NCBI RefSeq assembly: GCF_020991065.1
Contig: NZ_CP087710.1
Coordinates: 3,224,001 to 3,288,000, forward strand
DNA length: 64,000 bases
Source of the DNA: Nocardioides okcheonensis
GTDB lineage: Bacteria; Actinomycetota; Actinomycetes; Propionibacteriales; Nocardioidaceae
Direction: 5' to 3'
Shown: piece after piece, positions 1-64,000 of the stretch
How positions within the stretch are numbered: position 1 is the stretch's first letter
How the letters are laid out: the number at the start of each line of letters is the position of its first letter
Translations under genes and position numbers: made by a program
The notes under the pieces: model-generated
What the model was told of the DNA's origin: nothing
The model's input: only the letters and a program-made list of their open reading frames with translations
Database searches by the model: none

Positions 1-636
1 GTCGGGCTGCCGCTCGCGCTGTGGCTCGGTCACCTCGGGCGGGGCGGGTTCCTCGCCATCAACATCTCCAACGTGGGCCGGGCGATCCCGACCTTCGCGC
101 TCCTCGGTCTCCTGGTCGTGGCGCCGTGGCCGGGCACCGACGGCCTGGGCCCGTACGGCCGCGCCGGGCTCGCCACCCTGATCGCGCTCACGCTCTTCGC
201 CCTGCCGCCGATCATCACCAACGCCTACGTCGCCATGCGCGAGGTCCCGGCCGAGGTGCGCGAGGCCGCCCGGGGGATGGGCATGACGGGGACCCAGCGG
301 TTCTGGCGCGTCGAGCTGCCGCTCGGCCTGCCGCTGGTCGTGTCCGGCCTTCGGCTGGCGCTGGTGCAGGTGTGGGCGACCGCGACCATCGCCGCGCTCG
401 TCGCCGGCCCGGGGCTGGGCCAGGTGATCACCGACGGGTTCTTCCGCTCCAACTACGGCAAGGGCATCGCCGGCGCCCTCGTGGTGGCCGTGGTCGCATT
501 GGTGCTCGAGCTGCTCGCCGCGCTCGTCCAGCGCGCCGCGGACCCCACCCGCAGGGGTGCGCCGCCCCGTGGTCGGAAGGACGCGCTGTCGGTGAACCCG
601 GCTACCGTGGACCAGCCCGCCGAATCCGTCGGCTGA
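1..636 (+). CDS. Osmoprotectant ABC importer permease (ProW/OpuCB type), 5' end cut by the window
   Basis: The reading frame is open from the first base, so the N-terminus lies outside the window; 211 residues are visible. Several hydrophobic segments alternate with a cytoplasmic loop holding the permease EAA motif (REAARGMGMT, about residue 82), which contacts the ATPase. The run GQVITDGFFRSNYGKG and the Ala/Val-rich last helix are typical of the BPD_transp_1 permeases that import glycine betaine, choline or carnitine. A substrate-binding lipoprotein of the same system follows 52 nt downstream, so this is the end of an opu/pro-type operon. Confident for family; substrate is inferred. Confidence 0.85.
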   Translation, partial: VGLPLALWLGHLGRGGFLAINISNVGRAIPTFALLGLLVVAPWPGTDGLGPYGRAGLATLIALTLFALPPIITNAYVAMREVPAEVREAARGMGMTGTQRFWRVELPLGLPLVVSGLRLALVQVWATATIAALVAGPGLGQVITDGFFRSNYGKGIAGALVVAVVALVLELLAALVQRAADPTRRGAPPRGRKDALSVNPATVDQPAESVG

Positions 637-688
637 CGACCCACCTCCGGACACGCGCAGCGACGCTGCGGGACACAGAAGGATCACC

Positions 689-1642
689 ATGCACCTGGTT
701 CGTTCGCTCGCCGCGGTCCTCGCGGCCAGCGCCCTCACGCTCACCGGCTGTGCCGGCGACGACCTGTCCAGCGACACCGACTCCGGCTCCGACGCGACCT
801 CCGGCTCCGCCGACAAGGGCTCGCTGACCATCGCCGGTCAGAACTTCCCCGAGGCCACCCTCGTCGCGTCGATGTACGAGCAGCTGCTCGAGGACGCCGG
901 CTACACCGTCGAGACCAAGCTCGTCGACTCGCGCGACGCCTACATGCCGACCTTCCCCGGCGACGTCGACATCGTCCCGGAGTACGTCGGCGGCATCGTC
1001 AACTTCCTCAACACCCAGGCCAACGGCGACCAGGCCGAGCCGTTCGAGGCCGGTGACGGCCAGCAGCTCGCCGACGACGGAGCCAGCCTCCTCGAGGACG
1101 CCGGGATCGAGCTCCTCGACATCTCGCCGGCCACCGACACCAATGCCTTCTTCGTCACCCAGGAGTACTCCGAGTCCGAGGGCGTCACCACGCTCTCCGA
1201 CCTCGAGGGCACGAGCGTCGTGCTCGCCGCGGCGCCCGACTGCGAGGGTCGCCTCGACTGCGAGGGCGGCCTGTCCGACCAGTACGGCATCGACGTCACC
1301 AAGGTGCTGGAGCTCGGCTACGCCTCCGACCAGACCTACCAGTCGGTGCTCAGCGGCGAGTCCCAGCTCGGTGAGACCTCCACCACCGACGGCACCCTGG
1401 AGTCGCAGGGCCTCGTCGTCCTCGAGGACGACAAGGAGATCCAGCCCGCCCAGAACCTGGTGCCGGCCGTCTCCGCCGAGTTCCTCGCCGACCACCCCGA
1501 CGTGGCCGACATCCTCAACCCGCTGATGGCCGCGCTCACCACCGAGAACCTCACCGAGATGAACGGCCAGATGGCCGTCGACCGTGCCAAGCCCGAGGAC
1601 GTCGCCAACGACTTCCTCACCTCGGAGGGCCTGCTCGGCTGA
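689..1642 (+). CDS. Glycine betaine/osmoprotectant-binding lipoprotein (OpuC/ProX family)
   Basis: 317 residues. A Lys/Arg-poor signal peptide ends in the lipobox LTGC, so Cys21 should be lipidated and the protein anchored outside the membrane. An acidic Ser/Thr/Asp linker (about 22-47) leads into a type II periplasmic-binding fold (OpuAC domain) starting near LTIAGQNFPEATLVASMYEQ. The start is fixed by the Shine-Dalgarno sequence AGAAGGA a few bases before the ATG. It delivers compatible solutes to the permease just upstream. It ends 3 nt from the stop codon of the convergent glycosyltransferase. Confidence 0.87.
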   Translation: MHLVRSLAAVLAASALTLTGCAGDDLSSDTDSGSDATSGSADKGSLTIAGQNFPEATLVASMYEQLLEDAGYTVETKLVDSRDAYMPTFPGDVDIVPEYVGGIVNFLNTQANGDQAEPFEAGDGQQLADDGASLLEDAGIELLDISPATDTNAFFVTQEYSESEGVTTLSDLEGTSVVLAAAPDCEGRLDCEGGLSDQYGIDVTKVLELGYASDQTYQSVLSGESQLGETSTTDGTLESQGLVVLEDDKEIQPAQNLVPAVSAEFLADHPDVADILNPLMAALTTENLTEMNGQMAVDRAKPEDVANDFLTSEGLLG

Positions 1643-1645
1643 TCG

Positions 1646-2758
1646 TCAGACCTCGTGGTCCCGGAGTGCCAAGGCCTCCGGGGCCACGGTCGTCTCGTCG
1701 AGGACCGACGGCGGGATCGAGAGCCGCCAGGCGCCGGTCGCGATGTCCTGGGCCCGGGGGGCCGGCCCGTCGAGCGTCGCGACCCACCCCATCAGCGCCG
1801 TGACGTCGGCGCGGCGGTCCTGCTCGACCAGCCAGCCGGCGAGGCGGTGCACCGGCGGCAGCCCGCTGTGCACGAGCGAGCGGCGGCCCCACAGCTCCAG
1901 CACGCCGGAGCGCAGCAGCCGCCACCAGTCGGGCGTGCACCCGGGCACGAGCAGGAAGTAGCGCCACAGGTCGCCGGCCAGCACCCGGTCGCGGAAGACC
2001 CGCTCCACCTCGGCGTCGCCGTGCGCCTGCACCGACGACAGCGCCATCCGCTTGGTCTCCCACCGGTCGGTGAGGTCGGCCACCGACGACGCGCGGGTCT
2101 GGGTGATCGACCCGGCGCGGATCCGCCAGTGGTAGACGACCTCCTCGAGCACGTCGAAGGTGCCGTCGAGGAAGGCGCGGGTGGTCGTCGGCTGGTCCTC
2201 GTAGCGCACCCCCTCCGGCCAGGTCAGCCCCGCGGCGTCCCAGGCCGACCGGCGCCAGACCTTGTTCCACGCGAACACGTCGCCGAGGATCTCGGGCCGG
2301 TCCTCCACCCGCGCGCCCCGCAGCGGGCGGTGCAGGCGCCGCATCCACGGCGGCTCGGTGAGCGCGCCGTGCTCCCAGCGCACGACCGACCCGGTCGCGA
2401 GGTCGGAGCCCGACTCCTGCAGCGACCCGACCAGGTCGGCGTACGCGGTGCGGGGCAGCACGTCGTCGGAGTCGAGGAAGGCGACGTAGTCGCCGCGCAC
2501 GTGGGCGACGCCGGTGTTGCGGGCCGCCCCGAGTCCCGCGTTGGCCTGGTGCACCACCGTGATCCGGTGGTCGCGGGCCGCCCAGGCCTCGGCCAGGTCG
2601 CCGGAGCGGTCGGTCGAGCCGTCGTCGACGATGACCGCCTGCCAGCGGGTGTGGGTCTGCGCGAGCAGCGAGCGCACGCAGTCGTCGAGGTAGTCCTCGA
2701 CCCCCCACGCAGGGATCACCACCCCGAGCAGCGGGGCCCGGGAGAACAGCCGCTTCAT
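1646..2758 (-). CDS. Family 2 glycosyltransferase
   Basis: 370 residues. The N-terminal GT-A domain is clear: VVIPAWGVEDYLDDCVRSLL, then the nucleotide-binding DDGSTDRS and the DxD-type metal site in FLDSDD. It should transfer a sugar from a nucleotide donor to a surface glycan or lipid at the cytoplasmic face. The second half (about 200-370) is rich in Trp and Arg and has no recognised domain. The chosen ATG begins MKRLF and matches where the fold starts; the longer upstream frame runs into the divergent sulfotransferase. A TAGGGT hexamer 8 nt before the ATG suggests a leaderless mRNA. Acceptor unknown. Confidence 0.85.
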   Translation of the reverse strand: MKRLFSRAPLLGVVIPAWGVEDYLDDCVRSLLAQTHTRWQAVIVDDGSTDRSGDLAEAWAARDHRITVVHQANAGLGAARNTGVAHVRGDYVAFLDSDDVLPRTAYADLVGSLQESGSDLATGSVVRWEHGALTEPPWMRRLHRPLRGARVEDRPEILGDVFAWNKVWRRSAWDAAGLTWPEGVRYEDQPTTTRAFLDGTFDVLEEVVYHWRIRAGSITQTRASSVADLTDRWETKRMALSSVQAHGDAEVERVFRDRVLAGDLWRYFLLVPGCTPDWWRLLRSGVLELWGRRSLVHSGLPPVHRLAGWLVEQDRRADVTALMGWVATLDGPAPRAQDIATGAWRLSIPPSVLDETTVAPEALALRDHEV

Positions 2759-2766
2759 GACCGACG

Positions 2767-2772
2767 ACCCTA
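2767..2772 (-). promoter_or_regulatory. Putative -10 box of the glycosyltransferase gene, leaderless type
   Basis: TAGGGT on the minus strand ends 8 nt before the ATG at 2758, and no Shine-Dalgarno sequence is present. It shares a 67-nt divergent region with the sulfotransferase promoter. Confidence 0.45.
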
Positions 2773-2812
2773 GGGGACCGCCGCGGGCACCGGGCGCCGG
2801 GCGTGGCGCCGG

Positions 2813-2818
2813 TAGGCT
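2813..2818 (+). promoter_or_regulatory. Putative -10 box of the sulfotransferase gene, leaderless type
   Basis: TAGGCT lies 7 nt before the GTG start at 2826 and no Shine-Dalgarno sequence is visible, so transcription would begin at or next to the start codon. Confidence 0.5.
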
Positions 2819-2825
2819 GCCCGCC

Positions 2826-3941
2826 GTGACCGAGCAGCCCAGAGCGATCGACGAGATGAACCCCGACGGAGTGTCCCGCAAGGTCCTCTTCGTCGCCGGC
2901 GCCGGACGCAGCGGCACCAGCACGCTGGCGGGCATCGTGTCCAAGCTGGGCATGCACGTGCCGCTGCCGGAGGTCCCGCCGGACGACTCCAACCCGCGCG
3001 GCTTCAGCGAGCCGCAGTGGGTCGTGGACGTCCACGACGAGTGGCTCGCCGAGGCGCTGGTCCAGGTCAGCGACGCACGCCCGAACGCGTGGTTCGACAC
3101 CGGCCGCATCTGCAGCCGCGAGCCCGCGCGGATCCGGGTCAGCGAGTGGCTCGAGCCGCACTTCGCCGAGCACCCCGAGCTGGTCGTGAAGGACCCGCGG
3201 CTGAGCTGGTTCCTCGGCCTGTGGCGGGTCGCCGCGATCCGGACCGGCGCCACGCCGGTCTTCGCCACCATGCTGCGGCCGCCGGCCGAGGTGGTCGGGT
3301 CGAAGCAGAAGTACTACGCCAACAAGCTCGGCTCGGCCCACCTCGCGGCGAGCTGGGTCAACATGCTGCTCCACACCGAGCGCGCCACGCGGCCCGCCGA
3401 GGGCGACGGCGGCCGCGTCTTCGTGCGCTACGAGGACCTGCTGAGCGACTGGGTGCGGACGGTGACCGGGCTCGGCCACGCGCTGGACCTGCAGACGATC
3501 ATCCACACCCGCAGCGACCAGATCCGCGAGGTGCACCGCTTCATCGACCCGACGCTGCGGCGGGTGACCTCGACGCTCGACGACCTCGGGCTGCCGCGAC
3601 GCCTCCACGAGCTGACCGCGACCACGTGGGACGAGCTCAACAAGCTCGCCGACGAGGGCGGCGACACCCCGGCCGCGCACGCGACCTTCGACCAGCTGCG
3701 CGACGAGTACGTCGACCTCTACGACGAGGCGGCGGCGATCAGCCGCTCGTCGGCCGTCCACGCCCGCCTCCAGGGCCGCCGCCAGGCGTCCGCCGAGGCC
3801 GCGGCCGAGGCGCCGTCGAGGTCGCTCGCCGACCGGGTGCCCCACGACGTGCGCGCCGCGATCCCCCCGGGCGTGCGCCGCGGCGTGCGCAAGGCGCTCG
3901 GCCGCGAGCGGGACGCTGCGGGGACGGGGAACGAGCAGTGA
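2826..3941 (+). CDS. Sulfotransferase family protein
   Basis: 371 residues. VLFVAGAGRSGTSTLAGIVSKLG near the N-terminus is the 5'-phosphosulfate loop of PAPS-dependent sulfotransferases, and the central part (KDPRLSWFLGLW, then LRPPAEVVGSKQKYY) resembles the 3'-phosphate site (normally R...S). The C-terminal 50 residues are basic and Ala-rich. It would move sulfate from PAPS to a carbohydrate or lipid. The GTG start is favoured because a TAGGCT box lies 7 nt upstream; an in-frame ATG at 2757 would read through that promoter. The stop overlaps the start of the next glycosyltransferase (GTGA), so the two are translationally coupled. Acceptor unknown. Confidence 0.78.
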   Translation: MTEQPRAIDEMNPDGVSRKVLFVAGAGRSGTSTLAGIVSKLGMHVPLPEVPPDDSNPRGFSEPQWVVDVHDEWLAEALVQVSDARPNAWFDTGRICSREPARIRVSEWLEPHFAEHPELVVKDPRLSWFLGLWRVAAIRTGATPVFATMLRPPAEVVGSKQKYYANKLGSAHLAASWVNMLLHTERATRPAEGDGGRVFVRYEDLLSDWVRTVTGLGHALDLQTIIHTRSDQIREVHRFIDPTLRRVTSTLDDLGLPRRLHELTATTWDELNKLADEGGDTPAAHATFDQLRDEYVDLYDEAAAISRSSAVHARLQGRRQASAEAAAEAPSRSLADRVPHDVRAAIPPGVRRGVRKALGRERDAAGTGNEQ

Positions 3942-4900
3942 GCGTCCCCGTCGGCGCCGGCCGGGGGATCACCAACCTCGAGGGCCACGCCGACTACGAC
4001 ATCGTCTGGCCCTGGGCCGACGAGCGCGGTGGGCCCGGCGCGCTGCGGCGTGGCGCCACCGCGGTGCTGCGGGTGAAGAACGAGGCCCCCGGCCTGCGGT
4101 TCGTGCTGCCGCCGCTGCTGCGCGCCTGCGACCACGTGCTGCTGGTCGACAACGGCTCCGACGACGGGACCGGCGAGGAGGCCCTGCGCGTCGCCGCCGA
4201 GCACGGTCTGTCGGACCGGTTCACGCTCAAGGAGTACCCCTTCGCGGTCGCCCGCGCCGGTGCCGAGCACCTCGCGGTCAACGAGCGCTCGGTGCACTCG
4301 CTGGCCTACTTCTACAACTGGTGCTTCTCCCACGTCCGCACCCGCTACTCCTGGAAGTGGGACGGCGACATGGTGCTGACGACCGAGGGCGAGGTGTCGA
4401 TGTCCGACCTGTCCTGGCAGGTCGGGATGGCCGAGGCCGTGATCCGCTTCCCGCGCCACGGCCTCTACATCGAGTCTGACCGCCGCGCGTTCCTCGACCT
4501 GGGGCTGCGCAACATCGAGGAGTGGGGCTTCCCGATGAGCCCCGACTACGTCTACGCCAAGGCACCGGAGTGGGAGATCCGCACCACGCCGGACCGGATC
4601 GAGATGTTCGCGCTCCCGCAGGGGCTGTGCGTCGAGCTCAAGTGGCTCGACGGCGACGAGTTCGCCCACTGGACCAACCCCGAGTCGTTCGCGACCTCGA
4701 TCCGCAACCGGCGCAAGCGCCGCGAGTGGCTGGTCTGGAACGCGCTCCACGACGGCCAGGTGCCCGAGGGCGTGGTGGAGATCGTCGCCCCCGAGGGCGT
4801 CCACGTCGTCGACCACGTCACCCACACCTGGCTGCCGCGCGCGCCGCGCCCGTTCGTCGTCGACGACCCCGACCACGCCAGGCTGCACCTGCGCGCCTGA
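3938..4900 (+). CDS. Family 2-like glycosyltransferase
   Basis: 320 residues starting at a GTG that overlaps the sulfotransferase stop. The sequence ATAVLRVKNEAPGLRFVLPP followed by VLLVDNGSDDGTGEEA is the nucleotide-sugar site of GT2 proteins that begin with 'RVKNE', and WDGDM is a DxD-like metal site. The rest is rich in aromatic residues and has no clear membrane segment. Coupled translation suggests it works with the sulfotransferase on one product, perhaps a sulfated surface glycan (inference). The 193 nt after it hold the metQ promoter region. Confidence 0.78.
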   Translation: MSVPVGAGRGITNLEGHADYDIVWPWADERGGPGALRRGATAVLRVKNEAPGLRFVLPPLLRACDHVLLVDNGSDDGTGEEALRVAAEHGLSDRFTLKEYPFAVARAGAEHLAVNERSVHSLAYFYNWCFSHVRTRYSWKWDGDMVLTTEGEVSMSDLSWQVGMAEAVIRFPRHGLYIESDRRAFLDLGLRNIEEWGFPMSPDYVYAKAPEWEIRTTPDRIEMFALPQGLCVELKWLDGDEFAHWTNPESFATSIRNRRKRREWLVWNALHDGQVPEGVVEIVAPEGVHVVDHVTHTWLPRAPRPFVVDDPDHARLHLRA

Positions 4901-4985
4901 CCCGCGCTCCGTGAGGCGGTTCACACCCGCATCGGGATAGCCCCGCGCCGCCCGCCGGTTCCACCGGTTGGCGGCCGTCGCGATT

Positions 4986-5017
4986 CAACTGTTGTTAGTC
5001 GATTGACTTAGTGTTGT
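4986..5017. promoter_or_regulatory. AT-rich imperfect palindrome upstream of metQ, candidate operator
   Basis: In a strongly GC-rich background this stretch is AT-rich and forms nested imperfect inverted repeats: TTAGTC-gatt-GACTTA inside CAAC...GTTG. It lies about 80 nt before the metQ start, where a repressor of methionine uptake would bind. I see no SAM riboswitch stem pattern. The binding protein is unknown. Confidence 0.35.
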
Positions 5018-5093
5018 GTCTGCGACGGCCCGGGCACGTCTCCCGACGCCTGACGCCCCGCACTCGACGACGTACGACGAAAGGCTCACCGCC

Positions 5094-6032
5094 ATGTCCG
5101 AGAACCTCCCGCAGATCGCGCCGCCCTCCTCGCGTCGCACCCCGCTCCTGGTGGGCGCCGCCGTCGTGGTGGTCCTCGCCGTCGTGGCGGCGGTGTTCCT
5201 CACCCGCGGCGACGACGCCGGTGCGACCGCCGGCGCCGAGAACCGCAAGGTCGTGCTCGGCACGGTCGGCGCCAGCGACCCGTACTGGCAGACCTTCGCC
5301 GACGCCGCCGCCGAGGAGGGCATCGACCTCGAGGTCCGCGACTTCGCCGACTACACCCAGCCCAACCCGGCGCTGACCGAGGGCGAGCTGGACGTGAACC
5401 AGTTCCAGCACCTCGTCTACATGGCCGAGTACAACACCGCCAACGACGGCGACATCGTGCCGCTCGGCTCGACGGCGATCTACCCGCTCGGCCTCTACTC
5501 GACGCAGTACGACTCGGTCGAGGAGATCCAGGACGGCGACACCGTCGTCGTGCCCGACGACGACAGCAACCAGGCCCGCGGCCTGCTGATCCTGCAGTCC
5601 GCCGGGCTCATCACGCTGAAGGACGGCGGCACGATCTACTCCACCCTCGCCGACATCGACGAGGACGCCTCCCGCGTCGAGGTCAAGGCGATCAAGGCCG
5701 ACCTGACCCCGACCTCGCTGCCCGACGTCGCCGCCGCGATCGTCAACAACGACTTCGTGGAGAAGGCCGGGCTGGAGTTCGAGGACGCCCTCGCCACCGA
5801 CGACGCCTCGGACCCCAACGCGCTGCCCTACGTCAACGTCTTCGCGGTCCGCGCCGAGGACCGTGACGACCCGACGCTGCTCAAGCTCGTCGAGATCTAC
5901 CAGGACACCCAGGCCGTGCTCGACGGCGTGCAGGACGTCTCCGGCGGCACCGCCGAGCTGGTGAAGGTCCCGCAGGACGAGCTGCAGACGGCCCTCGACA
6001 AGGTCGAGGCCGACACCGCGGCCCAGCAGTAG
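5094..6032 (+). CDS. metQ: D-methionine-type substrate-binding protein MetQ (NlpA family), membrane-anchored
   Basis: 312 residues. After a short cytoplasmic N-terminus there is one hydrophobic helix (LLVGAAVVVVLAVVAAVFL, about 18-36) and then an NlpA-type solute-binding domain (VVLGTVGASDPYWQTF; later VNQFQHLVYMAEYN). No Cys follows the helix, so unlike classical MetQ this is not a lipoprotein but should be held by an uncleaved transmembrane anchor. The ATG is preceded by GAAAGG. metN and metI follow in the same operon, which fixes the role: capture of methionine outside the membrane for the MetNI importer. Confidence 0.88.
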   Translation: MSENLPQIAPPSSRRTPLLVGAAVVVVLAVVAAVFLTRGDDAGATAGAENRKVVLGTVGASDPYWQTFADAAAEEGIDLEVRDFADYTQPNPALTEGELDVNQFQHLVYMAEYNTANDGDIVPLGSTAIYPLGLYSTQYDSVEEIQDGDTVVVPDDDSNQARGLLILQSAGLITLKDGGTIYSTLADIDEDASRVEVKAIKADLTPTSLPDVAAAIVNNDFVEKAGLEFEDALATDDASDPNALPYVNVFAVRAEDRDDPTLLKLVEIYQDTQAVLDGVQDVSGGTAELVKVPQDELQTALDKVEADTAAQQ

Positions 6033-6073
6033 CCCGTCCAGCAGTCCGAGCAGAACCACAGGAGGAGTCCACG

Positions 6074-7102
6074 ATGCCGCTCGTCGAGCTGACCGACGTG
6101 CACAAGACGTTCCCGGGAGGTCGCGGCCGCGCGCCGGTCGAGGCCATCCGCGGGGTCGACCTGAGCGTCGAGGAGGGCGAGATCGTCGGCATCGTGGGCT
6201 ACTCCGGCGCCGGCAAGTCGACGCTGGTGCGGCTGGTCAACGCCCTCGAGACCACGACCTCGGGGAGCGTGCGGATCGCCGGCCGCGAGATCACCGGCCT
6301 CAAGGAGCGCGAGCTGCGCGAGGTGCGCCTCGGGATCGGGATGATCTTCCAGCAGTTCAACCTGTTCCGCTCCCGGACGGTGTGGGGCAACGTCGCCTAC
6401 CCGCTGGAGGTGGCGGGCGTCGCGAAGCCCGAGCGGGACAAGCGGATCTCCGACCTGCTCCACTTCGTCGGCCTCGCCGACAAGGCGCACGCCCACGTCG
6501 AGGAGCTCTCGGGCGGGCAGAAGCAGCGCGTCGGCATCGCCCGCGCGCTTGCCACCAGCCCGAAGCTGCTGCTGGCCGACGAGTCGACGAGCGCCCTCGA
6601 CCCGGAGACCACCCAGGAGGTGCTGGCGCTGCTGCGCCGGGTCAACCGCGAGCTCGGCATCACCATCGTGGTGATCACCCACGAGATGGACGTGGTCCGC
6701 AGCCTGGCCCACCGCGTCGTCGTGATGGAGGCGGGGCGGATCGTGGAGGAGGGGCCGGTCCTGCAGGTGATGTCCGACCCGCAGCAGCCCGTCACCCGCC
6801 GCTTCGTGGGCACCATCGTCGACGACGAGCCCGACGCGGAGGCGCTGGCCGCGCTGCACGCGCGCCACCCCGGCCGCTTCGTCAAGCTCGCCTTCCGCGG
6901 CGACGAGGTGCGCCAGAGCGACGTGTTCGCGCTGCTGCTGAAGCACGGCGTGCGCTTCGAGCTCGTCTACGGCGGGATCGAGGAGGTGCAGGGCGACACA
7001 TTCGGCAACCTGACCCTCGCCCTCGACGGCGAGCACGGGGCGGTGGACGCCGCCCTCGACGACGTACGGGCACTCGTCCCGGTGAAGGAGCTCCAGCGAT
7101 GA
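6074..7102 (+). CDS. metN: Methionine ABC importer ATP-binding protein MetN
   Basis: 342 residues with a strong AGGAGGA ribosome-binding site. All ABC motifs are present: Walker A GYSGAGKST, Q-loop MIFQQFNLF, signature LSGGQKQR, Walker B LLLADE followed by STSALD, and the switch His in ITHEMD. The last 100 residues form the NIL/ACT-like domain that in E. coli MetN binds methionine and shuts the transporter off (trans-inhibition). The stop overlaps the start of metI. It powers methionine uptake at the inner face of the membrane. Confidence 0.95.
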   Translation: MPLVELTDVHKTFPGGRGRAPVEAIRGVDLSVEEGEIVGIVGYSGAGKSTLVRLVNALETTTSGSVRIAGREITGLKERELREVRLGIGMIFQQFNLFRSRTVWGNVAYPLEVAGVAKPERDKRISDLLHFVGLADKAHAHVEELSGGQKQRVGIARALATSPKLLLADESTSALDPETTQEVLALLRRVNRELGITIVVITHEMDVVRSLAHRVVVMEAGRIVEEGPVLQVMSDPQQPVTRRFVGTIVDDEPDAEALAALHARHPGRFVKLAFRGDEVRQSDVFALLLKHGVRFELVYGGIEEVQGDTFGNLTLALDGEHGAVDAALDDVRALVPVKELQR

Positions 7103-7764
7103 GCGACAGCAACATCGGCCAGCTCTGGCCGCTCTTCTGGACCGCGGCCTGGGAGACCCTCTACATGGTCGCCCTCACCCTGACCATGGGCGGCCTGCTC
7201 GGGCTGCTCCTCGGGCTCGCGCTCTACGTCACCCGCAGCGGCGGTCTCTACGCCAGCCGCCCGGTCAACGCGGTGCTCAACGTGCTGGTCAACTTCTTCC
7301 GGCCGATCCCGTTCGTCATCTTCATCGCGGCCGTGCAGCCGCTCGCCCGGGTCGTCGTCGGCACCGGCATCGGCAACCCGGCGATCGTCTTCGGCCTGAC
7401 CGTCGCGGCGATGTTCGGCATCAGCCGGATCGTCGAGCAGAACCTGGTGACCGTCGACCCCGGCGTCATCGAGGCGGCCCGCTCGGTCGGGGCCAGCCGG
7501 GCCCGGATCGTGCGCACGGTGGTCATCCCCGAGGCGCTCGGCCCGCTCGTGCTCGGCTACACCTTCGTGTTCGTGGCGATCGTCGACATGACCGCGATCG
7601 CCGGCGTGATCGGTGGCGGCGGGCTCGGCAACTTCGCCCTGCAGTACGGCTTCCGCCAGTTCGACACCGTCGTCACCTGGACCGCCGTCGTGGTGATCGT
7701 GGCGCTCGTGCAGGTCGGCCAGCTTGCCGGCAACACCGCGGCGCGGCGGATCCTGCGCCGCTGA
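7099..7764 (+). CDS. metI: Methionine ABC importer permease MetI
   Basis: 221 residues, the usual MetI size, with five predicted membrane helices. The EAA loop reads VIEAARSVGASRARIVRTVVIPEALGP in part (about residues 128-150) and docks on MetN. VDMTAIAGVIGGGGLGNFALQ is highly typical of MetI. The ATG overlaps the metN stop (ATGA), giving coupled translation. Completes the metQNI operon. Confidence 0.95.
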   Translation: MSDSNIGQLWPLFWTAAWETLYMVALTLTMGGLLGLLLGLALYVTRSGGLYASRPVNAVLNVLVNFFRPIPFVIFIAAVQPLARVVVGTGIGNPAIVFGLTVAAMFGISRIVEQNLVTVDPGVIEAARSVGASRARIVRTVVIPEALGPLVLGYTFVFVAIVDMTAIAGVIGGGGLGNFALQYGFRQFDTVVTWTAVVVIVALVQVGQLAGNTAARRILRR

Positions 7765-7776
7765 GCCCCGTTCGCT

Positions 7777-8502
7777 TCAGAGCAGGAGCAGCGGCAGCGC
7801 CATGACGACGGTGAGCACGAGTGTCAGCCACGGGCCCAGTCGATCGAGTCCGCGCGACGCCGCGTCCTCGCGCATCGTGCCCGCGCCGCCGGCCTCGTCC
7901 GGGCCGATCACGGGGTCGGAGAGGTCGGGACCGCGCAGGGCCAGTGCGGTGTGCACGGCCAAGAGGGCGACGCCCGCTCCCAGAGCGGGGACCGCCGGCA
8001 CCGTGAGCAGGGTCTGCCGGGCGAGGACGAGGACGGCGACGAACAGCGCGATCGGCGCGATGCACCCCACCAGTGCCACCCACCAGCGGCGCACGAGGGC
8101 ACGCAGCAGCGCCTCTGCGAACCGGACGAGCAGAGCGGACCCGGCGGCGGCCAGCGCCACGACCGCGACCAGCCCCGTGGTGAGCTCGAGGTCGTCGCCC
8201 GTGCGCCAGGCCGCCACCGCGCCGAGCGTGAGCAGCATCGAGACCAGTCCCAGCCCGGTGGTCGCAACCTCGCGCGCCAGGTCGGAGGACGGGGCTGCCG
8301 GAGCGAGGTCGAGGTCGTCGGCGTAGGTCACCGGGTCGCCGAACGCCGATCGCGCGGATTCGCCGCTCTCGGCGCAGTGCGCCTCGACCTCGGCGAGGGC
8401 GGCTCCGATCCGTCGGCCGTCGACGCCGCGCAGGCGCAGCTCGAGCAGGAAGGCCTCGGACCAGTCGGTCTCGACGTGGGGCGTACGGGTGTCGATCGTC
8501 AT
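7777..8502 (-). CDS. Membrane protein with N-terminal HAAS-like domain, partner of the PadR regulator
   Basis: 241 residues. The first 80 form a soluble helical domain (EAFLLELRLRGVDGRRIGAA, then SARSAFGDPVTYADDLDL) that resembles the HAAS/DUF1700 domain found next to PadR regulators. At least five hydrophobic helices follow. The ATG overlaps the stop of the PadR gene (ATGA), so the two are co-transcribed and coupled. Proteins of this kind are thought to sense envelope stress with their PadR partner; substrate and mechanism are not visible here. Confidence 0.7.
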   Translation of the reverse strand: MTIDTRTPHVETDWSEAFLLELRLRGVDGRRIGAALAEVEAHCAESGESARSAFGDPVTYADDLDLAPAAPSSDLAREVATTGLGLVSMLLTLGAVAAWRTGDDLELTTGLVAVVALAAAGSALLVRFAEALLRALVRRWWVALVGCIAPIALFVAVLVLARQTLLTVPAVPALGAGVALLAVHTALALRGPDLSDPVIGPDEAGGAGTMREDAASRGLDRLGPWLTLVLTVVMALPLLLL

Positions 8503-8879
8503 CAGGGAGCCTTCCGGGTCGGCGCGGCGTGCGCAGGGCTGTCGAGGAACGAGGTGGTCAAGTCGGCGAAGGCCCGCCAGTGCTCGGCCTGGCGCTCGTG
8601 CTCCGCGCGTCCGGCGTCGGTGAGCGAGTAGAACTTCCGCCCCGGGCCGCCGTCGCCGGCGCGCCACTCGACGGAGACCAGGCCGGCCTCCTCGAGGCGT
8701 CCGAGCAGCGGGTAGAGCGTGCCGCCCTTGATGGTGCCGAGGCCGGCGTCGGCCAGCGTGCTGGCCACCGCGTAGCCGTAGGTCGGTCCGTCGGCGATCA
8801 CGTGGAGCACGCAGACGCTGAGCGCACCCCGGAGCCACTCCGTCGGCCAGCTGGTCTCGCTGGAGTAGGTTGTCGCCAT
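8502..8879 (-). CDS. PadR-family transcriptional regulator
   Basis: 125 residues. A winged-helix domain (LHVIADGPTYGYAVASTL, GTIKGGTLYPLLGRLEEAGLV, then GGPGRKFYSLTDAG) has the exact PadR signature; the C-terminal helix for dimerisation is short. It is the first gene of a two-gene operon with the HAAS-like membrane protein. The ATG sits directly after a promoter whose -10 box is 6 nt away, with an inverted repeat across it, so the mRNA is probably leaderless and the gene autorepressed. Confidence 0.9.
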   Translation of the reverse strand: MATTYSSETSWPTEWLRGALSVCVLHVIADGPTYGYAVASTLADAGLGTIKGGTLYPLLGRLEEAGLVSVEWRAGDGGPGRKFYSLTDAGRAEHERQAEHWRAFADLTTSFLDSPAHAAPTRKAP

Positions 8880-8914
8880 GACTAGATCGTCACGCCAACT
8901 AGTCGGCGCGTCAA
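8880..8914 (-). promoter_or_regulatory. Promoter and inverted-repeat operator of the padR operon
   Basis: On the minus strand TTGACG (8909-8914) and GACGAT (8886-8891) are 17 nt apart, a standard spacing. The -10 box ends 6 nt before the ATG. A perfect 6-bp inverted repeat, GACTAG (8880-8885) and CTAGTC (8899-8904) with a 13-nt spacer, brackets the -10 box and touches the start codon, as expected for an autorepressor site. Confidence 0.55.
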
Positions 8915-8982
8915 CCCTCTGCGGCCCGTCGGCGTGGCGTGCGTCACCCCTGCGGCGGGTTACCGCCCGGAATCGGCGGGCG

Positions 8983-8988
8983 TAGGCT
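8983..8988 (+). promoter_or_regulatory. Putative -10 box of the DUF2520-pan-nad operon
   Basis: TAGGCT lies about 57 nt before the ATG at 9046 and would start an mRNA with a leader of roughly 50 nt that includes the Shine-Dalgarno sequence GAAGAGG. I could not identify a convincing -35 box. Confidence 0.4.
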
Positions 8989-9045
8989 CGGTGTTGATCG
9001 CAGTAGATCGGTACCCGCGAGGGACTGAAACGAAGAGGTCACACC

Positions 9046-9954
9046 ATGACGCATGACCCTGCCTTCCGGGTGGGCGTGATCGGAGCCGGCCGTGTCGGCG
9101 CCGTCCTCGCCCGGGTGCTCCGCGACGCCGGCCACGACGTGGTCGCGGCCGCCGGCGAGTCCGACGCCTCCCGCGGGCGGATCGAGGCGCTGCTCCCCGG
9201 GGTGGAGGGCGCCAAGCCCACCGAGGTCGCGCGCGCCAGCGACTTGCTGCTGCTCACGGTGCCCGACGACATGCTCGCCAACGTGGTGCGCGTGCTCAGC
9301 GACAGCGGCGCCATCCGGGCGGGCCAGGTCGTGGTGCACACCAGCGGCCGGCACGGCCTCGCGGTGCTCGAGCCGGCCCGTGCGCTCGGCGCCCCGACCG
9401 TCGCGATGCACCCGGCGATGACCTTCACCGGCACCGCGGTCGACCTGCCGCGCCTGACCGGCTGCGTGTTCGGCGTGACGGCGGACGACGCCGACCGGGA
9501 GCTGACCGAGCGCCTCGTCGCGGACCTGGGCGGCCGTCCGATGTGGGTCCCCGAGGACCGTCGCACGCTCTACCACGCCGGTCTGGCGCACGGCGCCAAC
9601 CACCTCGTCACCCTCGTCTCGGAGGCGATGGAGATCCTCTCCGCCGCCGGCGCCGACGACCCGGCCGCCACGCTCCGCCCGCTGCTGACCGCGGCCCTCG
9701 ACAACGCCCTCGGCCACGGCGACGCCGCCCTCACCGGTCCGATCGTGCGCGGCGACGTGGAGACCGTCCGGGCCCACCTCGCCGACCTCCTCGCCAACGC
9801 GCCGCAGACGCTGCCGTCCTACCTCGCGCTCGCCCACGCGACGCTCGGCCGGGCCGCCACCGACGGTCGGCTGCTGCCGATCCGCGCCGCCAAGATGGCC
9901 CAGGTCCTCGACGCCGCCGAGGCGTTCGTGGCCGCGGGCACCGACCGGCGGTGA
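9046..9954 (+). CDS. Rossmann-like/DUF2520 oxidoreductase next to panC, candidate ketopantoate reductase
   Basis: 302 residues. The N-terminus is an NAD(P)-binding Rossmann fold (VGVIGAGRVGAVLARVL), followed by the Rossmann-like core and a C-terminal helical DUF2520 domain similar in layout to 6-phosphogluconate dehydrogenase-type reductases. Its stop overlaps the panC start (GTGA). The homologue in M. tuberculosis (Rv3603c) also precedes panC. Pantothenate synthesis needs a ketopantoate reductase and no panE is seen here, so this protein is a candidate for that step. The fold is clear; the reaction is inference from context. Confidence 0.75.
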   Translation: MTHDPAFRVGVIGAGRVGAVLARVLRDAGHDVVAAAGESDASRGRIEALLPGVEGAKPTEVARASDLLLLTVPDDMLANVVRVLSDSGAIRAGQVVVHTSGRHGLAVLEPARALGAPTVAMHPAMTFTGTAVDLPRLTGCVFGVTADDADRELTERLVADLGGRPMWVPEDRRTLYHAGLAHGANHLVTLVSEAMEILSAAGADDPAATLRPLLTAALDNALGHGDAALTGPIVRGDVETVRAHLADLLANAPQTLPSYLALAHATLGRAATDGRLLPIRAAKMAQVLDAAEAFVAAGTDRR

Positions 9955-10877
9955 CCTCGACGCCCGTCCTCGCGCGCACCCGCGAGGAGCTCGCCGCGCT
10001 GCTCGCCGACGCCCGTCGCGACGGACGACGGGTCGCGTTCGTCCCGACCATGGGCGCCCTGCACGCGGGGCACGCCAGCCTGATGCGCACCGCCCGCGCC
10101 GCGACCGACGGACCGGTCGTGGTCAGCATCTTCGTCAACCCGATGCAGTTCTCCCCGACCGAGGACCTCGACCGCTACCCCCGCACCCTCGACGCCGACC
10201 TCGAGGTGTGCGCCGCCGAGGGCGTCGACGTCGTCTTCGCGCCCGCCGTCGAGGAGATGTACGCCGGCGGCTTCCGCCACGACTCCGCGCACGACGGCGT
10301 CACCGTCGCGCCCGGCGCGCTCGCGACGATCCTCGACGGGGAGTCGCGGCCGGGACACTTCGACGGCGTGCTCACCGTGGTGGCCAAGCTCTTCGGGCTG
10401 GTCCGCCCGGACGTCGCGGTCTTCGGCCAGAAGGACTACCAGCAGCTCGTCCTGGTGCGACGGATGGTGCAGGACCTGTGCCTGGGCATCGAGGTCGTGG
10501 GCGCCGAGACGGTCCGCGAGGCCGACGGCCTCGCGCTGTCGAGCCGCAACGCCTACCTCGACGCCGACCAGCGCCGCGCCGCTGTCGTGCTGTCCCGGGC
10601 GCTGCGTGCCGCGCAGGACCGCGCGGCCTACGGCGTGCCCGCCGCGCGATGGGCGGCGATGTCGGTGCTCAAGGACGAGCCGTCGCTCGAGCTCGACTAC
10701 CTCGCGCTCACCTCGGTCGACCTCGGGGAGCCGCCGGAGACCGGCGAGGGCCGGATCCTCGTCGCCGCCCGGCTCGGCAGCACGCGACTGATCGACAACC
10801 TGCCGATCGTGTTCGACCGCATCGCCCCCGATGCGAGACAGGCGGGGACCGCACCTGCGGCCTCGACCACACCCTGA
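9951..10877 (+). CDS. panC: Pantothenate synthetase PanC
   Basis: 308 residues. Joins pantoate and beta-alanine using ATP. The signatures are complete: FVPTMGALHAGHASLM (HIGH-like ATP site), VVSIFVNPMQFSPTEDL, GHFDGVLTVVAKLF, FGQKDYQQL and the KMSKS-like LALSSRNAYL. The GTG start overlaps the previous stop. The last 20 residues (Ala/Thr/Pro) are a loose tail. PanD, which supplies beta-alanine, is the next gene. Confidence 0.96.
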   Translation: MTSTPVLARTREELAALLADARRDGRRVAFVPTMGALHAGHASLMRTARAATDGPVVVSIFVNPMQFSPTEDLDRYPRTLDADLEVCAAEGVDVVFAPAVEEMYAGGFRHDSAHDGVTVAPGALATILDGESRPGHFDGVLTVVAKLFGLVRPDVAVFGQKDYQQLVLVRRMVQDLCLGIEVVGAETVREADGLALSSRNAYLDADQRRAAVVLSRALRAAQDRAAYGVPAARWAAMSVLKDEPSLELDYLALTSVDLGEPPETGEGRILVAARLGSTRLIDNLPIVFDRIAPDARQAGTAPAASTTP

Positions 10878-10889
10878 GAGGAGCGGCTG

Positions 10890-11306
10890 ATGCTGCGCAC
10901 CATGATGACGTCCAAGATCCACCGGGCCACCGTCACCCAGGCCGACCTGCACTACGTCGGCTCGGTGACCGTCGACCAGGACCTGCTCGACGCCGCCGAC
11001 CTGCTGCCCGGCGAGCTCGTGCACATCGTCGACGTCACCAACGGCGCCCGCCTGGAGACGTACACGATCGCCGGCGAGCGCGGCTCCGGCGTGATCGGGA
11101 TCAACGGCGCCGCCGCACGCCTCGTGCACCCCGGCGACGTGGTGATCCTCATCGCCTACGGCCAGATGACCACCGAGGAGGCGCGCGAGCACCAGCCGCA
11201 CGTGGTGTTCGTCGACGCCGACAACGCGATCATGGGCACCGGCTTCGACCCGGCCGAGACGTTCGACGACGAGACCCTGCGGCGGGGCGACGCGCTGGCT
11301 CGATAG
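10890..11306 (+). CDS. panD: Aspartate 1-decarboxylase precursor PanD
   Basis: 138 residues. Makes beta-alanine from aspartate with a pyruvoyl group formed by self-cleavage. The cleavage site is YVGSVTVD, between Gly24 and Ser25, which becomes the pyruvoyl residue; Lys9 (SKIHRATVT) and Tyr58-type region ([17 protein letters not shown]) are conserved. The ATG has the Shine-Dalgarno sequence GAGAGGAG. The C-terminal extension, about 15 residues longer than in E. coli, is usual in actinobacteria and in M. tuberculosis is where pyrazinoic acid resistance mutations map. Confidence 0.96.
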
Positions 11307-11315
11307 GTTGCCGGG

Positions 11316-12983
11316 ATGAGCGAGAGCCTGCCCGGTCGCCTGCGCGCGCCGGCCCCCGGGTGGACGACCCGGGCCGACGTCGTCGTGGTGGGGTCCGGCA
11401 TCGCCGGGCTGACGGCCGCGCTGCGCATCCACGCGGCCGACCCCGACCTGCGACTGCTGGTCGTCACCAAGGACGTGCTCGCCGCCGGCTCGACGCAGTG
11501 GGCCCAGGGTGGGATCGCAGCCGCGCTGGGTCCGGGCGACACCCCCGAGCAGCACGAGCGCGACACGCTGGTGGCCGGCGCCGGGGCCTGCGACGTCGAG
11601 GCCGTGCGGGTGCTGGTGACCGAGGGGCCCGACGCCGTGCGCGAGCTGATCGCGCTCGGCACCCAGTTCGACCACCACCCCGACGGCGAGCTGTCCCTGA
11701 CCCGCGAGGGCGGGCACCACCGCGACCGGATCGCCCACGCCGGGGGCGACGCCACGGGCGCCGAGATCCAGCGCGCGCTGATCGCCGCGGTCGAGCGCGC
11801 GCCCGCGATCGAGGTCGTGCAGCACGCGCTCGCCGTCGACCTGCTGACGGCCCCCGACGGAGGGGTGGCCGGGCTGACCCTGCACGTGCTCGGGGAGGGG
11901 CAGCACGACGGCGTCGGCGCCGTCCACTGCCGGGCGGTCGTGCTCGCCTCCGGCGGACTGGGGCAGGTGTTCAGCCAGTCCACCAACCCGAGCGTGTCGA
12001 CCGGCGACGGGATGGCGCTCGCGCTCCGCGCGGGCGCGCGGGTGCGCGACCTCGAGTTCGTCCAGTTCCACCCGACGGTGATGTGGCTGGGTCCCGAGTC
12101 GCAGGGCCAGCAGCCGCTCATCTCGGAGGCGGTGCGCGGCGAGGGCGCGTTCCTCGTCGACTTCGAGGGCACCCGCTTCATGCAGGGCCAGCACGAGCTG
12201 GCCGACCTCGCACCTCGCGACGTCGTCGCCAAGGCGATCACCCGCCGGATGCTCGAGACCGGCCGGCCGCACATGTGGCTCGACGCCCGCCACCTCGGAG
12301 CCGCGTTCTGGGAGCGCCGGTTCCCCACCATCCTCCGCGTCTGCCGCGAGCACGGCGTCGACCCGGTGACCGAGCTGATCCCGGTGGCGCCCGCGCAGCA
12401 CTACGCCTCGGGCGGCGTCGCCACCGACCTGTGGGGCCGCACCAGCGTCGCCGGGCTCTACGCCACCGGCGAGGTCGCCTGCTCGGGGGTCCACGGCGCC
12501 AACCGGCTGGCCTCGAACTCGCTGCTCGAGGGGCTGGTCTTCTCCCGCAGGATCGCCGACGTGCTGCCCACCGAGCTGCGGCCCTGGGCCGAGCCCGCCG
12601 ACGACGCGCGACCCGTCGGGCTGGTCTCGGGCGACCGGCGCCGCGCGCTCCAGGAGGTGATGACCGCACGGGTGGGGGTGCTGCGCCAGGCCGACGGCCT
12701 CGCCGAGGCCCTCGACGTCCTCGCGGCCCTCGAGCACGGCGACCCCGTGGTCGGCACGCCCGCCTGGGAGACCACCAACCTGGTCACGGTCAGCACCGCC
12801 CTCACCGAGGCCGCCTCGCTCCGCACCGAGACCCGCGGCTCGCACTGGCGCGAGGACTTCCCCGACCGCGACGACACCCGCGCCGGGCACGTCGACGCGT
12901 GGCTCGAACCCGACGGCACGGTCCGCGTCGAGTGGTCGCACGCACCCTCGACCGACCCGACCACGACGGAGGCCCCGGCATGA
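11316..12983 (+). CDS. nadB: L-aspartate oxidase NadB
   Basis: 555 residues. FAD enzyme that oxidises aspartate to iminoaspartate, first step of de novo NAD synthesis. The FAD-binding site is VVVVGSGIAGLTAALRI; GSTQWAQGGIAAALG, the EFVQFHPT active-site strand, and the C-terminal segment PTxxAPAQHYASGG-type (VAPAQHYASGGVATDLWGRT) with GANRLASNSLLEGLVF are all characteristic. No nadA (quinolinate synthase) lies between nadB and its neighbours, so that gene must be elsewhere. TAGGTT, which includes the panD stop, is 6 nt from the ATG and may be an internal leaderless promoter. Confidence 0.95.
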   Translation: MSESLPGRLRAPAPGWTTRADVVVVGSGIAGLTAALRIHAADPDLRLLVVTKDVLAAGSTQWAQGGIAAALGPGDTPEQHERDTLVAGAGACDVEAVRVLVTEGPDAVRELIALGTQFDHHPDGELSLTREGGHHRDRIAHAGGDATGAEIQRALIAAVERAPAIEVVQHALAVDLLTAPDGGVAGLTLHVLGEGQHDGVGAVHCRAVVLASGGLGQVFSQSTNPSVSTGDGMALALRAGARVRDLEFVQFHPTVMWLGPESQGQQPLISEAVRGEGAFLVDFEGTRFMQGQHELADLAPRDVVAKAITRRMLETGRPHMWLDARHLGAAFWERRFPTILRVCREHGVDPVTELIPVAPAQHYASGGVATDLWGRTSVAGLYATGEVACSGVHGANRLASNSLLEGLVFSRRIADVLPTELRPWAEPADDARPVGLVSGDRRRALQEVMTARVGVLRQADGLAEALDVLAALEHGDPVVGTPAWETTNLVTVSTALTEAASLRTETRGSHWREDFPDRDDTRAGHVDAWLEPDGTVRVEWSHAPSTDPTTTEAPA

Positions 12984-13885
12984 GCACCCCCTTCGACACC
13001 ACGGCCGCGCTCCCGGCCGACGTCCGCGCCGACCTGGCCGCGGCCGGGCTCGACGAGGCGTACGTCCGCGACGTCGTCCGCCGAGCCCTGGCCGAGGACC
13101 TCCCCGACGGTCCGCCCGACCCCACCAGCTGGGCCACGATCGCGGAGGACGCCACCGCAGAGGCCGTCCTCGCGGCCCGCGAGCCGGGCGTCGTGGCGGG
13201 GCTCGCGGTCGCGGCCCTCGTCTTCCACCTCCTCGGCACCGACGTCACCCACCGGCTGCCAGACGGCACCCGCGTCGAGCGCGGCGACGTGGTGCTGCGC
13301 GTCGCCGGACCGACCCGCCAGCTGCTCGTCGCCGAGCGCACCGCCCTCAACCTCGCCAGCCACCTGTCCGGCATCGCCACCGCGACCGCTCGCTGGGTCG
13401 AGGCGCTCGCGGGGTCGCCGACCCGGGTCCTCGACACCCGCAAGACGCTGCCCGGCCTGCGCGCGCTGCAGAAGTACGCGGTGCGCTGCGGGGGCGGGGT
13501 CAACCACCGCTTCGGCCTCACCGACATGGCGATGGTCAAGGACAACCACGTGATCGCCGCGGGTGGGGTGGTGCCGGCGCTGGCCGCGATCCGCGCCGGC
13601 TACCCCGGGCTGCCCGTCGAGGTCGAGGTGACCACCCTCGACCAGCTCGACGAGCTGCTCGCGCTGCCCGAGGTGCCCGAGCGGGTGCTGCTCGACAACA
13701 TGGACGACGCGACCATGACCGAGGCGGTGCGCCGGACCGCGGGTCGGGTGCCGCTCGAGGCCAGCGGCGGCATCACCCTCGAGCGGGCCGCGCGGATCGG
13801 GGCCACCGGCGTCGACTTCGTCTCGGTCGGCGCCCTCACCCACTCCGTCGTCGTCCTCGACCTCGGCCTCGACCTCGTCGAATGA
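12980..13885 (+). CDS. nadC: Quinolinate phosphoribosyltransferase NadC
   Basis: 301 residues. Converts quinolinate and PRPP to nicotinate mononucleotide. Conserved runs include RTALNLASHLSGIAT, DTRKTLPGLRALQKYAV with the catalytic Lys/Arg cluster, GGGVNHRFGL, MVKDNH, and EASGGITLERA near the end, which binds phosphate. The ATG overlaps the nadB stop (ATGA). The N-terminal 15 residues are low in conservation. Confidence 0.96.
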   Translation: MSTPFDTTAALPADVRADLAAAGLDEAYVRDVVRRALAEDLPDGPPDPTSWATIAEDATAEAVLAAREPGVVAGLAVAALVFHLLGTDVTHRLPDGTRVERGDVVLRVAGPTRQLLVAERTALNLASHLSGIATATARWVEALAGSPTRVLDTRKTLPGLRALQKYAVRCGGGVNHRFGLTDMAMVKDNHVIAAGGVVPALAAIRAGYPGLPVEVEVTTLDQLDELLALPEVPERVLLDNMDDATMTEAVRRTAGRVPLEASGGITLERAARIGATGVDFVSVGALTHSVVVLDLGLDLVE

Positions 13886-13912
13886 GCACCGCACCCACCA
13901 GGAGTCACTGAC

Positions 13913-14683
13913 ATGACGCTCCTCGCCGCCGACATCGGCAACAGCCACACGTTCCTCGGCGTGCTCGACGGCGAGGAGGTCACCGCCCACTGGCGGGTCG
14001 CGACCGACGAGCGCCGCACCGCCGACGAGTGGTCGGTGCTGATCCGGGGCCTGCTCGGCCCGGCCCTCGACTCCGTCGACGGCATCGCGGTGTGCGCGAC
14101 CGTCCCCGCGGTCCTGCACGAGTGGCGCGAGATGATCGAGCGCCACCTCTCCCACGTCCGCGCGATCGTGGTCGAGCCCGGGATCCGGACCGGGATCCCC
14201 GTCCTGATGGACAACCCGCGCGAGGTCGGCACCGACCGCATCGTCAACTCGCTCGCCGCCGCCACCCTCCACGGGGGTCCGGCGATCGTCGTCGACTTCG
14301 GCACCGCGACCACCTTCGACGTCGTGAACCGCCGCGGTCAGTACGTCGGCGGGGCGATTTCCCCGGGGATCGAGATCTCCCTCGAGGCGCTCGGCCGCCG
14401 CGGCGCCCAGCTGCGCAAGGTGGAGCTCGCGCGACCGCGGTCGGTGATCGCGAAGAACACCGTCGAGGCGCTGCAGAGCGGCATGGTCTTCGGCGTCGCC
14501 GCGCAGGTGGAGGGCCTGGTGGCGCGCATGATCGCCGAGCTCGCGGAGCCTGTCGCCGACGTCTCGGTCATTTCCACCGGGCACCTCGCGCCCCTCGTCG
14601 TCGACGATTGCGGGTGTTTCACCGACCATTCCCCGTGGCTCACGCTCCAGGGTTTACGACTGGTATTCGAGCGCAATTCCTGA
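13913..14683 (+). CDS. coaX: Type III pantothenate kinase CoaX
   Basis: 256 residues. First step of CoA synthesis, using the pantothenate made by PanC and PanD. The ASKHA-fold motifs are present: LAADIGNSHT with Asp7 (phosphate 1), EVGTDRIVN (pantothenate site), VVDFGTATTFD (phosphate 2), and VISTGHLAPLV near the end. Base use changes in the last 30 codons: several A/T-ending codons appear, including a TTA leucine codon (residue 248) and the stop lies in an inverted repeat. This drop in G+C runs on into the lsr2 promoter. Confidence 0.94.
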   Translation: MTLLAADIGNSHTFLGVLDGEEVTAHWRVATDERRTADEWSVLIRGLLGPALDSVDGIAVCATVPAVLHEWREMIERHLSHVRAIVVEPGIRTGIPVLMDNPREVGTDRIVNSLAAATLHGGPAIVVDFGTATTFDVVNRRGQYVGGAISPGIEISLEALGRRGAQLRKVELARPRSVIAKNTVEALQSGMVFGVAAQVEGLVARMIAELAEPVADVSVISTGHLAPLVVDDCGCFTDHSPWLTLQGLRLVFERNS

Positions 14684-14708
14684 ATTGCCTTGTCAGGTCT
14701 TTCCTGAC
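14673..14708 (+). terminator. Two small hairpins at the coaX stop codon, possible weak terminator
   Basis: GCAATTC and GAATTGC (14673-14688, 2-nt gap) form a palindrome over the coaX stop. GTCAGG and CCTGAC (14692-14708, 5-nt loop) follow, then CCTTTT. The second is a short terminator-like structure between coaX and lsr2. Confidence 0.4.
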
Positions 14709-14780
14709 CCTTTTGTGCGCGCGCTTGTTTGCTGCCACACTGCTTTTCGTCCGCAATTGTGAAAAGCAAAGGAATTCGCC
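14709..14780 (+). promoter_or_regulatory. AT-rich leader and promoter region of lsr2
   Basis: The 97 nt between coaX and lsr2 are only about 50 % G+C, far below the surrounding sequence, and contain several A/T runs and the Shine-Dalgarno sequence AAAGGAA before the ATG. Lsr2 binds AT-rich DNA, so this would suit autorepression. I could not assign -35 and -10 boxes with confidence. Confidence 0.4.
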
Positions 14781-15113
14781 ATGGCTCAAAAGGTCAACAT
14801 CGTTCTCGTCGACGACCTCGACGGCACCGAGGCCACCGAGACGGTGACGTTCGGGCTCGACGGCACCTCCTACGAGATCGACCTCAACGACGCCAACGCG
14901 GCGGCCCTGCGCGAGGCGCTCAGCGGCTACGTCGGCCACGCGCGCAAGGTGACCGGCGGCGCGCGCCGCACCCGTCGCTCGTCGGGCGGCTCCTCGTCCT
15001 CGTCGTCGAACACCAAGGACGTGCGCGAGTGGGCCAAGGCGCAGGGCATGGAGGTCTCCGAGCGCGGCCGGATCTCCGCGGACGTGCAGCAGGCCTACGA
15101 CGCCGCGCACTGA
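14781..15113 (+). CDS. lsr2: Nucleoid-associated protein Lsr2
   Basis: 110 residues, the family's normal length. The N-terminal dimerisation domain (MAQKVNIVLVDDLDGTEA, then FGLDGTSYEIDL) is followed by a Ser-rich linker (about 68-78) and the C-terminal DNA-binding domain with the AT-hook-like RGR (SERGRISADV). Lsr2 bridges AT-rich DNA and silences acquired genes, the actinobacterial counterpart of H-NS. Its position between coaX and clpC matches mycobacteria. Confidence 0.96.
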   Translation: MAQKVNIVLVDDLDGTEATETVTFGLDGTSYEIDLNDANAAALREALSGYVGHARKVTGGARRTRRSSGGSSSSSSNTKDVREWAKAQGMEVSERGRISADVQQAYDAAH

Positions 15114-15127
15114 TCACTGCCGACCCC

Positions 15128-15673
15128 GTGGGCTTCCGGCGGCGCGCCGCGATGCGCGCGTGGGGCCGCGACGTCGTCCGTGAGCACACGCCGGCGGTGG
15201 CCGGGCTGATGGGGTTGCGGGAACCGCTGCCCCGCGTGCGCGTGCACGTGGTGCGGCGCGCGGACGTCGCGGCGTACTGCGTGCGCAACCACGTGCTGCT
15301 GTCCGAGCCGTGGTTCGCCGAGCACCCCGACGACGCGGGGGCCGTGGTCCACGAGCTCTCCCACGCGCTCCTGGCGCTCACCCGGATCCCGCCCGGCACG
15401 TCGTGGCTGCTCGAGGGCGTCGCCGACCTCGCGCGCAACCACGTGGGGCTGCACGCCCCCTGGTCCGCGCCGCACCACGAGCCGGGCGCCGCGACGGCCG
15501 GCTACCAGACCACCGCCCACTTCCTGGCCTGGCTGGAGGAACGGTCGCCGGGCACGGTCGCCCACGCGGTGGAGCAGGCCCGCCGCGGTCGTCACGACGA
15601 GCAGCGGTTCACGCCCGACGGGCGGGCGCTGGCGGACGTCGTGGCGGACTACGAGGCGGCGCAGGCCGGGTGA
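15128..15673 (+). CDS. Basic secretory protein-like zinc metallopeptidase, no signal peptide
   Basis: About 181 residues. The gluzincin motif HELSH, followed 20 residues later by LLEGVADLARNHVG, supplies two His and a Glu as zinc ligands, and GYQTTAHFLAWLEE matches the end of the basic secretory protein (BSP) peptidase domain. No signal peptide is present, so the enzyme would be cytoplasmic unless exported another way. The start is uncertain: GTG at 15128 is used, ATG at 15152 is also possible, and neither has a good ribosome-binding site. It follows lsr2 by 14 nt. Substrate unknown. Confidence 0.65.
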   Translation: MGFRRRAAMRAWGRDVVREHTPAVAGLMGLREPLPRVRVHVVRRADVAAYCVRNHVLLSEPWFAEHPDDAGAVVHELSHALLALTRIPPGTSWLLEGVADLARNHVGLHAPWSAPHHEPGAATAGYQTTAHFLAWLEERSPGTVAHAVEQARRGRHDEQRFTPDGRALADVVADYEAAQAG

Positions 15674-15699
15674 GAGCCCCGTCGGTGGCGGCGTCGCCC

Positions 15700-15716
15700 G
15701 TTCGCTGTCAGCGGAC
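15700..15716 (+). promoter_or_regulatory. ClgR-like operator upstream of clpC
   Basis: GTTCGCT-gtc-AGCGGAC is an inverted repeat with one mismatch and fits the ClgR box (CGCY-N3-RGCG core). In Corynebacterium, Streptomyces and Mycobacterium the activator ClgR switches on clpC and clpP under protein stress. The site lies about 30 nt upstream of the probable -10 box. Confidence 0.55.
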
Positions 15717-15742
15717 GCTCTGGTGAGCGGAGCGGGAACACG

Positions 15743-15748
15743 TAGGCT
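15743..15748 (+). promoter_or_regulatory. Putative -10 box of clpC
   Basis: TAGGCT about 80 nt before the clpC ATG would start an mRNA with a leader of roughly 75 nt. The ClgR-like box sits just upstream, a normal activator position. Confidence 0.45.
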
Positions 15749-15828
15749 GATCTCGGGCGTTGAGCCCAGTGTCCGCTCTCCCGTCCCCGCGGGAGGCGAG
15801 CGGACCACGCAGACGTAGAGGAGCGCAC

Positions 15829-18426
15829 ATGTTCGAGCGGTTCACCGACCGAGCCCGGCGAGTTGTCGTGCTGGCCCAGGAAGAGGCCCGCATGCTCTCC
15901 CACAACTACATCGGGACCGAGCACATCCTGCTCGGCCTCATCCACGAGGGCGAGGGCGTCGCAGCCAAGGCCCTCGAGTCCCTCGACATCTCCCTGGAGG
16001 CCGTGCGCGCCCAGGTCGAGGAGATCATCGGCCAGGGCCAGCAGGCCCCGTCCGGCCACATCCCGTTCACCCCGCGTGCCAAGAAGGTGCTCGAGCTCTC
16101 CCTGCGTGAGGCGCTCCAGCTCGGGCACTCCTACATCGGGACCGAGCACATCCTGCTCGGCCTGATCCGCGAGGGCGAGGGCGTGGCGGCGCAGGTGCTG
16201 CAGAAGCTCGGCGCCGACCTCAACCGGGTCCGCCAGCAGGTCATCCAGCTGCTCAGCGGCTTCCAGGGCAAGGAGTCGACCACGGCCGGCGCCCAGGCCG
16301 CCGGCTCCGGCGGCGAGGCCCCCTCGAGCTCGCTGGTGCTCGACCAGTTCGGCCAGAACCTCACCCAGGCCGCTCGCGAGGGCAAGCTTGACCCGGTGAT
16401 CGGGCGCGAGCAGGAGATCGAGCGCGTGATGCAGATCCTGTCGCGCCGCACGAAGAACAACCCCGTCCTGATCGGCGAGCCCGGCGTCGGCAAGACCACG
16501 ATCGTGGCCGGCCTCGCGCAGGACATCGTCAAGGGCAACGTGCCCGAGACGCTCAAGGACAAGCAGATCTACACCCTCGACCTGGGTGCGCTGGTCGCCG
16601 GCTCGCGCTACCGAGGTGACTTCGAGGAGCGCCTGAAGAAGGTGCTCAAGGAGATCCGCACCCGCGGCGACATCGTGCTGTTCATCGACGAGATCCACAC
16701 CCTCGTCGGCGCCGGCGCGGCCGAGGGCGCGATCGACGCCGCCAGCATCCTCAAGCCGATGCTGGCCCGCGGCGAGCTGCAGACCATCGGCGCCACCACC
16801 CTCGACGAGTACCGCAAGTACCTCGAGAAGGACGCCGCGCTCGAGCGCCGCTTCCAGCCGATCCAGGTGCAGGAGCCGTCGATCGCGCACACCATCGAGA
16901 TGCTCAAGGGCCTGCGCGACCGCTACGAGGCGCACCACCGGGTGACCATCACCGACGAGGCGCTCGTCTCGGCCGCGACGCTGGCCGACCGCTACATCTC
17001 CGACCGGTTCCTGCCGGACAAGGCGATCGACCTGATCGACGAGGCCGGCTCCCGCCTGCGGATCCGCCGGATGACCGCGCCGCCGGACCTGCGCGAGTAC
17101 GACGAGAAGATCGGCGACGTGCGCCAGCGCAAGGAGGCCGCGATCGACGGGCAGGACTTCGAGGCCGCGGCCCGCCTGCGCGACGAGGAGAAGCAGCTCG
17201 CCGCGAAGCGTGCCGAGCGCGAGAAGCAGTGGCGCGCCGGTGACCTCGACGAGATCGCCGAGGTCGACGAGGAGCTGATCGCCGAGGTCCTGGCCGTCGC
17301 CACGGGCATCCCGATCGTCAAGCTCTCCGAGGAGGAGTCGACCCGGCTGCTCAAGATGGAGGACGAGCTGCACAAGCGCGTCATCGGCCAGGAGGACGCC
17401 GTCAAGGCGCTCAGCCGCGCCATCCGTCGTACGCGCGCCGGGCTCAAGGACCCCAAGCGCCCCGGTGGCTCGTTCATCTTCGCCGGCCCGTCCGGCGTCG
17501 GGAAGACGTGGCTGTCCAAGACGCTCGCGGAGTTCCTCTTCGGCGACGAGGACGCGCTCATCCAGCTCGACATGAGCGAGTTCTCCGAGAAGCACACCGT
17601 CTCGCGCCTCTTCGGCTCGCCCCCCGGCTACGTCGGCTACGAGGAGGGCGGCCAGCTCACCGAGAAGGTGCGGCGCAAGCCGTTCTCGGTGGTGCTCTTC
17701 GACGAGGTCGAGAAGGCCCACCCCGACATCTTCAACAGCCTGCTGCAGATCCTCGAGGAGGGTCGCCTGACCGACTCGCAGGGCCGGGTGGTGGACTTCA
17801 AGAACACCGTCATCATCATGACCACGAACCTCGGCTCGCGTGACATCGCCAAGAGCGTGAACCTCGGCTTCGGTGCCGTCGGTGCGGACCCGGCGGGCTC
17901 CTACGAGCGGATGAAGAGCAAGGTGTCGGAGGAGCTCAAGCAGCACTTCCGTCCCGAGTTCCTCAACCGCGTCGACGAGATCGTGGTCTTCCCGCCGCTG
18001 TCGCGCGAGCAGATCATCGCGATGGTCGACAACATGATCGCCGCGGTCGAGCTGCGCCTGAAGGACCGCGACATGTCGCTGGAGCTGACGCAGCCCGCCA
18101 AGGACCTGCTGGCCGAGCGCGGCTTCGACCCGGTCCTCGGTGCCCGTCCGCTGCGCCGCACGGTGCAGCGCGAGATCGAGGACGTGCTCGCCGAGAAGAT
18201 GCTCTTCGGCGAGGTCGGCCCGGGACAGATCGTCCTGGTCGACGTCGAGGGCGAGGGCCCGACGGCGACGTTCACCTTCCGCGGGCAGAAGAACTCGGCC
18301 GTGCCGGACATGCCGCCGCTGGAGACCGCCGACCTGGCGCTCGAGCCGCAGCGCGACGACGAGGGCAACCTCGAGGGGCCGGACGACACCGAGGGGCCGG
18401 TCGACGTGCCCCGCGACCCGTCCTGA
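15829..18426 (+). CDS. clpC: ATP-dependent Clp protease ATP-binding subunit ClpC
   Basis: 865 residues. Class I AAA+ unfoldase that feeds proteins to ClpP. Order: two N-terminal Clp_N repeats (each with [17 protein letters not shown] sequence, about 1-145), first AAA+ module with GEPGVGKTT (about 216) and [10 protein letters not shown], a UVR/M-domain (about 430-465, [18 protein letters not shown]), second AAA+ module with GPSGVGKT (about 553) and [10 protein letters not shown], and the ClpP-docking and D2-small domain. The ATG has the Shine-Dalgarno sequence GAGGAG. Essential in mycobacteria (ClpC1) and the target of cyclomarin and ecumicin. Confidence 0.97.
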
Positions 18427-18440
18427 CCCGCTGAGTCACC

Positions 18441-18478
18441 AGATCACCCCGGGAGCGCCCAGCGCCCCGGGGTGATCT
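18441..18478. terminator. Bidirectional terminator between clpC and mutY
   Basis: A perfect 13-bp inverted repeat (18441-18453 with 18466-18478, AGATCACCCCGGG and its complement) is extended inward by GCGC/GCGC with one bulged base. It has no U-tract. It serves clpC on one strand and lies inside the last codons of mutY on the other. Confidence 0.65.
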
Positions 18479-19325
18479 GCGTCAGGAGGCCGTCCGTGAC
18501 CAGGCCGGCCAGGCAGCGCTCGCGCTGCTCCGCCTGCGGCCACGCGGCCTCGACCTGGGCGGCGCCGACCGAGTCGGCCTCGCGCGCCAGCGCCATGATC
18601 CGGCCGCGACACTGCCGGTCGGTGCCGGCCCACGCCTGGCCGCGGCGGGGCGGGCCGTCGTACGCCGGGAAGCCGGCGCCGCGCCACGCGCACAGGTCGG
18701 CGACCGGGCAGGCCCCGCAAGCCGGCTGGCGCGCGGTGCACACCAGCGCGCCGAGCTCCATCGTCGCCACCGCCCACGTCGCGGCGGTCGCGTCGTCGTC
18801 GGGCAGCAGGGCGGTCGCGACGTCACGCTCGGCGCGGGTCACCGCGGTGGCGGGGAACTCGACGCCCGACACCACCCGCGCCAGCACCCGGCGCACGTTG
18901 GTGTCGAGCACGACGTGGCGCTGCCCGAAGGCGAAGCTGGCGATCGCCGACGCGGTGTAGTCACCGACGCCCGGCAGCGCCAGCAGGTCGTCGTACGACG
19001 CGGGCACCTCGCCGCCGTGCCGCTCGACGATCGCGGCGGCGGCGGCGTGCAGGCGCAGCGCGCGGCGCGGGTAGCCCAGCCGGCCCCACATCCGCACCGC
19101 CTCGCCGGTCGGCTCGGCGGCGAGGTCCGCGGGCGTGGGCCAGCGCTCCAGCCACGCCTCGTGCACCGGCAGCACCCGCGCCACCGGCGTCTGCTGCAGC
19201 ATGAACTCGCTGACCATGACCGACCAGGGCGTCGCTTCCGGGCCCCGCCAGGGCAGCTCGCGCGCGTGGTCGTCGTACCAGTCGAGCACGCACGCGTGCA
19301 GGGCGGCGGTCGTGGCGGCTTCCAT
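18444..19325 (-). CDS. mutY: A/G-specific adenine glycosylase MutY
   Basis: 293 residues. Removes adenine mispaired with 8-oxoguanine. Catalytic Glu40 lies in SEFMLQQTPVARV, the HhH-GPD hairpin is LPGVGDYTASAIASFAFGQ, the catalytic Asp is in VVLDTNVRRVLAR, and the [4Fe-4S] cluster cysteines follow the pattern C-X6-C-X2-C-X5-C (CTARQPACGACPVADLC). The C-terminal NUDIX-like domain of E. coli MutY is missing, as usual in actinobacteria. The last dozen codons are built from the terminator stem shared with clpC. TACGAT 7 nt before the ATG suggests a leaderless mRNA. Confidence 0.94.
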   Translation of the reverse strand: MEAATTAALHACVLDWYDDHARELPWRGPEATPWSVMVSEFMLQQTPVARVLPVHEAWLERWPTPADLAAEPTGEAVRMWGRLGYPRRALRLHAAAAAIVERHGGEVPASYDDLLALPGVGDYTASAIASFAFGQRHVVLDTNVRRVLARVVSGVEFPATAVTRAERDVATALLPDDDATAATWAVATMELGALVCTARQPACGACPVADLCAWRGAGFPAYDGPPRRGQAWAGTDRQCRGRIMALAREADSVGAAQVEAAWPQAEQRERCLAGLVTDGLLTQITPGRWALPG

Positions 19326-19332
19326 CGCGGTG

Positions 19333-19338
19333 ATCGTA
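19333..19338 (-). promoter_or_regulatory. Putative -10 box of mutY, leaderless type
   Basis: TACGAT on the minus strand ends 7 nt before the ATG, and no Shine-Dalgarno sequence is present. Confidence 0.5.
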
Positions 19339-19381
19339 GGTGAGGCCGGTGCGCCTCCGCCGCGATGGGCCCTCACCTCCC

Positions 19382-19387
19382 TAACCT
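19382..19387 (+). promoter_or_regulatory. Putative -10 box of the gene at 19394, leaderless type
   Basis: TAACCT ends 6 nt before the ATG at 19394, with no Shine-Dalgarno sequence between them. Divergent from the mutY promoter. Confidence 0.45.
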
Positions 19388-19393
19388 GACCCC

Positions 19394-20167
19394 ATGGCGA
19401 CGAAGGTGCGACCCCGGGGACCGCTCCCGTCGCGCGTCTACTGGCGCCGCCGCCTGGTCGTGCTCGCGGTCCCGCTGCTCCTGGTCGTGGTGCTCGCACG
19501 GGTGCTGACCGGCTCCTCCGACGGCTCGGACGGCGCGACCGGCGCCGCCCGGCAGGCCGGCGCCGAGGTGCAGGCGCCCCCGGTGGGCCCCACCGCCGGA
19601 CCCACCGCGCAAGTGCCCGCAGGCAAGAAGGGGCAGGAGACCGTGCCGCCCGAGCCGGTGCTGGCCGAGCCGAGCGGGCCCTGCTCCGACGCCGACATCG
19701 TCGCCACGCCGACGCTCGTCTCCGCGACCGGCGGTGCGGACGTCCCGATCACGATCAACCTCCGCACCCTCGACGCCGCCGCCTGCACCTGGCAGGTGTC
19801 GCCGCAGACGCTGACGGTCACCATCACCTCGGGCGACGACTTCATCTGGAGCACCCGCCAGTGCCCGGCGTCGATCACCCCGCAGGACGTCGTGGTCCGC
19901 CAGGCCGTCGACACCCCGGTCGTGGTCACCTGGAAGGGCGCCAAGCGCTCCGACGACACCTGCTCGGGCCGCACCGACTGGGCGCTCCCGGGCTTCTACC
20001 ACGTCGAGACCGCCGCGCTGGGCGGCGACGGCACCGACGTGCAGTTCGAGCTGGTCGCCCCGCAGCCGGGCGTGGTCACCGAGACCGCCCAGCCGCAGCA
20101 GCAGGACGGCAAGGGCAAGAAGAAGCGCGACGGCGCCCCGGACGTCCAGGGCAACCCCGAGGGCTGA
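19394..20167 (+). CDS. Membrane-anchored extracytoplasmic protein, function unknown
   Basis: 257 residues. A short basic N-terminus (RPRGPLPSRVYWRRR) and one hydrophobic helix (about 21-37) anchor the protein; the rest should lie outside. A Gly/Ala/Pro linker (about 42-85) leads to a beta-rich domain (about 90-225) with four or more Cys (PCSDAD, ACTWQV, RQCPAS, DTCSGR) that could form disulfides, resembling Ig-like DUF4232-type domains. The tail is Gln/Lys-rich. I do not recognise a function. It lies between mutY and disA and reads towards disA. Confidence 0.6.
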   Translation: MATKVRPRGPLPSRVYWRRRLVVLAVPLLLVVVLARVLTGSSDGSDGATGAARQAGAEVQAPPVGPTAGPTAQVPAGKKGQETVPPEPVLAEPSGPCSDADIVATPTLVSATGGADVPITINLRTLDAAACTWQVSPQTLTVTITSGDDFIWSTRQCPASITPQDVVVRQAVDTPVVVTWKGAKRSDDTCSGRTDWALPGFYHVETAALGGDGTDVQFELVAPQPGVVTETAQPQQQDGKGKKKRDGAPDVQGNPEG

Positions 20168-20219
20168 GGCTCCGTCTGCGCGCACGGTGTGGGTGGGCCT
20201 GCCGCCGGCTGCCGTCCCG

Positions 20220-20273
20220 GAGCGGTGCGTGAGGGGGGTTCTGGGCGTGCGAAGTCCCCCTCACTCACCGCCA
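20220..20273. repeat. 54-nt palindromic element, copy with changed inner arm
   Basis: Outer arms GAGCGGTG (20220-20227) and CACCGCCA (20266-20273, 6 of 8 pairs) are kept. The inner arm is GTGAGGGGG (20229-20237) pairing with CCCCCTCAC (20256-20264), unlike the ACCCACATTCC arm of the other copies, yet the length is exactly 54 nt and pairing is preserved. Could also end transcription of the upstream gene. Confidence 0.55.
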
Positions 20274-20363
20274 AGGTCGGAGTGATCGTGCCGGCGGTGG
20301 TCCCCGAAGATCGTGGAGCTCCGGGGTCACCTGGTGGCTCGGATGTTCCACGCTCCCTCGGAA

Positions 20364-20383
20364 GTCCCCGGATATCCGGGGAC
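20364..20383. repeat. Perfect 20-bp palindrome
   Basis: Each half is GTCCCCGGAT/ATCCGGGGAC, with no spacer. A palindrome without a loop suits a dimeric DNA-binding protein better than an RNA hairpin, but no gene starts nearby. Confidence 0.6.
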
Positions 20384-20404
20384 CTCAGGCGCGGCCGCGC
20401 GTAC

Positions 20405-20458
20405 GGGCGGTGGCTGAGCCACGTTCTGCGCGGCCGGAGTGTGGGTGGGGCACCGCTG
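20405..20458. repeat. 54-nt palindromic element, diverged copy
   Basis: The right arm (20436-20458) differs from the family consensus at three positions, and the left arm starts GGGCGGTGGC. Length is again 54 nt. It lies 185 nt start-to-start from the copy at 20220. Confidence 0.6.
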
Positions 20459-20600
20459 GCGCGAGGTGGTCGTCGGGGTGCGGACGGAGGCGTGGGTCCG
20501 CGGGTCCGGAGGTGTGTCGTCGGAGAACTGCGGCCGTACGACGCGCCGCGGACGTCCCGTGCGGTCGCGCGGCCGCAGTTCTTCCCGGCCGTGGCCGCCC

Positions 20601-20638
20601 GCGTCGACCTCGTTCCTCGGTCGCCGCTGCGTGTCTCA
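20601..20638 (-). repeat. 38-nt repeat containing the disA stop codon
   Basis: 32 of 38 positions match the sequence at 27901-27938. In both places the last three bases (TCA on the plus strand) are the TGA stop of a minus-strand gene. Core on the plus strand: CTCGTTCCTCG followed by TCG and CGCTGC. Confidence 0.65.
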
Positions 20639-21730
20639 GATGTAGCGCTCGGTGATGCTCGACTCGGCGAGGCGGGAGAGGCCCTCGCGGACGCTGCGGG
20701 CGCGCAGCTCGCCGACGCCGTCGACGGCCTGGAGGTCGTCGACCCCCGCCGAGAGCAGCTGCTGCAGGCCGCCGAAGTGCTCGACCAGCCGGTCGACGAC
20801 CGCGGCGGGCAGGCGCGGCACCTTGGCGAGCAGGCGGTAGCCGCGGGGCGCGACGGCGCCGTCGAGGTGCTCGGCGCCGCCGAGGCCGATCGCGCGGGCG
20901 ACGGCGGCCGGGTCGACGAGCTCGGTGGACGAGAGCGCCTCGAGGTCGGCGAGGTGTGCCTCGGGGGTGGAGCTGCGGCGGCGGCTGCCGGGGAGGTAGT
21001 CGCGCACGACCAGCTCGCGCTCGGCGTCGACGCCGGTCACCAGCTCCTCGAGCTGGAGCGAGAGCAGCCGGCCGTCCGTGCCGAGCTCGAGGACGTAGTC
21101 CTCGATCTCGCGGGCGATCCGGATCACCATCTCCAGGCGCTGGGCCACGACGGCGACGTCGCGCACCGTGACCAGGTCCTCGATCTCCAGCGCCGACAGG
21201 GTCGCGGAGACCTCGTCGAGGCGCAGCTTGTAGCGCTCGAGGGTGGCGAGCGCCTGGTTGGCGCGGGAGAGGATCTTGCCGGAGTCCTCCAGCACGTGGC
21301 GGATGTCGCCGACGTAGGCGGCGATGATCTGCATCGACTGCGACACCGAGATGACCGGGTGGCCGGTCTGCTTCGCGACGCGCTCGGCCGTGCGGTGCCG
21401 GGTGCCGGTCTCCTCCGAGGGGATCGTGTGGTCCGGCATCAGGTGCACCGCGGCCCGCTGGATGCGGGTGATGTCCTTGTCGACCACGATCGCGCCGTCC
21501 ATCTTGGCCAGCTCGCGGAGCCCGGTCGCGGTGAACGGGACGTCGAGGGTGAAGCCGCCGGTGGAGATCGAGTCGACGAGCTTGTCCTGGCCGAGGACGA
21601 TCAGGGCACCCGTGCGTCCGCGCAGGATCCGCTCGAGGCCGTCGCGCAGCGGGGTGCCCGGCGCGATCGAGGCCAGGGTCGCGCGCAGGCGCAGCTGCTC
21701 GTCGATGCGCTCTGCCACCGGATCCTCCAC
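20636..21730 (-). CDS. disA: Diadenylate cyclase / DNA integrity scanning protein DisA
   Basis: 364 residues. Makes the second messenger c-di-AMP and pauses at branched DNA. The DAC domain has DGA at 78-80 and RHRTAER at 111-117, both needed for catalysis; a helical linker follows, then a C-terminal HhH domain ([20 protein letters not shown]) that binds DNA. The GTG start at 21730 gives the usual length; a second in-frame GTG four codons later is possible. The stop codon is part of a dispersed 38-nt repeat. It lies 61 nt downstream of radA, as in M. tuberculosis, where RadA modulates DisA. Confidence 0.95.
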
Positions 21731-21791
21731 CTGCTGTGTCGGGGCGCCCCCGGCGCCGTCGGGTGAAGTGTAGGGGCGCGGGAGCCTGATC

Positions 21792-23186
21792 TCAGAGCGG
21801 AGGCGTGAGCCCGAGGGTGAGGAGCGCGCCGACGATGTCGTCCACCTCCACCACCTTCAGCCCGTCGACCATCCGGTGGCTGGGGATGCCGCGCTCTCCG
21901 GGCAGGGCCCGCCCGCGCGGCACGACGGCCACCTTGAAGCCCAGCCGCGCGGCCTCGGCGAGCCGCTGGGGCAGGTCGCGCACGCGCCGCAGCTCGCCGG
22001 CCAGGCCGATCTCGCCGATCGCCACCGCCCCGCGCGGCGGCGGGACGCTGAGGTGGGAGCTGGCGACCGCGACGGCGATCGCGAGGTCGGCCGCCGGGTC
22101 GTGGAGCTTGGCGCCGCCGACCGTGGCCACGAACGTGTCGCTCCCCGCGATCCGGAGGCGGGCGTGGCGCTGGAGCACGGCGAGGGCGATGTCGACCCGG
22201 GAGGACTCCACCCCCGACACGGTGCGGCGGGGCCGCTCCAGCGGGGAGGGGGTGAGCAGCGCCTGGACCTCGGCGAGCAGCGGCCGCCGGCCCTCCATCG
22301 TGACCGCGACGCAGGTGCCGGAGACGTCCTGGGTGTGGTGCTCGACGAACAGGCCGGTCGGGTCGGCGACCGCGGCGATGCCCTCGGACGACAGGTCGAA
22401 GCAGCCGACCTCGTCGATCGGGCCGTAGCGGTTCTTCATCGCCCGCACCATCCGGAAGCGCGAGTTGCGCTCGCCCTCGAAGTGGAGCACGACGTCGACG
22501 AGGTGCTCGAGGACGCGCGGGCCGGCGATCGAGCCGTCCTTGGTGACGTGGCCGACGATCACCGTGGTGATGTTGCGGGTCTTCGCGACGCGGATCAGCG
22601 CGGCCGCGACCTCCTTGACCTGGGTGACCCCGCCGGGGACGCCGTCGATCCCGGAGGCGCCGATGGTCTGGATCGAGTCGACGACGAGCAGCGTCGGTCG
22701 CACCTGCTCGATGTGGGTGAGCACGGCGCCGAGGTCGGTCTCGGCGGCGAGGAACAGCTCGTCGTGGACGCCGCCGGTGCGGTCGGCGCGCAGCCGGACC
22801 TGGGCGGCCGACTCCTCGCCGGTGACGTAGAGGGTGCGCTGGCGCACCCGGGCCGTCTGGGCCGCGACCTCGAGCAGCAGCGTGCTCTTGCCGACGCCGG
22901 GCTCACCCGCGAGCAGGATCGCGGCGCCGGGCACCAGCCCGCCGCCGAGCACCCGGTCGAGCTCGGGCACGCCGCTGGTGCGGGCGACCGACTCGGTGAT
23001 CGGCACCTGCCCGATCGGCACGGCGGGGGAGGTGACCGGTCCCGCGCTGGCCCGCATCGTCGGCGCCCCGGCCTCCGCGACCGACCCCCACGCCTGGCAC
23101 TCCCCGCAGCGGCCGACCCACTTCGCGGTCTCCCAGCCGCACTCGGAGCAGCGGTAGGAGGGGCGGGCCTTGGCCTTCGTCGACAT
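21792..23186 (-). CDS. radA: DNA repair protein RadA (Sms)
   Basis: 464 residues. N-terminal zinc finger with Cys13, Cys16, Cys27 and Cys30, a RecA-like ATPase with Walker [10 protein letters not shown] (94-102), the RadA-specific [13 protein letters not shown] motif, and a C-terminal Lon-protease-like domain (about 300-460) without the catalytic Ser-Lys pair. Helps process recombination intermediates. The ATG beginning MSTKAK is chosen because TAGCGT lies 7 nt before it; a longer start would cross that box. disA follows in the same operon. Confidence 0.95.
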
Positions 23187-23193
23187 GGTCCCC

Positions 23194-23199
23194 ACGCTA
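23194..23199 (-). promoter_or_regulatory. Putative -10 box of radA-disA, leaderless type
   Basis: TAGCGT on the minus strand ends 7 nt before the radA ATG, without a Shine-Dalgarno sequence. Confidence 0.5.
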
Positions 23200-23240
23200 G
23201 GCGAGGCCACCGACAGGCCGCGGGACGCCCGGCCGCCGGG

Positions 23241-24186
23241 TCAGCCCTCGAGCAGCGCCGCGATCTCGTCGAAGCCCCGGGCCCGGGCGTGCTCCAGCGC
23301 GGTCACGCCGTCGCGGTCGGGGAGGGAGCGGTCGGCGCCGTGGGCCAGCAGGACCTGCACGATCCGCTGCCAGCGCTCGGTGCCCTCGCCCAGGACCACC
23401 GCCTCGAGCAGCGCGGTCCAGCCGAGGTCGTTGACGTGGTCGACGTCGATGCGGGTGTGCTGCAGCGCCCAGCGGACGTAGGCGACGTGACCCCGCTCCG
23501 AGGCGGGGATGATCGAGACGCCGCCGTAGCGGTTGCGCAGCGTGACGTCGGGGTCGAGCGGCAGCAGCAGCTGGCCCATCGCGACCGAGCCGGTCACGCC
23601 GGTCACCAGCCACGGGGTGTCGCGCTGGACGTCGACGGCGTCGGGGTCCGCGCCGAGCCGGGCCAGCAGCGCGGCCACCTCGAGGCGGTCGTCGATGACC
23701 GCGAGCAGGAGGGGCGTACGCCGTCGCTCGTCGCGCACGTCGACGTCCGCCCCGGCGCGCAGGGCCAGCGCGGCCGCGTCGGCGTCGCCCGCCCGACGCG
23801 GCGGCGAGCAGCGCCTCCGCCGGCGCGGGACCGCCGGTCGGCGGCCGCAGCAGCCGGACGACGTCGTCACGCCCGCGCGTGCGCGCGACCTGCGCGGGCG
23901 TCGCCCCCGCCGCGTCGGTCGCGGTGACGTCGGCGCCGCGGGCGAGCAGCACCCGGACCTCGGTGAGATCGGCCCCCGTCGTCGCGACCGCACCGTGCAG
24001 CGGGGTCGCGGGGGTGGGCGTGGCGGTGGGCTCGGGCACGGTCGCGGACTCCGTCGGGTCGGTGGGGGTGGTCGAGGGGCCCGACGCCGGGGACTGCCCG
24101 GACGACTGTCCGGAGCACGCGGTCAGCAGCAGCACGCAGCTCGCGGCGACGACGCGCGCGCAGCGCAGGACGACCGGTCGGGACAC
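23241..24186 (-). pseudogene. Ankyrin-repeat lipoprotein gene with a frameshift
   Basis: The 5' part starts at GTG 24186 with GGAGG before it and encodes a signal peptide with lipobox LTAC, a Ser/Thr/Pro linker and ankyrin repeats (LHGAVATTGADLTEVRVLLARGADVTATD). Near 23796 the frame breaks; ankyrin repeats continue one frame over (RAGDADAAALALRAGADVDV) to the stop at 23241. Dropping one base at 23796 restores LLAAARAGDADAAAL, a textbook repeat start. So there is either a one-base insertion that inactivates the gene or a sequencing error. Ankyrin lipoproteins bind proteins outside the membrane; partner unknown. Confidence 0.75.
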
Positions 24187-24236
24187 GCCCCGATCCTCCC
24201 ACCCGTCGTGGGGTCGGCCGCACGGCGGCGAAGGCT

Positions 24237-24264
24237 TATGCTCACCTCGAGTTGGATCGATCAA
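24237..24264 (+). promoter_or_regulatory. Promoter and possible operator of the LacI-family gene
   Basis: TATGCT (24237-24242) is a good -10 box. About 12 nt downstream lies GATCGATC (24255-24262) within TTGGATCGATCAA, an imperfect palindrome at the likely transcription start, where an autorepressor could act. AAGGGGGG then serves as Shine-Dalgarno sequence. Confidence 0.4.
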
Positions 24265-24277
24265 GGGGGGATGGGCC

Positions 24278-25321
24278 ATGGGTCGCAGCGACCAGCGACG
24301 CGGCAGCAACCTGCCGGTCACCCCGCCGACCCTCGCCGACGTGGCCGAGCGCGCGGGCGTCTCGCGCCAGACCGTGTCGAACGCGGTCAACAACCCGGAC
24401 CTGCTGCGTCCCGACACGCTCGAGCGGGTCCGGCAGACCATCGCCGAGCTGGGCTACTCGCCCAACCGCGCGGCCCGCAACCTCCGCACCCGCACGTCCT
24501 CGCTGATCGGGCTGCGCTTCGCGCCGGCCCAGGAAGGCACCGCCAACGCCGCGATGGACCGGTTCGTCCACTCCCTGGTCGAGGCCAGCGAGGAGGTCGG
24601 CTACCACGTGCTGCTGTTCCCCGGCGACGACGAGGACCCGGTCGGCGGCTACGACAACCTGCTGCGCTCCACCGCGGTCGACGCCTTCGTGGTCACCGAC
24701 ACCTACCTCGGCAACCCGCAGGCGGCGTGGCTGAGCCAGCAGCGGGCGCCGTTCGTCGCGTTCGGCCGGCCGTGGGACGACGAGGCCGCGCGCCACGTGT
24801 GGGTCGACGTCGACGGCGCCGCCGGCACCGCCCTCGCCACCGAGCACCTCATCGAGCGCGGCCACACCCGCATCGCCTGGATCGGCTGGCGCAAGGACTC
24901 CCCGATCGGGGAGGACCGGCGCTCGGGCTGGCTGCGGACCATGCACGCCCACGGCCTGCCCACCACGGGCCTGGCGTCGCGGGTCGAGGACGTGGTGCAC
25001 AGCGGCGCCGAGGCGGCCGCCGTGCTGCTCGACGAGTCCGCCCCGACGGCCTTCGTGTGCGCCTCCGACACCCTGGCGATGGGCGTGCTCCACACCCTCT
25101 GGATCCGCCAGCTCGCCCCCGGCCAGGACGTCGCCGTGGTCGGCTTCGACGACTCGCAGGTGGCCCAGGTCTACCCGGTCGGCCTGACGTCGGTGCGCCA
25201 GCCGCTCGAGGACGTCGCGGTCGAGGTCGTGAAGGCGCTGCGCTCCCTGCTGTCGCACCAGCCGGTCGCCGAGCGGGGCGTGCTGCTCGAGCCGACGCTG
25301 GCGATCCGCGAGTCCAGCTAG
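24278..25321 (+). CDS. LacI-family transcriptional regulator
   Basis: 347 residues. LacI-type helix-turn-helix and hinge at the N-terminus (TLADVAERAGVSRQTVSNAVNN, then YSPNRAARNLRTR) followed by a periplasmic-binding-type effector domain (LIGLRFAP onward; AFVCASDTLAMGVLHTL; DVAVVGFDDSQVA). Such proteins usually respond to a sugar. No sugar-use genes are adjacent, so the regulon is unknown. A Shine-Dalgarno run of six G lies 7-13 nt before the ATG at 24278. Confidence 0.9.
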   Translation: MGRSDQRRGSNLPVTPPTLADVAERAGVSRQTVSNAVNNPDLLRPDTLERVRQTIAELGYSPNRAARNLRTRTSSLIGLRFAPAQEGTANAAMDRFVHSLVEASEEVGYHVLLFPGDDEDPVGGYDNLLRSTAVDAFVVTDTYLGNPQAAWLSQQRAPFVAFGRPWDDEAARHVWVDVDGAAGTALATEHLIERGHTRIAWIGWRKDSPIGEDRRSGWLRTMHAHGLPTTGLASRVEDVVHSGAEAAAVLLDESAPTAFVCASDTLAMGVLHTLWIRQLAPGQDVAVVGFDDSQVAQVYPVGLTSVRQPLEDVAVEVVKALRSLLSHQPVAERGVLLEPTLAIRESS

Positions 25322-25331
25322 TCAACCGGAC

Positions 25332-25374
25332 CGGGTCGGTCGTCGTCCTTCCTCGTGAGAGCCCACCCGACCCG
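25332..25374. promoter_or_regulatory. Inverted repeat before the sigma factor gene
   Basis: CGGGTCGG (25332-25339) and CCGACCCG (25367-25374) are perfect complements 27 nt apart, between the lacI-type gene and the sigma gene. The right arm runs into the ribosome-binding site GAGGAG, so a stem here could hide it. GTCAACC (25321-25327) and CGTCGTC (25341-25347) nearby look like ECF promoter parts but the spacing is short. Confidence 0.35.
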
Positions 25375-25379
25375 AGGAG

Positions 25380-25898
25380 ATGCCCGTGGCCCGACGCGAC
25401 GACGACTTCGTCGCCTTCGTGGACGCCCGGTCCGGCGCGCTGCTGCGCAGCGCCCGGCTGCTGACCGCGGGTGACCAGCACGCGGCGGAGGACCTGCTGC
25501 AGACCGCGCTCGAGAGGGCGTACGTCGCGTGGCCGAGGATCCGCCGCAAGGGCGCGGAGGAGGCGTACGTCCGCTCGATCATGACGCGCGCCGCGATCGA
25601 CCGGACCCGGCAGCGCACCCGCCGCGGCGAGGTGGTGACCGACGAGGTCCCCGACGTGCCGGTGCACCAGGCGGGCCCGGAGGACCGCGACCACGTCTTC
25701 GCGCTGCTCGCCGCGCTCACGCCGCGCCAGCGCGCGGTGATGGTGCTGCGCTACTACGACGACCTCTCCGAGGCCCAGATCGCCGACGCGCTCGGGTGCA
25801 GCGCCGGCGCGGTGAAGTCGCACGCCTCGCGTGCGCTGGCCACCCTCCGGGAGCTGTCCGGCTCCGACCACACCGACCTGTCAGGAGTGCGGCGATGA
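25380..25898 (+). CDS. ECF RNA polymerase sigma factor, SigE family of actinobacteria
   Basis: 172 residues or slightly fewer. Region 2 (DFVAFVDARSGALLRSARLLTAGDQ, AEDLLQTALERAYVAWPRI) and region 4 (LTPRQRAVMVLRYYDDLSEAQIADALGCSAGAVKSHASRA) are both typical of the sigma-70 SigE-type family TIGR02983. GAGGAG directly precedes the ATG at 25380, so the GTG two codons later (25386) may be the true start. Its stop overlaps the start of the next gene, a membrane protein likely to control it. Confidence 0.88.
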   Translation: MPVARRDDDFVAFVDARSGALLRSARLLTAGDQHAAEDLLQTALERAYVAWPRIRRKGAEEAYVRSIMTRAAIDRTRQRTRRGEVVTDEVPDVPVHQAGPEDRDHVFALLAALTPRQRAVMVLRYYDDLSEAQIADALGCSAGAVKSHASRALATLRELSGSDHTDLSGVRR

Positions 25899-27148
25899 CG
25901 ACCGACACCCAGCTCCGCGCCCGACTCACCACCGCCGTCGTGGACACCACCGTCCCGCCCGGGCTGGCCCGCGCCGCGCTCGCCGGCGGTCGACGACGTC
26001 GCCGCCGGCGCGCGGCCGCCGCGGTCGCGCTCACGGCTGCCGTGGTCGCGGGGAGCGCGCTGCTCCTGCCGGGCGGCGGACGGTCCGCCGACGGCGACCG
26101 CATCGCCGAGCCCGCCACGGTCGACGCGACGGCCGCGCTGGCCTGGGCGCGCTCGCTGCCGGAGGGCGAGGCCCCTGCGCTGCCGTTCTTCGGCGAGGGC
26201 GGGCTGTGGAGCGACGGCACGCGGTACGACGTGCCCGCCGAGGTCGACCGCACGGTCGCACCCCGCGCGGTCGACGGCGGATGGCTGGTCGCGACCGGCG
26301 AGGGAGACCGGCCGACCGGCCTCGCGGTGCTGGCGCCCGACGGGTCGCTGCGCGACCTCCCGGTCGCTCCGGCGTCCTACGGTGCCGAGGCGGTCGAAGT
26401 CTCCGGCGACGGGCGGCAGGTCGCCTTCCGCGACGTCGTCGTGGACCTGACCACGATGGAGTGGTCGACCGTCCCGCACGCCCCCGACAGCGAGGAGTCC
26501 GGCGGCTACGTCACCGAGGTGCGGATGATCGGCTGGACCGACTCGGGCCTGGTCTACGAGGGAGCGCCGTTCGAGAAGGGCCTCGGCACGACCTGGGAGC
26601 TGCGCGACGACGGCACCGCGCAGCCGTTCCGCGAGCCCCGCGGGGCGCACGTCCCCGACGGCAGCCCGGCGGACGTCGCCGTGGGGTTCGACTACGCCGC
26701 CGTCGACTCCGACACCTGCGTCAGGTCCTACGTCCTGGACGACCTGATGTGGCGCGAGCGCCTGCCGGTCGCCTGCATGGGCCGCTACCTCGGCGAGGCG
26801 CTGGCGGTGTCGCCCGACCGTCGCTGGCTGCTCACCGACGACCTGCCGGAGGTGTGGGACCTCGAGGAGGGCCGCTGGGGCCGCGTCGACATGCCCGCCG
26901 GCGTCGGCAAGCAGCAGATGGATGCCCAGATGGGCGGCGTCGTGTGGGAGGGCGGGGACAGCTTCCTGCTCCCCGTCTCGGACCGCTGGGACCCGGCGGT
27001 GCCGATCGGGAGGTCCTACGACCACGACGTGCAGGTGGTGCGCTGCACGATGAGCACGGGCGCGTGCGAGCGCGCGGGCGAGGAGCAGCACGTCACCGCC
27101 ACCACGACGATGTCGGGCACCACCGAGCTGAGGTTCGCCCGGCCCTGA
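25895..27148 (+). CDS. Single-pass membrane protein coupled to the sigma factor, likely its regulator
   Basis: 417 residues. A short N-terminal segment and an Arg-rich stretch (GGRRRRRRR) precede one hydrophobic helix (about 38-57); the long remainder should be outside the cell. It holds repeated Trp/Gly/Asp strands (LAVLAPDGSLRDLPV, VEVSGDGRQVAFRDVVV) that suggest a beta-propeller. The ATG overlaps the sigma gene stop (ATGA). Proteins in this position often act as anti-sigma or sensor; no zinc anti-sigma HxxxCxxC motif is visible. It ends 3 nt from the convergent methyltransferase stop. Confidence 0.6.
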   Translation: MTTDTQLRARLTTAVVDTTVPPGLARAALAGGRRRRRRRAAAAVALTAAVVAGSALLLPGGGRSADGDRIAEPATVDATAALAWARSLPEGEAPALPFFGEGGLWSDGTRYDVPAEVDRTVAPRAVDGGWLVATGEGDRPTGLAVLAPDGSLRDLPVAPASYGAEAVEVSGDGRQVAFRDVVVDLTTMEWSTVPHAPDSEESGGYVTEVRMIGWTDSGLVYEGAPFEKGLGTTWELRDDGTAQPFREPRGAHVPDGSPADVAVGFDYAAVDSDTCVRSYVLDDLMWRERLPVACMGRYLGEALAVSPDRRWLLTDDLPEVWDLEEGRWGRVDMPAGVGKQQMDAQMGGVVWEGGDSFLLPVSDRWDPAVPIGRSYDHDVQVVRCTMSTGACERAGEEQHVTATTTMSGTTELRFARP

Positions 27149-27151
27149 CCC

Positions 27152-27853
27152 TCAGAAGTGCCGCCACCACAGGTTGACGGCGTAGTCGACCGTGGTGCCG
27201 GTGTGGGAGGCGAGCGCCTCCTCGGCCGCGTCGTGCGGCAGCTCGATGCGCACCACGGCCTCGAGGTCCTCGCGGGTCGTGAACGACCAGCCCATGTCGA
27301 TCGGCCGGCGCCGCCAGCCGCGCACCGACCAGAACCGCTCGACCGCGACCGGGTCGACCTCCGGGAAGCCCCGGCGGAACCACCCGCCGAACGTCGAGCG
27401 GGTCGGGTCGTTGTCGATCACGAACGCCGTGCCGCCACGGCGTACGACCCGGTCGAGCTCGGCGAGGCCCGGCTCGGAGCCGGGGCCGAAGAAGTACGCC
27501 CAGCGGGCGTGGACGACGTCGACCGACGCGTCCGGCAGCGGCAGCGCCTGGGCGAGGCCGTCGAGGACGGTGACGTGCGCGAGCCGGCGCGTACGTCGTC
27601 GGGCGAGCGCGGCGAGCGGCGGGTGCGGCTCCACGCCGACCACCCGTTGCGCGGCCTCCGCCCAGGTGGGCAGGTGGAAGCCGCTGCCGCAGCCGACGTC
27701 CAGCACGGTGCGCCCGGACCAGTCGCCGATCTCGCGCATGGCAGCGAGGATCCGACCGTGGGGGTCGGCCGCCCGGTTCTCCAGCTCGTAGAGCTCCGGG
27801 GTGTTCCAGATGTTGGGGGAGGGGCGTGCCCTTGATCTCGACGCGCCCGTCAC
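27152..27853 (-). CDS. SAM-dependent methyltransferase (class I, UbiE/Methyltransf_11 type)
   Basis: 233 residues. The SAM-binding motif I is VLDVGCGSGFHLP, followed by VVGVEPHP, then ALPLPDASVDVVHARW and LAELDRVVRRGGTAFVIDND, the standard order. Substrate unknown. No start codon exists close to the conserved NIWNTPELYELENRA, so the GTG at 27853 is used; the first dozen codons then lie in a repeat-rich intergenic stretch that shares sequence with the 38-nt repeats. The true start may differ. Confidence 0.8.
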   Translation of the reverse strand: MTGASRSRARPSPNIWNTPELYELENRAADPHGRILAAMREIGDWSGRTVLDVGCGSGFHLPTWAEAAQRVVGVEPHPPLAALARRRTRRLAHVTVLDGLAQALPLPDASVDVVHARWAYFFGPGSEPGLAELDRVVRRGGTAFVIDNDPTRSTFGGWFRRGFPEVDPVAVERFWSVRGWRRRPIDMGWSFTTREDLEAVVRIELPHDAAEEALASHTGTTVDYAVNLWWRHF

Positions 27854-27900
27854 GACCTCGTCCCTCGGTCGTGGGGCTTGCTCGATCTGGCCGAGCCCAC
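27820..27900. repeat. Repeat-rich segment between two minus-strand genes
   Basis: It contains CGACCTCGTCCCTCGGTCG, close to the core of the 38-nt repeats, and the inverted pair CACGACC/GGTCGTG. It overlaps the proposed start of the methyltransferase. Confidence 0.45.
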
Positions 27901-27938
27901 GCGCCGAGCTCGTTCCTCGCTCGACGCTGCTCGTCTCA
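27901..27938 (-). repeat. 38-nt repeat containing the stop codon of the glyoxalase-like gene
   Basis: Matches 20601-20638 (end of disA) at 32 of 38 positions. Here too the TGA stop is inside the repeat. Confidence 0.65.
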
Positions 27939-28574
27939 AATCCGGACGAGCCCGTTCGGGGTCTGGATCTGCACGGCGACGATGCCGGGGGTGCCGTTGG
28001 GGGCGACCCACTCGACCTTCACGTCCTCCAGCGGGGCCTCGACCGTCTCGCCGAGCCACTCGCTGACCCGCTGCGGGTCGCCGGCGATCTCCAGGCACGC
28101 CAGCGAGAAGTCGCCGGTCGCACCGTTGCTCGGGTGCATGTCGGGCGCGGAGTCCCAGTGGATGAAGAACGGGAGCTGGGGGTCGGAGAGCAGGCCGTTG
28201 ACGCCGATCTGCTTCCACAGCAGCTCGGTGCCGTCGGGGCGGTGCCGGTTGCCCTTGACGGCCTCGCGGCCGAGCCGCGTCTCGACGGGGGTGAGGTCGT
28301 CGACCGCGACGACCCAGCCCATCCAGCCGCCGCCGAGCACCGAGCGCGCGCGCACGGCCTGTCCGAAGGGAGCCTTGTCGCTGGCCGGGTGGTCCAGCAC
28401 CTCGACGATCTCCATGTAGGTCCCGCCGCCGAGGGGCAGGATCATGTTGCGGGTGCCGAATCGGGGGTGTACCCCACCGTCGACGAACTCCGTGCCGAGC
28501 AGCCCCCCGATGCGCTGGGCGGTGCTGGCAAGTCCATCAGGTCCGGCGGCGAAGCTGACGTGGTCCAGGCGCAT
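27936..28574 (-). CDS. VOC superfamily / glyoxalase-like domain protein
   Basis: 212 residues. It opens with LDHVSFAAGP, the first strand and metal-binding His of the vicinal oxygen chelate fold, and continues with YMEIVEVLDHP (metal Glu) in a Glyoxalase_3-type arrangement. The ATG at 28574 is used; a second ATG eight codons upstream (28598) lies in a perfect hairpin and neither has a ribosome-binding site. The reaction cannot be told from sequence. Confidence 0.72.
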   Translation of the reverse strand: MRLDHVSFAAGPDGLASTAQRIGGLLGTEFVDGGVHPRFGTRNMILPLGGGTYMEIVEVLDHPASDKAPFGQAVRARSVLGGGWMGWVVAVDDLTPVETRLGREAVKGNRHRPDGTELLWKQIGVNGLLSDPQLPFFIHWDSAPDMHPSNGATGDFSLACLEIAGDPQRVSEWLGETVEAPLEDVKVEWVAPNGTPGIVAVQIQTPNGLVRI

Positions 28575-28666
28575 GACCAGATTCTGTGTCGCCCGCATGG
28601 CGGGCTTGACACCGGGGTCCGATTCTCTTGACGTCGAGCGAAATCCGGCCTGCGGATCCCGTGGGG

Positions 28667-29443
28667 TCAGCGCGGGTCGGCCGGGTGGAGCGCGAGCGCG
28701 GAGCGGGACCGGACGTGGGCGTCCGCATGCCGCACCAGCTCGGCGTACGCCGCGGCCCCCATCAGCTCGACCAGCTCGGCCTCGTGGGTGACGTAGACCG
28801 GCTCCGGCGCGACGTGCGCCTCGGTGTTGCCCGAGCAGTACCAGTCCAGGTCGTGGCCGCCGGGTCCCCAGCCGCGGCGGTCGTACTCGCCGATCGACAC
28901 CTCGGTGTAGGCCGTGCCGTCCTGGCGCTCGACCTCGCGGAACTGCCGGCGGATCGGCAGCTGCCAGCACACGTCGGGCTTGGTCTCCAGCGGGTTGCGG
29001 CCCTGGCGCAGCGCGAGGCCGTGCAGCGCGCACCCGGCGCCGCCACCCCCGCCGGCCGGGGCGAAGTCGGTGCGGTTGTGGAACACGCACGCCTGCTGGT
29101 CGTCGACCACCACGGCGAGGGTCTTGCGCTCGCCGTCGTCGTCGGTCTCGACCCAGTCGGCCCGCTTGACCGTGCGCCCGGGGTGCAGCTGCCAGTCGTC
29201 GGGGGTGAGCTGGGCGACGAACCCGGCGACCCGCTGCTCGTCGCCCTTGTCGGCGAAGTGGGCGCCCAGCGTGCAGCACCCGACGTCGGGTGCGTCGGCG
29301 TAGATGCCCTGGCAGCCCTGCCCGAAGATGCACGTGTAGGAGGACGTCAGCCAGGTCAGGTCGCAGCGGAAGACCTGCGTGTCGTCCGCCGGGTCGGCGA
29401 ACTCGACGAAGGCGCGGGGAAAGACGAGGTCGACTTCGGGCAC
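28667..29443 (-). CDS. Cys-rich conserved protein, homologue of Rv0495c
   Basis: 258 residues, no signal peptide or membrane helix. Thirteen or so Cys are clustered, mainly [41 protein letters not shown] and YCSG, with His close by, which points to bound metal (zinc or iron-sulfur). The sequence resembles DUF3109/YkgJ-type chelating proteins. It is divergent from ppx, as Rv0495c is in M. tuberculosis, and both promoters look leaderless. Function unknown. Confidence 0.72.
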
Positions 29444-29449
29444 TCCGCA

Positions 29450-29462
29450 ACCCTAGTAGCGT
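29450..29462. promoter_or_regulatory. Back-to-back leaderless promoters of the Cys-rich gene and ppx
   Basis: TAGGGT on the minus strand (29450-29455) ends 6 nt before the GTG at 29443, and TAGCGT on the plus strand (29457-29462) ends 7 nt before the ATG at 29470. The two -10 boxes are one base apart, so polymerase could serve only one at a time. Confidence 0.5.
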
Positions 29463-29469
29463 GGCAGGC

Positions 29470-30414
29470 ATGCGCCTGGGCGTCCTCGACATCGGATCCA
29501 ACACCGGCCACCTGCTGGTGGTGGACGCGCACGGCGGCGCGGCCCCGCTCCCGGCGTCGTCGCACAAGCAGCCGCTGCGGCTCGCCGAGCACCTCGACGA
29601 GGACGGCGCCGTCACCGACCAGGGCATCGCGGCGCTCACCGACTTCTGCGCCTCCGCGACCCGGATCGCCGAGGACAAGGGCTGCGAGGAGATGCTCGGC
29701 TTCGCCACGTCGGCGGTGCGCGACGCGGTGAACTCCGACGAGGTCCTGGCCCACGTCGAGCAGCACAGCGGCGTCCGCCTCGAGGTGCTCTCCGGTGAGG
29801 ACGAGGCGCGGCTGACGTTCCTCGCCGTACGCCGCTGGTTCGGCTGGTCGGCCGGCCGGCTGGCCGTCTTCGACATCGGCGGCGGCTCGCTCGAGATCGC
29901 CGGCGGCACCGACGAGGGCCCCGACGTCGCGTGGTCGCTGCCGCTGGGTGCGGCGCGGATGGCGCGGTCGTTCTTCGGCGGGGCCCGGCCCTCGGAGGAC
30001 GAGGTGCGCGAGCTGCGCCGGCAGGTGCGCGCCGACATCGCCCGCGACGCCGGCCACCTGCTGCGACCCGGGGTGCCGGACACCGCGGCGGCGACGTCCA
30101 AGACGTTCCGCTCGCTGGCCCGGATCTGCGGCGCCGCGCCCAGCGGCGAGGGCCCGCTGGTGCCGCGCGTGCTCGAGCTGGAGACGCTGTCGGGCTGGAT
30201 CCCCAAGCTGATGGAGATGTCGCCCGAGGAGCTCGCCGACCTTCCCGGCGTCTCGCCCAGCCGCACCCACCAGATCGTGCCGGGCGCGCTGGTCGCCGAG
30301 GCGTGCATGGACATCTTCGACCTGCCCGCCCTCGAGATCTGCCCGTGGGCGCTGCGCGAGGGCGTGATCCTCGCGCGCCTCGACCAGATCTCGATCGTCG
30401 CCGGACGCGGCTGA
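29470..30414 (+). CDS. ppx: Ppx/GppA-family phosphatase (exopolyphosphatase / pppGpp phosphatase)
   Basis: 314 residues, the short form seen in actinobacteria (Ppx1, Rv0496). ASKHA fold with phosphate 1 loop [13 protein letters not shown], the segment [17 protein letters not shown] with the conserved Arg, GEDEARLTF, and phosphate 2 loop [12 protein letters not shown]. Hydrolyses polyphosphate or pppGpp, tying it to stringent response. The C-terminal HD-like domain of E. coli Ppx is absent. Next gene starts 3 nt after the stop. Confidence 0.92.
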
Positions 30415-30417
30415 CCC

Positions 30418-31218
30418 GTGCCCGCCACGACGCCGCTGGTCGCGCTCTCGACCGCCTCGGTCTACCCCGAGTCGACCGCCCACGCCTTCGCGTGGGCGGC
30501 GAGCCTGGGCTACGACGCGGTCGAGGTGATGGTCGGCATCGACGCGCTCAGCCAGCAGGTCGACGCGGTGCAGAAGCTCTCCGAGCACCACCAGGTGCCG
30601 ATCTGCGCGGTCCACGCGCCCTGCCTGCTGTTCACCCAGCGGGTCTGGGGCACCGATCCGTGGGGCAAGCTCGAGCGCTCCGCGGAGATGGCGCAGGCGG
30701 TCGGCGCGGACGTGGTCGTGGTGCACCCGCCGTTCCGGTGGCAGAAGGACTACGCCGCGGGCTTCGTCGAGGGCATCGCCTCGCTGGAGGGGCGCACGGG
30801 GATCGCCTTCGCGGTCGAGAACATGTATCCGTGGCGGGCGTCGTCGCGCCGGGGGATGGAGATGTACCTCCCGGGCATGGATCCCTCCGACGAGGCCTAC
30901 GCCAACGCCACCATCGACCTGTCCCACGCCGCCATCGCGCGCGCCGACGTCGTCGAGATGGCGCAGCGGCTCGGCGACCGGCTGCGCCACGTCCACCTCA
31001 CCGACGGCACCGGCTCGGCCAAGGACGAGCACCTGGTGCCCGGCCGCGGCGTGATGGGCGCCGCCGGCTTCCTCAACCACCTGGCCGGCACCGGCTTCAG
31101 CGGCCACGTCGTGCTGGAGATCAACACGCGTCGGTGCGCCGACCGCGCCGAGCGCGAGGCCGACCTGGTCGAGTCGCTGGAGTTCGCCCGCGCCCACCTC
31201 GGCGTCGGAACGCCGTGA
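30418..31218 (+). CDS. TIM-barrel sugar phosphate isomerase/epimerase-like protein
   Basis: 266 residues. AP_endonuc_2/xylose isomerase-like fold: [65 protein letters not shown] and [10 protein letters not shown] give the ordered metal ligands (Glu, His, Asp, His, Glu). It follows ppx like Rv0498 follows Rv0496 with one gene missing. Substrate unknown. The GTG start lies 3 nt after ppx, and the stop overlaps the TetR gene. Confidence 0.85.
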
Positions 31219-31817
31219 GCGCGGGGCGTACGCGCTCCGCCCGGGGTCGGCGTCCCGGCGCGCCCGACACGCGCGCCGAGGTGCTCGCCGCCGCCCGCGA
31301 GTCGTTCGCCGGCAAGGGCTTCCGCGGCACCACGATCCGCGCCGTCGCCGCCGCCGCGGGCGTCGACCCGGCGCTGGTGCACCACTACTTCGGCTCCAAG
31401 GACGACCTCTTCCTCGCCGCGCTCGAGCTGCCCGTCGACCCGCGCGAGGTGCTCGCGCCCGTGGTGGCACAGGGGCCCGACGGCGCGGGCGAACGCTTCC
31501 TGCGGACCTTCCTCTCGGTCTGGGACGACCCGGAGATGCAGGTCCGGCTGCTCGCGGTGGCGCGCTCGGTGCTCTCCGAGGACGGGGGCGCCCTGCTCAA
31601 GGAGGGCTTCATCCCGGTCGTCGTCGGGCCGGTGCTCGCCCAGGTCGTCGCCGACCGCCCGGAGGTCCGGGTGCCGCTCGTCGCCAGCCAGGTCGTCGGC
31701 CTGATCGTCACCCGCTACGTCGTCGCGCTGCCCCCGATGGCCGCGATGCCCGCCGACGACCTCGTCGCGCGGATGGCGCCGGTGCTGCAGCACTACCTCA
31801 CCGGCGACCTCGCCTGA
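31215..31817 (+). CDS. TetR-family transcriptional regulator
   Basis: 200 residues. N-terminal HTH reads [44 protein letters not shown] in register with the TetR signature; the rest is the helical ligand domain with a TetR_C_17-like look. The GTG overlaps the preceding stop (GTGA). It lies upstream of an ABC exporter, separated by a pair of palindromic elements, and could control it (inference). Confidence 0.9.
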
Positions 31818-31855
31818 GGCGCGTACCTCCGCCGCCGAACGCCTGCCTGCCCCGG

Positions 31856-31909
31856 GAGCGGTGACCCACCCACATTCCTGCGGTCGGGAATGTGGGTCAG
31901 CCACCGCTC
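31856..31909. repeat. 54-nt palindromic element, pair 1 copy A
   Basis: Outer arms GAGCGGTG (31856-31863) and CACCGCTC (31902-31909) pair perfectly, as do the inner arms ACCCACATTCC (31868-31878) and its complement (31887-31897); the loop is 8 nt and a 4x4 internal loop separates the stems. Confidence 0.8.
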
Positions 31910-31937
31910 GTACGCCAAGCACCTCGCGCGCCGCTGG

Positions 31938-31991
31938 GAGCGGTGTCCCACCCACGTTCCTGTGCCCGGAAATGTGGGTCACGCACCGCTC
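31938..31991. repeat. 54-nt palindromic element, pair 1 copy B
   Basis: Same length and arms (GAGCGGTG 31938-31945, CACCGCTC 31984-31991; inner ACCCACGTTCC) 82 nt after copy A. The changed base gives a G-T pair, so the stem is kept. Confidence 0.8.
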
Positions 31992-31999
31992 GGCGGGGG

Positions 32000-32028
32000 T
32001 TGACGGCGCACGCCCGCGAGCGCACAAT
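32000..32028 (+). promoter_or_regulatory. Promoter of the ABC exporter operon, leaderless type
   Basis: TTGACG (32000-32005), 17-nt spacer, CACAAT (32023-32028), then 7 nt to the ATG at 32036. This is the best complete promoter in the window and leaves no room for a leader. It starts 8 nt after the second palindromic element. Confidence 0.6.
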
Positions 32029-32035
32029 TCAACAC

Positions 32036-32752
32036 ATGATGAAAAACGTCGTGGAGGTCCGTGACCTCGTCGTCGTGCGAGGTGCGCGCGAGGTGCTGCC
32101 GGGCATCTCGCTGGACGTTGCTCCCGGGGTCACCGGGCTGCTCGGGCCGAGCGGCTGCGGCAAGACCACCCTGCTGCGCTGCCTCGTCGGCGCGCAGCAG
32201 GTGCGGTCCGGGGACGTACGGGTGCTGGGGGAGCCGGCCGGCAGTGCGCCGCTGCGCACCCGGATCGGCTACGTCACGCAGGCGGCGAGCGTCTACGACG
32301 ACCTCACGGTCGCGGAGAACCTCGCCTTCTTCGCGCGCGTGCTCGGCGTCGGGCGCCCGGCGGTCGACGAGGCGATCGACGCGGTGTCGCTCGGCGACCA
32401 CCGCGACCAGGTGGTGGGCCGGCTCTCCGGTGGCCAGCGCAGCCGCGCCGGGCTCGCCGTGGCGCTCCTCGGCAGCCCCGACCTGCTCGTGCTCGACGAG
32501 CCGACCGTCGGCCTCGACCCGGTGCTGCGGCGCGACCTCTGGGCGCTGTTCCACCGGATCGCCGACGCCGGCGCGGCCGTGCTGGTCTCCAGCCACGTGA
32601 TGGACGAGGCCGAGCGGTGCCACCGGCTGCTGCTCATGCGCGAGGGGCGGATCATCGCCGACGGCTCGCCCGAGCAGGTCCGGGCCCGCACGGGCGCCGC
32701 CGACATCGAGGGCGCCTTCCTCCAGCTGGTCGAGCAGGGGGTGTCGAGGTGA
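32036..32752 (+). CDS. ABC exporter ATP-binding protein
   Basis: 238 residues. Walker A GPSGCGKTT, Q-loop VTQAASVYDDLTV, signature LSGGQRSRAG, Walker B LLVLDEPTVGLDP and the switch His in VSSHVMDEA. The family (CcmA/DrrA-like) pairs with ABC-2 permeases, as the next gene does. The start MMKNVVEV is chosen because a promoter lies directly upstream. Likely exports a drug, lipid or toxic compound; the TetR gene upstream would fit that. Confidence 0.92.
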   Translation: MMKNVVEVRDLVVVRGAREVLPGISLDVAPGVTGLLGPSGCGKTTLLRCLVGAQQVRSGDVRVLGEPAGSAPLRTRIGYVTQAASVYDDLTVAENLAFFARVLGVGRPAVDEAIDAVSLGDHRDQVVGRLSGGQRSRAGLAVALLGSPDLLVLDEPTVGLDPVLRRDLWALFHRIADAGAAVLVSSHVMDEAERCHRLLLMREGRIIADGSPEQVRARTGAADIEGAFLQLVEQGVSR

Positions 32753-33486
32753 ACGCCCGCGTCACCCTCGCCGTGGCCGGCCGCGTGCTGCGCCAGGTCC
32801 GGCGCGACCACCGCACGCTGGCGATGCTGATGGTCGTCCCGTGCGTGCTCATCAGCCTGCTGTGGTGGATGTTCGAGGACCTGCCCGGAGACCTGTTCGA
32901 CCGCTTCGGCCCCGGCCTGCTGGCGATGTTCCCGTTCATCGTGATGTTCCTCGTGACCAGCGTGACCACGCTGCGCGAGCGCTCGTCCGGCACCCTGGAG
33001 CGACTGCTGACGATGCCGATGGCCAGGCTCGACTTCCTGCTCGGCTACGCCCTCGCCTTCGGCCTGCTGGCCGCGCTGCAGTCCGCGCTCGCGGTCGCGG
33101 TCAGCGTCGGGCTGCTCGGCCTCGAGGTGCAGGGCTCGGTCTGGCTGCTCGGGGTGGTCGCGGTGGCCGACGCGGTGCTCGGCACCGCCCTCGGGCTGCT
33201 GGTGAGCGCGTTCGCGACCACCGAGTTCCAGGCGGTCCAGTTCATGCCGGCGTTCGTGCTGCCCCAGGTGCTGCTGTGCGGCCTGTTCGTCCCGCGCGAG
33301 GCGATGCCGGGCGTGCTGGAGGCGATCAGCGACGTGCTGCCCCTGTCGTACGCGGTCGACGCGATGCAGGAGCTCACCGGCGCCGCCGACACGGGCGCGA
33401 TCTGGCAGTCGGTGGGGATCGTCGCGTGCTTCGCGCTCGCCGCGCTGGCGCTCGGCGCCGCCACCCTGCGGCGGCGTACGCCCTGA
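32749..33486 (+). CDS. ABC-2 type exporter permease
   Basis: 245 residues with six predicted membrane helices. The segment FPFIVMFLVTSVTTLRERSSGTLERLLTMPM and LLCGLFVPREAMPGVLEAISDVLPLSY are standard ABC2_membrane sequence. The GTG overlaps the ATPase stop (GTGA). Together they form a heteromeric exporter; the cargo cannot be told. Confidence 0.9.
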   Translation: MNARVTLAVAGRVLRQVRRDHRTLAMLMVVPCVLISLLWWMFEDLPGDLFDRFGPGLLAMFPFIVMFLVTSVTTLRERSSGTLERLLTMPMARLDFLLGYALAFGLLAALQSALAVAVSVGLLGLEVQGSVWLLGVVAVADAVLGTALGLLVSAFATTEFQAVQFMPAFVLPQVLLCGLFVPREAMPGVLEAISDVLPLSYAVDAMQELTGAADTGAIWQSVGIVACFALAALALGAATLRRRTP

Positions 33487-33520
33487 CCTCCTCGGATGTG
33501 AGGAGCGCGCCGGTCCGGCG

Positions 33521-33526
33521 TAGCCT
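33521..33526 (+). promoter_or_regulatory. Putative -10 box of the proline dehydrogenase gene, leaderless type
   Basis: TAGCCT ends 7 nt before the ATG at 33534. No Shine-Dalgarno sequence. Confidence 0.5.
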
Positions 33527-33533
33527 TCGGGCC

Positions 33534-34469
33534 ATGCAGTTGCTCCGCCAGCCGATCCTCCTGCTCGCCCGCAGCCAGGCGGTGAAGAAGCTCGTCTCCA
33601 CGATGCCCGTCTCGAGCGGCATCGTCACCAGCTACGTCCCCGGCGAGGCCACCCCCGACGCCGTCGCGGCCACCGCGGGGCTCGTCGAGGACGGCCTGCG
33701 GGTCACGCTCGACTACCTCGGCGAGGACACCACCGACCTCGCCCAGGCCGAGGCGACCGTCGCGGCCTACAAGGAGCTGCTCGCCGACCTCTCGGCCCGC
33801 GGCCTGTCCGGGCAGGCCGAGGTCTCGGTCAAGCTCAGCGCGATCGGGCAGTTCCTGCCGGAGAACGGCCACAAGGTCGCGCTGGAGAACGCCCGCGACA
33901 TCTGCCGCGCCGCCCGCAACGCCGGCACCACGGTGACCCTCGACATGGAGGACCACACCACCACCGACTCGACGCTGTCGATCCTGCGCGAGCTGCGCAA
34001 GGACTTCCCCGAGACCGGCGCCGTGCTCCAGGCGATGCTGCACCGCACCGAGGCCGACTGCCGCACGCTGGCCTATGAGGGCTCGCGCGTGCGGCTGTGC
34101 AAGGGCGCCTACATGGAGCCGGAGGCCGTCGCCTTCCAGGACCGCCTCGAGATCGACAAGTCCTACGTGCGCTGCCTCAAGGTGCTCCTCGGCGGCCAGG
34201 GCTACCCGATGATCGCCACCCACGACCCGCGGATGGTGCAGATCGCCTCCTCGCTCGCCAGCCGCTTCGGCCGGCACGCCGGGACCTACGAGTTCCAGAT
34301 GCTCTACGGCATCCGCCCCGAGGAGCAGAAGCGGCTCGCCGCGGCCGGCGAGACCGTCCGGGTCTACGTCCCCTACGGCACCGAGTGGTACGGCTACCTC
34401 ATGCGCCGCCTGGCCGAGAAGCCGCAGAACCTCGCCTTCTTCGCCCGGTCCTTGATCAGCAAGAAGTGA
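33534..34469 (+). CDS. Proline dehydrogenase (monofunctional PRODH)
   Basis: 311 residues, typical of PutB/FadM-type PRODH. FAD beta/alpha barrel with VSVKLSAIGQ, TVTLDMEDHT, VRLCKGAYMEPEAVAF, MIATHDPRM, YEFQMLYGIR and the C-terminal active-site helix GTEWYGYLMRRLAEKPQN. Oxidises proline to pyrroline-5-carboxylate. The next gene, proC, runs the reverse reduction from pyrroline-5-carboxylate to proline. Confidence 0.95.
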   Translation: MQLLRQPILLLARSQAVKKLVSTMPVSSGIVTSYVPGEATPDAVAATAGLVEDGLRVTLDYLGEDTTDLAQAEATVAAYKELLADLSARGLSGQAEVSVKLSAIGQFLPENGHKVALENARDICRAARNAGTTVTLDMEDHTTTDSTLSILRELRKDFPETGAVLQAMLHRTEADCRTLAYEGSRVRLCKGAYMEPEAVAFQDRLEIDKSYVRCLKVLLGGQGYPMIATHDPRMVQIASSLASRFGRHAGTYEFQMLYGIRPEEQKRLAAAGETVRVYVPYGTEWYGYLMRRLAEKPQNLAFFARSLISKK

Positions 34470-34486
34470 GTCCTGCCGGGCCCCAC

Positions 34487-34492
34487 TAGATT
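34487..34492 (+). promoter_or_regulatory. Putative -10 box of proC, leaderless type
   Basis: TAGATT ends 6 nt before the ATG at 34499; no Shine-Dalgarno sequence. Confidence 0.5.
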
Positions 34493-34498
34493 GGCTCC

Positions 34499-35299
34499 AT
34501 GAGCACTGCGATCATCGGCGCCGGCGTGATGGGGGAGACCCTGCTCTCCGGGCTGGTCCGGGCCGGGCGCCGCGTCGACCAGCTGCTCGTCGGGGAGAAG
34601 CGCGCCGAGCGCGCCCGCGAGCTCGAGGAGCGCTACGGCGTCGCGGTGGTGTCCAACCGCGAGGCCGCCGCGAGGGCCGACACGGTCGCGCTGGTCGTCA
34701 AGCCGCAGGACATGGGCGACGTGCTCGAGGAGATCGCGCCCGAGCTGCGCGCGGGCCAGCTCGTCGTCTCGCTCGCCGCCGGCATCACCACCGCGTTCAT
34801 CGAGGCGCGCGTCCCCGAGGGCGTGGCCGTCGTGCGGGTCATGCCCAACACCCCGGCGCTCGTCGACGAGGGGATGGCCGCGATCGCGCCCGGCTCCCAC
34901 TGCGACGACTCGCACCTCGCGGAGGTGGAGTCGCTCATGGCCTCGACCGGCAAGGTGCTGCGCATCCCCGAGAAGCAGATGGACGCGGTCACCGCGATCT
35001 CGGGCTCCGGCCCCGCCTACATCTTCTTCGTGGTCGAGTCGATGATCGAGGCCGGCGTCCACCTCGGCCTGCCCCGCGCCACCGCCACCGACCTGGTCGT
35101 GCAGACGCTGGTCGGCTCGGCCGCGATGCTGCGCGAGACCGGCACCCACCCCGTCGTGCTCCGCGAGCAGGTCACCTCGCCCAGCGGCACCACCGCGTCG
35201 GCCCTGCGCGAGCTCGAGATCCACCGCGTGCGCGCCGCGTTCCTCGCCGCGATGGAGGCCGCGCGCAACCGCTCGCGCGAGCTCGCCGAGGGGACGTGA
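34499..35299 (+). CDS. proC: Pyrroline-5-carboxylate reductase ProC
   Basis: 266 residues. Last step of proline synthesis. N-terminal NAD(P) site AIIGAGVMGETLLSGL, the middle VVRVMPNTPALVDEGM and the C-terminal dimer signature VTAISGSGPAYIFFVVESMIEAGV and LREQVTSPSGTTASALRELE are complete. Matches Rv0500 by position. The ATG has a TAGATT box 6 nt upstream. Confidence 0.95.
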   Translation: MSTAIIGAGVMGETLLSGLVRAGRRVDQLLVGEKRAERARELEERYGVAVVSNREAAARADTVALVVKPQDMGDVLEEIAPELRAGQLVVSLAAGITTAFIEARVPEGVAVVRVMPNTPALVDEGMAAIAPGSHCDDSHLAEVESLMASTGKVLRIPEKQMDAVTAISGSGPAYIFFVVESMIEAGVHLGLPRATATDLVVQTLVGSAAMLRETGTHPVVLREQVTSPSGTTASALRELEIHRVRAAFLAAMEAARNRSRELAEGT

Positions 35300-35343
35300 G
35301 TCTCGCGCCCCGCCCGCTGCGCGGCGCGGGGGTGCGGTCGGAG

Positions 35344-35349
35344 TAACGT
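35344..35349 (+). promoter_or_regulatory. Putative -10 box of the AcuC-like gene, leaderless type
   Basis: TAACGT ends 7 nt before the ATG at 35357; no Shine-Dalgarno sequence. Confidence 0.5.
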
Positions 35350-35356
35350 CCGCCAC

Positions 35357-36538
35357 ATGGAGTGCGAGGGGCCCACGTCGGTCGTGTTCGACCAGTCGCT
35401 CTGCGAGTACGACTTCGGCCCCACCCACCCGATGTCCCCGGTGCGCGTCGACCTGACCATGCGCCTGGCCGCCGAGCTCGGCGTGCTGGAGGGGATCGAG
35501 CGCGTGGACGCACCGGTCGCGACCGACGAGCAGATCGCCACCGTCCACGACCCCGCGCTGATCGAGGCCGTCACCCGCGCCGGCGCGACGCCGGGCTACG
35601 AGGACGCCGCGCGCGGCCTCGGCACCGAGGACGACCCGGTCTTCGCCGACATGCACCGCGCCAGCGCCCACGTCGTGGGCGCGACGCTCGAGGCCGTCAG
35701 GCGGGTCTGGAGCGGCGAGTCGCTCCACGCGGTCAACATCTCCGGCGGGCTGCACCACGCGATGCCCGACCGGGCCAGCGGCTTCTGCATCTACAACGAC
35801 GTCGCCGTCGGCATCCGGCGACTGCTCGACGAGGGCGCCGAGCGGGTGGCCTACGTCGACATCGACGTCCACCACGGCGACGGCGTCGAGAAGATCTTCT
35901 ACGACGACCCGCGGGTGCTGACGGTGTCGCTGCACGAGACCGGCCAGATGCTGTTCCCCGGCACGGGCTTCCCGAGCGACAGCGGCGGTCCGGGCGCCGA
36001 GGGGACCGCGGTCAACGTCGCCCTGCCCCCGGGCACGGCCGACGCCGGCTGGCTGCGCGCCTTCCACGCCGTGGTCCCGCCGGTGCTGCGCGCGTTCGAG
36101 CCGCAGGTGCTGGTCACCCAGCACGGGTGCGACTCGCACATGAACGACCCGCTCGCGCACATGATGCTGAGCGTCGACGGCCAGCGCGCGGCGTACCTAG
36201 CCCTCCACGACCTCGCCCACGAGGTCGCGGGTGGCCGCTGGGTCGTCACCGGCGGCGGCGGCTACTCGGTGGTCGACGTGGTCCCGCGGGCGTGGACCCA
36301 CCTGCTCGCCATCGCGTCCGGTCGTCCCCTGGACCCGACCACCGCGACGCCCCCGGCCTGGCGCGAGCACGTCGAGCACGTCCTGGGCGCCACGCCGCCG
36401 CACCGGATGACCGACGGCCGCACGCCCGCCTACCGCGACTGGTCCGGCGGCTACGACCCGGAAACCTGGCTGGACCGGGCGATCCACGCCACCCGCATGG
36501 AGGTCTTCCCGCTCCACGGGCTCGACCCGCTGCCCTGA
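35357..36538 (+). CDS. AcuC-like acetoin utilisation / histone deacetylase-family protein
   Basis: 393 residues. Zinc deacetylase fold: NISGGLHHAM holds the catalytic His pair, YVDIDVHHGDG gives the Asp/His zinc ligands, THQHGCDSH-like TQHGCDSHMNDPL the third Asp, and VTGGGGYS the glycine loop. In Bacillus the homologue AcuC removes acetyl groups from acetyl-CoA synthetase. Here it sits between proC and the small HTH gene, a position not seen in M. tuberculosis, so it is an insertion relative to that order. Target unknown. Confidence 0.88.
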   Translation: MECEGPTSVVFDQSLCEYDFGPTHPMSPVRVDLTMRLAAELGVLEGIERVDAPVATDEQIATVHDPALIEAVTRAGATPGYEDAARGLGTEDDPVFADMHRASAHVVGATLEAVRRVWSGESLHAVNISGGLHHAMPDRASGFCIYNDVAVGIRRLLDEGAERVAYVDIDVHHGDGVEKIFYDDPRVLTVSLHETGQMLFPGTGFPSDSGGPGAEGTAVNVALPPGTADAGWLRAFHAVVPPVLRAFEPQVLVTQHGCDSHMNDPLAHMMLSVDGQRAAYLALHDLAHEVAGGRWVVTGGGGYSVVDVVPRAWTHLLAIASGRPLDPTTATPPAWREHVEHVLGATPPHRMTDGRTPAYRDWSGGYDPETWLDRAIHATRMEVFPLHGLDPLP

Positions 36539-36628
36539 TCCGGGTGGTCCGGGGCGGGAGGCAAGCCGACACGCCGTCGTCCCACAAGTTTCTCTGGCAT
36601 TCCTCTTCCCCACGCGTCACGCGAGCCC

Positions 36629-36634
36629 TATTCT
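36629..36634 (+). promoter_or_regulatory. Putative -10 box of the small HTH gene
   Basis: TATTCT in a locally AT-rich stretch about 75 nt before the ATG at 36708; the -35 box is not clear. Confidence 0.35.
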
Positions 36635-36707
36635 CACGAGGAGCGGTACGCCTGTGACGCCGGTGGGGAAGCCGGCGCCGTCACCGCTCGAGAAGGATCG
36701 GTGCCCC

Positions 36708-36914
36708 ATGGCTGAGAACACCCCCGGCGACATGTCCGAGGCCCACTTCCTGACGATCGCCGAGGTCGCGTCGAAGATGCGCGTCTCGAAGATGACGGTC
36801 TACCGGCTCGTCCACGGCGGCGAGCTGCCCGCCGTGCGCGTCGGCCGTTCGTTCCGGGTCACCGAGGACGACGTCAACGACTACCTGCGCAAGAGCTTCT
36901 ACAACGCCGGCTGA
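36708..36914 (+). CDS. Small helix-turn-helix protein (excisionase/BldC-like), homologue of Rv0500A
   Basis: 68 residues. A single winged HTH of the MerR/excisionase type: [43 protein letters not shown] in pieces [20 protein letters not shown] and [25 protein letters not shown] lies a few bases before the ATG. It directly precedes the bS22 gene as in mycobacteria. Small HTH proteins of this group bind DNA directly without a ligand domain; target genes unknown. Confidence 0.85.
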
Positions 36915-36963
36915 CCCGGCGGTCGCGGCGAGACGCGATTCCACCCTCCGCACGCGTCCCCGT

Positions 36964-36969
36964 TAGGGT
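36964..36969 (+). promoter_or_regulatory. Putative -10 box of the bS22 gene
   Basis: TAGGGT about 47 nt before the GTG start at 37016. The leader contains GAAAGGAAAGG as ribosome-binding site. Confidence 0.4.
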
Positions 36970-37015
36970 GTGCGGGTCCGGCCGACGAGCGTCGGCCGAA
37001 AGGAAAGGTCTCACC

Positions 37016-37117
37016 GTGGGTTCTGTCATCAAGAAGCGGCGCAAGCGCATGGCCAAGAAGAAGCACCGCAAGCTGCTCAAGAAGACGCGCGTCCAGCGCC
37101 GCAAGCTCGGCAAGTAA
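37016..37117 (+). CDS. Small ribosomal protein bS22 (AURKAIP1/COX24-domain protein)
   Basis: 33 residues, too short for most gene finders. Reads [19 protein letters not shown] then [14 protein letters not shown]; two thirds of the residues are Lys or Arg. It matches Rv0500B and the extra small-subunit protein bS22 found in mycobacterial ribosome structures, which sits near the decoding centre. GTG start with GGAAAGG 8-10 nt upstream. Followed 13 nt later by the epimerase gene. Confidence 0.88.
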
Positions 37118-37130
37118 CACCCCCTCGCCC

Positions 37131-38126
37131 ATGGGACGGGTCGTGCTGGTCACCGGGATCTCCCGGGACATCGGGCGACGATTCGCGCGCGCCGCGGCCG
37201 GCGACCCGTCCATCGAGCGAGTCATCGGGGTCGACGTCGTCCCCCCGCGGGGCGACATCGGCGACGTGTCGTTCGTCCGTGCGGACATCCGCAGCCCGGT
37301 CATCGCCAAGGTCCTCGCCAAGGAGGACGTCGACACCGTCGTCCACATGAGCGTGATCGCCACGCCGGGCTCGGCGGGCGGGCGCGGGACGATGAAGGAG
37401 CTCAACGTCATCGGCTCCATGCAGCTGCTCGCTGCGTGTCAGAAGTCGGCGACCGTCCAGCGCCTGGTCGTGAAGTCGACGACCACCGTCTATGGCTCCG
37501 GCCCGCGCGACCCGGCGATGTTCACCGAGGACATGGGCCCCAAGCGGCTGCCGTCCTCGGGCTACGCCAAGGACGTCTTCGAGATCGAGGGCTACGTCCG
37601 CGGGTTCGCCCGCCGGCGTCCCGACGTCGACGTGACGCTGGTGCGCGCCGCCAACGTCATCGGCCCGCACGTGTCGAGCCCGCTGACGAACTACTTCCGG
37701 CTCCCGGTCATCCCGCGGGTGCTCGGCTTCGACCCCCGCCTGCAGTTCCTCCACGAGGACGACCTGATGCGGGTCCTGCGCCACGCCGCCACCACCGGCG
37801 CGACCGGCACCTTCAACGTCGCCGGCGACGGGCTGCTGACCCTGAGCCAGGCCGTACGCCGTCTCGGCACGCCGTCGGTCTCGCTGCCGCGGTTCGCGGT
37901 CGGGCGCCTCGGCGCGACCATGCGCCAGGCCCGCCTGTCGGACTTCTCGCCGGAGCAGCTGGGGTTCCTGACCTACGGTCGAGGTGTGGACACCACCCGG
38001 ATGCGCACCGAGCTCGGCTTCGAGCCGGAGTTCACGACCGCCGAGGCGTTCGCGGACTTCTGCCGCTCGATCGCGCCGCAGCGCTCGATGGTGCCGCAGC
38101 GCCGTGAGGAGGCGGTCCGTGGCTGA
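37131..38126 (+). CDS. NAD-dependent epimerase/dehydratase (extended SDR), Rv0501/GalE2-like
   Basis: 331 residues. N-terminal GRVVLVTGISRDIGRRFA is the dinucleotide site (GxxxxxG form), with VVHMSVIATPG and the catalytic TTTVYGSG...SGYAKDVFE (Tyr-x3-Lys) of extended short-chain dehydrogenases. Likely acts on a nucleotide sugar; homologue by position of Rv0501. The 8-nt overlap with the acyltransferase gene indicates coupling. Confidence 0.85.
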   Translation: MGRVVLVTGISRDIGRRFARAAAGDPSIERVIGVDVVPPRGDIGDVSFVRADIRSPVIAKVLAKEDVDTVVHMSVIATPGSAGGRGTMKELNVIGSMQLLAACQKSATVQRLVVKSTTTVYGSGPRDPAMFTEDMGPKRLPSSGYAKDVFEIEGYVRGFARRRPDVDVTLVRAANVIGPHVSSPLTNYFRLPVIPRVLGFDPRLQFLHEDDLMRVLRHAATTGATGTFNVAGDGLLTLSQAVRRLGTPSVSLPRFAVGRLGATMRQARLSDFSPEQLGFLTYGRGVDTTRMRTELGFEPEFTTAEAFADFCRSIAPQRSMVPQRREEAVRG

Positions 38127-39255
38127 CGACGCCGGCGCCCGCGCCCGGGAGGACGCCGTCGTCATCCCGATCGGCACCGGCGGCCGCCCCGGCCGCGGCA
38201 CCGGTCGCTCACGCCCCTCGTCCGCCGCCCGCGACCTCGCGCCCGGTGCGGCGAGGAGCGCACCGCGCCGGAAGGCGCGGCCCGAGCCGCGCCCGGAGCC
38301 GGAGGCGGAGGTCCCCGCGCCCGCCCCCGCGGCACCCGCCGAGGGACCTGCTCCCGACACCGGCATCCCCGTCGGCGAGTGGCTGGCCGCGCTGCAGGGC
38401 GCCGCCCACGAGGTCTTCGGCGACGACTGGGAGCGCCGGCTCGCCGAGCTGATGGCCTTCGCCCGGCGTCGCCTCGAGGGCGACTACGAGGTCGACGACT
38501 ACGGCTTCGACCGCGAGCTGACCGAGCGCTTCTTCATGACGGCGCTGCGCCCGATCGCGGAGAAGTGGTTCCGCCTCGAGGTGCGCGGGCTGGAGAACAT
38601 CCCCGCCGAGGGCGGCGCGCTGGTCGTGTCGAACCACTCCGGGACGGTGCCGCTCGACGGCCTGATGACGATGCTCACGGTGCACGACCACGCCGGCCGG
38701 TTCCTGCGCCCGCTGGGTGCCGACCTGGTCTTCAAGCTGCCCCTCGTCAGCTCGCTCGCCCGCAAGAGCGGCGCCACCCTCGCCTGCAACGAGGACGCCG
38801 AGCGGATGCTGTCGGGCGGCGAGCTCGTCGGCGTGTGGCCCGAGGGCTTCAAGGGGATCGGCAAGCCGTTCAGCGAGCGCTACAAGCTGCAGCGCTTCGG
38901 CCGCGGCGGCTTCGTGTCGGCCGCCCTGCGCACCGGCGTCCCGATCATCCCGCTGTCTGTGGTCGGCGCCGAGGAGATCTACCCGCTCGTCGGCAACGTG
39001 CCCTCGCTGGCCCGGCTGCTGGGCGTGCCGTACATCCCGATCACGCCGTTCTTCCCGTGGCTCGGTCCGCTCGGGATGGTGCCGCTGCCGTCGAAGTGGA
39101 TCCTCGAGTTCGGTGAGCCGATCCGCACCGACTCCTACGACGCGAGCGAGGCGGAGGACCCGATGCTGGTCTTCAACGTCACCGACCAGGTCCGCGAGAC
39201 CATCCAGCACACGCTGTTCGACCTGCTCGACGAGCGCGGCGGCGCCTTCGGCTGA
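38119..39255 (+). CDS. PlsC-family 1-acyl-glycerol-3-phosphate acyltransferase-like protein
   Basis: 378 residues. The first 95 are Pro/Ala/Arg-rich and disordered; the acyltransferase domain follows. LVVSNHSGTVPLDGLM takes the place of the NHxxxxD catalytic motif but with six residues between His and Asp instead of four. VWPEGFKGIGKPFSERYKL matches the substrate-binding EG(T/F) motif. Homologue by position of Rv0502. Acyl donor and acceptor are unknown, and the altered spacing may mean a different lipid. Confidence 0.82.
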   Translation: MADDAGARAREDAVVIPIGTGGRPGRGTGRSRPSSAARDLAPGAARSAPRRKARPEPRPEPEAEVPAPAPAAPAEGPAPDTGIPVGEWLAALQGAAHEVFGDDWERRLAELMAFARRRLEGDYEVDDYGFDRELTERFFMTALRPIAEKWFRLEVRGLENIPAEGGALVVSNHSGTVPLDGLMTMLTVHDHAGRFLRPLGADLVFKLPLVSSLARKSGATLACNEDAERMLSGGELVGVWPEGFKGIGKPFSERYKLQRFGRGGFVSAALRTGVPIIPLSVVGAEEIYPLVGNVPSLARLLGVPYIPITPFFPWLGPLGMVPLPSKWILEFGEPIRTDSYDASEAEDPMLVFNVTDQVRETIQHTLFDLLDERGGAFG

Positions 39256-39264
39256 CGCCCCCGG

Positions 39265-40518
39265 TCAGGGGAGGAGCCCGCCGGTCGCGTCGTCCAGCGT
39301 GTGGCCCGTGAGCCCGTCGACCGTGCCGGTGACCTCGCTGATCAGGCCGCCGGTCGCGTCGTCGACCGAGCCGGTCAACCCGCCGACCGCGCCGCCGGTG
39401 AGGCCGTCGATGCCCTGGGTGATGCCCGACGTGGTGCCGGTGACCGTGCCGGTGAGGCCCTCGGTCACGTCGGTGATCGTGCCGCGGCCGGGCTTCGTCG
39501 GGCTGGCGGTCGGGACCGGCGGGAGGGGCGTGGGCGGGGTCGGCGCCGCCGTCGGCTGGCCGGTGGGCTGCGCGGTGGGGGTGGGGGACGCGGCCGACGG
39601 CTGCAGGGCCGGCGGGACCGTGATGCCGGTGAGGTCCTGGCCGGGCACCGGCGCCGCCTCGAGCTGGAGCTGGTCGGCGTCGAGACCGGCGAGCAGGTCC
39701 GGGACGGCCGCACCGGTGAGCAGGAACGGGGGCGTCTCGACGACGCCGCCCGTGCAGCTCAGGCACGCCGCGCTGGCCTCCTGGTCGAGGTCGGCGAGCA
39801 TCTGCCCGGCGGCCACGAGCTGGTCGCGGGCGCTCTCCGGGATCGACGGCTCCAGCGCGTCGAGGCGCTCGAGGCTGGTGGAGGTGAAGTCGCGGACGTG
39901 CTGGGCGTCGGCCGTCGTGCCGCTGGCGTCGTAGGCGGTGAGGAGGCTGCGCACGCCCTCGCTCGACTGGCGGGTGAACGCGTCGAGGGTGTCGGGCACC
40001 GCGCGCTCCTCGCCGCGGTCGACGGCGGCGAGCTGCTCGAGCTCGTCGAGCCGGGTGTCGGCCTGGGCGAGCAGGGTCCGGCCGCGAGCCGCGTCGTCAC
40101 CGGCCAGGCGCACCTGGGCCGACTCGATGCCGCGCTTGACGCCGTAGAGCGACTCCCCGGGCAGGGAGCCCTGGGAGGCGACCGCCATGGTCGCAGCCGC
40201 ACCGACCACCGCGACGCCGCCCAGCAGCGCGCCGAGGCGGCGCTGGCGCGGACGCGACGTGACGGGCATGGCGAGCCGCTCGGGGGCGGCGGGCCGGCGG
40301 ACCAGGACGGTGTCGGCCTCGGCCATCAGGCGCGCGCGCAGGTCGCTGACGAACTCCGGCCTCGGCTCGGGGTCCGGGACCGCTCGCAGGTCGGCGACCA
40401 CCGCGAGCAGCGCCGCGAAGCGCTCGGCCTCACGGTCGGTGAGGTCCGCCCCGGGTCCTCGGGAGAGGAGTGCCTCGAACTCGTCGGCACGTCGGCGTGC
40501 CGAGAAGGCGGGTGTCAT
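39265..40518 (-). CDS. Membrane anti-sigma factor, RsbN-like (DUF5667)
   Basis: 417 residues. N-terminal 90 residues are cytoplasmic and helical (RRRADEFEALLSRG, EFVSDLRARLMAEAD), one membrane helix follows (about 93-113), then a DUF5667 domain outside (PGESLYGVKRGIESAQVRL). A Thr/Pro stretch (about 310-345) and Gly/Thr/Leu repeats of the TGGxxGLTG type end the protein. It lies 85 nt downstream of a BldN-like sigma factor, the same order as bldN-rsbN in Streptomyces, where RsbN holds the sigma factor at the membrane. Confidence 0.78.
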   Translation of the reverse strand: MTPAFSARRRADEFEALLSRGPGADLTDREAERFAALLAVVADLRAVPDPEPRPEFVSDLRARLMAEADTVLVRRPAAPERLAMPVTSRPRQRRLGALLGGVAVVGAAATMAVASQGSLPGESLYGVKRGIESAQVRLAGDDAARGRTLLAQADTRLDELEQLAAVDRGEERAVPDTLDAFTRQSSEGVRSLLTAYDASGTTADAQHVRDFTSTSLERLDALEPSIPESARDQLVAAGQMLADLDQEASAACLSCTGGVVETPPFLLTGAAVPDLLAGLDADQLQLEAAPVPGQDLTGITVPPALQPSAASPTPTAQPTGQPTAAPTPPTPLPPVPTASPTKPGRGTITDVTEGLTGTVTGTTSGITQGIDGLTGGAVGGLTGSVDDATGGLISEVTGTVDGLTGHTLDDATGGLLP

Positions 40519-40603
40519 CGCGCTCGTCCTGTCTCACGGGTGGTGCTGGCCGTTCCTCCCACCCGGACGAACGAGGCAGGAGTGGCAGGGGTTACGGGAT
40601 GTG

Positions 40604-41356
40604 TCACGCGTCTCTCAACCCCTCCGGGAGGAGCTTGGCGAGGTTGCGGACGCCGCGCAGCTGGAGCTGCTTGACGGCGCCGTCGCTGCGCTCGAGGGCG
40701 CGGGCGGTCTCGGCGATCGACAGCCCCTGCAGGAACCGCATGACCAGGCACTCGCGCTGCTCGGTCGGGAGCTCCGTGAGCGCCTGCAGCAGCACCTCGT
40801 TGGTCAGGCCCGCGATCACCGCGTCCTCGGGTCCCTCGGTCGCGTCGTCGTGCGGCGTCATGTCCTCGGTGGACATCTCGAGCCGCGTCCGCCCGGCCTT
40901 GAAGTGGTCGGTGGTGAGGTTGCGCGCGATGGTCATCAGCCAGGCGCCGAAGTCCTTGCCCTGCCAGCGGAAGCCGTTCATGCTGCGCAGCGCCCGGAAG
41001 AACGTCTCCGAGGTGAGGTCCTCGGCCAGCGTCTGCGACCGGGTGCGGTGGTGCAGGAAGCGGTAGACCGACAGGTGGTAGTGGTCGTAGAGCTGGCCGA
41101 AGGCCTCCGTGTCGCCGGAGCGGGCCAGCTCGACGAGGGCGATCAGCCGGTCGCGCTCGGCCTGGTCGCCCTCTGACGACGCGGCGCGGTCCTCGTCGCC
41201 GTACGGCCCGGGTCCGCCCCCGGTGCCGGCGCCGCCGGTCGGGACCTGGGCGGTGGCCATGAGCAGCACCTGCGGTGCCAGCGCGGCGGCGACGGCGCGG
41301 CGGAGCTCCTCGAGCCCCTCCGCGAGCGTCCGCTCCCGTGCCTGCTCCCGTGGCAT
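40604..41356 (-). CDS. BldN-like ECF sigma factor with N-terminal extension
   Basis: 250 residues. The first 75 or so form an extension (rich in Ala, Gly and Glu, with GGAGTGGGPGPYG) not found in ordinary ECF sigmas; region 2 (FGQLYDHYHLSVYRFLHHRT, EDLTSETFFRALRSM) and region 4 (LPTEQRECLVMRFLQGLSIAETARALERSDGAVKQLQLRG) follow. Streptomyces BldN has a similar extension that is removed to give the active form. Together with the RsbN-like gene and the neighbours (HAD, glutaredoxin, rex, hemA) this supports orthology. Its regulon here is unknown. Confidence 0.82.
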   Translation of the reverse strand: MPREQARERTLAEGLEELRRAVAAALAPQVLLMATAQVPTGGAGTGGGPGPYGDEDRAASSEGDQAERDRLIALVELARSGDTEAFGQLYDHYHLSVYRFLHHRTRSQTLAEDLTSETFFRALRSMNGFRWQGKDFGAWLMTIARNLTTDHFKAGRTRLEMSTEDMTPHDDATEGPEDAVIAGLTNEVLLQALTELPTEQRECLVMRFLQGLSIAETARALERSDGAVKQLQLRGVRNLAKLLPEGLRDA

Positions 41357-41433
41357 CCCTCGCCCCCTCCCAGTGACGTGCCCTCCACGATAAGCGGCCG
41401 GACCGCTCTTGTGAACCCGTGAGTAACTACGAG

Positions 41434-42327
41434 TTACGCATCGTTCGGGCGGCGGGCCGCGCGGACGCCGAGGCCGGCCGCCACGGCACCGGAGACCGCG
41501 CCCGCCACGGCGGCGGCGGTCAGCCCGGCGCGGGCCGCCTTGCGCCCGGTGCGGTAGTCGCGGACCCGCCAGCCCTGGGCGCGGGCGTGGGCGCGCAGGC
41601 GGGCGTCGGGGTTGATCGCGCAGGGGTCGCCGACGAGCTCCAGCATCGGCAGGTCGTTGCTGGAGTCGGAGTAGGCCGAGCACAGCGCGAGGTCGAGTCC
41701 CTCGCGGGCGGCCAGCGCCTTGATCGCCTCGGCCTTGGCGGGCCCGTGCAGGAGGTCACCGACGAGACGGCCGGTGTAGACGCCGTCGACGTGCTCGGCG
41801 ACGGTGCCCATCGCGCCGGTGAGGCCGAGGCGGCGGGCGATGACCGCGGCGATCTCGATCGGGGCCGCGGTGACCAGCCACACCCGCTGGCCCTCGTCGA
41901 GGTGCAGCTGGGCCAGCGCGCGGGTGCCGGGCCAGATCCGGTGGGCCATCGCCTCGTCGAAGATCTCCTCGGTGAGCTCCTCGAGCTCGGTGGTGGTGTG
42001 ACCGGCGATGAAGGAGAGCGCCGACGAGCGGGCCTCGGCGACGTGCTCGGGGTCCTCGACCCCGACCACGCGGAAGTACGCCTGCTTCCACGCCGCCGAC
42101 GCGATCTCGCGGGTGGTGAAGAACTGGCGGCGGTGCAGCCCGCGCGCGAGGTGGAAGATGCTGGCGCCCTGCATGATCGTGTTGTCGACGTCGAAGAACG
42201 CCGCGGCGGCCGTGTCGCTCGGCGTGGAGAGCGCGGTCTCGACCTCGGCGGAGGCGGCCGCGGCCTCGCCGGCGAGCACCGAGCGCTGCTGGAGGTTGAG
42301 CCGACGGGGACGCTCGGACGGGGTCAC
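41434..42327 (-). CDS. HAD-superfamily phosphatase (SerB-like, subfamily IB)
   Basis: 297 residues. HAD motif I is AAFFDVDNTIMQGASI, motif II VWLVTAAP, and motif III with Lys about GPAKAEAIKAL and SDSSNDLPML. Homologues such as SerB1 (Rv0505c) are often labelled phosphoserine phosphatase, but this branch may act on other substrates. The C-terminal 40 residues contain one Ala/Gly-rich hydrophobic stretch that could be a membrane anchor. TACGCT 6 nt before the GTG suggests a leaderless mRNA. Confidence 0.85.
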   Translation of the reverse strand: MTPSERPRRLNLQQRSVLAGEAAAASAEVETALSTPSDTAAAAFFDVDNTIMQGASIFHLARGLHRRQFFTTREIASAAWKQAYFRVVGVEDPEHVAEARSSALSFIAGHTTTELEELTEEIFDEAMAHRIWPGTRALAQLHLDEGQRVWLVTAAPIEIAAVIARRLGLTGAMGTVAEHVDGVYTGRLVGDLLHGPAKAEAIKALAAREGLDLALCSAYSDSSNDLPMLELVGDPCAINPDARLRAHARAQGWRVRDYRTGRKAARAGLTAAAVAGAVSGAVAAGLGVRAARRPNDA

Positions 42328-42333
42328 CCGTGC

Positions 42334-42339
42334 AGCGTA
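42334..42339 (-). promoter_or_regulatory. Putative -10 box of the HAD phosphatase gene, leaderless type
   Basis: TACGCT on the minus strand ends 6 nt before the GTG start at 42327, divergent from the acyl-CoA ligase. Confidence 0.5.
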
Positions 42340-42358
42340 GCTGTGGAAGGATCGCGGC

Positions 42359-43906
42359 ATGCCGCGCTCCGACGTCTCCGCACTCGTGGCCGACGCAGCC
42401 GCCGAGGTGCCCGACCGCCAGGCCCTCGTCGAGGCGGCGGGCCGGTCGATGACCTGGGCCGTGCTCGAGGACGAGGTCGCTCGCGTCGCCACCGGTCTGG
42501 GGCAGCAGGGGATCCGTGCCGGCCAGCGCGTGATGATCGCCCTCGGCAACCGGATCGAGTTCGTCACGACCTACCTCGGCGTGCTGCGCGCCCAGGTCGT
42601 CGCCGTGCCGGTCAACCCGCGCTCCGCGCCCGGCGAGGTGGCCCGGATGGTCCTCGACTCCGGCACGCGCCTGGTCGTCGCCGACGCCGGGTCGCTCGAC
42701 GTGGTGCGGGCGGCGGTCGCCGAGCTCGGCGAGGCCGCGCCGCCGGTCGTGGTGGTCGGGGCGGAGCCGGACGGCGCGGAGCTGCCGTTCGCGGTCCTGC
42801 GCGCCGACGTCGTACGCCCGGTGCCGCCGCTGCCCGACCCGGAGAAGCTGGCCGCCCTGCTCTACACGAGCGGCACCTCCGGGACGCCCCGCGCCGCGAT
42901 GCTCACCCACCGTGCGCTGCTGGCCAACATCGAGCAGGTCGCTGCGGTCGAGCCGCCGATGATGCACGGCGACGACGTGGTGCTCGGGGTGCTGCCGCTC
43001 TTCCACGTCTACGGCCTCAACGCCGTGCTCGGCGGGGTGCTGCGCCACCGCGCGCGGCTGCTGCTCGTCGAGCAGTTCGAGCCGCAGGCGGTGCTGGACC
43101 TGATCGACGACGAGGCCTGCAGCGTCGTGCCCGTCGCGCCCGCGGCGTTCCGCCACTGGCTCCCCGACGAGCACCTGCGCGAGCGCCTCGGCCCGGTGCG
43201 GCTGGTGCTGTCGGGCTCGGCGCCGCTGGAGCCGGAGGTGGTCGAGCAGTTCACCGCCCTGACCGACATCCCGGTGCACCAGGGCTACGGCCTCACCGAG
43301 GCGGCCCCGGTGGTCACCTCGACGCTGTGCAGCAGCGAGCTGCGCCCCGGGTCGGTGGGTGCGGCGCTCCCGGGCATCGAGCTGCGGCTCGTCGACGAGA
43401 CGGGCGGGCCGACCGGCGGCGAGGACGCCGGCCGGATCGAGGTGCGTGGCGACAACCTCTTCAGCGGCTACTGGCCCGACGGGGACGACGGCCCGCGCGA
43501 GGACGGGTGGTACGCCACCGGCGACGTCGGGTTCCTCGACGCGTCGGGCGACCTCTACCTCGTCGACCGGGTCAAGGAGCTGGTCATCGTCAGCGGCTTC
43601 AACGTCTACCCGACCGAGGTCGAGGACGTGGTGCGCGAGGTCGAGGGCGTCACGGAGGCGGCCGTCGTCGGTGCGCCCGACGAGGAGACCGGCGAGGCCG
43701 TGGTGGCCTACGTCGTCGCCCCCGGCGCCGACCCAGCCGCGGTGGCCGACGCGGTGCGCGCCCACTGCGGTGAGCGCCTGGCCCGCTTCAAGCAGCCCAC
43801 CCGCGTCGAGGTCGTCGACGCGCTCCCGCTCACCGTCACCGGCAAGGTCCAGAAGGGTCGGCTGCGCGGCCTGGAGCGACGCCGGCAGCTGGGACTGCTG
43901 GAGTGA
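42359..43906 (+). CDS. Acyl-CoA synthetase / AMP-dependent ligase
   Basis: 515 residues. ANL-superfamily enzyme: the phosphate loop YTSGTSGTPRAAMLTHRAL, HQGYGLTEAAPVV (A5), YATGDVGFLD (A7), RVKELVIVSGFNVYPTEVE (A8) and the catalytic Lys in TVTGKVQKGRLRG (A10). Activates a carboxylic acid via acyl-AMP to a CoA thioester; chain length unknown. GGAAGG 8 nt before the ATG is a good ribosome-binding site. Its stop overlaps the glutaredoxin start. Confidence 0.93.
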   Translation: MPRSDVSALVADAAAEVPDRQALVEAAGRSMTWAVLEDEVARVATGLGQQGIRAGQRVMIALGNRIEFVTTYLGVLRAQVVAVPVNPRSAPGEVARMVLDSGTRLVVADAGSLDVVRAAVAELGEAAPPVVVVGAEPDGAELPFAVLRADVVRPVPPLPDPEKLAALLYTSGTSGTPRAAMLTHRALLANIEQVAAVEPPMMHGDDVVLGVLPLFHVYGLNAVLGGVLRHRARLLLVEQFEPQAVLDLIDDEACSVVPVAPAAFRHWLPDEHLRERLGPVRLVLSGSAPLEPEVVEQFTALTDIPVHQGYGLTEAAPVVTSTLCSSELRPGSVGAALPGIELRLVDETGGPTGGEDAGRIEVRGDNLFSGYWPDGDDGPREDGWYATGDVGFLDASGDLYLVDRVKELVIVSGFNVYPTEVEDVVREVEGVTEAAVVGAPDEETGEAVVAYVVAPGADPAAVADAVRAHCGERLARFKQPTRVEVVDALPLTVTGKVQKGRLRGLERRRQLGLLE

Positions 43907-44142
43907 GCACGACGCGCGTCACGCTCTACACCCGGCCCGGGTGCCACCTGTGCGACGACGCCCGGGCGGTCGTCGAGCGGGTGTGCGCCGACCTGGGCGA
44001 GGCCTACGACGAGGTCGACATCACCACCGACCCCGACCTCGAGGACCGGTTCGGCGAGGAGATCCCGGTGACGTTCGTCGACGGTCGCCAGCACGACTTC
44101 TGGCGCGTCGACGAGACCCGCCTGCGCACCGCCCTGGCCTGA
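43903..44142 (+). CDS. Glutaredoxin-family protein (DUF836-like)
   Basis: 79 residues. Thioredoxin fold with the redox motif CHLC (RPGCHLCDDARAVVERV), then EEIPVTFVDGRQ with the cis-Pro. Small glutaredoxin-like proteins of this type also precede rex in Streptomyces and sit near hemA in mycobacteria. GTG start overlaps the ligase stop. Confidence 0.9.
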   Translation: MSTTRVTLYTRPGCHLCDDARAVVERVCADLGEAYDEVDITTDPDLEDRFGEEIPVTFVDGRQHDFWRVDETRLRTALA

Positions 44143-44210
44143 ACCCTTGTCGGGCTGAGCGCCACACGCCGGACGGGATGCTCCGCCCGGCCCACCGCGT
44201 TGGACCGGGT

Positions 44211-45179
44211 GTGAAGCTCTCCCTCCTCGACCGGTCCCGCACCCGCGCCGACACGAGCGACGCGGACGGCGTACGCGCGACGGTCGCGCGCGCCGTGCAC
44301 GCCGAGGAGGTCGGCTACGAGCGCTTCTGGGTGGCCGAGCACCACGCGGTGCCCGGCATCGCGTCCGGCAGCCCGGCGGTGGTGCTGGCCGCGGTCGGCG
44401 CCCGCACGTCGCGGATCAGGATCGGCTCCGGCGGCGTGATGCTGCCGTTGCACCAGCCGCTCGTCGTCGCCGAGCAGTTCCTCGTGCTCGAGGCGCTGCA
44501 CCCGGGACGGGTCGACCTCGGGCTCGGCCGCTCGCTCGGCTTCACCGCCCCGGTGCGCCGCGCGCTGCGCCGCGACCTCGACGCGCCGGACACCTTCGAG
44601 TCCGACCTGGTCGAGCTGCGCGGGCACCTCGCCGGCACGGCCGACGTCACCGCTCGTCCGGCGTCGCCGTCACCGGTCCCCATGCACCTGCTGGCCACGA
44701 GACGCGGCATCGGGCTCGCCGCCCGGCTCGGACTCCCCGTCGTGGTGGGCGGACCGGTCCTCGACTCCGACGACCTCGCCCCGGCGCTGACGGCGTACCG
44801 CCGCGACTTGCGCCCGCACCTCGGCAGCGAGGCGCGGGTGACGGTCTCGCTCGACGTCCTCGTCGCCGACGACGACGCGACCGCCCGCGAGCTCGCGCTC
44901 CCCGAGGCGTGGGCGATGGCCCGCTCGCGCCGGACGGGGGAGTTCCCGCCCCTGGAGAGCGCGAAGGCAGTCCGCGACCAGCCGTGGCCGGACCAGGTGC
45001 GGCGCCGGGTGGAGGCCTCGCTCGACCGCGCGGTGGCCGGGTCGCCCGCCACGGTCCGGCGCCGGCTCGAGGAGCTCGCGGAGCGCACCGGTGCCGACGA
45101 GCTGCTCGCGAGCAGCTCGACCCACGACCGCGACGCGCTGCTCGCCTCCGACCGGGCGCTGCGCGAGCTCGTCGGCTGA
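44211..45179 (+). CDS. Luciferase-like flavin-dependent monooxygenase (MsnO8 family)
   Basis: 322 residues. LLM fold with KLSLLDRS start, EEVGYERFWVAEHHAVPGIASGSPAVVLAAVGARTSRIRIGSGGVMLP in the order typical of MsnO8/SsuD-type enzymes (key pieces RFWVAEHHAV and IRIGSGGVMLPLHQPLVVAEQ). Uses FMNH2 or F420; substrate unknown. GTG at 44211 fits the family's first residues; an upstream ATG at 44178 is an alternative. Confidence 0.85.
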   Translation: MKLSLLDRSRTRADTSDADGVRATVARAVHAEEVGYERFWVAEHHAVPGIASGSPAVVLAAVGARTSRIRIGSGGVMLPLHQPLVVAEQFLVLEALHPGRVDLGLGRSLGFTAPVRRALRRDLDAPDTFESDLVELRGHLAGTADVTARPASPSPVPMHLLATRRGIGLAARLGLPVVVGGPVLDSDDLAPALTAYRRDLRPHLGSEARVTVSLDVLVADDDATARELALPEAWAMARSRRTGEFPPLESAKAVRDQPWPDQVRRRVEASLDRAVAGSPATVRRRLEELAERTGADELLASSSTHDRDALLASDRALRELVG

Positions 45180-45283
45180 GGTCGCGCGCCCTCTGTTAGC
45201 CCCTCGGGAGGCGGTCGCGCAAGTTCAGGACACCCCGGCTGAGGTGGGTCTTCTCACATGTGCTAGCCCGCTCCGTCCGCGTT

Positions 45284-45312
45284 TTGTTCTCCCGTTCACA
45301 AACTCCTACAGT
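45284..45312 (+). promoter_or_regulatory. Promoter of rex-hem operon with Rex operator
   Basis: TTGTTC (45284-45289) and TACAGT (45307-45312) are 17 nt apart. Between them lies TTGTTCTCCCGTTCACAA (45284-45301): the right half TTCACAA is a perfect Rex half-site and the left half matches at 4 of 7. In Streptomyces, Rex binds such a site upstream of its own rex-hemACD operon and is released by high NADH. Confidence 0.6.
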
Positions 45313-45358
45313 GGCTGAGCCAGGCGATCCCCGTCACCTGGCTGGAGAGAAGCTCGCT

Positions 45359-46033
45359 GTGACCGCACGGACCCCCGACTCCGCCCGGGACATCCCCGAG
45401 GCGACCGTCGCGCGGCTACCCGTGTACCTGCGTGCCCTGACCAGCCTGGCGGACGACGGCACGACCACCTGCTCGAGCGAGGAGCTCGCGGCGGCGGCCG
45501 GGGTCAACAGCGCCAAGCTGCGCAAGGACCTGTCCCACCTGGGGTCCTACGGCACCCGGGGCGTGGGCTACGACGTGGAGTACCTCCGCTACCAGATCGC
45601 CCGCGAGATCGGCCTGACCCAGGACTGGCCCGTGGTCATCGTGGGCATCGGAAACCTCGGCCACGCGCTCGCCAACTACTCCGGCTTCCGCAGCCGCGGC
45701 TTCCGGGTCGTGGCGCTCCTCGACGCCGACCCGGCGCGCCACGAGGAGGTCGTGGCAGGCCTCGACGTGCGCTCGTTCGAGGACCTCGAGTCGATCGTCG
45801 GCGAGCACGCCGTGTCGATCGGTGTCATCGCCACCCCCGCGGTCGCCGCCCAGGCCGTCGCCGACCGGATGGTCGCCGCCGGCATCACCAGCATCCTGAA
45901 CTTCGCGCCGACCGTGCTCGCGGTCCCGGAGGGCGTGGACGTGCGCAAGGTCGACCTGTCGATCGAGCTGCAGATCCTCGCCTACCACGAGCAGCGCAAG
46001 TCGGTGGTCCCCGCCGAGGAGGTGGCGAGGTGA
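45359..46033 (+). CDS. rex: Redox-sensing transcriptional repressor Rex
   Basis: 224 residues. N-terminal winged helix (VARLPVYLRALTSL, SEELAAAAGVNSAKLRKDLSHLGSYGTRGVGYDVEYL) and C-terminal Rossmann domain (VVIVGIGNLGHALANY) that reads the NADH/NAD+ ratio. GGAGAGAAG precedes the GTG start. It overlaps hemA (GTGA), as in Streptomyces rex-hemA, so heme synthesis responds to the redox state. Confidence 0.95.
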   Translation: MTARTPDSARDIPEATVARLPVYLRALTSLADDGTTTCSSEELAAAAGVNSAKLRKDLSHLGSYGTRGVGYDVEYLRYQIAREIGLTQDWPVVIVGIGNLGHALANYSGFRSRGFRVVALLDADPARHEEVVAGLDVRSFEDLESIVGEHAVSIGVIATPAVAAQAVADRMVAAGITSILNFAPTVLAVPEGVDVRKVDLSIELQILAYHEQRKSVVPAEEVAR

Positions 46034-47316
46034 GCGTCCTGGTCGTCGGGATCTCCCACAAGTCCGCGCCCGTCGAGGTGCTCGAGCGGCTCGCGCTCGA
46101 CGCCGACGGCACCACGAAGCTGATCGCCGACGTCGTGGGCGGCGAGCACGTGTCCGAGGCGACGGCGATCGTGACCTGCAACCGGCTCGAGGTCTACGCC
46201 GAGGTCGACCGCTTCCACGGCAGCGTCGAGGACGTCTCCGGCCTGCTGGTCGCCCGCGCCGGCGAGTCGACCGAGGCGCTGCTGCCGCACCTCTACGTCC
46301 ACTACGACGAAGGCGCGGTCTCCCACCTCTTCCAGGTCGCGTCGGGCCTCGACTCGATGGTCGTCGGCGAGGGCCAGATCCTCGGCCAGACCCGCGACGC
46401 GCTGCGGATCGGCCAGGAGCACGGCACCGTCGGACCCGCCCTCAACACCCTCTTCCAGCAGGCGCTGCGCGTCGGCAAGCGCGCGCACGCCGAGACCGAC
46501 ATCGACCGCGCGGCGCCGTCGCTGGTCACCGCGGCCCTCGCCCGCAGCGGCGCACCGGTCGCGGGATCGCGCGCCGTCGTCGTCGGCGCCGGCGCGATGG
46601 CGTCCCTCGCTGTCGCCCACCTCGCCCGCGGCGGTGCCGAGCGGATCGCGGTGATCAACCGCACCGCCGCCAAGGCCGAGCGCCTCGCCGCCGACTACGC
46701 GGCCACCGCCGTGCCGTTCGCGGACCTCCACGACGAGCTGCGCACCGCCGACCTGGTGATCTCGTGCACCGGCGCGCGGGGCACCGTCGTACGCCTCGCC
46801 GAGGTGGTGACCGCCCGCGGCGGCGACGACCGCCCGATCACCATCGTCGACCTCGCCCTCCCGCACGACGTCGACCCCGCCGTCGGCGAGCTGCCGGGCG
46901 TGCAGCTGATCAGCCTCGCCGGCCTCGCCGAGGAGCTCCGCGGCCTCGAGGCCACCGCGGGCGTCGAGGACGTACGCAGCATCGTGGGCCAGGAGATCGC
47001 GGCCTTCCTCGCCGTGCGCCGCCAGGCCAGCGTCACCCCGACCGTGGTCGCGCTGCGCTCGATGGCCACGTCCGTCGTCGACGCCGAGATGGAGCGGCTC
47101 GCCGTCCGCCTGCCGGACCTCGACGAGGCCACCCGCGCGGAGGTCCTGCACACCGTGCGTCGCGTCGCCGACAAGCTCCTCCACGAGCCCACCGTCCGGG
47201 TCAAGGAGCTCGCGGACGCCGAGCCCGCCAGCTCCTACAGCGCCGCGCTCGCCGAGCTGTTCCGGCTCTCGCCGGACGCGGTCGACGCGATCTCCCGGGT
47301 GGAGGGCCAGTCATGA
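46030..47316 (+). CDS. hemA: Glutamyl-tRNA reductase HemA
   Basis: 428 residues. First committed step of C5-pathway heme synthesis. Catalytic Cys50 lies in IVTCNRLEVYAEVD, with GISHKSAP at the start, HLFQVASGLDSMVVGEGQILGQ, the NADPH site VVVGAGAMASLAV and the C-terminal dimer helix. GTG start overlaps the rex stop; ATGA joins it to hemC. Confidence 0.96.
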   Translation: MSVLVVGISHKSAPVEVLERLALDADGTTKLIADVVGGEHVSEATAIVTCNRLEVYAEVDRFHGSVEDVSGLLVARAGESTEALLPHLYVHYDEGAVSHLFQVASGLDSMVVGEGQILGQTRDALRIGQEHGTVGPALNTLFQQALRVGKRAHAETDIDRAAPSLVTAALARSGAPVAGSRAVVVGAGAMASLAVAHLARGGAERIAVINRTAAKAERLAADYAATAVPFADLHDELRTADLVISCTGARGTVVRLAEVVTARGGDDRPITIVDLALPHDVDPAVGELPGVQLISLAGLAEELRGLEATAGVEDVRSIVGQEIAAFLAVRRQASVTPTVVALRSMATSVVDAEMERLAVRLPDLDEATRAEVLHTVRRVADKLLHEPTVRVKELADAEPASSYSAALAELFRLSPDAVDAISRVEGQS

Positions 47317-48278
47317 GCGCCCCCCACGCACCCCTGCGCCTCGGCACCCGCGCCTCCGCGCTCGCCACGACCCAGTCCGGCCACGTCGCCGACCTGGTCC
47401 GCGAGCGCCTGGGCCGCGAGGTCGAGCTCGTCGAGGTCTCCACCGAGGGCGACGTCAACCGCGCGCCGCTCGCGAGCATGGGCGGCACCGGCGTGTTCGT
47501 CAGCGCCCTGCGCGACGCGCTCCTCGACGGCCGGGTCGACCTCGCCGTCCACTCGCTCAAGGACCTCCCGACCTACCCGGCCGACGGCATCGCGCTCCCC
47601 GCGGTCCCGCCGCGCGAGGACCCGCGCGACGTCGTGGTCGCCCGCGACGGGCTCACCCTCGGCGAGCTGCCCGTCGGCAGCCGCGTCGGCACCGGCTCCC
47701 CGCGACGGGTGAGCCAGCTCGCCGCGCTCGGCCTCGGCCTCGAGCTCCAGGACATCCGCGGCAACGTCGACACCCGCATCCGCAAGGTGCGCGACGGCGA
47801 GGTCGACGCGGTCGTCCTGGCCCGCGCCGGCCTGGCCCGGCTGGGTCGCCTCGACGAGGCGACCGAGGTGCTCGACCCGCTCCAGATGCTCCCGGCCCCC
47901 GGCCAGGGCGCGCTGGCGATCGAGTGCCGCTCGGCCGACACCGACCTCGTCGAGCTGCTCGCCCGGCTCGACGACCCCGCCACCCGCGCCGCGGTCACCG
48001 CCGAGCGCGCGGTCCTGTCCACCCTCGAGGCCGGCTGCTCGGCCCCGCTGGGTGCGCTCGCCGACGTGGTCGAGGGCGAGGACGGCGAGGAGCTGTGGCT
48101 CCGGGCCGTGGCCCTCTCCGCGGACGGCGGCCTGACCGTACGGATGAGCCTCTCCGGGCCGGTCGCGGACGCGGCCGGGCTCGGGACACGCCTCGCGAGC
48201 GACATGCTCGCCGAGGGAGCAGCAGACCTGATGGAAGCACCACAGCAGGGACCACCAGTGAGGAAGCAGCACGCATGA
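47313..48278 (+). CDS. hemC: Hydroxymethylbilane synthase HemC
   Basis: 321 residues. Joins four porphobilinogens using a dipyrromethane cofactor. RLGTRASALATTQSGHV, DLAVHSLKDLPT, VGTGSPRRVSQL, LQDIRGNVDTRIRKV and the cofactor Cys (about 241, LEAGCSAPLGALA) are complete. Overlaps hemA and hemD at both ends (ATGA). Confidence 0.96.
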   Translation: MSAPHAPLRLGTRASALATTQSGHVADLVRERLGREVELVEVSTEGDVNRAPLASMGGTGVFVSALRDALLDGRVDLAVHSLKDLPTYPADGIALPAVPPREDPRDVVVARDGLTLGELPVGSRVGTGSPRRVSQLAALGLGLELQDIRGNVDTRIRKVRDGEVDAVVLARAGLARLGRLDEATEVLDPLQMLPAPGQGALAIECRSADTDLVELLARLDDPATRAAVTAERAVLSTLEAGCSAPLGALADVVEGEDGEELWLRAVALSADGGLTVRMSLSGPVADAAGLGTRLASDMLAEGAADLMEAPQQGPPVRKQHA

Positions 48279-49936
48279 CGCGAGTACAGAACCCGCAGGC
48301 CAGCACCACCGACGCCAAGGCGGCGGCCCCGGGCTGGGTGTCGTTCGTCGGCAGCGGACCCGGTGACCCGGGCCTGCTGACGCTGCGCGCCGTCGAGCTG
48401 CTCCAGGCCGCCGAGGTCGTCGTCACCGAGGCCCCGGAGCACGTCGACCTGGTCCGCTCGGTCCTCGGCCTCACCGAGGGCCCGGACGGCGAGTGGGACG
48501 GCCCGGAGGTCGTCGACGGTGGCTTCGGCGAGGACGGCCAGCCGCTCACCCACGCCGCCCGCGCCAAGGTGGTCGTCCGCCACGGCAAGAAGCAGCGCGT
48601 GGTGCGGCTGATGACCGGCGACCCGTTCCTCTACGCCTCGGGCCCCGAGGAGGCGCAGGCCTGCGTGAAGGCCGGCGTCGGCTTCGAGGTCGTCCCGGGC
48701 GTCTCGTCGGTGAGCGCGGTCCCGGCCTACGCCGGCATCCCGCTGACCACCAAGCGGCACAAGGAGATGGCCGTCGTCACCTGTGGCGAGAAGGTCGACT
48801 GGAGCGCCTACGCCGACGACCGCACCCTCGTCCTGCTCTCCGGGGTGGGGAGCATCGGCGAGACCTCCGCCGCCCTCATCGAGGCCGGCCGCTCGCCGGA
48901 GACGCCGGTCGCGATGACCCGCGTCGGCACCACCACCGAGCAGCAGACGCTCATCTCCACCCTCGCCAACGTCGCCGCCGACGCCCGCGCCGCACGCATC
49001 GCGCCGCCGGCGATCACGGTGATCGGTGACGTGGTCGACCTCCGCGAGACCCTGTCCTGGTTCGAGACCAAGCCGCTCTTCGGCTGGCGCGCGCTCGTCC
49101 CGCGCACCAAGGAGCAGGCCGGCTCGCTCTCGCGCCGCCTGCGCGAGTACGGCGCGGTCCCCGAGGAGGTGCCGACCATCTCGGTCGAGCCGCCGCGCAA
49201 CCCGCTGCAGATGGACAAGGCCGTCCGCGGCCTCGTCGAGGGCCGCTACGAGTGGATCGCCTTCACCTCGGTCAACGCCGTCAAGGCGGTGCGCGAGAAG
49301 TTCGAGGAGTACGGCCTCGACGCCCGCGCGTTCTCCGGGCTGAAGATCGCGGCGGTCGGCGACAAGACCGCCCAGGCGATCGCCGACTGGGGCCTGCGTG
49401 CTGACCTGGTGCCGTCCGGCGAGCAGTCCGCCGCCGGCCTGCTCGAGGACTGGCCGCCCTACGACGAGGTGCTCGACCCGATCAACCGGGTCTTCCTGCC
49501 CCGCGCCGACATCGCGACCGAGAACCTCGTCGCCGGCCTGGTCGACCTCGGCTGGGAGTGCGACGACGTCACCGCCTACCGCACCGTGCGCGCCACGCCG
49601 CCGCCGGCGCCGGTGCGCGACGCGATCAAGACCGGCAAGTTCGACGCCGTCGTCTTCACCTCGTCCTCGACGGTGCGCAACCTCGTCGGCATCGCCGGCA
49701 AGCCGCACCCGTCGACGATCATCGCGGTCATCGGCCCGCAGACCGCCAAGACCGCCGAGGAGCACGGCCTGCGGGTCGACGTCCTGGCGCCCACGCCCGA
49801 CGTGGAGGTCCTGGTCGACGCGCTCGCCGACTTCGGTGCGGCCCGCCGCCTCGCGATGCTGGAGAACGGCGAGGTCGTCACCCGGCCCAGCGAGCGGACC
49901 GCCTCGGGCCGCCGCAAGAGCCGCGCCGCGAAGTAG
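48275..49936 (+). CDS. hemD: Bifunctional uroporphyrinogen-III C-methyltransferase / uroporphyrinogen-III synthase (CobA-HemD)
   Basis: 553 residues. The N-terminal half is SUMT ([41 protein letters not shown]), which makes precorrin-2 for siroheme or B12; the C-terminal half is HemD ([45 protein letters not shown]), which closes the uroporphyrinogen III ring. The fusion and its place after hemC are standard in actinobacteria. A pair of 54-nt palindromes follows the stop. Confidence 0.94.
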
Positions 49937-49995
49937 CCGCCACCCGAGCGCGCTGCGCCGGACAGCCGCACAGCCGCACAGTCGCACAGCCGCAC

Positions 49996-50053
49996 ACGAG
50001 CGGTGGCCCACCCACATTTCGTACGTCCCGAATGTGGGTGGGCCACCGCTCGT
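49996..50053. repeat. 54-nt palindromic element, pair 2 copy A (best copy)
   Basis: The element spans 49998-50051; perfect pairing extends to 49996-50018 with 50031-50053, 23 bp around a 12-nt loop. Outer arm GAGCGGTGG, inner arm CCCACCCACATT. Confidence 0.85.
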
Positions 50054-50080
50054 TCGGTGTGTCGCGGGTGACACTCCGCC

Positions 50081-50134
50081 CGGCGGTGGTGGACCCACAG
50101 TCCGAGCGCCCCGAACGTGGGTGGGCCACCGCTC
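50081..50134. repeat. 54-nt palindromic element, pair 2 copy B
   Basis: 83 nt after copy A. The right arm (50113-50134) matches the consensus except one base; the left arm has diverged but still pairs over GCGGTGG and ACCCAC. Confidence 0.75.
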
Positions 50135-50162
50135 TGACCAGCGCTGCGAGAGGATGGATGCC

Positions 50163-51158
50163 GTGACAGACGAGATCAACGTCCAGGGCCCGCTCGTCCG
50201 ACCCCGGCGGTTGCGCCGTACGCCGGCGCTGCGCCGGATGGTGGCGGAGACCCACGTGGTGCCGAGCTCGCTCGTCCTCCCCGTCTTCGTCCGCGAGGGG
50301 CTCGACGCGCCGCGGGAGATCTCCTCCATGCCCGGCGTCGTGCAGCACTCGCGCGACTCCCTCAAGGCGGCTGCCGCCGAGGCCGCCGAGCTCGGTCTGG
50401 GCGGCATCATGCTCTTCGGCGTGCCCGAGCACAAGGACGCCACCGGGTCGGGCGCGATCGACCCGGGCGGCGTGCTCAACCTCGCGATCACCGACGTGGT
50501 CGCCGAGGTGGGCGACCAGCTCACGGTCATGTCTGACCTGTGCCTCGACGAGTTCACCGACCACGGCCACTGCGGGGTGCTGACGCCCGACGGCGAGGTC
50601 GACAACGACCAGACGCTCGCGGCGTACGCCCAGATGGCGCTCGCGCAGGCTGCGGCCGGCGTCGACATGGTCGGCCCCAGCGGCATGATGGACGGGCAGG
50701 TCGCGGTGATCCGCGACGCGCTCGACGCCGCCGAGCACAGCCACGTCTCGATCCTCGCCTACTCGGCGAAGTACGCCTCGGCCTTCTTCGGCCCGTTCCG
50801 CGAGGCCGTCGACTCCTCGCTGCAGGGTGACCGCCGTACCTACCAGCAGGACCCCGCCAACGCGGTCGAGGGCGTGCGCGAGGTGCTGCTCGACATCGAG
50901 CAGGGCGCCGACATCGTGATGGTGAAGCCGGCTCTGGCCTACCTCGACGTGATCCGCCGGGTCCGCGACGCCGTCGACGTCCCGGTCGCGGCCTACAACA
51001 TCTCCGGCGAGTACTCCATGGTGGAGGCTGCCGCCGCCCACGGGTGGATCGACCGCGAGGCCGCGATCCTGGAGACCCTCACCTCGATCCGCCGCGCCGG
51101 CGCCGACGTGATCCTCACCTACTGGGCCTCCGAGGCCGCTCGCCTGCTCCGCGCCTGA
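50163..51158 (+). CDS. hemB: Porphobilinogen synthase HemB (delta-aminolevulinate dehydratase)
   Basis: 331 residues. Active-site lysines lie in [16 protein letters not shown] and [13 protein letters not shown]. The metal-binding segment reads [14 protein letters not shown]: the zinc-type Cys triad is replaced by Asp, so this is probably a magnesium-type enzyme. The GTG at 50163 has GAGAGGA upstream; an in-frame ATG at 50154 is possible. Unlike hemA, C and D it does not overlap its neighbour: 226 nt with two palindromes intervene. Confidence 0.93.
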
Positions 51159-51171
51159 ACGCTCCGCGCAC

Positions 51172-51412
51172 CCCGCTCGTCGAGGAGGTCGCCCCTCCCG
51201 CTGGTCGAGGAGGTCGCTTCGTCCCGCTGGTCGAGGAGGTCGCCTCGTCCCGCTGGTCGAGGAGGTCGCTCTGCGACCGTCACGAGACCCCCCGGCCATG
51301 GTCTCGTGACAGGACTTCGTCCTTCCTCGACCAGCGGGGCGACGGTCCTTCCTCGACCAGCGGGGCGACGGTCCTTCCTCGACCATCGGGGACCTCGACC
51401 AGCGGGCGAGGG
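51172..51412. repeat. Mirror-image array of 26-nt repeats around a perfect hairpin
   Basis: Left: four units of CCCGCTGGTCGAGGAGGTCG type (51172, 51197, 51223, 51249; period about 26). Centre: GTCACGAGACC (51279-51289) and GGTCTCGTGAC (51300-51310). Right: units with CCTCGACCAGCGGG in reverse orientation. It fills the gap between convergent hemB and the transglycosylase gene and ends at the latter's stop codon, so it may be a terminator for both. Confidence 0.75.
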
Positions 51413-52597
51413 TCAGGGGTTCATCAGGTTGTTGATGCAGGCGTTGAGCGCCGCGAGGTCGAGGCCGGAGATCCCGCTGGCCAGGCACTGGGCCTGCGCC
51501 TGGGCGAAGGTCAGCGTCTCGGTGATCGGCGGCACGGTGACCGTCGGGAGCGGCGGCAGCGTCGTCGGGATCGGCAGCGTGGGCGTGGCGGTCGGGGTCG
51601 GCGTCGGCGTCTTGGTCGGCGTCGGGGTGGGCGTCGGAGTCTTGGTCGGGGTGGGCGTCGGGGTGGGCGTGGGGGTCGGCGTGCCCTTGCCGCCGCCCTT
51701 GCCTCCCTTGCCGCCCTTGCCGCCGCCGGACTCGCCGTAGGTGCCCTCCTTGTCGCCGCCCTTGCCCGAGCCGCCGGCCTTCCCGCCGCGCGGACCCTGG
51801 GTCTCGGGGAGCAGCGTGCCGGTGGGCGTGGACCCGGGCACGGCCTCGAAGTCGCCGTCGAGGTAGGCCTGCATGACCTCCAGGACGAGGTCGACGTAGT
51901 CGTTGGAGTGGTTGTAGCGGTAGACCGAGGCTCGCTGGCCCTTCTCCGAGGAGAGGTCGTCGTCGCCGGAGCAGAGGTAGACCGCGGTGGCGAGCGCCGC
52001 GTCGTCGATGTCCTGCGGGTCGCGGGTGCCGTCGCCGTCGCCGTCGACCCCCACCACCGACCAGGTGGAGGGGATGAACTGCATCGGACCGACCGCACGG
52101 TCGTGGCGCGCGTCGCCGTCGTACTGCCCGCCGTCGGTGTCGGCGATGTCCTGGGTGTCGTTCGTCCCGTCGAGCGCGATGCCGTAGATCCCCGGCCGGG
52201 CGACGCCCTGGTCGTCGAGGACGTTGCCGTCGTAGCGGCCGTGGTCGCTCTCCACGCGCCCGATCGCCGCGATCAGCTCCCACGGCAGCCGGCAGCCCCG
52301 GTCGGCCTGGTTGATGACCGTCTCCGCGCGCTGGTACGCCGCGAGCGCGGCCTGCGCGATGCTGCTGGCGCTGCCGGGGGAGAGCGCCGCGGCACGGGTC
52401 ACGGCGTCGCCGACGCTGGCAGGCGCCTCGACGGCCTCGCTCGGCAGGACCGTGCCGTCGGGGAGCGTGCCGGACCCGTCGGCGTCCGCGCTGGCGGTGC
52501 CGGTGCCGACGCCCGAGAGGCTGGCGGTCCACGCGACGGACAGCAGCGCGAGCGGGACGATCGCGGTCGCCCGATGGAGCCGTCCGAATGTCGACAT
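51413..52597 (-). CDS. Secreted lytic transglycosylase with Thr-Pro linker
   Basis: 394 residues. A signal peptide (IVPLALLSVAWTASLSGVGTGTASADA) leads to an SLT_2/MltB-like domain (WELIAAIGRVESDHGRYDGN with the catalytic Glu; AVGPMQFIPSTWSVVG), which cleaves peptidoglycan glycans. A Lys/Gly-rich stretch and about 30 Thr-Pro dipeptides follow, then a short Cys-containing C-terminal segment (FAQAQAQCLASGISGLDLAALNACIN). The ATG at 52597 has a GGGGG ribosome-binding site. The Thr-Pro region likely spans or clings to the cell wall. Confidence 0.87.
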   Translation of the reverse strand: MSTFGRLHRATAIVPLALLSVAWTASLSGVGTGTASADADGSGTLPDGTVLPSEAVEAPASVGDAVTRAAALSPGSASSIAQAALAAYQRAETVINQADRGCRLPWELIAAIGRVESDHGRYDGNVLDDQGVARPGIYGIALDGTNDTQDIADTDGGQYDGDARHDRAVGPMQFIPSTWSVVGVDGDGDGTRDPQDIDDAALATAVYLCSGDDDLSSEKGQRASVYRYNHSNDYVDLVLEVMQAYLDGDFEAVPGSTPTGTLLPETQGPRGGKAGGSGKGGDKEGTYGESGGGKGGKGGKGGGKGTPTPTPTPTPTPTKTPTPTPTPTKTPTPTPTATPTLPIPTTLPPLPTVTVPPITETLTFAQAQAQCLASGISGLDLAALNACINNLMNP

Positions 52598-52776
52598 GTG
52601 GTGGTCCCCCCTGTGTGGTGCCGCTCCCATGATGCCCCCTCCGGGCTCCGATACACCACCAACGGGACGGCGACGTGGAGGTTACGCGCGCGCCTCGTGT
52701 GGCCCAGTCCACACGGGGGCACCGGGGGCGCGGTGCCGAATGGGTGCTCCTTGCCCGGCTGGGCGACAATGAGGCC

Positions 52777-54105
52777 GTGACCACCGCGACGACACGTCCC
52801 ACGACCGCGGCCAGCGCAGCCCTCTTCGAGCGCGCGCGAGCCGTCACCCCGGGAGGCGTCAACTCACCCGTCCGGGCCTTCACCGCGGTCGGCGGCACGC
52901 CCCGCTTCATCACCTCGGCCAGCGGCGCCTGGCTGACCGACGCCGACGGGCACCAGTACGTCGACCTGATCTGCTCGTGGGGCCCGATGCTGCTCGGCCA
53001 CGCGCACCCCGAGGTGCAGGCGGCGGTGGTGTCCGCGGTCGGGCGCGGCACCTCGTACGGCACGCCCACCGAGCCCGAGGTCGAGCTCGCCGAGGAGATC
53101 GTCGCCCGCACGCCGGTCGAGCGGGTCCGCTTCGTCTCCTCCGGCACCGAGGCGACGATGTCCGCGATCCGCCTCGCGCGCGGCGCCACGGGCCGCGACC
53201 TGGTCGTGAAGTTCGCCGGCTGCTACCACGGCCACGTCGACCCGCTGCTCGCCGAGGCCGGGTCGGGCGTCGCGACGCTCGCCGTCCCCGGGACGAGCGG
53301 GGTGCCCGCGAGCTCCGCCGGCGAGACCCTGGTCCTGCCCTACAACGACCGCGACGCCGTCCGCGCCGCGTTCGAGGCGCACGGCCCGCGGATCGCCTGC
53401 CTGATCACCGAGGCCACGCCCGGCAACATGGGCGTGGTCCCGCCGGAGCCCGGCTTCAACGCCTTCCTCGCCGAGACCTGCCGCGCCCACGGTGCGCTGT
53501 TCGTCAGCGACGAGGTGATGACCGGCTTCCGCGCCACCGCGCAGGGCGGCTACGGCCTCGACGGCGCCGCCGAGGGCTGGGTGCCCGACCTGATGACCTT
53601 CGGCAAGGTGATGGGCGGCGGCTTCCCGGCGGCGGCGTTCGGCGGTCGCGCGGACCTGATGGCCCACCTCGCCCCCGAGGGCCGGGTCTACCAGGCCGGC
53701 ACGCTGTCCGGGAACCCGGTGGCGACCACCGCCGGCCTGGCCACGCTGCGCCTCGCGACGCCGGAGGTCTACGACCACCTCGACGCCACCGCGCGCACCA
53801 TCCGCGAGGCCGCCTCCGACGCGCTCACCGCCGCCTCCGTGCCGCACGCCGTGCAGACCGCCGGGACCATGTTCTCGGTGTTCTTCCGCGAGGGCCCGGT
53901 GCGCGACTTCGCCGAGGCGTCCACGCAGGACACGGCCGCCTACGCGGCGTTCTTCCACGCGATGCTCGACCGGGGCGTCTACCTCCCGCCGTCGGCGTAC
54001 GAGGCGTGGTTCGTCTCCGCCGCCCACGACGAGCGGGCCGTCACGACGGTGCTCGACGCCCTCCCGGCCGCTGCCGCGGCCGCCGCCGCGGCAGGAGGTC
54101 GCTGA
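52777..54105 (+). CDS. hemL: Glutamate-1-semialdehyde 2,1-aminomutase HemL
   Basis: 442 residues. PLP enzyme that makes 5-aminolevulinate. [12 protein letters not shown] start, [40 protein letters not shown] and the PLP Lys277 in [18 protein letters not shown] are typical. A GACAAT box 6 nt before the GTG is possible as a leaderless promoter, but no -35 is clear. Starts a new block that runs into the cytochrome c genes. Confidence 0.95.
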
Positions 54106-54106
54106 C

Positions 54107-54784
54107 GTGGGGACCCAGACGATCGTCCACCTGCTGCGCCACGGCGAGGTGCACAACCCGCGGGGCGTGCTCTACGGCCGGATGGACGGCTTCCACCTCT
54201 CCGACCTCGGCCGGCGGATGGCCCAGCGCATCGCCGACTCGATCGGCGACCGCGACATCGTGCACGTGCGCACCTCGCCCCTCGAGCGGGCGCGCGAGAC
54301 CGGTGCGCCGCTGGCCGCCGTGCTCGGCCTCGAGCCGGTCGTCGACACCCGCGTGATCGAGTCGGGCAGCAAGTTCCAGGGCGTCAACTTCGGGGCGGGC
54401 GCGAAGACGTTCCTCAAGAACCCGGGCCTGCTGCGCCACATGTACAACCCGATGAAGCCGTCGTGGGGGGAGCCCTACGACGAGATCGCGGGCCGGATGC
54501 TGGCGGCCGTCCACGACGCACGCGACGTCGCGGCGGGCCACGAGGCCGTGGTGGTGTCGCACCAGCTGCCGATCTGGACGACCCGCCTGTTCCTGGAGAA
54601 GCGCAGCTACCTGCACCACCCCCGGACCCGCCAGTGCACGCTCTGCTCGCTGACCAGCATCGTCTTCGACGACGAGCGCGTGGTGCAGGTGCGCTACTCC
54701 GAGCCCGCCGGCGACCTGATCCCGGTCGGCGACCGCTCCGCCCCGTTCTCCTCCGGCGGCGCCGCACAGGAGGACCGGTCCTGA
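54107..54784 (+). CDS. Histidine phosphatase (phosphoglycerate mutase-like), Rv0525-type
   Basis: 225 residues. The catalytic motif is LLRHGEVHNPRGVLYGR, with TSPLERARETG and VSHQLPIW (second His). Proteins of this branch are phosphatases of unknown substrate, not glycolytic mutases. GTG start 2 nt after hemL; gene order hemL-Rv0525-like-TlpA matches mycobacteria. Confidence 0.87.
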   Translation: MGTQTIVHLLRHGEVHNPRGVLYGRMDGFHLSDLGRRMAQRIADSIGDRDIVHVRTSPLERARETGAPLAAVLGLEPVVDTRVIESGSKFQGVNFGAGAKTFLKNPGLLRHMYNPMKPSWGEPYDEIAGRMLAAVHDARDVAAGHEAVVVSHQLPIWTTRLFLEKRSYLHHPRTRQCTLCSLTSIVFDDERVVQVRYSEPAGDLIPVGDRSAPFSSGGAAQEDRS

Positions 54785-54789
54785 CGCTC

Positions 54790-55353
54790 GTGCGCCGTCT
54801 CGCGGTCCCCCTGGTCGCGCTCGCCTGCCTCCTCGCGCTGGCGGGCTGCTCGAGCCTGTCCGGCACCGGCGACAAGGGCTACATCACGGGCGAGGGCGTC
54901 CCCACGGAGGTCGCGATCGGCGACCGGGACGCCCCGATCGAGCTCACCGGCACCGACCTCGAGGGCAACGACGTGGACCTCGCCGACTACCGCGGGAAGC
55001 CGGTGGTGGTGAACCTGTGGTGGTCGCAGTGCCCGCCCTGCCGCGTCGAGCAGCCCGACCTCAACGAGGCCGCCGCCGAGCTCGGCGACCGGGTCTCCTT
55101 CGTCGGCATCAACATCCGCGACTCCTCGGTCGAGTCCGCCCGCTCCTACGTCCGCGGCTTCGACGTGCCCTACCCCTCGATCTACTCCGCCGACGGCACC
55201 GCCATCCTGCCCTTCGCCGGCACGCTGACCCCGCGCTCGATCCCGAGCACCGTCGTCCTCGACGCCGACGGCCGGGTCGCGGCGTCGGTGCAGGGGCGGG
55301 TGCCGACGACCACCACGCTGCTCGACCTGGTCGAGGCGGTGCTCGATGAGTGA
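54790..55353 (+). CDS. TlpA/ResA-like thioredoxin lipoprotein for cytochrome c maturation
   Basis: 187 residues. Signal peptide with lipobox LAGC (Cys20), then a thioredoxin fold with CPPC (WWSQCPPCRVEQPDL) and cis-Pro near SIPSTVVLD. Reduces apocytochrome c cysteines outside the membrane, fed by CcdA. GTG at 54790 gives a proper signal peptide. Its stop overlaps ccdA by 8 nt. Confidence 0.9.
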   Translation: MRRLAVPLVALACLLALAGCSSLSGTGDKGYITGEGVPTEVAIGDRDAPIELTGTDLEGNDVDLADYRGKPVVVNLWWSQCPPCRVEQPDLNEAAAELGDRVSFVGINIRDSSVESARSYVRGFDVPYPSIYSADGTAILPFAGTLTPRSIPSTVVLDADGRVAASVQGRVPTTTTLLDLVEAVLDE

Positions 55354-56089
55354 CTGGTTCCAGCAGACGGCGCTGTCGGGGTCGCTGGTCCTCGCCCTCC
55401 CGGTCGCGCTGGTGGCCGGCCTGATCTCGTTCTTCAGCCCCTGCGTGATCCCGCTGCTGCCGGGCTACCTGTCCTACGCCACCGGGCTCTCGGCGGCCGA
55501 GCTCGACAGCGCCCGGCGCAGCCGGCTGGTCACGGGGGCGGTCCTGTTCGTGCTGGGCTTCGCCGTGGTCTTCGTGATCATCGGCAGCCTCACCGGCGCG
55601 GCGGGCGCGCTGTTCACGCACCGCGACGAGCTCAACGTCGTCCTCGGCGTCATCACCATCGTGCTCGGCCTGGCCTTCCTCGGGGTCTTCGGGGTGCTGC
55701 AGCGCGACTGGCGCATCCACAAGGTGCCGGCCGTCGGGCTGGCCGCGGCGCCGCTGCTCGGCTTCCTCTTCGGCGTCGGCTGGACCCCCTGCGTCGGCCC
55801 GACGCTCGGCGTGATCAACGCGCTCTCGGTCAACGAGGCGACCGCCGGCCGCGGGGCGCTCCTCGCGGCGGTCTTCGCCCTCGGCCTCGGCCTGCCCTTC
55901 ATCGCCGCCGCGGTCGCCTACCGGCGCTCGATGCGCGCCTTCGCGGTGCTGCGCCGCCACCAGATGCTGCTGATGCGCCTCGGCGGCGCGATGATGATCC
56001 TCATCGGGCTGCTGCTCGTCACCGGCTGGTGGCAGCGGCTCGCCGACTCGCTCCAGGGCTACGTCGTCGGATTCACGGTGCCGGTGTGA
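55346..56089 (+). CDS. ccdA: Cytochrome c biogenesis protein CcdA
   Basis: 247 residues with six membrane helices. The two conserved Cys are in SFFSPCVIPLLPGYLSY and GWTPCVGPTLG; they carry electrons from cytoplasmic thioredoxin to the TlpA-like protein. ATG start within the previous gene; GTG of resB overlaps its end. Confidence 0.94.
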   Translation: MSDWFQQTALSGSLVLALPVALVAGLISFFSPCVIPLLPGYLSYATGLSAAELDSARRSRLVTGAVLFVLGFAVVFVIIGSLTGAAGALFTHRDELNVVLGVITIVLGLAFLGVFGVLQRDWRIHKVPAVGLAAAPLLGFLFGVGWTPCVGPTLGVINALSVNEATAGRGALLAAVFALGLGLPFIAAAVAYRRSMRAFAVLRRHQMLLMRLGGAMMILIGLLLVTGWWQRLADSLQGYVVGFTVPV

Positions 56090-57711
56090 CCGACCTCCAG
56101 CAGCGGTCGTCCGACGACCGCCAGGCGACCCCGATGCCCACGGAGATGACGGCGCGCGAGCTGGTGCGCTGGTCGTGGCGCCAGCTCACCTCGATGCGCA
56201 CCGCGCTGGTGCTGCTGCTCCTGCTCGCGCTGGCCGCGATCCCCGGGTCGGTGATCCCGCAGGAGAACATCGACTCGCTGAAGGTCTCGCAGTGGCGCGA
56301 GGACCACCCGCGGCTGGCGCCCATCTGGGACCGGCTGGACCTCTTCTCGGTCTACGGCTCGGTGTGGTTCTCCGCGATCTACATCCTGCTGATGATCTCG
56401 CTGGTCGGGTGCATCATCCCGCGCCTGTTCGTCTACGCGCGTGCGCTGCGGGCGCGCCCGCCGAAGGCCCCGCGCCACCTCATGCGCCTGCCGGAGTCGG
56501 CGTCGTACGAGACCGACGAGGCCCCCGACGTCGTCCTGGCCCGTGCCGCGAAGGTGATCCGCCGGCGGCGCTACCGGGTCGACCTGCTCGAGGGCTCGGA
56601 CTCGGTCGCGGCCGAGCGCGGCCACCTGCGCGAGGCCGGCAACCTGGTCTTCCACCTCGCCGTCATCGTGGTGCTGGTGGGCGTCGCCGTCGGCAGCCTG
56701 TTCGGCTACAAGGGCGGCGTCATCCTGCTGGTCGGCAAGGACTACGGCTTCTCCAACACCCTCACCCAGTACGACGACTTCGCGCCCGGCAGCCTGTTCG
56801 ACCCGTCGGTGATGGAGCCCTTCTCCTTCAAGATCACCGACTTCGACGTCGACTGGATCACCGATCCCGAGAGCCGCCGGGTCGGCATGGCCCGCAAGTT
56901 CGTCTCCCACCTCGACTACCGGACCGACGCGGACGCGGAGAGCCAGGAGTACGACCTCCGGGTCAACCACCCGCTGTCCATCGGCGGCACCGACGTCTTC
57001 CTCATCGGCCACGGCTACGCGCCCGTCCTCACCGTCCGCGACGGTGACGGCAACATCGCCCAGTCCGGGCCGTCGGTGTTCCTGCCGACCAACCCGCAGA
57101 CCTTCGAGTCCTTCGGCGTGGTCAAGGCGCCCGACGCGAAGCCGACCCAGATCGGCCTCGAGGGCTCCTTCTACCCGACCTTCGGCGGCGCCCGCGGTCC
57201 CGACGGCGAGCTCATCCCGCCGGTCTCGGTGTTCGGCGACTCCCTCGACCCGCTGGTGTCGCTGTTCGTCTACACCGGCGACGTCGGGCTCGACGACGGC
57301 ACCGGCTCGTCGGTCTACGTGCTCGACAAGGCGAAGACCACGCAGGTCATGAAGGACGACGGCCAGCCGCTCCGTCTCGACCTGCGACCCGGTGACACCA
57401 TCGAGCTCCCGGACGGCCTCGGCTCCGTCACCTTCGACGGTCTCCAGCGGTGGAACAAGATCCAGGTCAGCCGGACCCCCGGCAAGATGGTCGCGCTGAC
57501 CGGCGTCGTCCTGGCGCTGCTCGGCCTGCTCGGGTCGCTGTTCGTGCGGCCTCGACGGCTGTGGGTGCGTGCCCGCCGTCAGGAGGACGGGAGCACACTG
57601 GTGGAGGTCGCCCGGCTCGACCGGTCCTCCGCGGGTGACCCGGAGAACGGTCGCGACGAGCTCGCCGCGATCATCGCAGCACTCAGACAGGACCGAGAGG
57701 TGGCATCGTGA
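56086..57711 (+). CDS. resB: Cytochrome c biogenesis protein ResB (CcsB-type System II)
   Basis: 541 residues. Three N-terminal helices (SMRTALVLLLLLALAAIPGS, SAIYILLMISLVGC, NLVFHLAVIVVLVGVAVGS), a large extracytoplasmic domain and a final helix near residue 478. The conserved His of the third helix (FHLAVI) is a heme ligand in this family. Works with CcsB to move heme across the membrane and attach it to apocytochrome c. GTG start overlaps ccdA. Confidence 0.93.
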   Translation: MTDLQQRSSDDRQATPMPTEMTARELVRWSWRQLTSMRTALVLLLLLALAAIPGSVIPQENIDSLKVSQWREDHPRLAPIWDRLDLFSVYGSVWFSAIYILLMISLVGCIIPRLFVYARALRARPPKAPRHLMRLPESASYETDEAPDVVLARAAKVIRRRRYRVDLLEGSDSVAAERGHLREAGNLVFHLAVIVVLVGVAVGSLFGYKGGVILLVGKDYGFSNTLTQYDDFAPGSLFDPSVMEPFSFKITDFDVDWITDPESRRVGMARKFVSHLDYRTDADAESQEYDLRVNHPLSIGGTDVFLIGHGYAPVLTVRDGDGNIAQSGPSVFLPTNPQTFESFGVVKAPDAKPTQIGLEGSFYPTFGGARGPDGELIPPVSVFGDSLDPLVSLFVYTGDVGLDDGTGSSVYVLDKAKTTQVMKDDGQPLRLDLRPGDTIELPDGLGSVTFDGLQRWNKIQVSRTPGKMVALTGVVLALLGLLGSLFVRPRRLWVRARRQEDGSTLVEVARLDRSSAGDPENGRDELAAIIAALRQDREVAS

Positions 57712-58730
57712 CCGACCTGCAGTGGGAGACGCTCAGCAACCAGGGCGTGGCCGCGGCCGGAGTCGTCTACTTCCTGGCGCTCCTCGCCTACGCCGTCCAG
57801 TGGGCGACGCTGCGCGACGTGCCCGTGCGCGAGGCGCAGCGGGTGGGTGCCGGCGTCGGCGCCGCCGGCCCCGAGCCGCACGACACCGTGGTCGCCGACC
57901 AGGACGTGGTGCGCAGCGCCGAGCGCTCCGACATGTTCGAGCGGCTCGGCCTCCTGCTCACCGGCGTCGCCGCGCTCGCCCACCTCGTCGCCCTCGTCGG
58001 GCGCGGCATGGCCGCCGACCCCAACCGGGTGCCGTGGGGCAACATGTACGAGTTCACCCTCAGCGGCACGTTCGTCGTGGTCGCGCTGTTCCTGGCCACC
58101 ACCCGCCGCTGGCGGCTGTCGTGGCTCGGCCCGGTCGTCGTGGGCTTCGTGCTGTGCGTGCTGCTGGCCGACGTGCTGTGGCTCTACGAGCCCGTCGCCC
58201 CGCTCACCGAGGCGCTGGAGTCCTACTGGCTGGTGATCCACGTGGTCGCCGCCGTGATCGCGACCGGCGCCTTCACCCTCGGCGCGATCACCTCGGCGCT
58301 CTACCTCCTCAAGGCCCGCTCGACCAAGGAGACCGGCTACCTCGCGCGCCTCCCCGAGCTGCCCGCCCTGGACCGCATCTCCTACCGGATGCACGCCTTC
58401 GGCTTCCCGGTGTGGACCTTCGGCGTGCTGATCTCCGGTCCGATCTGGGCCCACCAGGCCTGGTCGTCGTACTGGAGCTGGGACCCGAAGGAGGTCTGGG
58501 CGTTCATCACGTGGGTGGTCTACGCGGCCTACCTGCACGCCCGCGCGACGGCCGGGTGGCGCGGCCGCAACGCCGCCCTGCTGGCCCTGGTCGGTGCCGC
58601 GACGCTGTGGTTCAACTTCATCGGCATCAACTTCTTCAGCACCAGCAGCCAGCACTCGTACGCCAACGGCGCCGAGGTCGAGCGGTCAGTCGTCCTCCGG
58701 GTCGCGACGGCGCCGGTCGAGACCCCGTAG
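57708..58730 (+). CDS. ccsB: Cytochrome c biogenesis protein CcsB (CcsA-type heme handler)
   Basis: 340 residues with eight membrane helices. The WWD-type heme-binding segment is SYWSWDPKEVWAFITWVVYAAYLHAR in its core SYWSWDPKEVW, and PWGNMYEFTLSG with His in WLVIHVVAAV and QHSY are typical. Completes System II with ResB. The last 45 nt overlap a minus-strand gene. Confidence 0.94.
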   Translation: MTDLQWETLSNQGVAAAGVVYFLALLAYAVQWATLRDVPVREAQRVGAGVGAAGPEPHDTVVADQDVVRSAERSDMFERLGLLLTGVAALAHLVALVGRGMAADPNRVPWGNMYEFTLSGTFVVVALFLATTRRWRLSWLGPVVVGFVLCVLLADVLWLYEPVAPLTEALESYWLVIHVVAAVIATGAFTLGAITSALYLLKARSTKETGYLARLPELPALDRISYRMHAFGFPVWTFGVLISGPIWAHQAWSSYWSWDPKEVWAFITWVVYAAYLHARATAGWRGRNAALLALVGAATLWFNFIGINFFSTSSQHSYANGAEVERSVVLRVATAPVETP

Positions 58731-58874
58731 GAAGTCCGGGTCGTCGTCCGGGCCGACGACCCGCGGCGGGCGGGCCTGCGACCCGCCGCCGCCGTCGATG
58801 CGGCGGAGCGCCAGCCGCACCAGGACCCACACCACCATCGCGATGAGCACCACCACGAGCAGGACCTTCAGCAT
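58686..58874 (-). CDS. Small single-pass membrane protein, convergent overlap with ccsB
   Basis: 62 residues. One hydrophobic helix (MLKVLLVVVLIAMVVWVLVR) followed by a charged tail rich in Arg and Asp (GPDDDPDFLRGLDRRRR). TACATT on the minus strand ends 6 nt before the ATG, and GGAGGA between them touches the ATG. 45 nt of its 3' end overlap ccsB antisense. Function unknown; such small proteins often associate with larger membrane complexes. Confidence 0.6.
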   Translation of the reverse strand: MLKVLLVVVLIAMVVWVLVRLALRRIDGGGGSQARPPRVVGPDDDPDFLRGLDRRRRDPEDD

Positions 58875-58880
58875 TCCTCC

Positions 58881-58904
58881 AATGTAGCCAGCCCGGCCTA
58901 GGCT
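58881..58904. promoter_or_regulatory. Divergent leaderless promoters
   Basis: TACATT on the minus strand (58881-58886) ends 6 nt before the ATG at 58874; TAGGCT on the plus strand (58899-58904) ends 6 nt before the GTG at 58911. The two boxes are 12 nt apart. Confidence 0.5.
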
Positions 58905-58910
58905 GGGGGC

Positions 58911-59174
58911 GTGAAGGAGTTCGTCGTCTACACCGCCTTGCGGATCGTGCTGTTCCTCGCCTCGTTCGGCGTGGTGCTCGGCGTGATGGCGCTGGTCTTC
59001 GACGGCCAGGTCCAGCTGTTCTGGGCCGTCGTGCTGGCGTTCCTGATCTCCGGCATCGCGTCCTTCTTCGTCCTCGACCGCCAGCGCGAGGCGTTCGCCC
59101 GCCGCGTCGAGGCGCGCGCCGCGAAGGCGTCCGCCGCCTTCGAGGAGCGCAAGGCCCGCGAGGACCAGGACTGA
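58911..59174 (+). CDS. Small membrane protein (DUF4229-like)
   Basis: 87 residues. Two hydrophobic helices (VVYTALRIVLFLASFGVVLGV, FWAVVLAFLISGIASFFVL) joined by a short loop, then a charged helical tail (REAFARRVEARAAKASAAFEERKARE). Matches the DUF4229 family found next to cytochrome c and menA genes in actinobacteria. Function unknown. Confidence 0.75.
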   Translation: MKEFVVYTALRIVLFLASFGVVLGVMALVFDGQVQLFWAVVLAFLISGIASFFVLDRQREAFARRVEARAAKASAAFEERKAREDQD

Positions 59175-59199
59175 CCCTCCGGCGCGCTCCCCGGGCGCC

Positions 59200-60456
59200 T
59201 CAGAACCCGGTGAGGCAGTACGGCGGGTCCGCGAGGTCGGCCATGGCCGCCCAGCGGGCGACCGCGTCGTCGGAGCCCGCGACCCGGCCCGCCCGTCGCA
59301 TCGCACCGACCTCGACGCCGCTGAGGTAGAGCGCGCCGAGCGTCTCGGCGTCGAGCACGACGTCGGGGTCGGCTTCCGTGCGGGTGACCGTCGCGACGCC
59401 GCCGCGAGCGGTGACCTCGAACCGTCCCGCCGCCCATCCCTGGGCGTCCTCGACCTCCAGCACGACCGCGCCGTCGCTCGCCCAGGGGCGCGCCGCGAGG
59501 GCACGGGGCACGTCGAGGAGGCGCAGCCACAGGAAGTGGCGCTGTCCGGTCACCGCGAGCCGGCCGAGGTCGTCCAGTGCCCACCGCAGCGGGTCGTCGG
59601 GGTGGGCCAGGTTGAAGGTGACCTTCTTGACCCGGTCCGTCCGGGCCAGGAAGTCCCAGAGCCCGAGCTGGGCCTGCGGCGTGAGCGCGATCATCTCCTG
59701 CACGACGAGGGAGTAGTCCTCCCCGTGCTTGAACACCGCGAACCCGTCGACCGTCCGGTCGGCCGCGAGGTGGACGGCGGTGCGGATCTTGCGGTTCGGT
59801 CCGCCGGCGTCGTAGTCGAAGGCGCCGCTGTGGATGTCGCCGTACTGCACCGGCCACTCCACCGAGCCGCGCTGGCGGGCGTGGAAGGCGTCGAAGACGG
59901 TCCGGACGTGCGGCCACGCGTCGGCGGGTTCGAGCACCTCGACGCGCCCCGGGTCGTCGAAGGAGCGCAGCGAGAAGCCGGGCGTCGTGTCGAGCTCGAC
60001 GACCGTGTTGAACGTGGCGGGGCCGAAGCCCCAGCGCCCGTAGATCGTGGCCTCCGACGCGGTCAGCGCCGCCACCGGCACGTCGTGGGCCACGGCGTCG
60101 GCGAGGTCGTCCTCGATCATCCGGCGCAGCAGCCCGCGGCGGCGGTGGCTGGCGCTGGTCGTGACGTCGGTGATCATCCGCAGCGGCACCAGCCCGCGGC
60201 CGGCGTTGAGGGTCTTGTCGAAGCTGGCATAGGTCGCGACGGGCATCGGGCCGGCGGCGAACTCACCCTCGGGGAGCCAGGCGCCGCGCACCGTGACCGC
60301 GTCGGCGCGGTAGTGGGTCACCCACTTCTCGATGAGCTCGTCCCCGGGGCTCTCCTCGCGGAATCCGCGCAGCACCGCGGTAATCCAGCCGCGACGGCGG
60401 GCCTTCGCCTGCTCGGAGTCGTCGGAGAAGTCGAGGGTCGCGTGCTGGTAGTCCAC
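59200..60456 (-). CDS. Eis-like GNAT N-acetyltransferase
   Basis: 418 residues with the Eis architecture: an N-terminal GNAT domain (acetyl-CoA loop SHRRRGLLRRMI; Tyr in ATIYGRWGFGPA), a second GNAT-like domain, and a C-terminal SCP2-like domain ending in PPYCLTGF, whose final Phe carboxylate is the catalytic base in Eis. Eis acetylates amines such as aminoglycosides; the natural substrate here is unknown. GTG at 60456 has TAGGTT 7 nt upstream. Confidence 0.88.
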   Translation of the reverse strand: MDYQHATLDFSDDSEQAKARRRGWITAVLRGFREESPGDELIEKWVTHYRADAVTVRGAWLPEGEFAAGPMPVATYASFDKTLNAGRGLVPLRMITDVTTSASHRRRGLLRRMIEDDLADAVAHDVPVAALTASEATIYGRWGFGPATFNTVVELDTTPGFSLRSFDDPGRVEVLEPADAWPHVRTVFDAFHARQRGSVEWPVQYGDIHSGAFDYDAGGPNRKIRTAVHLAADRTVDGFAVFKHGEDYSLVVQEMIALTPQAQLGLWDFLARTDRVKKVTFNLAHPDDPLRWALDDLGRLAVTGQRHFLWLRLLDVPRALAARPWASDGAVVLEVEDAQGWAAGRFEVTARGGVATVTRTEADPDVVLDAETLGALYLSGVEVGAMRRAGRVAGSDDAVARWAAMADLADPPYCLTGF

Positions 60457-60463
60457 GGGCGCC

Positions 60464-60469
60464 AACCTA
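60464..60469 (-). promoter_or_regulatory. Putative -10 box of the Eis-like gene, leaderless type
   Basis: TAGGTT on the minus strand ends 7 nt before the GTG at 60456; no Shine-Dalgarno sequence. Confidence 0.5.
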
Positions 60470-60518
60470 GTCAGCGCGCGTGGCGACCGGCCACGGGTTA
60501 TCAGGGCGTCCGCGGCGC

Positions 60519-61391
60519 TCAGGCGAGCAGCAGGGGAGCGGCCACGAGCACCGACCACAGCAGCTCGCTGGCGCCCGTGCCGCCCAGCACGGGGATCAGC
60601 GCCGGACCGCTCGCGCCCTGCAGCACCGCGCGGGTCGGGGCGGCGGCGCGGGCGAGGAAGCCCAGGCCGACCAGCGCCCACCACGTCGTAGCCGCGGCGA
60701 CCGCGACGACCGCCGCGGCGGCCACGAGGACGAGGAAGGCGTAGAGGTAGCGGGTGCGCTCGTCGCCCAGCCGGACTGCGAGGGTGCGCTTGCCGGCGAC
60801 GGTGTCGGTGGGGATGTCGCGCAGGTTGTTGGCCACCAGGATCGCGCACGCGAGGGCGCCGATGCCGATCCCGGCATAGAGGGCGGCCCACTCCCAGGCC
60901 TGCGTCTGGACGTACGTGGTGCCGATGACCGCGACCAGCCCGAAGAACACGAAGACCATGACCTCTCCGAGGCCGAGGTAGCCGTAGGGCCGCTCGCCAC
61001 CGGTGTAGTACCAGGCCGCCACGACGCAGACCGCACCCACCGCGACCAGCCACCAGGAGGTGGTGGCGGCGAGCACCAGGCCGGCGAGCGCCGCGACGCC
61101 GAACGCCGCGAACGCGGCCGTCTTCACGGCGCCGGGCGTGGCCGCGCCCGAGCCGACCAGCCGCATCGGACCGACCCGGTCGGCGTCGGTGCCGCGGATG
61201 CCGTCGGAGTAGTCGTTGGCGTAGTTGACCCCGACCTGGAGGGCCAGGCTCACCACCAGGGCCAGGGCGGCCTTCCACCACACGGCGGCGTCGGCGTGCG
61301 CCGCGACGCCGGTGCCGGCGAGGACGGGCGCGACGGCGGCGGGCAGGGTGCGCGGCCGGGCACCGGCGATCCAGTCAGCGGAGGAGGTCAC
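60519..61391 (-). CDS. menA: 1,4-dihydroxy-2-naphthoate polyprenyltransferase MenA
   Basis: 290 residues, about eight to nine membrane helices. UbiA-family motifs: NYANDYSDGIRGTD (first Asp-rich motif) and NNLRDIPTDTVAGKRTLAVRLG (second). Attaches the isoprenoid tail in menaquinone synthesis. GTG start; it overlaps the end of the MFS gene upstream by 17 nt, so the two may share an mRNA. Confidence 0.94.
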   Translation of the reverse strand: MTSSADWIAGARPRTLPAAVAPVLAGTGVAAHADAAVWWKAALALVVSLALQVGVNYANDYSDGIRGTDADRVGPMRLVGSGAATPGAVKTAAFAAFGVAALAGLVLAATTSWWLVAVGAVCVVAAWYYTGGERPYGYLGLGEVMVFVFFGLVAVIGTTYVQTQAWEWAALYAGIGIGALACAILVANNLRDIPTDTVAGKRTLAVRLGDERTRYLYAFLVLVAAAAVVAVAAATTWWALVGLGFLARAAAPTRAVLQGASGPALIPVLGGTGASELLWSVLVAAPLLLA

Positions 61392-62730
61392 CGGTGGATT
61401 CTGGCAGGGGAGCGCCGGGCTCCAGCATCGTGGGCGGCCCGGCGGGGGCGACCTCCGCCGGTGCGGGGCCGTCGGCCCGGGCGTCGGCGAGGACGTCGGC
61501 CGGGACGTGCTTCTCGAGCCAGCGCCGGCCCGAGTGCGCCGACGCGTGCAGCCCGGTCGCGGCGAGGACCACGATCACCGCGATCGTCAGCCAGCCGAAC
61601 GCACCCCACTCCATGGCGAGGAAGCCGTAGGCGGCCGGGGCCCAGAACCTGCCGAGGGTGCCGCCCAGCTCGGACACGCCCTGGTAGTCGCCGCGACGGC
61701 GCGGGTCCATCAGCTCGGCCTCGAGGGTCCAGCCGGACGCGGAGAGGAACAGCTCGGCCCAGGTGAGCACGACGTGGCCGACGAAGAACAGCACGATGGT
61801 CAGCCAGCCGGTGGTCTCGTGCGTGGCGAGCGTGACCACGCACGTCAGGACGAAGAAGAGCGTGGAGAGCCGGACCGCGCGCAGGGCGGTCTCGACGTTG
61901 CGGATGCCGCGCGAGGCCAGCCGCGGCAGCACGATGCACATCACGGTGTTGGTGCCGAAGAGGACCGCGACGAGCACCTTCGGGGCGTCGGTCTCGGTGA
62001 CCAGCCAGACCGGGATGACGGTGTGCAGCAGCACCTGGTTGGTCCACATGACGCCGGTGAAGAAGGTGACCGCGATCCAGCTGCGGTTGCGGATCGCCGG
62101 GATGCCCTCGGGCTTCACGCGGGGCTCGCTGCTGCGGACGTCGTGGGTGGCGTCCGGGAGCCGCGGGATGGCCGCGCTGTTGAGCAGGAAGAGCACCGCG
62201 CTCAGCAGGGGTGCCCAACGCAGGGCCTCGGTGCCGAACGCGATCGCGCCGGCCCCCAGGAAGGCGCCGATGCTGAAGCCGACGTTGAGCGCCGAGTAGA
62301 GGTAGGCCCGCGACTCGACCCGCTCGGACGGCGGCAGGATGTCGATGACGTAGGCGCCGTGGGCGGCGCCGCCGAGGGTGCCTGCCACCTCCATCGCGAC
62401 CGCCAGCGCGACGTACTCCGGGAAGCTGTCGATGAACGGCCACGCCAGGAACAGCAGCCCCTGGACAGCGGCGGAGAGCGTCCACATCCGCTTGGGGCCG
62501 AAGTGGTCGACCAGCTTGCCCATCGGCACCGCGACGACGAAGCTGGCGATCGCGGCGATCGTGAGTCCGATGCCCACCTGCCCCAGCGAGAGGCCCACCA
62601 CCAGGGTGAAGAAGACGGCCGACCCGGCCAGGAACGTGCCGTCACCGGAGGCGAACAGCAGGGACTGCACCGACAGCCGACGGGCAAGGGTCGACGGGGG
62701 CGTGGCGTAGTTCTTCAGGGCGGTGAGCAT
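61375..62730 (-). CDS. MFS transporter
   Basis: 451 residues with about 12 membrane helices. The loop after helix 2 (GKLVDHFGPKRMW) is the MFS motif A. The pattern fits drug exporters in the DHA1 group, but the substrate is unknown. GAGAAT lies 8 nt before the ATG as a weak -10. Its end overlaps the menA start. Confidence 0.88.
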   Translation of the reverse strand: MLTALKNYATPPSTLARRLSVQSLLFASGDGTFLAGSAVFFTLVVGLSLGQVGIGLTIAAIASFVVAVPMGKLVDHFGPKRMWTLSAAVQGLLFLAWPFIDSFPEYVALAVAMEVAGTLGGAAHGAYVIDILPPSERVESRAYLYSALNVGFSIGAFLGAGAIAFGTEALRWAPLLSAVLFLLNSAAIPRLPDATHDVRSSEPRVKPEGIPAIRNRSWIAVTFFTGVMWTNQVLLHTVIPVWLVTETDAPKVLVAVLFGTNTVMCIVLPRLASRGIRNVETALRAVRLSTLFFVLTCVVTLATHETTGWLTIVLFFVGHVVLTWAELFLSASGWTLEAELMDPRRRGDYQGVSELGGTLGRFWAPAAYGFLAMEWGAFGWLTIAVIVVLAATGLHASAHSGRRWLEKHVPADVLADARADGPAPAEVAPAGPPTMLEPGAPLPESTGDLLR

Positions 62731-62803
62731 CGCCGACCATTCTCTCCCGCCGCAGCGACACCCGTCGCCCGATTAACGGTGGGCCCGGTCACGCCATCGG
62801 GAG

Positions 62804-62880
62804 ACGCGCGGACAGAAGTCCGACATCGAGCGCCGGCCGAGCGTGACCGGTCGCGCTCCAGCGGAGTTCTGTCTGCGCGT
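62804..62880 (-). terminator. Long imperfect hairpin after the ECF sigma gene
   Basis: Arms 62804-62822 and 62862-62880 pair at 17 of 19 positions and start right at the sigma gene's stop codon. The loop holds a second near-perfect palindrome (62839-62858, GAGCG...CGCTC around GACCGGTC). No U-tract. Likely separates the sigma gene from the MFS gene. Confidence 0.55.
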
Positions 62881-63393
62881 CTACGTTGGCGCGCCGAGTG
62901 ACGCGACGTACGCCTGCAGCGCGGGGTGTGCGGCGAGTCGGCGGCGGGCTCGGTGCAGCCGGACGCGCGCCGTGCCCGGGCGCAGGCCGACGACCGCGGC
63001 AGCCTCGTTGACGGGGAGGTTCTCCCACTCGGTGAGCCGCACCAGCTCCCGGTCGACGTCGGGAAGGGACGCGACGGCCGCGCGAACGGCGGCGTGATCG
63101 GTTGACGTCGTGGGCTCCGGGACGTGCGTACGGGCGCGTTCGTACTCCGCGTGCGTGCGACGGGCGTCGTTCCGCGCCTGCGCCAGCAGGAGTCGCCGCG
63201 CAGTGCCGAACAGCCACGCCCGGCGCAGGTCCGGCCCGGGGAGGTCGTCCACGCGGCGGAGGGCGATGACGAAGACCTCGCCGAGGAGGTCCGCTCCAGC
63301 CGCTCCGGCGCGACGGTGGAGGTAGGCGTGCACCTCGTCCGCGTGCTGCCGAAATAGTGCCTCCACGTCCTCCCGGGACGCGCGTCGGTTCAT
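62881..63393 (-). CDS. ECF RNA polymerase sigma factor
   Basis: 170 residues. Region 2 (EDVEALFRQHADEVHAYLHRRA, RRAWLFGTARRLLLAQARND) and region 4 (VASLPDVDRELVRLTEWENLPVNEAAAVVGLRPGTARVRLHRARRRL) are clear. Its ATG overlaps the stop of the upstream gene (ATGA), a membrane protein likely to be involved in its control. The order is reversed from the pairs at 25 kb and 40 kb. Confidence 0.87.
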   Translation of the reverse strand: MNRRASREDVEALFRQHADEVHAYLHRRAGAAGADLLGEVFVIALRRVDDLPGPDLRRAWLFGTARRLLLAQARNDARRTHAEYERARTHVPEPTTSTDHAAVRAAVASLPDVDRELVRLTEWENLPVNEAAAVVGLRPGTARVRLHRARRRLAAHPALQAYVASLGAPT

Positions 63394-64000
63394 CGCGGAC
63401 CGAGCCCCAGGGCTGGAGCGAGTCCGGGCAGGCACGCCCCGTGGTCGTGGAGCGGCGCCCGAGCCGCATCAGTGTCGCCGTCCGACACGGCCTGCTCAAG
63501 CGCAGGGAGCCACGAGAACTCCGAGTCGCCGGCGAGGTCCGGGTCGGTGTCGGTGATCGCCGGCCAGCTGCGGGCCTCGCGGATCACGCGAGCGGCGGCC
63601 TCCAGGGTGGCGGTGTCTTCCTCCCTCGCGGCGGCCGCCCACTCGTTGCTCCAGGCGCAGAGTGCGTTGCCCGATACCCACAGACGGAGAGCTCCTTCGG
63701 AGACCAGCGCTCCGCTGTCGGAGAGGTCGTCCACCTGCCACGCGACGGCGCGGGCGCGCGACGAGGCTGACGGGAACTCGATGTCGGACGTCACTTCGTC
63801 GACCACTTCGGCGAAGTCGGGCGCAGCCGGGTCGAGGCGCTCACCGGGACCGCCGAGCTCGAGGTCCTCGGCGTCCGTCGGAACACGTCCGGTGTGGGCG
63901 CCGAACAGTCCAGCCGTGGCCGCCCCGGCGGTGCCCACCGCGCACGCCGCCACCACGGCGACGACGGTCGCCCGCCATCGGTGTCGCGGACGGGGATCGG
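63390..64000 (-). CDS. Membrane protein upstream of the ECF sigma factor, N-terminus cut by the window
   Basis: The frame is open to the window edge, so the true start lies outside. A basic segment (RPRHRWR) and a hydrophobic helix (VVAVVAACAVGTAGAATAGLF) are followed by about 160 residues without a recognised domain, rich in Asp, Ala and Trp, probably extracytoplasmic. Overlap with the sigma gene (ATGA) suggests it regulates or senses for it. No known anti-sigma motif can be seen in the visible part. Confidence 0.6.
   Translation of the reverse strand, partial: DPRPRHRWRATVVAVVAACAVGTAGAATAGLFGAHTGRVPTDAEDLELGGPGERLDPAAPDFAEVVDEVTSDIEFPSASSRARAVAWQVDDLSDSGALVSEGALRLWVSGNALCAWSNEWAAAAREEDTATLEAAARVIREARSWPAITDTDPDLAGDSEFSWLPALEQAVSDGDTDAARAPLHDHGACLPGLAPALGLGPR

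Follow-up and report, generated by a model that had tools for sequence, protein, structure and literature searches.

The window, i.e., the whole stretch of 64,000 nucleotides that was analyzed, comprises positions 3224001 to 3288000 of the single 4.47-Mb contig of Nocardioides okcheonensis (G000:C1:3224001-3288000; G000 is the N. okcheonensis genome). Between a TetR-family regulator gene and a gene for the ATPase of an ABC transporter, it contains a tandem pair of palindromic elements, and further copies are located at two other sites. The features are:

20220..20273, no strand: 54-bp dyad element, GRGG class (sequence; class-2 pattern)
20405..20458, no strand: 54-bp dyad element, CCAC class, between convergent genes (sequence; model R1)
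31281..31817, plus strand: TetR-family regulator gene (Pfam TetR_N, TetR_C_16)
31856..31909, no strand: 54-bp dyad element, CCAC class, pair member 1, behind the TetR gene (sequence; model R1, 72.2 bits)
31910..31937, no strand: linker between the pair members, 28 nt, no clear small dyad (sequence)
31938..31991, no strand: 54-bp dyad element, CCAC class, pair member 2 (sequence; model R1, 68.6 bits)
32000..32028, plus strand: promoter-like TTGACG-17-CACAAT of the ABC-transporter gene (sequence; same place in most of 30 relatives)
32036..32752, plus strand: ABC transporter ATPase gene, downstream of the pair (Pfam ABC_tran)
49998..50051, no strand: 54-bp dyad element, CCAC class, palindrome near-perfect (sequence; model R1)
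50052..50080, no strand: 29-nt linker with its own weak dyad GGTGTGTC...GACACTCC (sequence)
50081..50134, no strand: 54-bp dyad element, CCAC class, 83 nt from its neighbor (sequence; model R1)

A preliminary description of this DNA had reported two elements of exactly 54 nt with starts 82 nt apart at 31856-31909 and 31938-31991, six copies of this length in three regions, and an end of the nearer element (31938-31991) 8 nt upstream of TTGACG-17-CACAAT. All of this was confirmed, with the six copies situated at three gene ends (20220/20405, 31856/31938, and 49998/50081). The outer arms, GCGGTG/CACCGC, and the length are common to all six; the inner arms are of the CCAC type in five of the six elements and GTGAGGGGGG in the element at 20220. 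The element at 20405..20458 has CTGAG in its left and CCCAC in its right half. The first element of the pair begins 38 nt behind the stop codon of the TetR gene, and the start of the ABC-transporter gene at 32036 is so close behind the promoter-like motif that this gene is probably leaderless. Rfam contributed no family at the gathering score over the window. Behind the disA gene, positions 20524-20582 harbor an inverted repeat of 19 nt around a 21-nt loop, which is unrelated to the 54-nt family and at a terminator-like position.

The six elements are not the only copies in the genome. When the covariance model R1, built from 21 copies, was combined with the patterns of both arm classes, the chromosome of N. 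okcheonensis yielded 80 distinct places in 42 clusters, which were 14 singles, 23 pairs, 2 triples, 1 quadruple, and 2 quintuples, so that 28 of the 42 clusters contained at least two units. The class-1 pattern alone, with up to 3 mismatches, gave 42 forward and 47 reverse matches genome-wide and the class-2 pattern 22 and 21, compared to none for either reversed-pattern control, which indicates that the family is not a product of chance. Half of the clusters (21 of 42) are located within one fifth of the chromosome, G000:C1:3183837-4121533.

An arm-free strict pattern matched 41 of 215 genomes of the same genus (N. okcheonensis included) at least once, and its control matched none of the 215. 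The copies numbered 4 to 84 in 36 of the 215 genomes and one in five genomes, and among the latter at least the match in G044 was not palindromic. This pattern is strict, as illustrated by G010 with 27 model matches but no strict-pattern match. Order-wide, 31 of 391 genomes and 3 of 40 genera had matches, compared to a single control match (in G270), and two genomes of another genus of the same family (G353 and G484; L225 and L226) contain palindromes at low copy number that share the outer arm and length but have the tag CGTCC. No description of the family in the genus Nocardioides was found in a literature search mostly beyond subscription journals, in agreement with the earlier view that such elements had not been described in this lineage. 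A viral source was considered and dropped after one exact pattern gave no match in viral contigs.

The length of the element is nearly constant. It was 54 nt in 99 of 102 non-redundant palindromes and 55 nt in the other 3, with lengths from 40 to 69 nt being tested, despite a middle part of about 10 nt that is free in sequence. The start-to-start distances of 67 neighboring pairs were 82-84 nt in 45 cases, 71-73 in 10, 61-63 in 3, and 52 in 1, and the remaining eight were 79, 80, 81, 91, 102, 165, 166, and 185 nt. A second list from the relatives, which partly overlaps the first, contained 34 distances among the matches listed: 82-83 in 21 cases, 71-73 in 3, and 61-62 in 6, plus 77, 79, 137, and 167; it omits eight rows (four of the crgA type, two of an identical tandem in G072, and one each from G044 and G070, these last two without clear palindromy). 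Thus, the spacing modes step by about one helical turn, and off-mode spacings (77, 79-81, and 91) also occur. For the spacings outside the 82-84 mode, each array was reduced by hand to a single value and values above 110 were left aside; the resulting 23 were clustered beyond all of 2000 uniform draws. Their best period was 9.75 (resultant 0.73), compared to a resultant of 0.66 at 10.4, so that helical phasing of the element rows is suggested by these sequences, not measured. Most pairs have a linker of 29 nt, with 28 nt at 31910..31937, and the 29-nt linkers of 21 N. okcheonensis pairs share a weak dyad, GGCGTGTC...GACACGCC, the halves of which vary independently.

On the basis of gene positions from a simple in-house gene caller, 23 of the 42 clusters were convergent, 18 tandem, and 1 divergent, the last being a weak model match of 35 bits. 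Forty-one clusters were located behind at least one gene end; the nearest stop codon was at a median distance of 19 nt and no more than 60 nt away in 39 of these 41, and none of the 80 places was inside a called gene, bar overlaps of a few nucleotides. Element-free gaps of at least 20 nt in the same stretches were 13 convergent, 83 tandem, and 40 divergent (n = 136), and the divergent share of the elements, 0 of 38 in a count that lacks a few clusters of the 42-cluster set, differed from that of these gaps with a Fisher p of 1.6e-5. The neighboring genes are mixed, with DisA, ALAD, the ribosomal protein L17, a UvrD-type helicase, Ku, and CrgA among their products. Seventeen of 20 neighboring proteins had a Pfam family, none of them a transposase or phage family, and a common function of the neighbors was dropped as an explanation in view of this mixed set.

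These positions bear on the suggestion that the elements bind a regulator of the adjacent promoter. Sites of an operator or upstream-activator type, serving the ABC-transporter promoter in this case, would agree with the arrangement at 31856-31991: in 15 of 18 genomes, 5-9 nt separate the end of the last element from TTGAC, whatever the class of the element, and in G120 and G121 this distance is 16-17 nt; this agreement concerns this locus only. The 18 genomes are those out of 30 (N. okcheonensis included) in which elements were detected, and the same scan found none at this promoter in the other 12, of which G056 keeps a decayed half and two have no recognizable promoter box. The scan also missed the nearer copy of G021 at this locus, which is visible in the sequence. 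This absence in 12 relatives, the mixed neighbors, and the location of 41 of 42 clusters behind a gene end, with a single weak divergent case, argue against regulation of promoters as a general function, and the operator explanation is very improbable.

A position directly behind stop codons would be expected of bidirectional terminators, in this case RNA hairpins without a U-tract, and stopping of transcription of the TetR gene had also been proposed for the pair. The tight connection to stop codons fits the gene-end part of this proposal. Intrinsic terminators possess a G+C-rich stem followed by a T run; in positions 31700-32200, which were the only locus scanned, there was no terminator-like site and no T-run at the pair, which speaks against the termination part. 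Moreover, at least one locus, L070b of N. okcheonensis, has a separate conserved hairpin beside its element pair.

Whether RNA or DNA is recognized should leave a trace in the variation of the arms. Of 77 N. okcheonensis elements with exact outer arms, 52 were CCAC/CCAC, 21 GRGG/GRGG, and 4 variants. There was no CCAC/GRGG hybrid among the 77, so the class tag matches on the left and right side. Within the CCAC class, the left-right agreement of 149 distinct cores, taken from 10 genomes (an eleventh, G050, gave none; near-identical centers were counted once), summed to 595 over eight variable arm positions, compared to 637 after shuffling within genomes; at positions 11 and 12, it was below chance. 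Compensatory changes between the arms were seen neither in these cores nor within class in N. okcheonensis. In this genome alone, positions 19, 25, and 27 agreed somewhat above chance, position 27 at a level of 0.001; positions 25 and 27 adjoin the element center, and position 19 was at 0.075 in the pooled set. When shuffling was pooled across genomes, an excess appeared at positions 9, 19, and 20; it was not borne out by shuffling within genomes. In 56 elements oriented by their upstream gene, the transcribed strand had no clear excess of G.T over A.C mispairs (59 versus 52).

Two recognition halves on duplex DNA would fit this variation better than a selected stem. Alternatively, a hairpin that requires an internal loop at positions 11-12 could be involved, since all folded elements form strong hairpins (-29.5 to -46.5 kcal/mol for the eight strands folded). 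This predicted folding also favors RNA terminators; the missing pairing-keeping co-variation within class and the missing excess of G.U over A.C argue against them, and RNA would leave the fixed length and the stepwise spacing unexplained.

The copy located 34 nt behind crgA (L060:6140-6193; G000:C1:2726539) differs from the dispersed ones in being near-invariant. In the 30 genomes with the best hits (N. okcheonensis included), a 36-nt probe matched this copy with no mismatch in 27 and with one in 3, and the sameness includes the element center. Sequences more than about 12 nt outside the copy, on the side away from crgA, are not alike as judged by eye. Among 20 further genomes, in at least two of which the anchor was misplaced, 2 (G173 and G212) had a related form and 18 did not, and several of these 18 non-carriers contain, by eye, a plain hairpin at the crgA position. 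Its few variant forms preserve base pairing on the strand of crgA, so the crgA copy may act as RNA, even if the dispersed copies do not. Both the plain hairpins and the kept pairing are in favor of terminators; with the arguments against them given above, RNA terminators are nevertheless a quite doubtful explanation for the family. By the strict pattern, G138 has only the crgA copy and G162 none, indicating that the dispersed sites are dispensable; the 36-nt probe shows that both genomes retain the crgA copy. Adjoining the crgA copy, between the rhomboid gene and crgA (L060:5930-6090), is a row of DnaA-box-like motifs (TTATCCACA, TGTGGACAA, and similar ones), and similar motifs are present in many of the 20 other genomes.

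Comparison with relatives revealed how the elements change in place. In a tree of the downstream genes, the sisters G016/G214, G007/G094, and G070/G075 differ in the tag at 31856-31991. The nearest sister of N. okcheonensis is G021, with 91% identity at this locus. From G021, 26 stretches were compared, which had been picked from CCAC-model matches so that the class counts of G021 are biased; 19 matched a N. okcheonensis stretch with scanned elements nearby, one (L216/L062) matched a pair of N. okcheonensis that the scan had missed, and six matched none of those compared. Of 17 lined-up pairs, 16 were kept, including L070/L222, which was set in the wrong register. Copy numbers at matched sites often differ between the two genomes. 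The clearest case is L122/L078, where both N. okcheonensis elements are GGGG-tagged and both G021 elements CCAC-tagged; 28 of 29 linker positions are identical and the flanks match up to the outer arms. Because each switched element shares only 30 of 54 letters with its G021 partner, a block exchange of the inner ~38 bp is far more likely than point mutation. The same core exchange is found in a single element at L055/L212 and, together with a changed copy number, at L117/L220 and L119/L214. The outer arms of the two genomes agree in 192 of 192 positions, a number that is biased because the elements were found by those arms. As donor of the exchanged cores, the best candidate was another N. 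okcheonensis copy with 34 of 38 letters; this was in the range of all copies of this genome, and the candidate was rejected. No clean target-site duplication was present in the two one-sided sites that were aligned. Opposite L058:1296, where N. okcheonensis has a 54-nt element, G021 (L206) carries another palindromic repeat, CGAGGCTCGC...CGCTCGCACCTC, and a repeat similar to this type is present in G165 (L200).

The preliminary description had compared the elements with REP/BIME sequences, which are 20-40 bp long and extragenic in enterobacteria and pseudomonads (PMC2817692, PMC3733652) and usually form families of more than 100 copies (PMC2817692). As far as the available parts of these sources describe them, both are short extragenic palindromes, dispersed, often in regularly spaced groups and mostly near gene ends; the family studied here differs in its length of 54 bp, in having no GTAG/CGTC tag, and in having no RAYT, and its 80 copies are many but below the usual number. 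In addition, the arms do not co-vary, the tag is exchangeable, and cores are exchanged in place. Palindromic units in regularly spaced groups are also a feature of BIMEs, and BIMEs bind gyrase, IHF, or other proteins. Within 10 nt of the 154 ends of the 77 elements, GTAG did not occur, and CGTC was found at 9 ends with scattered offsets. The Y1 transposase domain PF01797, detected in 5 of 14 control genomes, was absent from the genome of N. okcheonensis and present in 1 of 215 genomes of the genus, G148, which has no strict-pattern element; hence, an association with RAYT did not hold. The likeness to REP/BIME therefore stands for dispersed, extragenic, often paired palindromes of fixed length but not for membership in REP/RAYT, which was dropped because of the missing Y1 transposase, GTAG, and compensatory arm changes.

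MITEs are characterized by inverted ends without coding capacity, a duplication of the target site, and a parent transposon that carries these ends too. The family resembles them in lacking coding capacity and in its inverted ends, two per element and each about 22 bp long, and it is unlike them in that the sequence between these ends is just 10 bp long and mostly unrelated; no parent transposon was seen at the loci examined. REPINs, in the part of the source available, also have two inverted conserved ends around a less conserved center of near-constant length; in contrast to the 54-bp elements, they are reported to show compensatory hairpin changes and to be accompanied by a RAYT, and their ends are 71 or 110 bp apart (PMC3116915), compared to 54 bp for the whole element here. 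Untagged REP-like families occur in other bacteria, e.g., Mycobacterium tuberculosis (PMC3733652), which provides an actinobacterial parallel without a terminal tag; the available portion of that description mentions no fixed 54-bp dyad, stepwise spacing, or class tags.

The elements could be miniature mobile palindromes similar to REP/BIME, moved by a transposase other than Y1/RAYT and surviving behind genes where they are harmless. The copies are dispersed, their number varies between sisters, site presence is patchy among relatives, tandem duplications exist, up to 49 of 54 letters are identical between some unlinked copies, and the untagged families just mentioned offer a precedent. Against mobility as the main explanation are the missing Y1 transposase and GTAG tag, the independent half-sites instead of compensatory changes, the centers in most unlinked pairs, which are free and not copied, the exchange of cores rather than plain insertion, and the median of 19 nt to the stop codon. 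Mobile palindromes are possible, if unlikely.

The explanation tentatively preferred, although it falls somewhat short of an even chance, is that the elements are dyad sites on duplex DNA for a candidate symmetric protein, form a block at gene ends, and have their cores exchanged in place. Two half-sites of about 22 bp (GRGCGGTG-N-5 bp-class tag-TTC) would flank the free 10-bp center and be read by this protein at the 3' ends of genes. Bound singly or in helically phased rows, it would most likely act as a gene-end block, either by stopping or insulating transcription or by anchoring supercoils where genes converge, as has been proposed for BIMEs. The copies may turn over partly by exchange of the inner core with the outer arms remaining fixed. 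We infer the protein, what it does, and how the cores are exchanged from the fixed length of 54 despite the free center, the independence of the half-sites together with the missing G.T excess, the connection to stop codons, the spacing modes, and the core exchange relative to G021. The strong hairpins, the matching class tags, the agreement at positions 25 and 27, and the pairing of the crgA copy count against such duplex sites, as do the off-mode spacings and the dispensability of the dispersed copies. In a more far-reaching version, which is rather improbable, the elements would be a new kind of chromosomal address system, made of rigid duplex dyads that lie behind genes on one helix face, keep their outer arm constant while the tag can be swapped, and are read by a candidate protein; core swaps would change the tag while the sites are kept, and the near-invariant copy behind crgA would be the founder.

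Interspersed bacterial palindromes have mostly been explained as RAYT-driven hairpins. This family has a BIME-like layout, but its sequence seems to behave like a double-stranded protein site with stepwise spacing. Should the protein be found, the elements would provide a test case for gene-end insulation or supercoil anchoring in high-GC actinobacteria, and the in-place exchange of cores between sisters is a natural experiment on the replacement of one repeat class by another.
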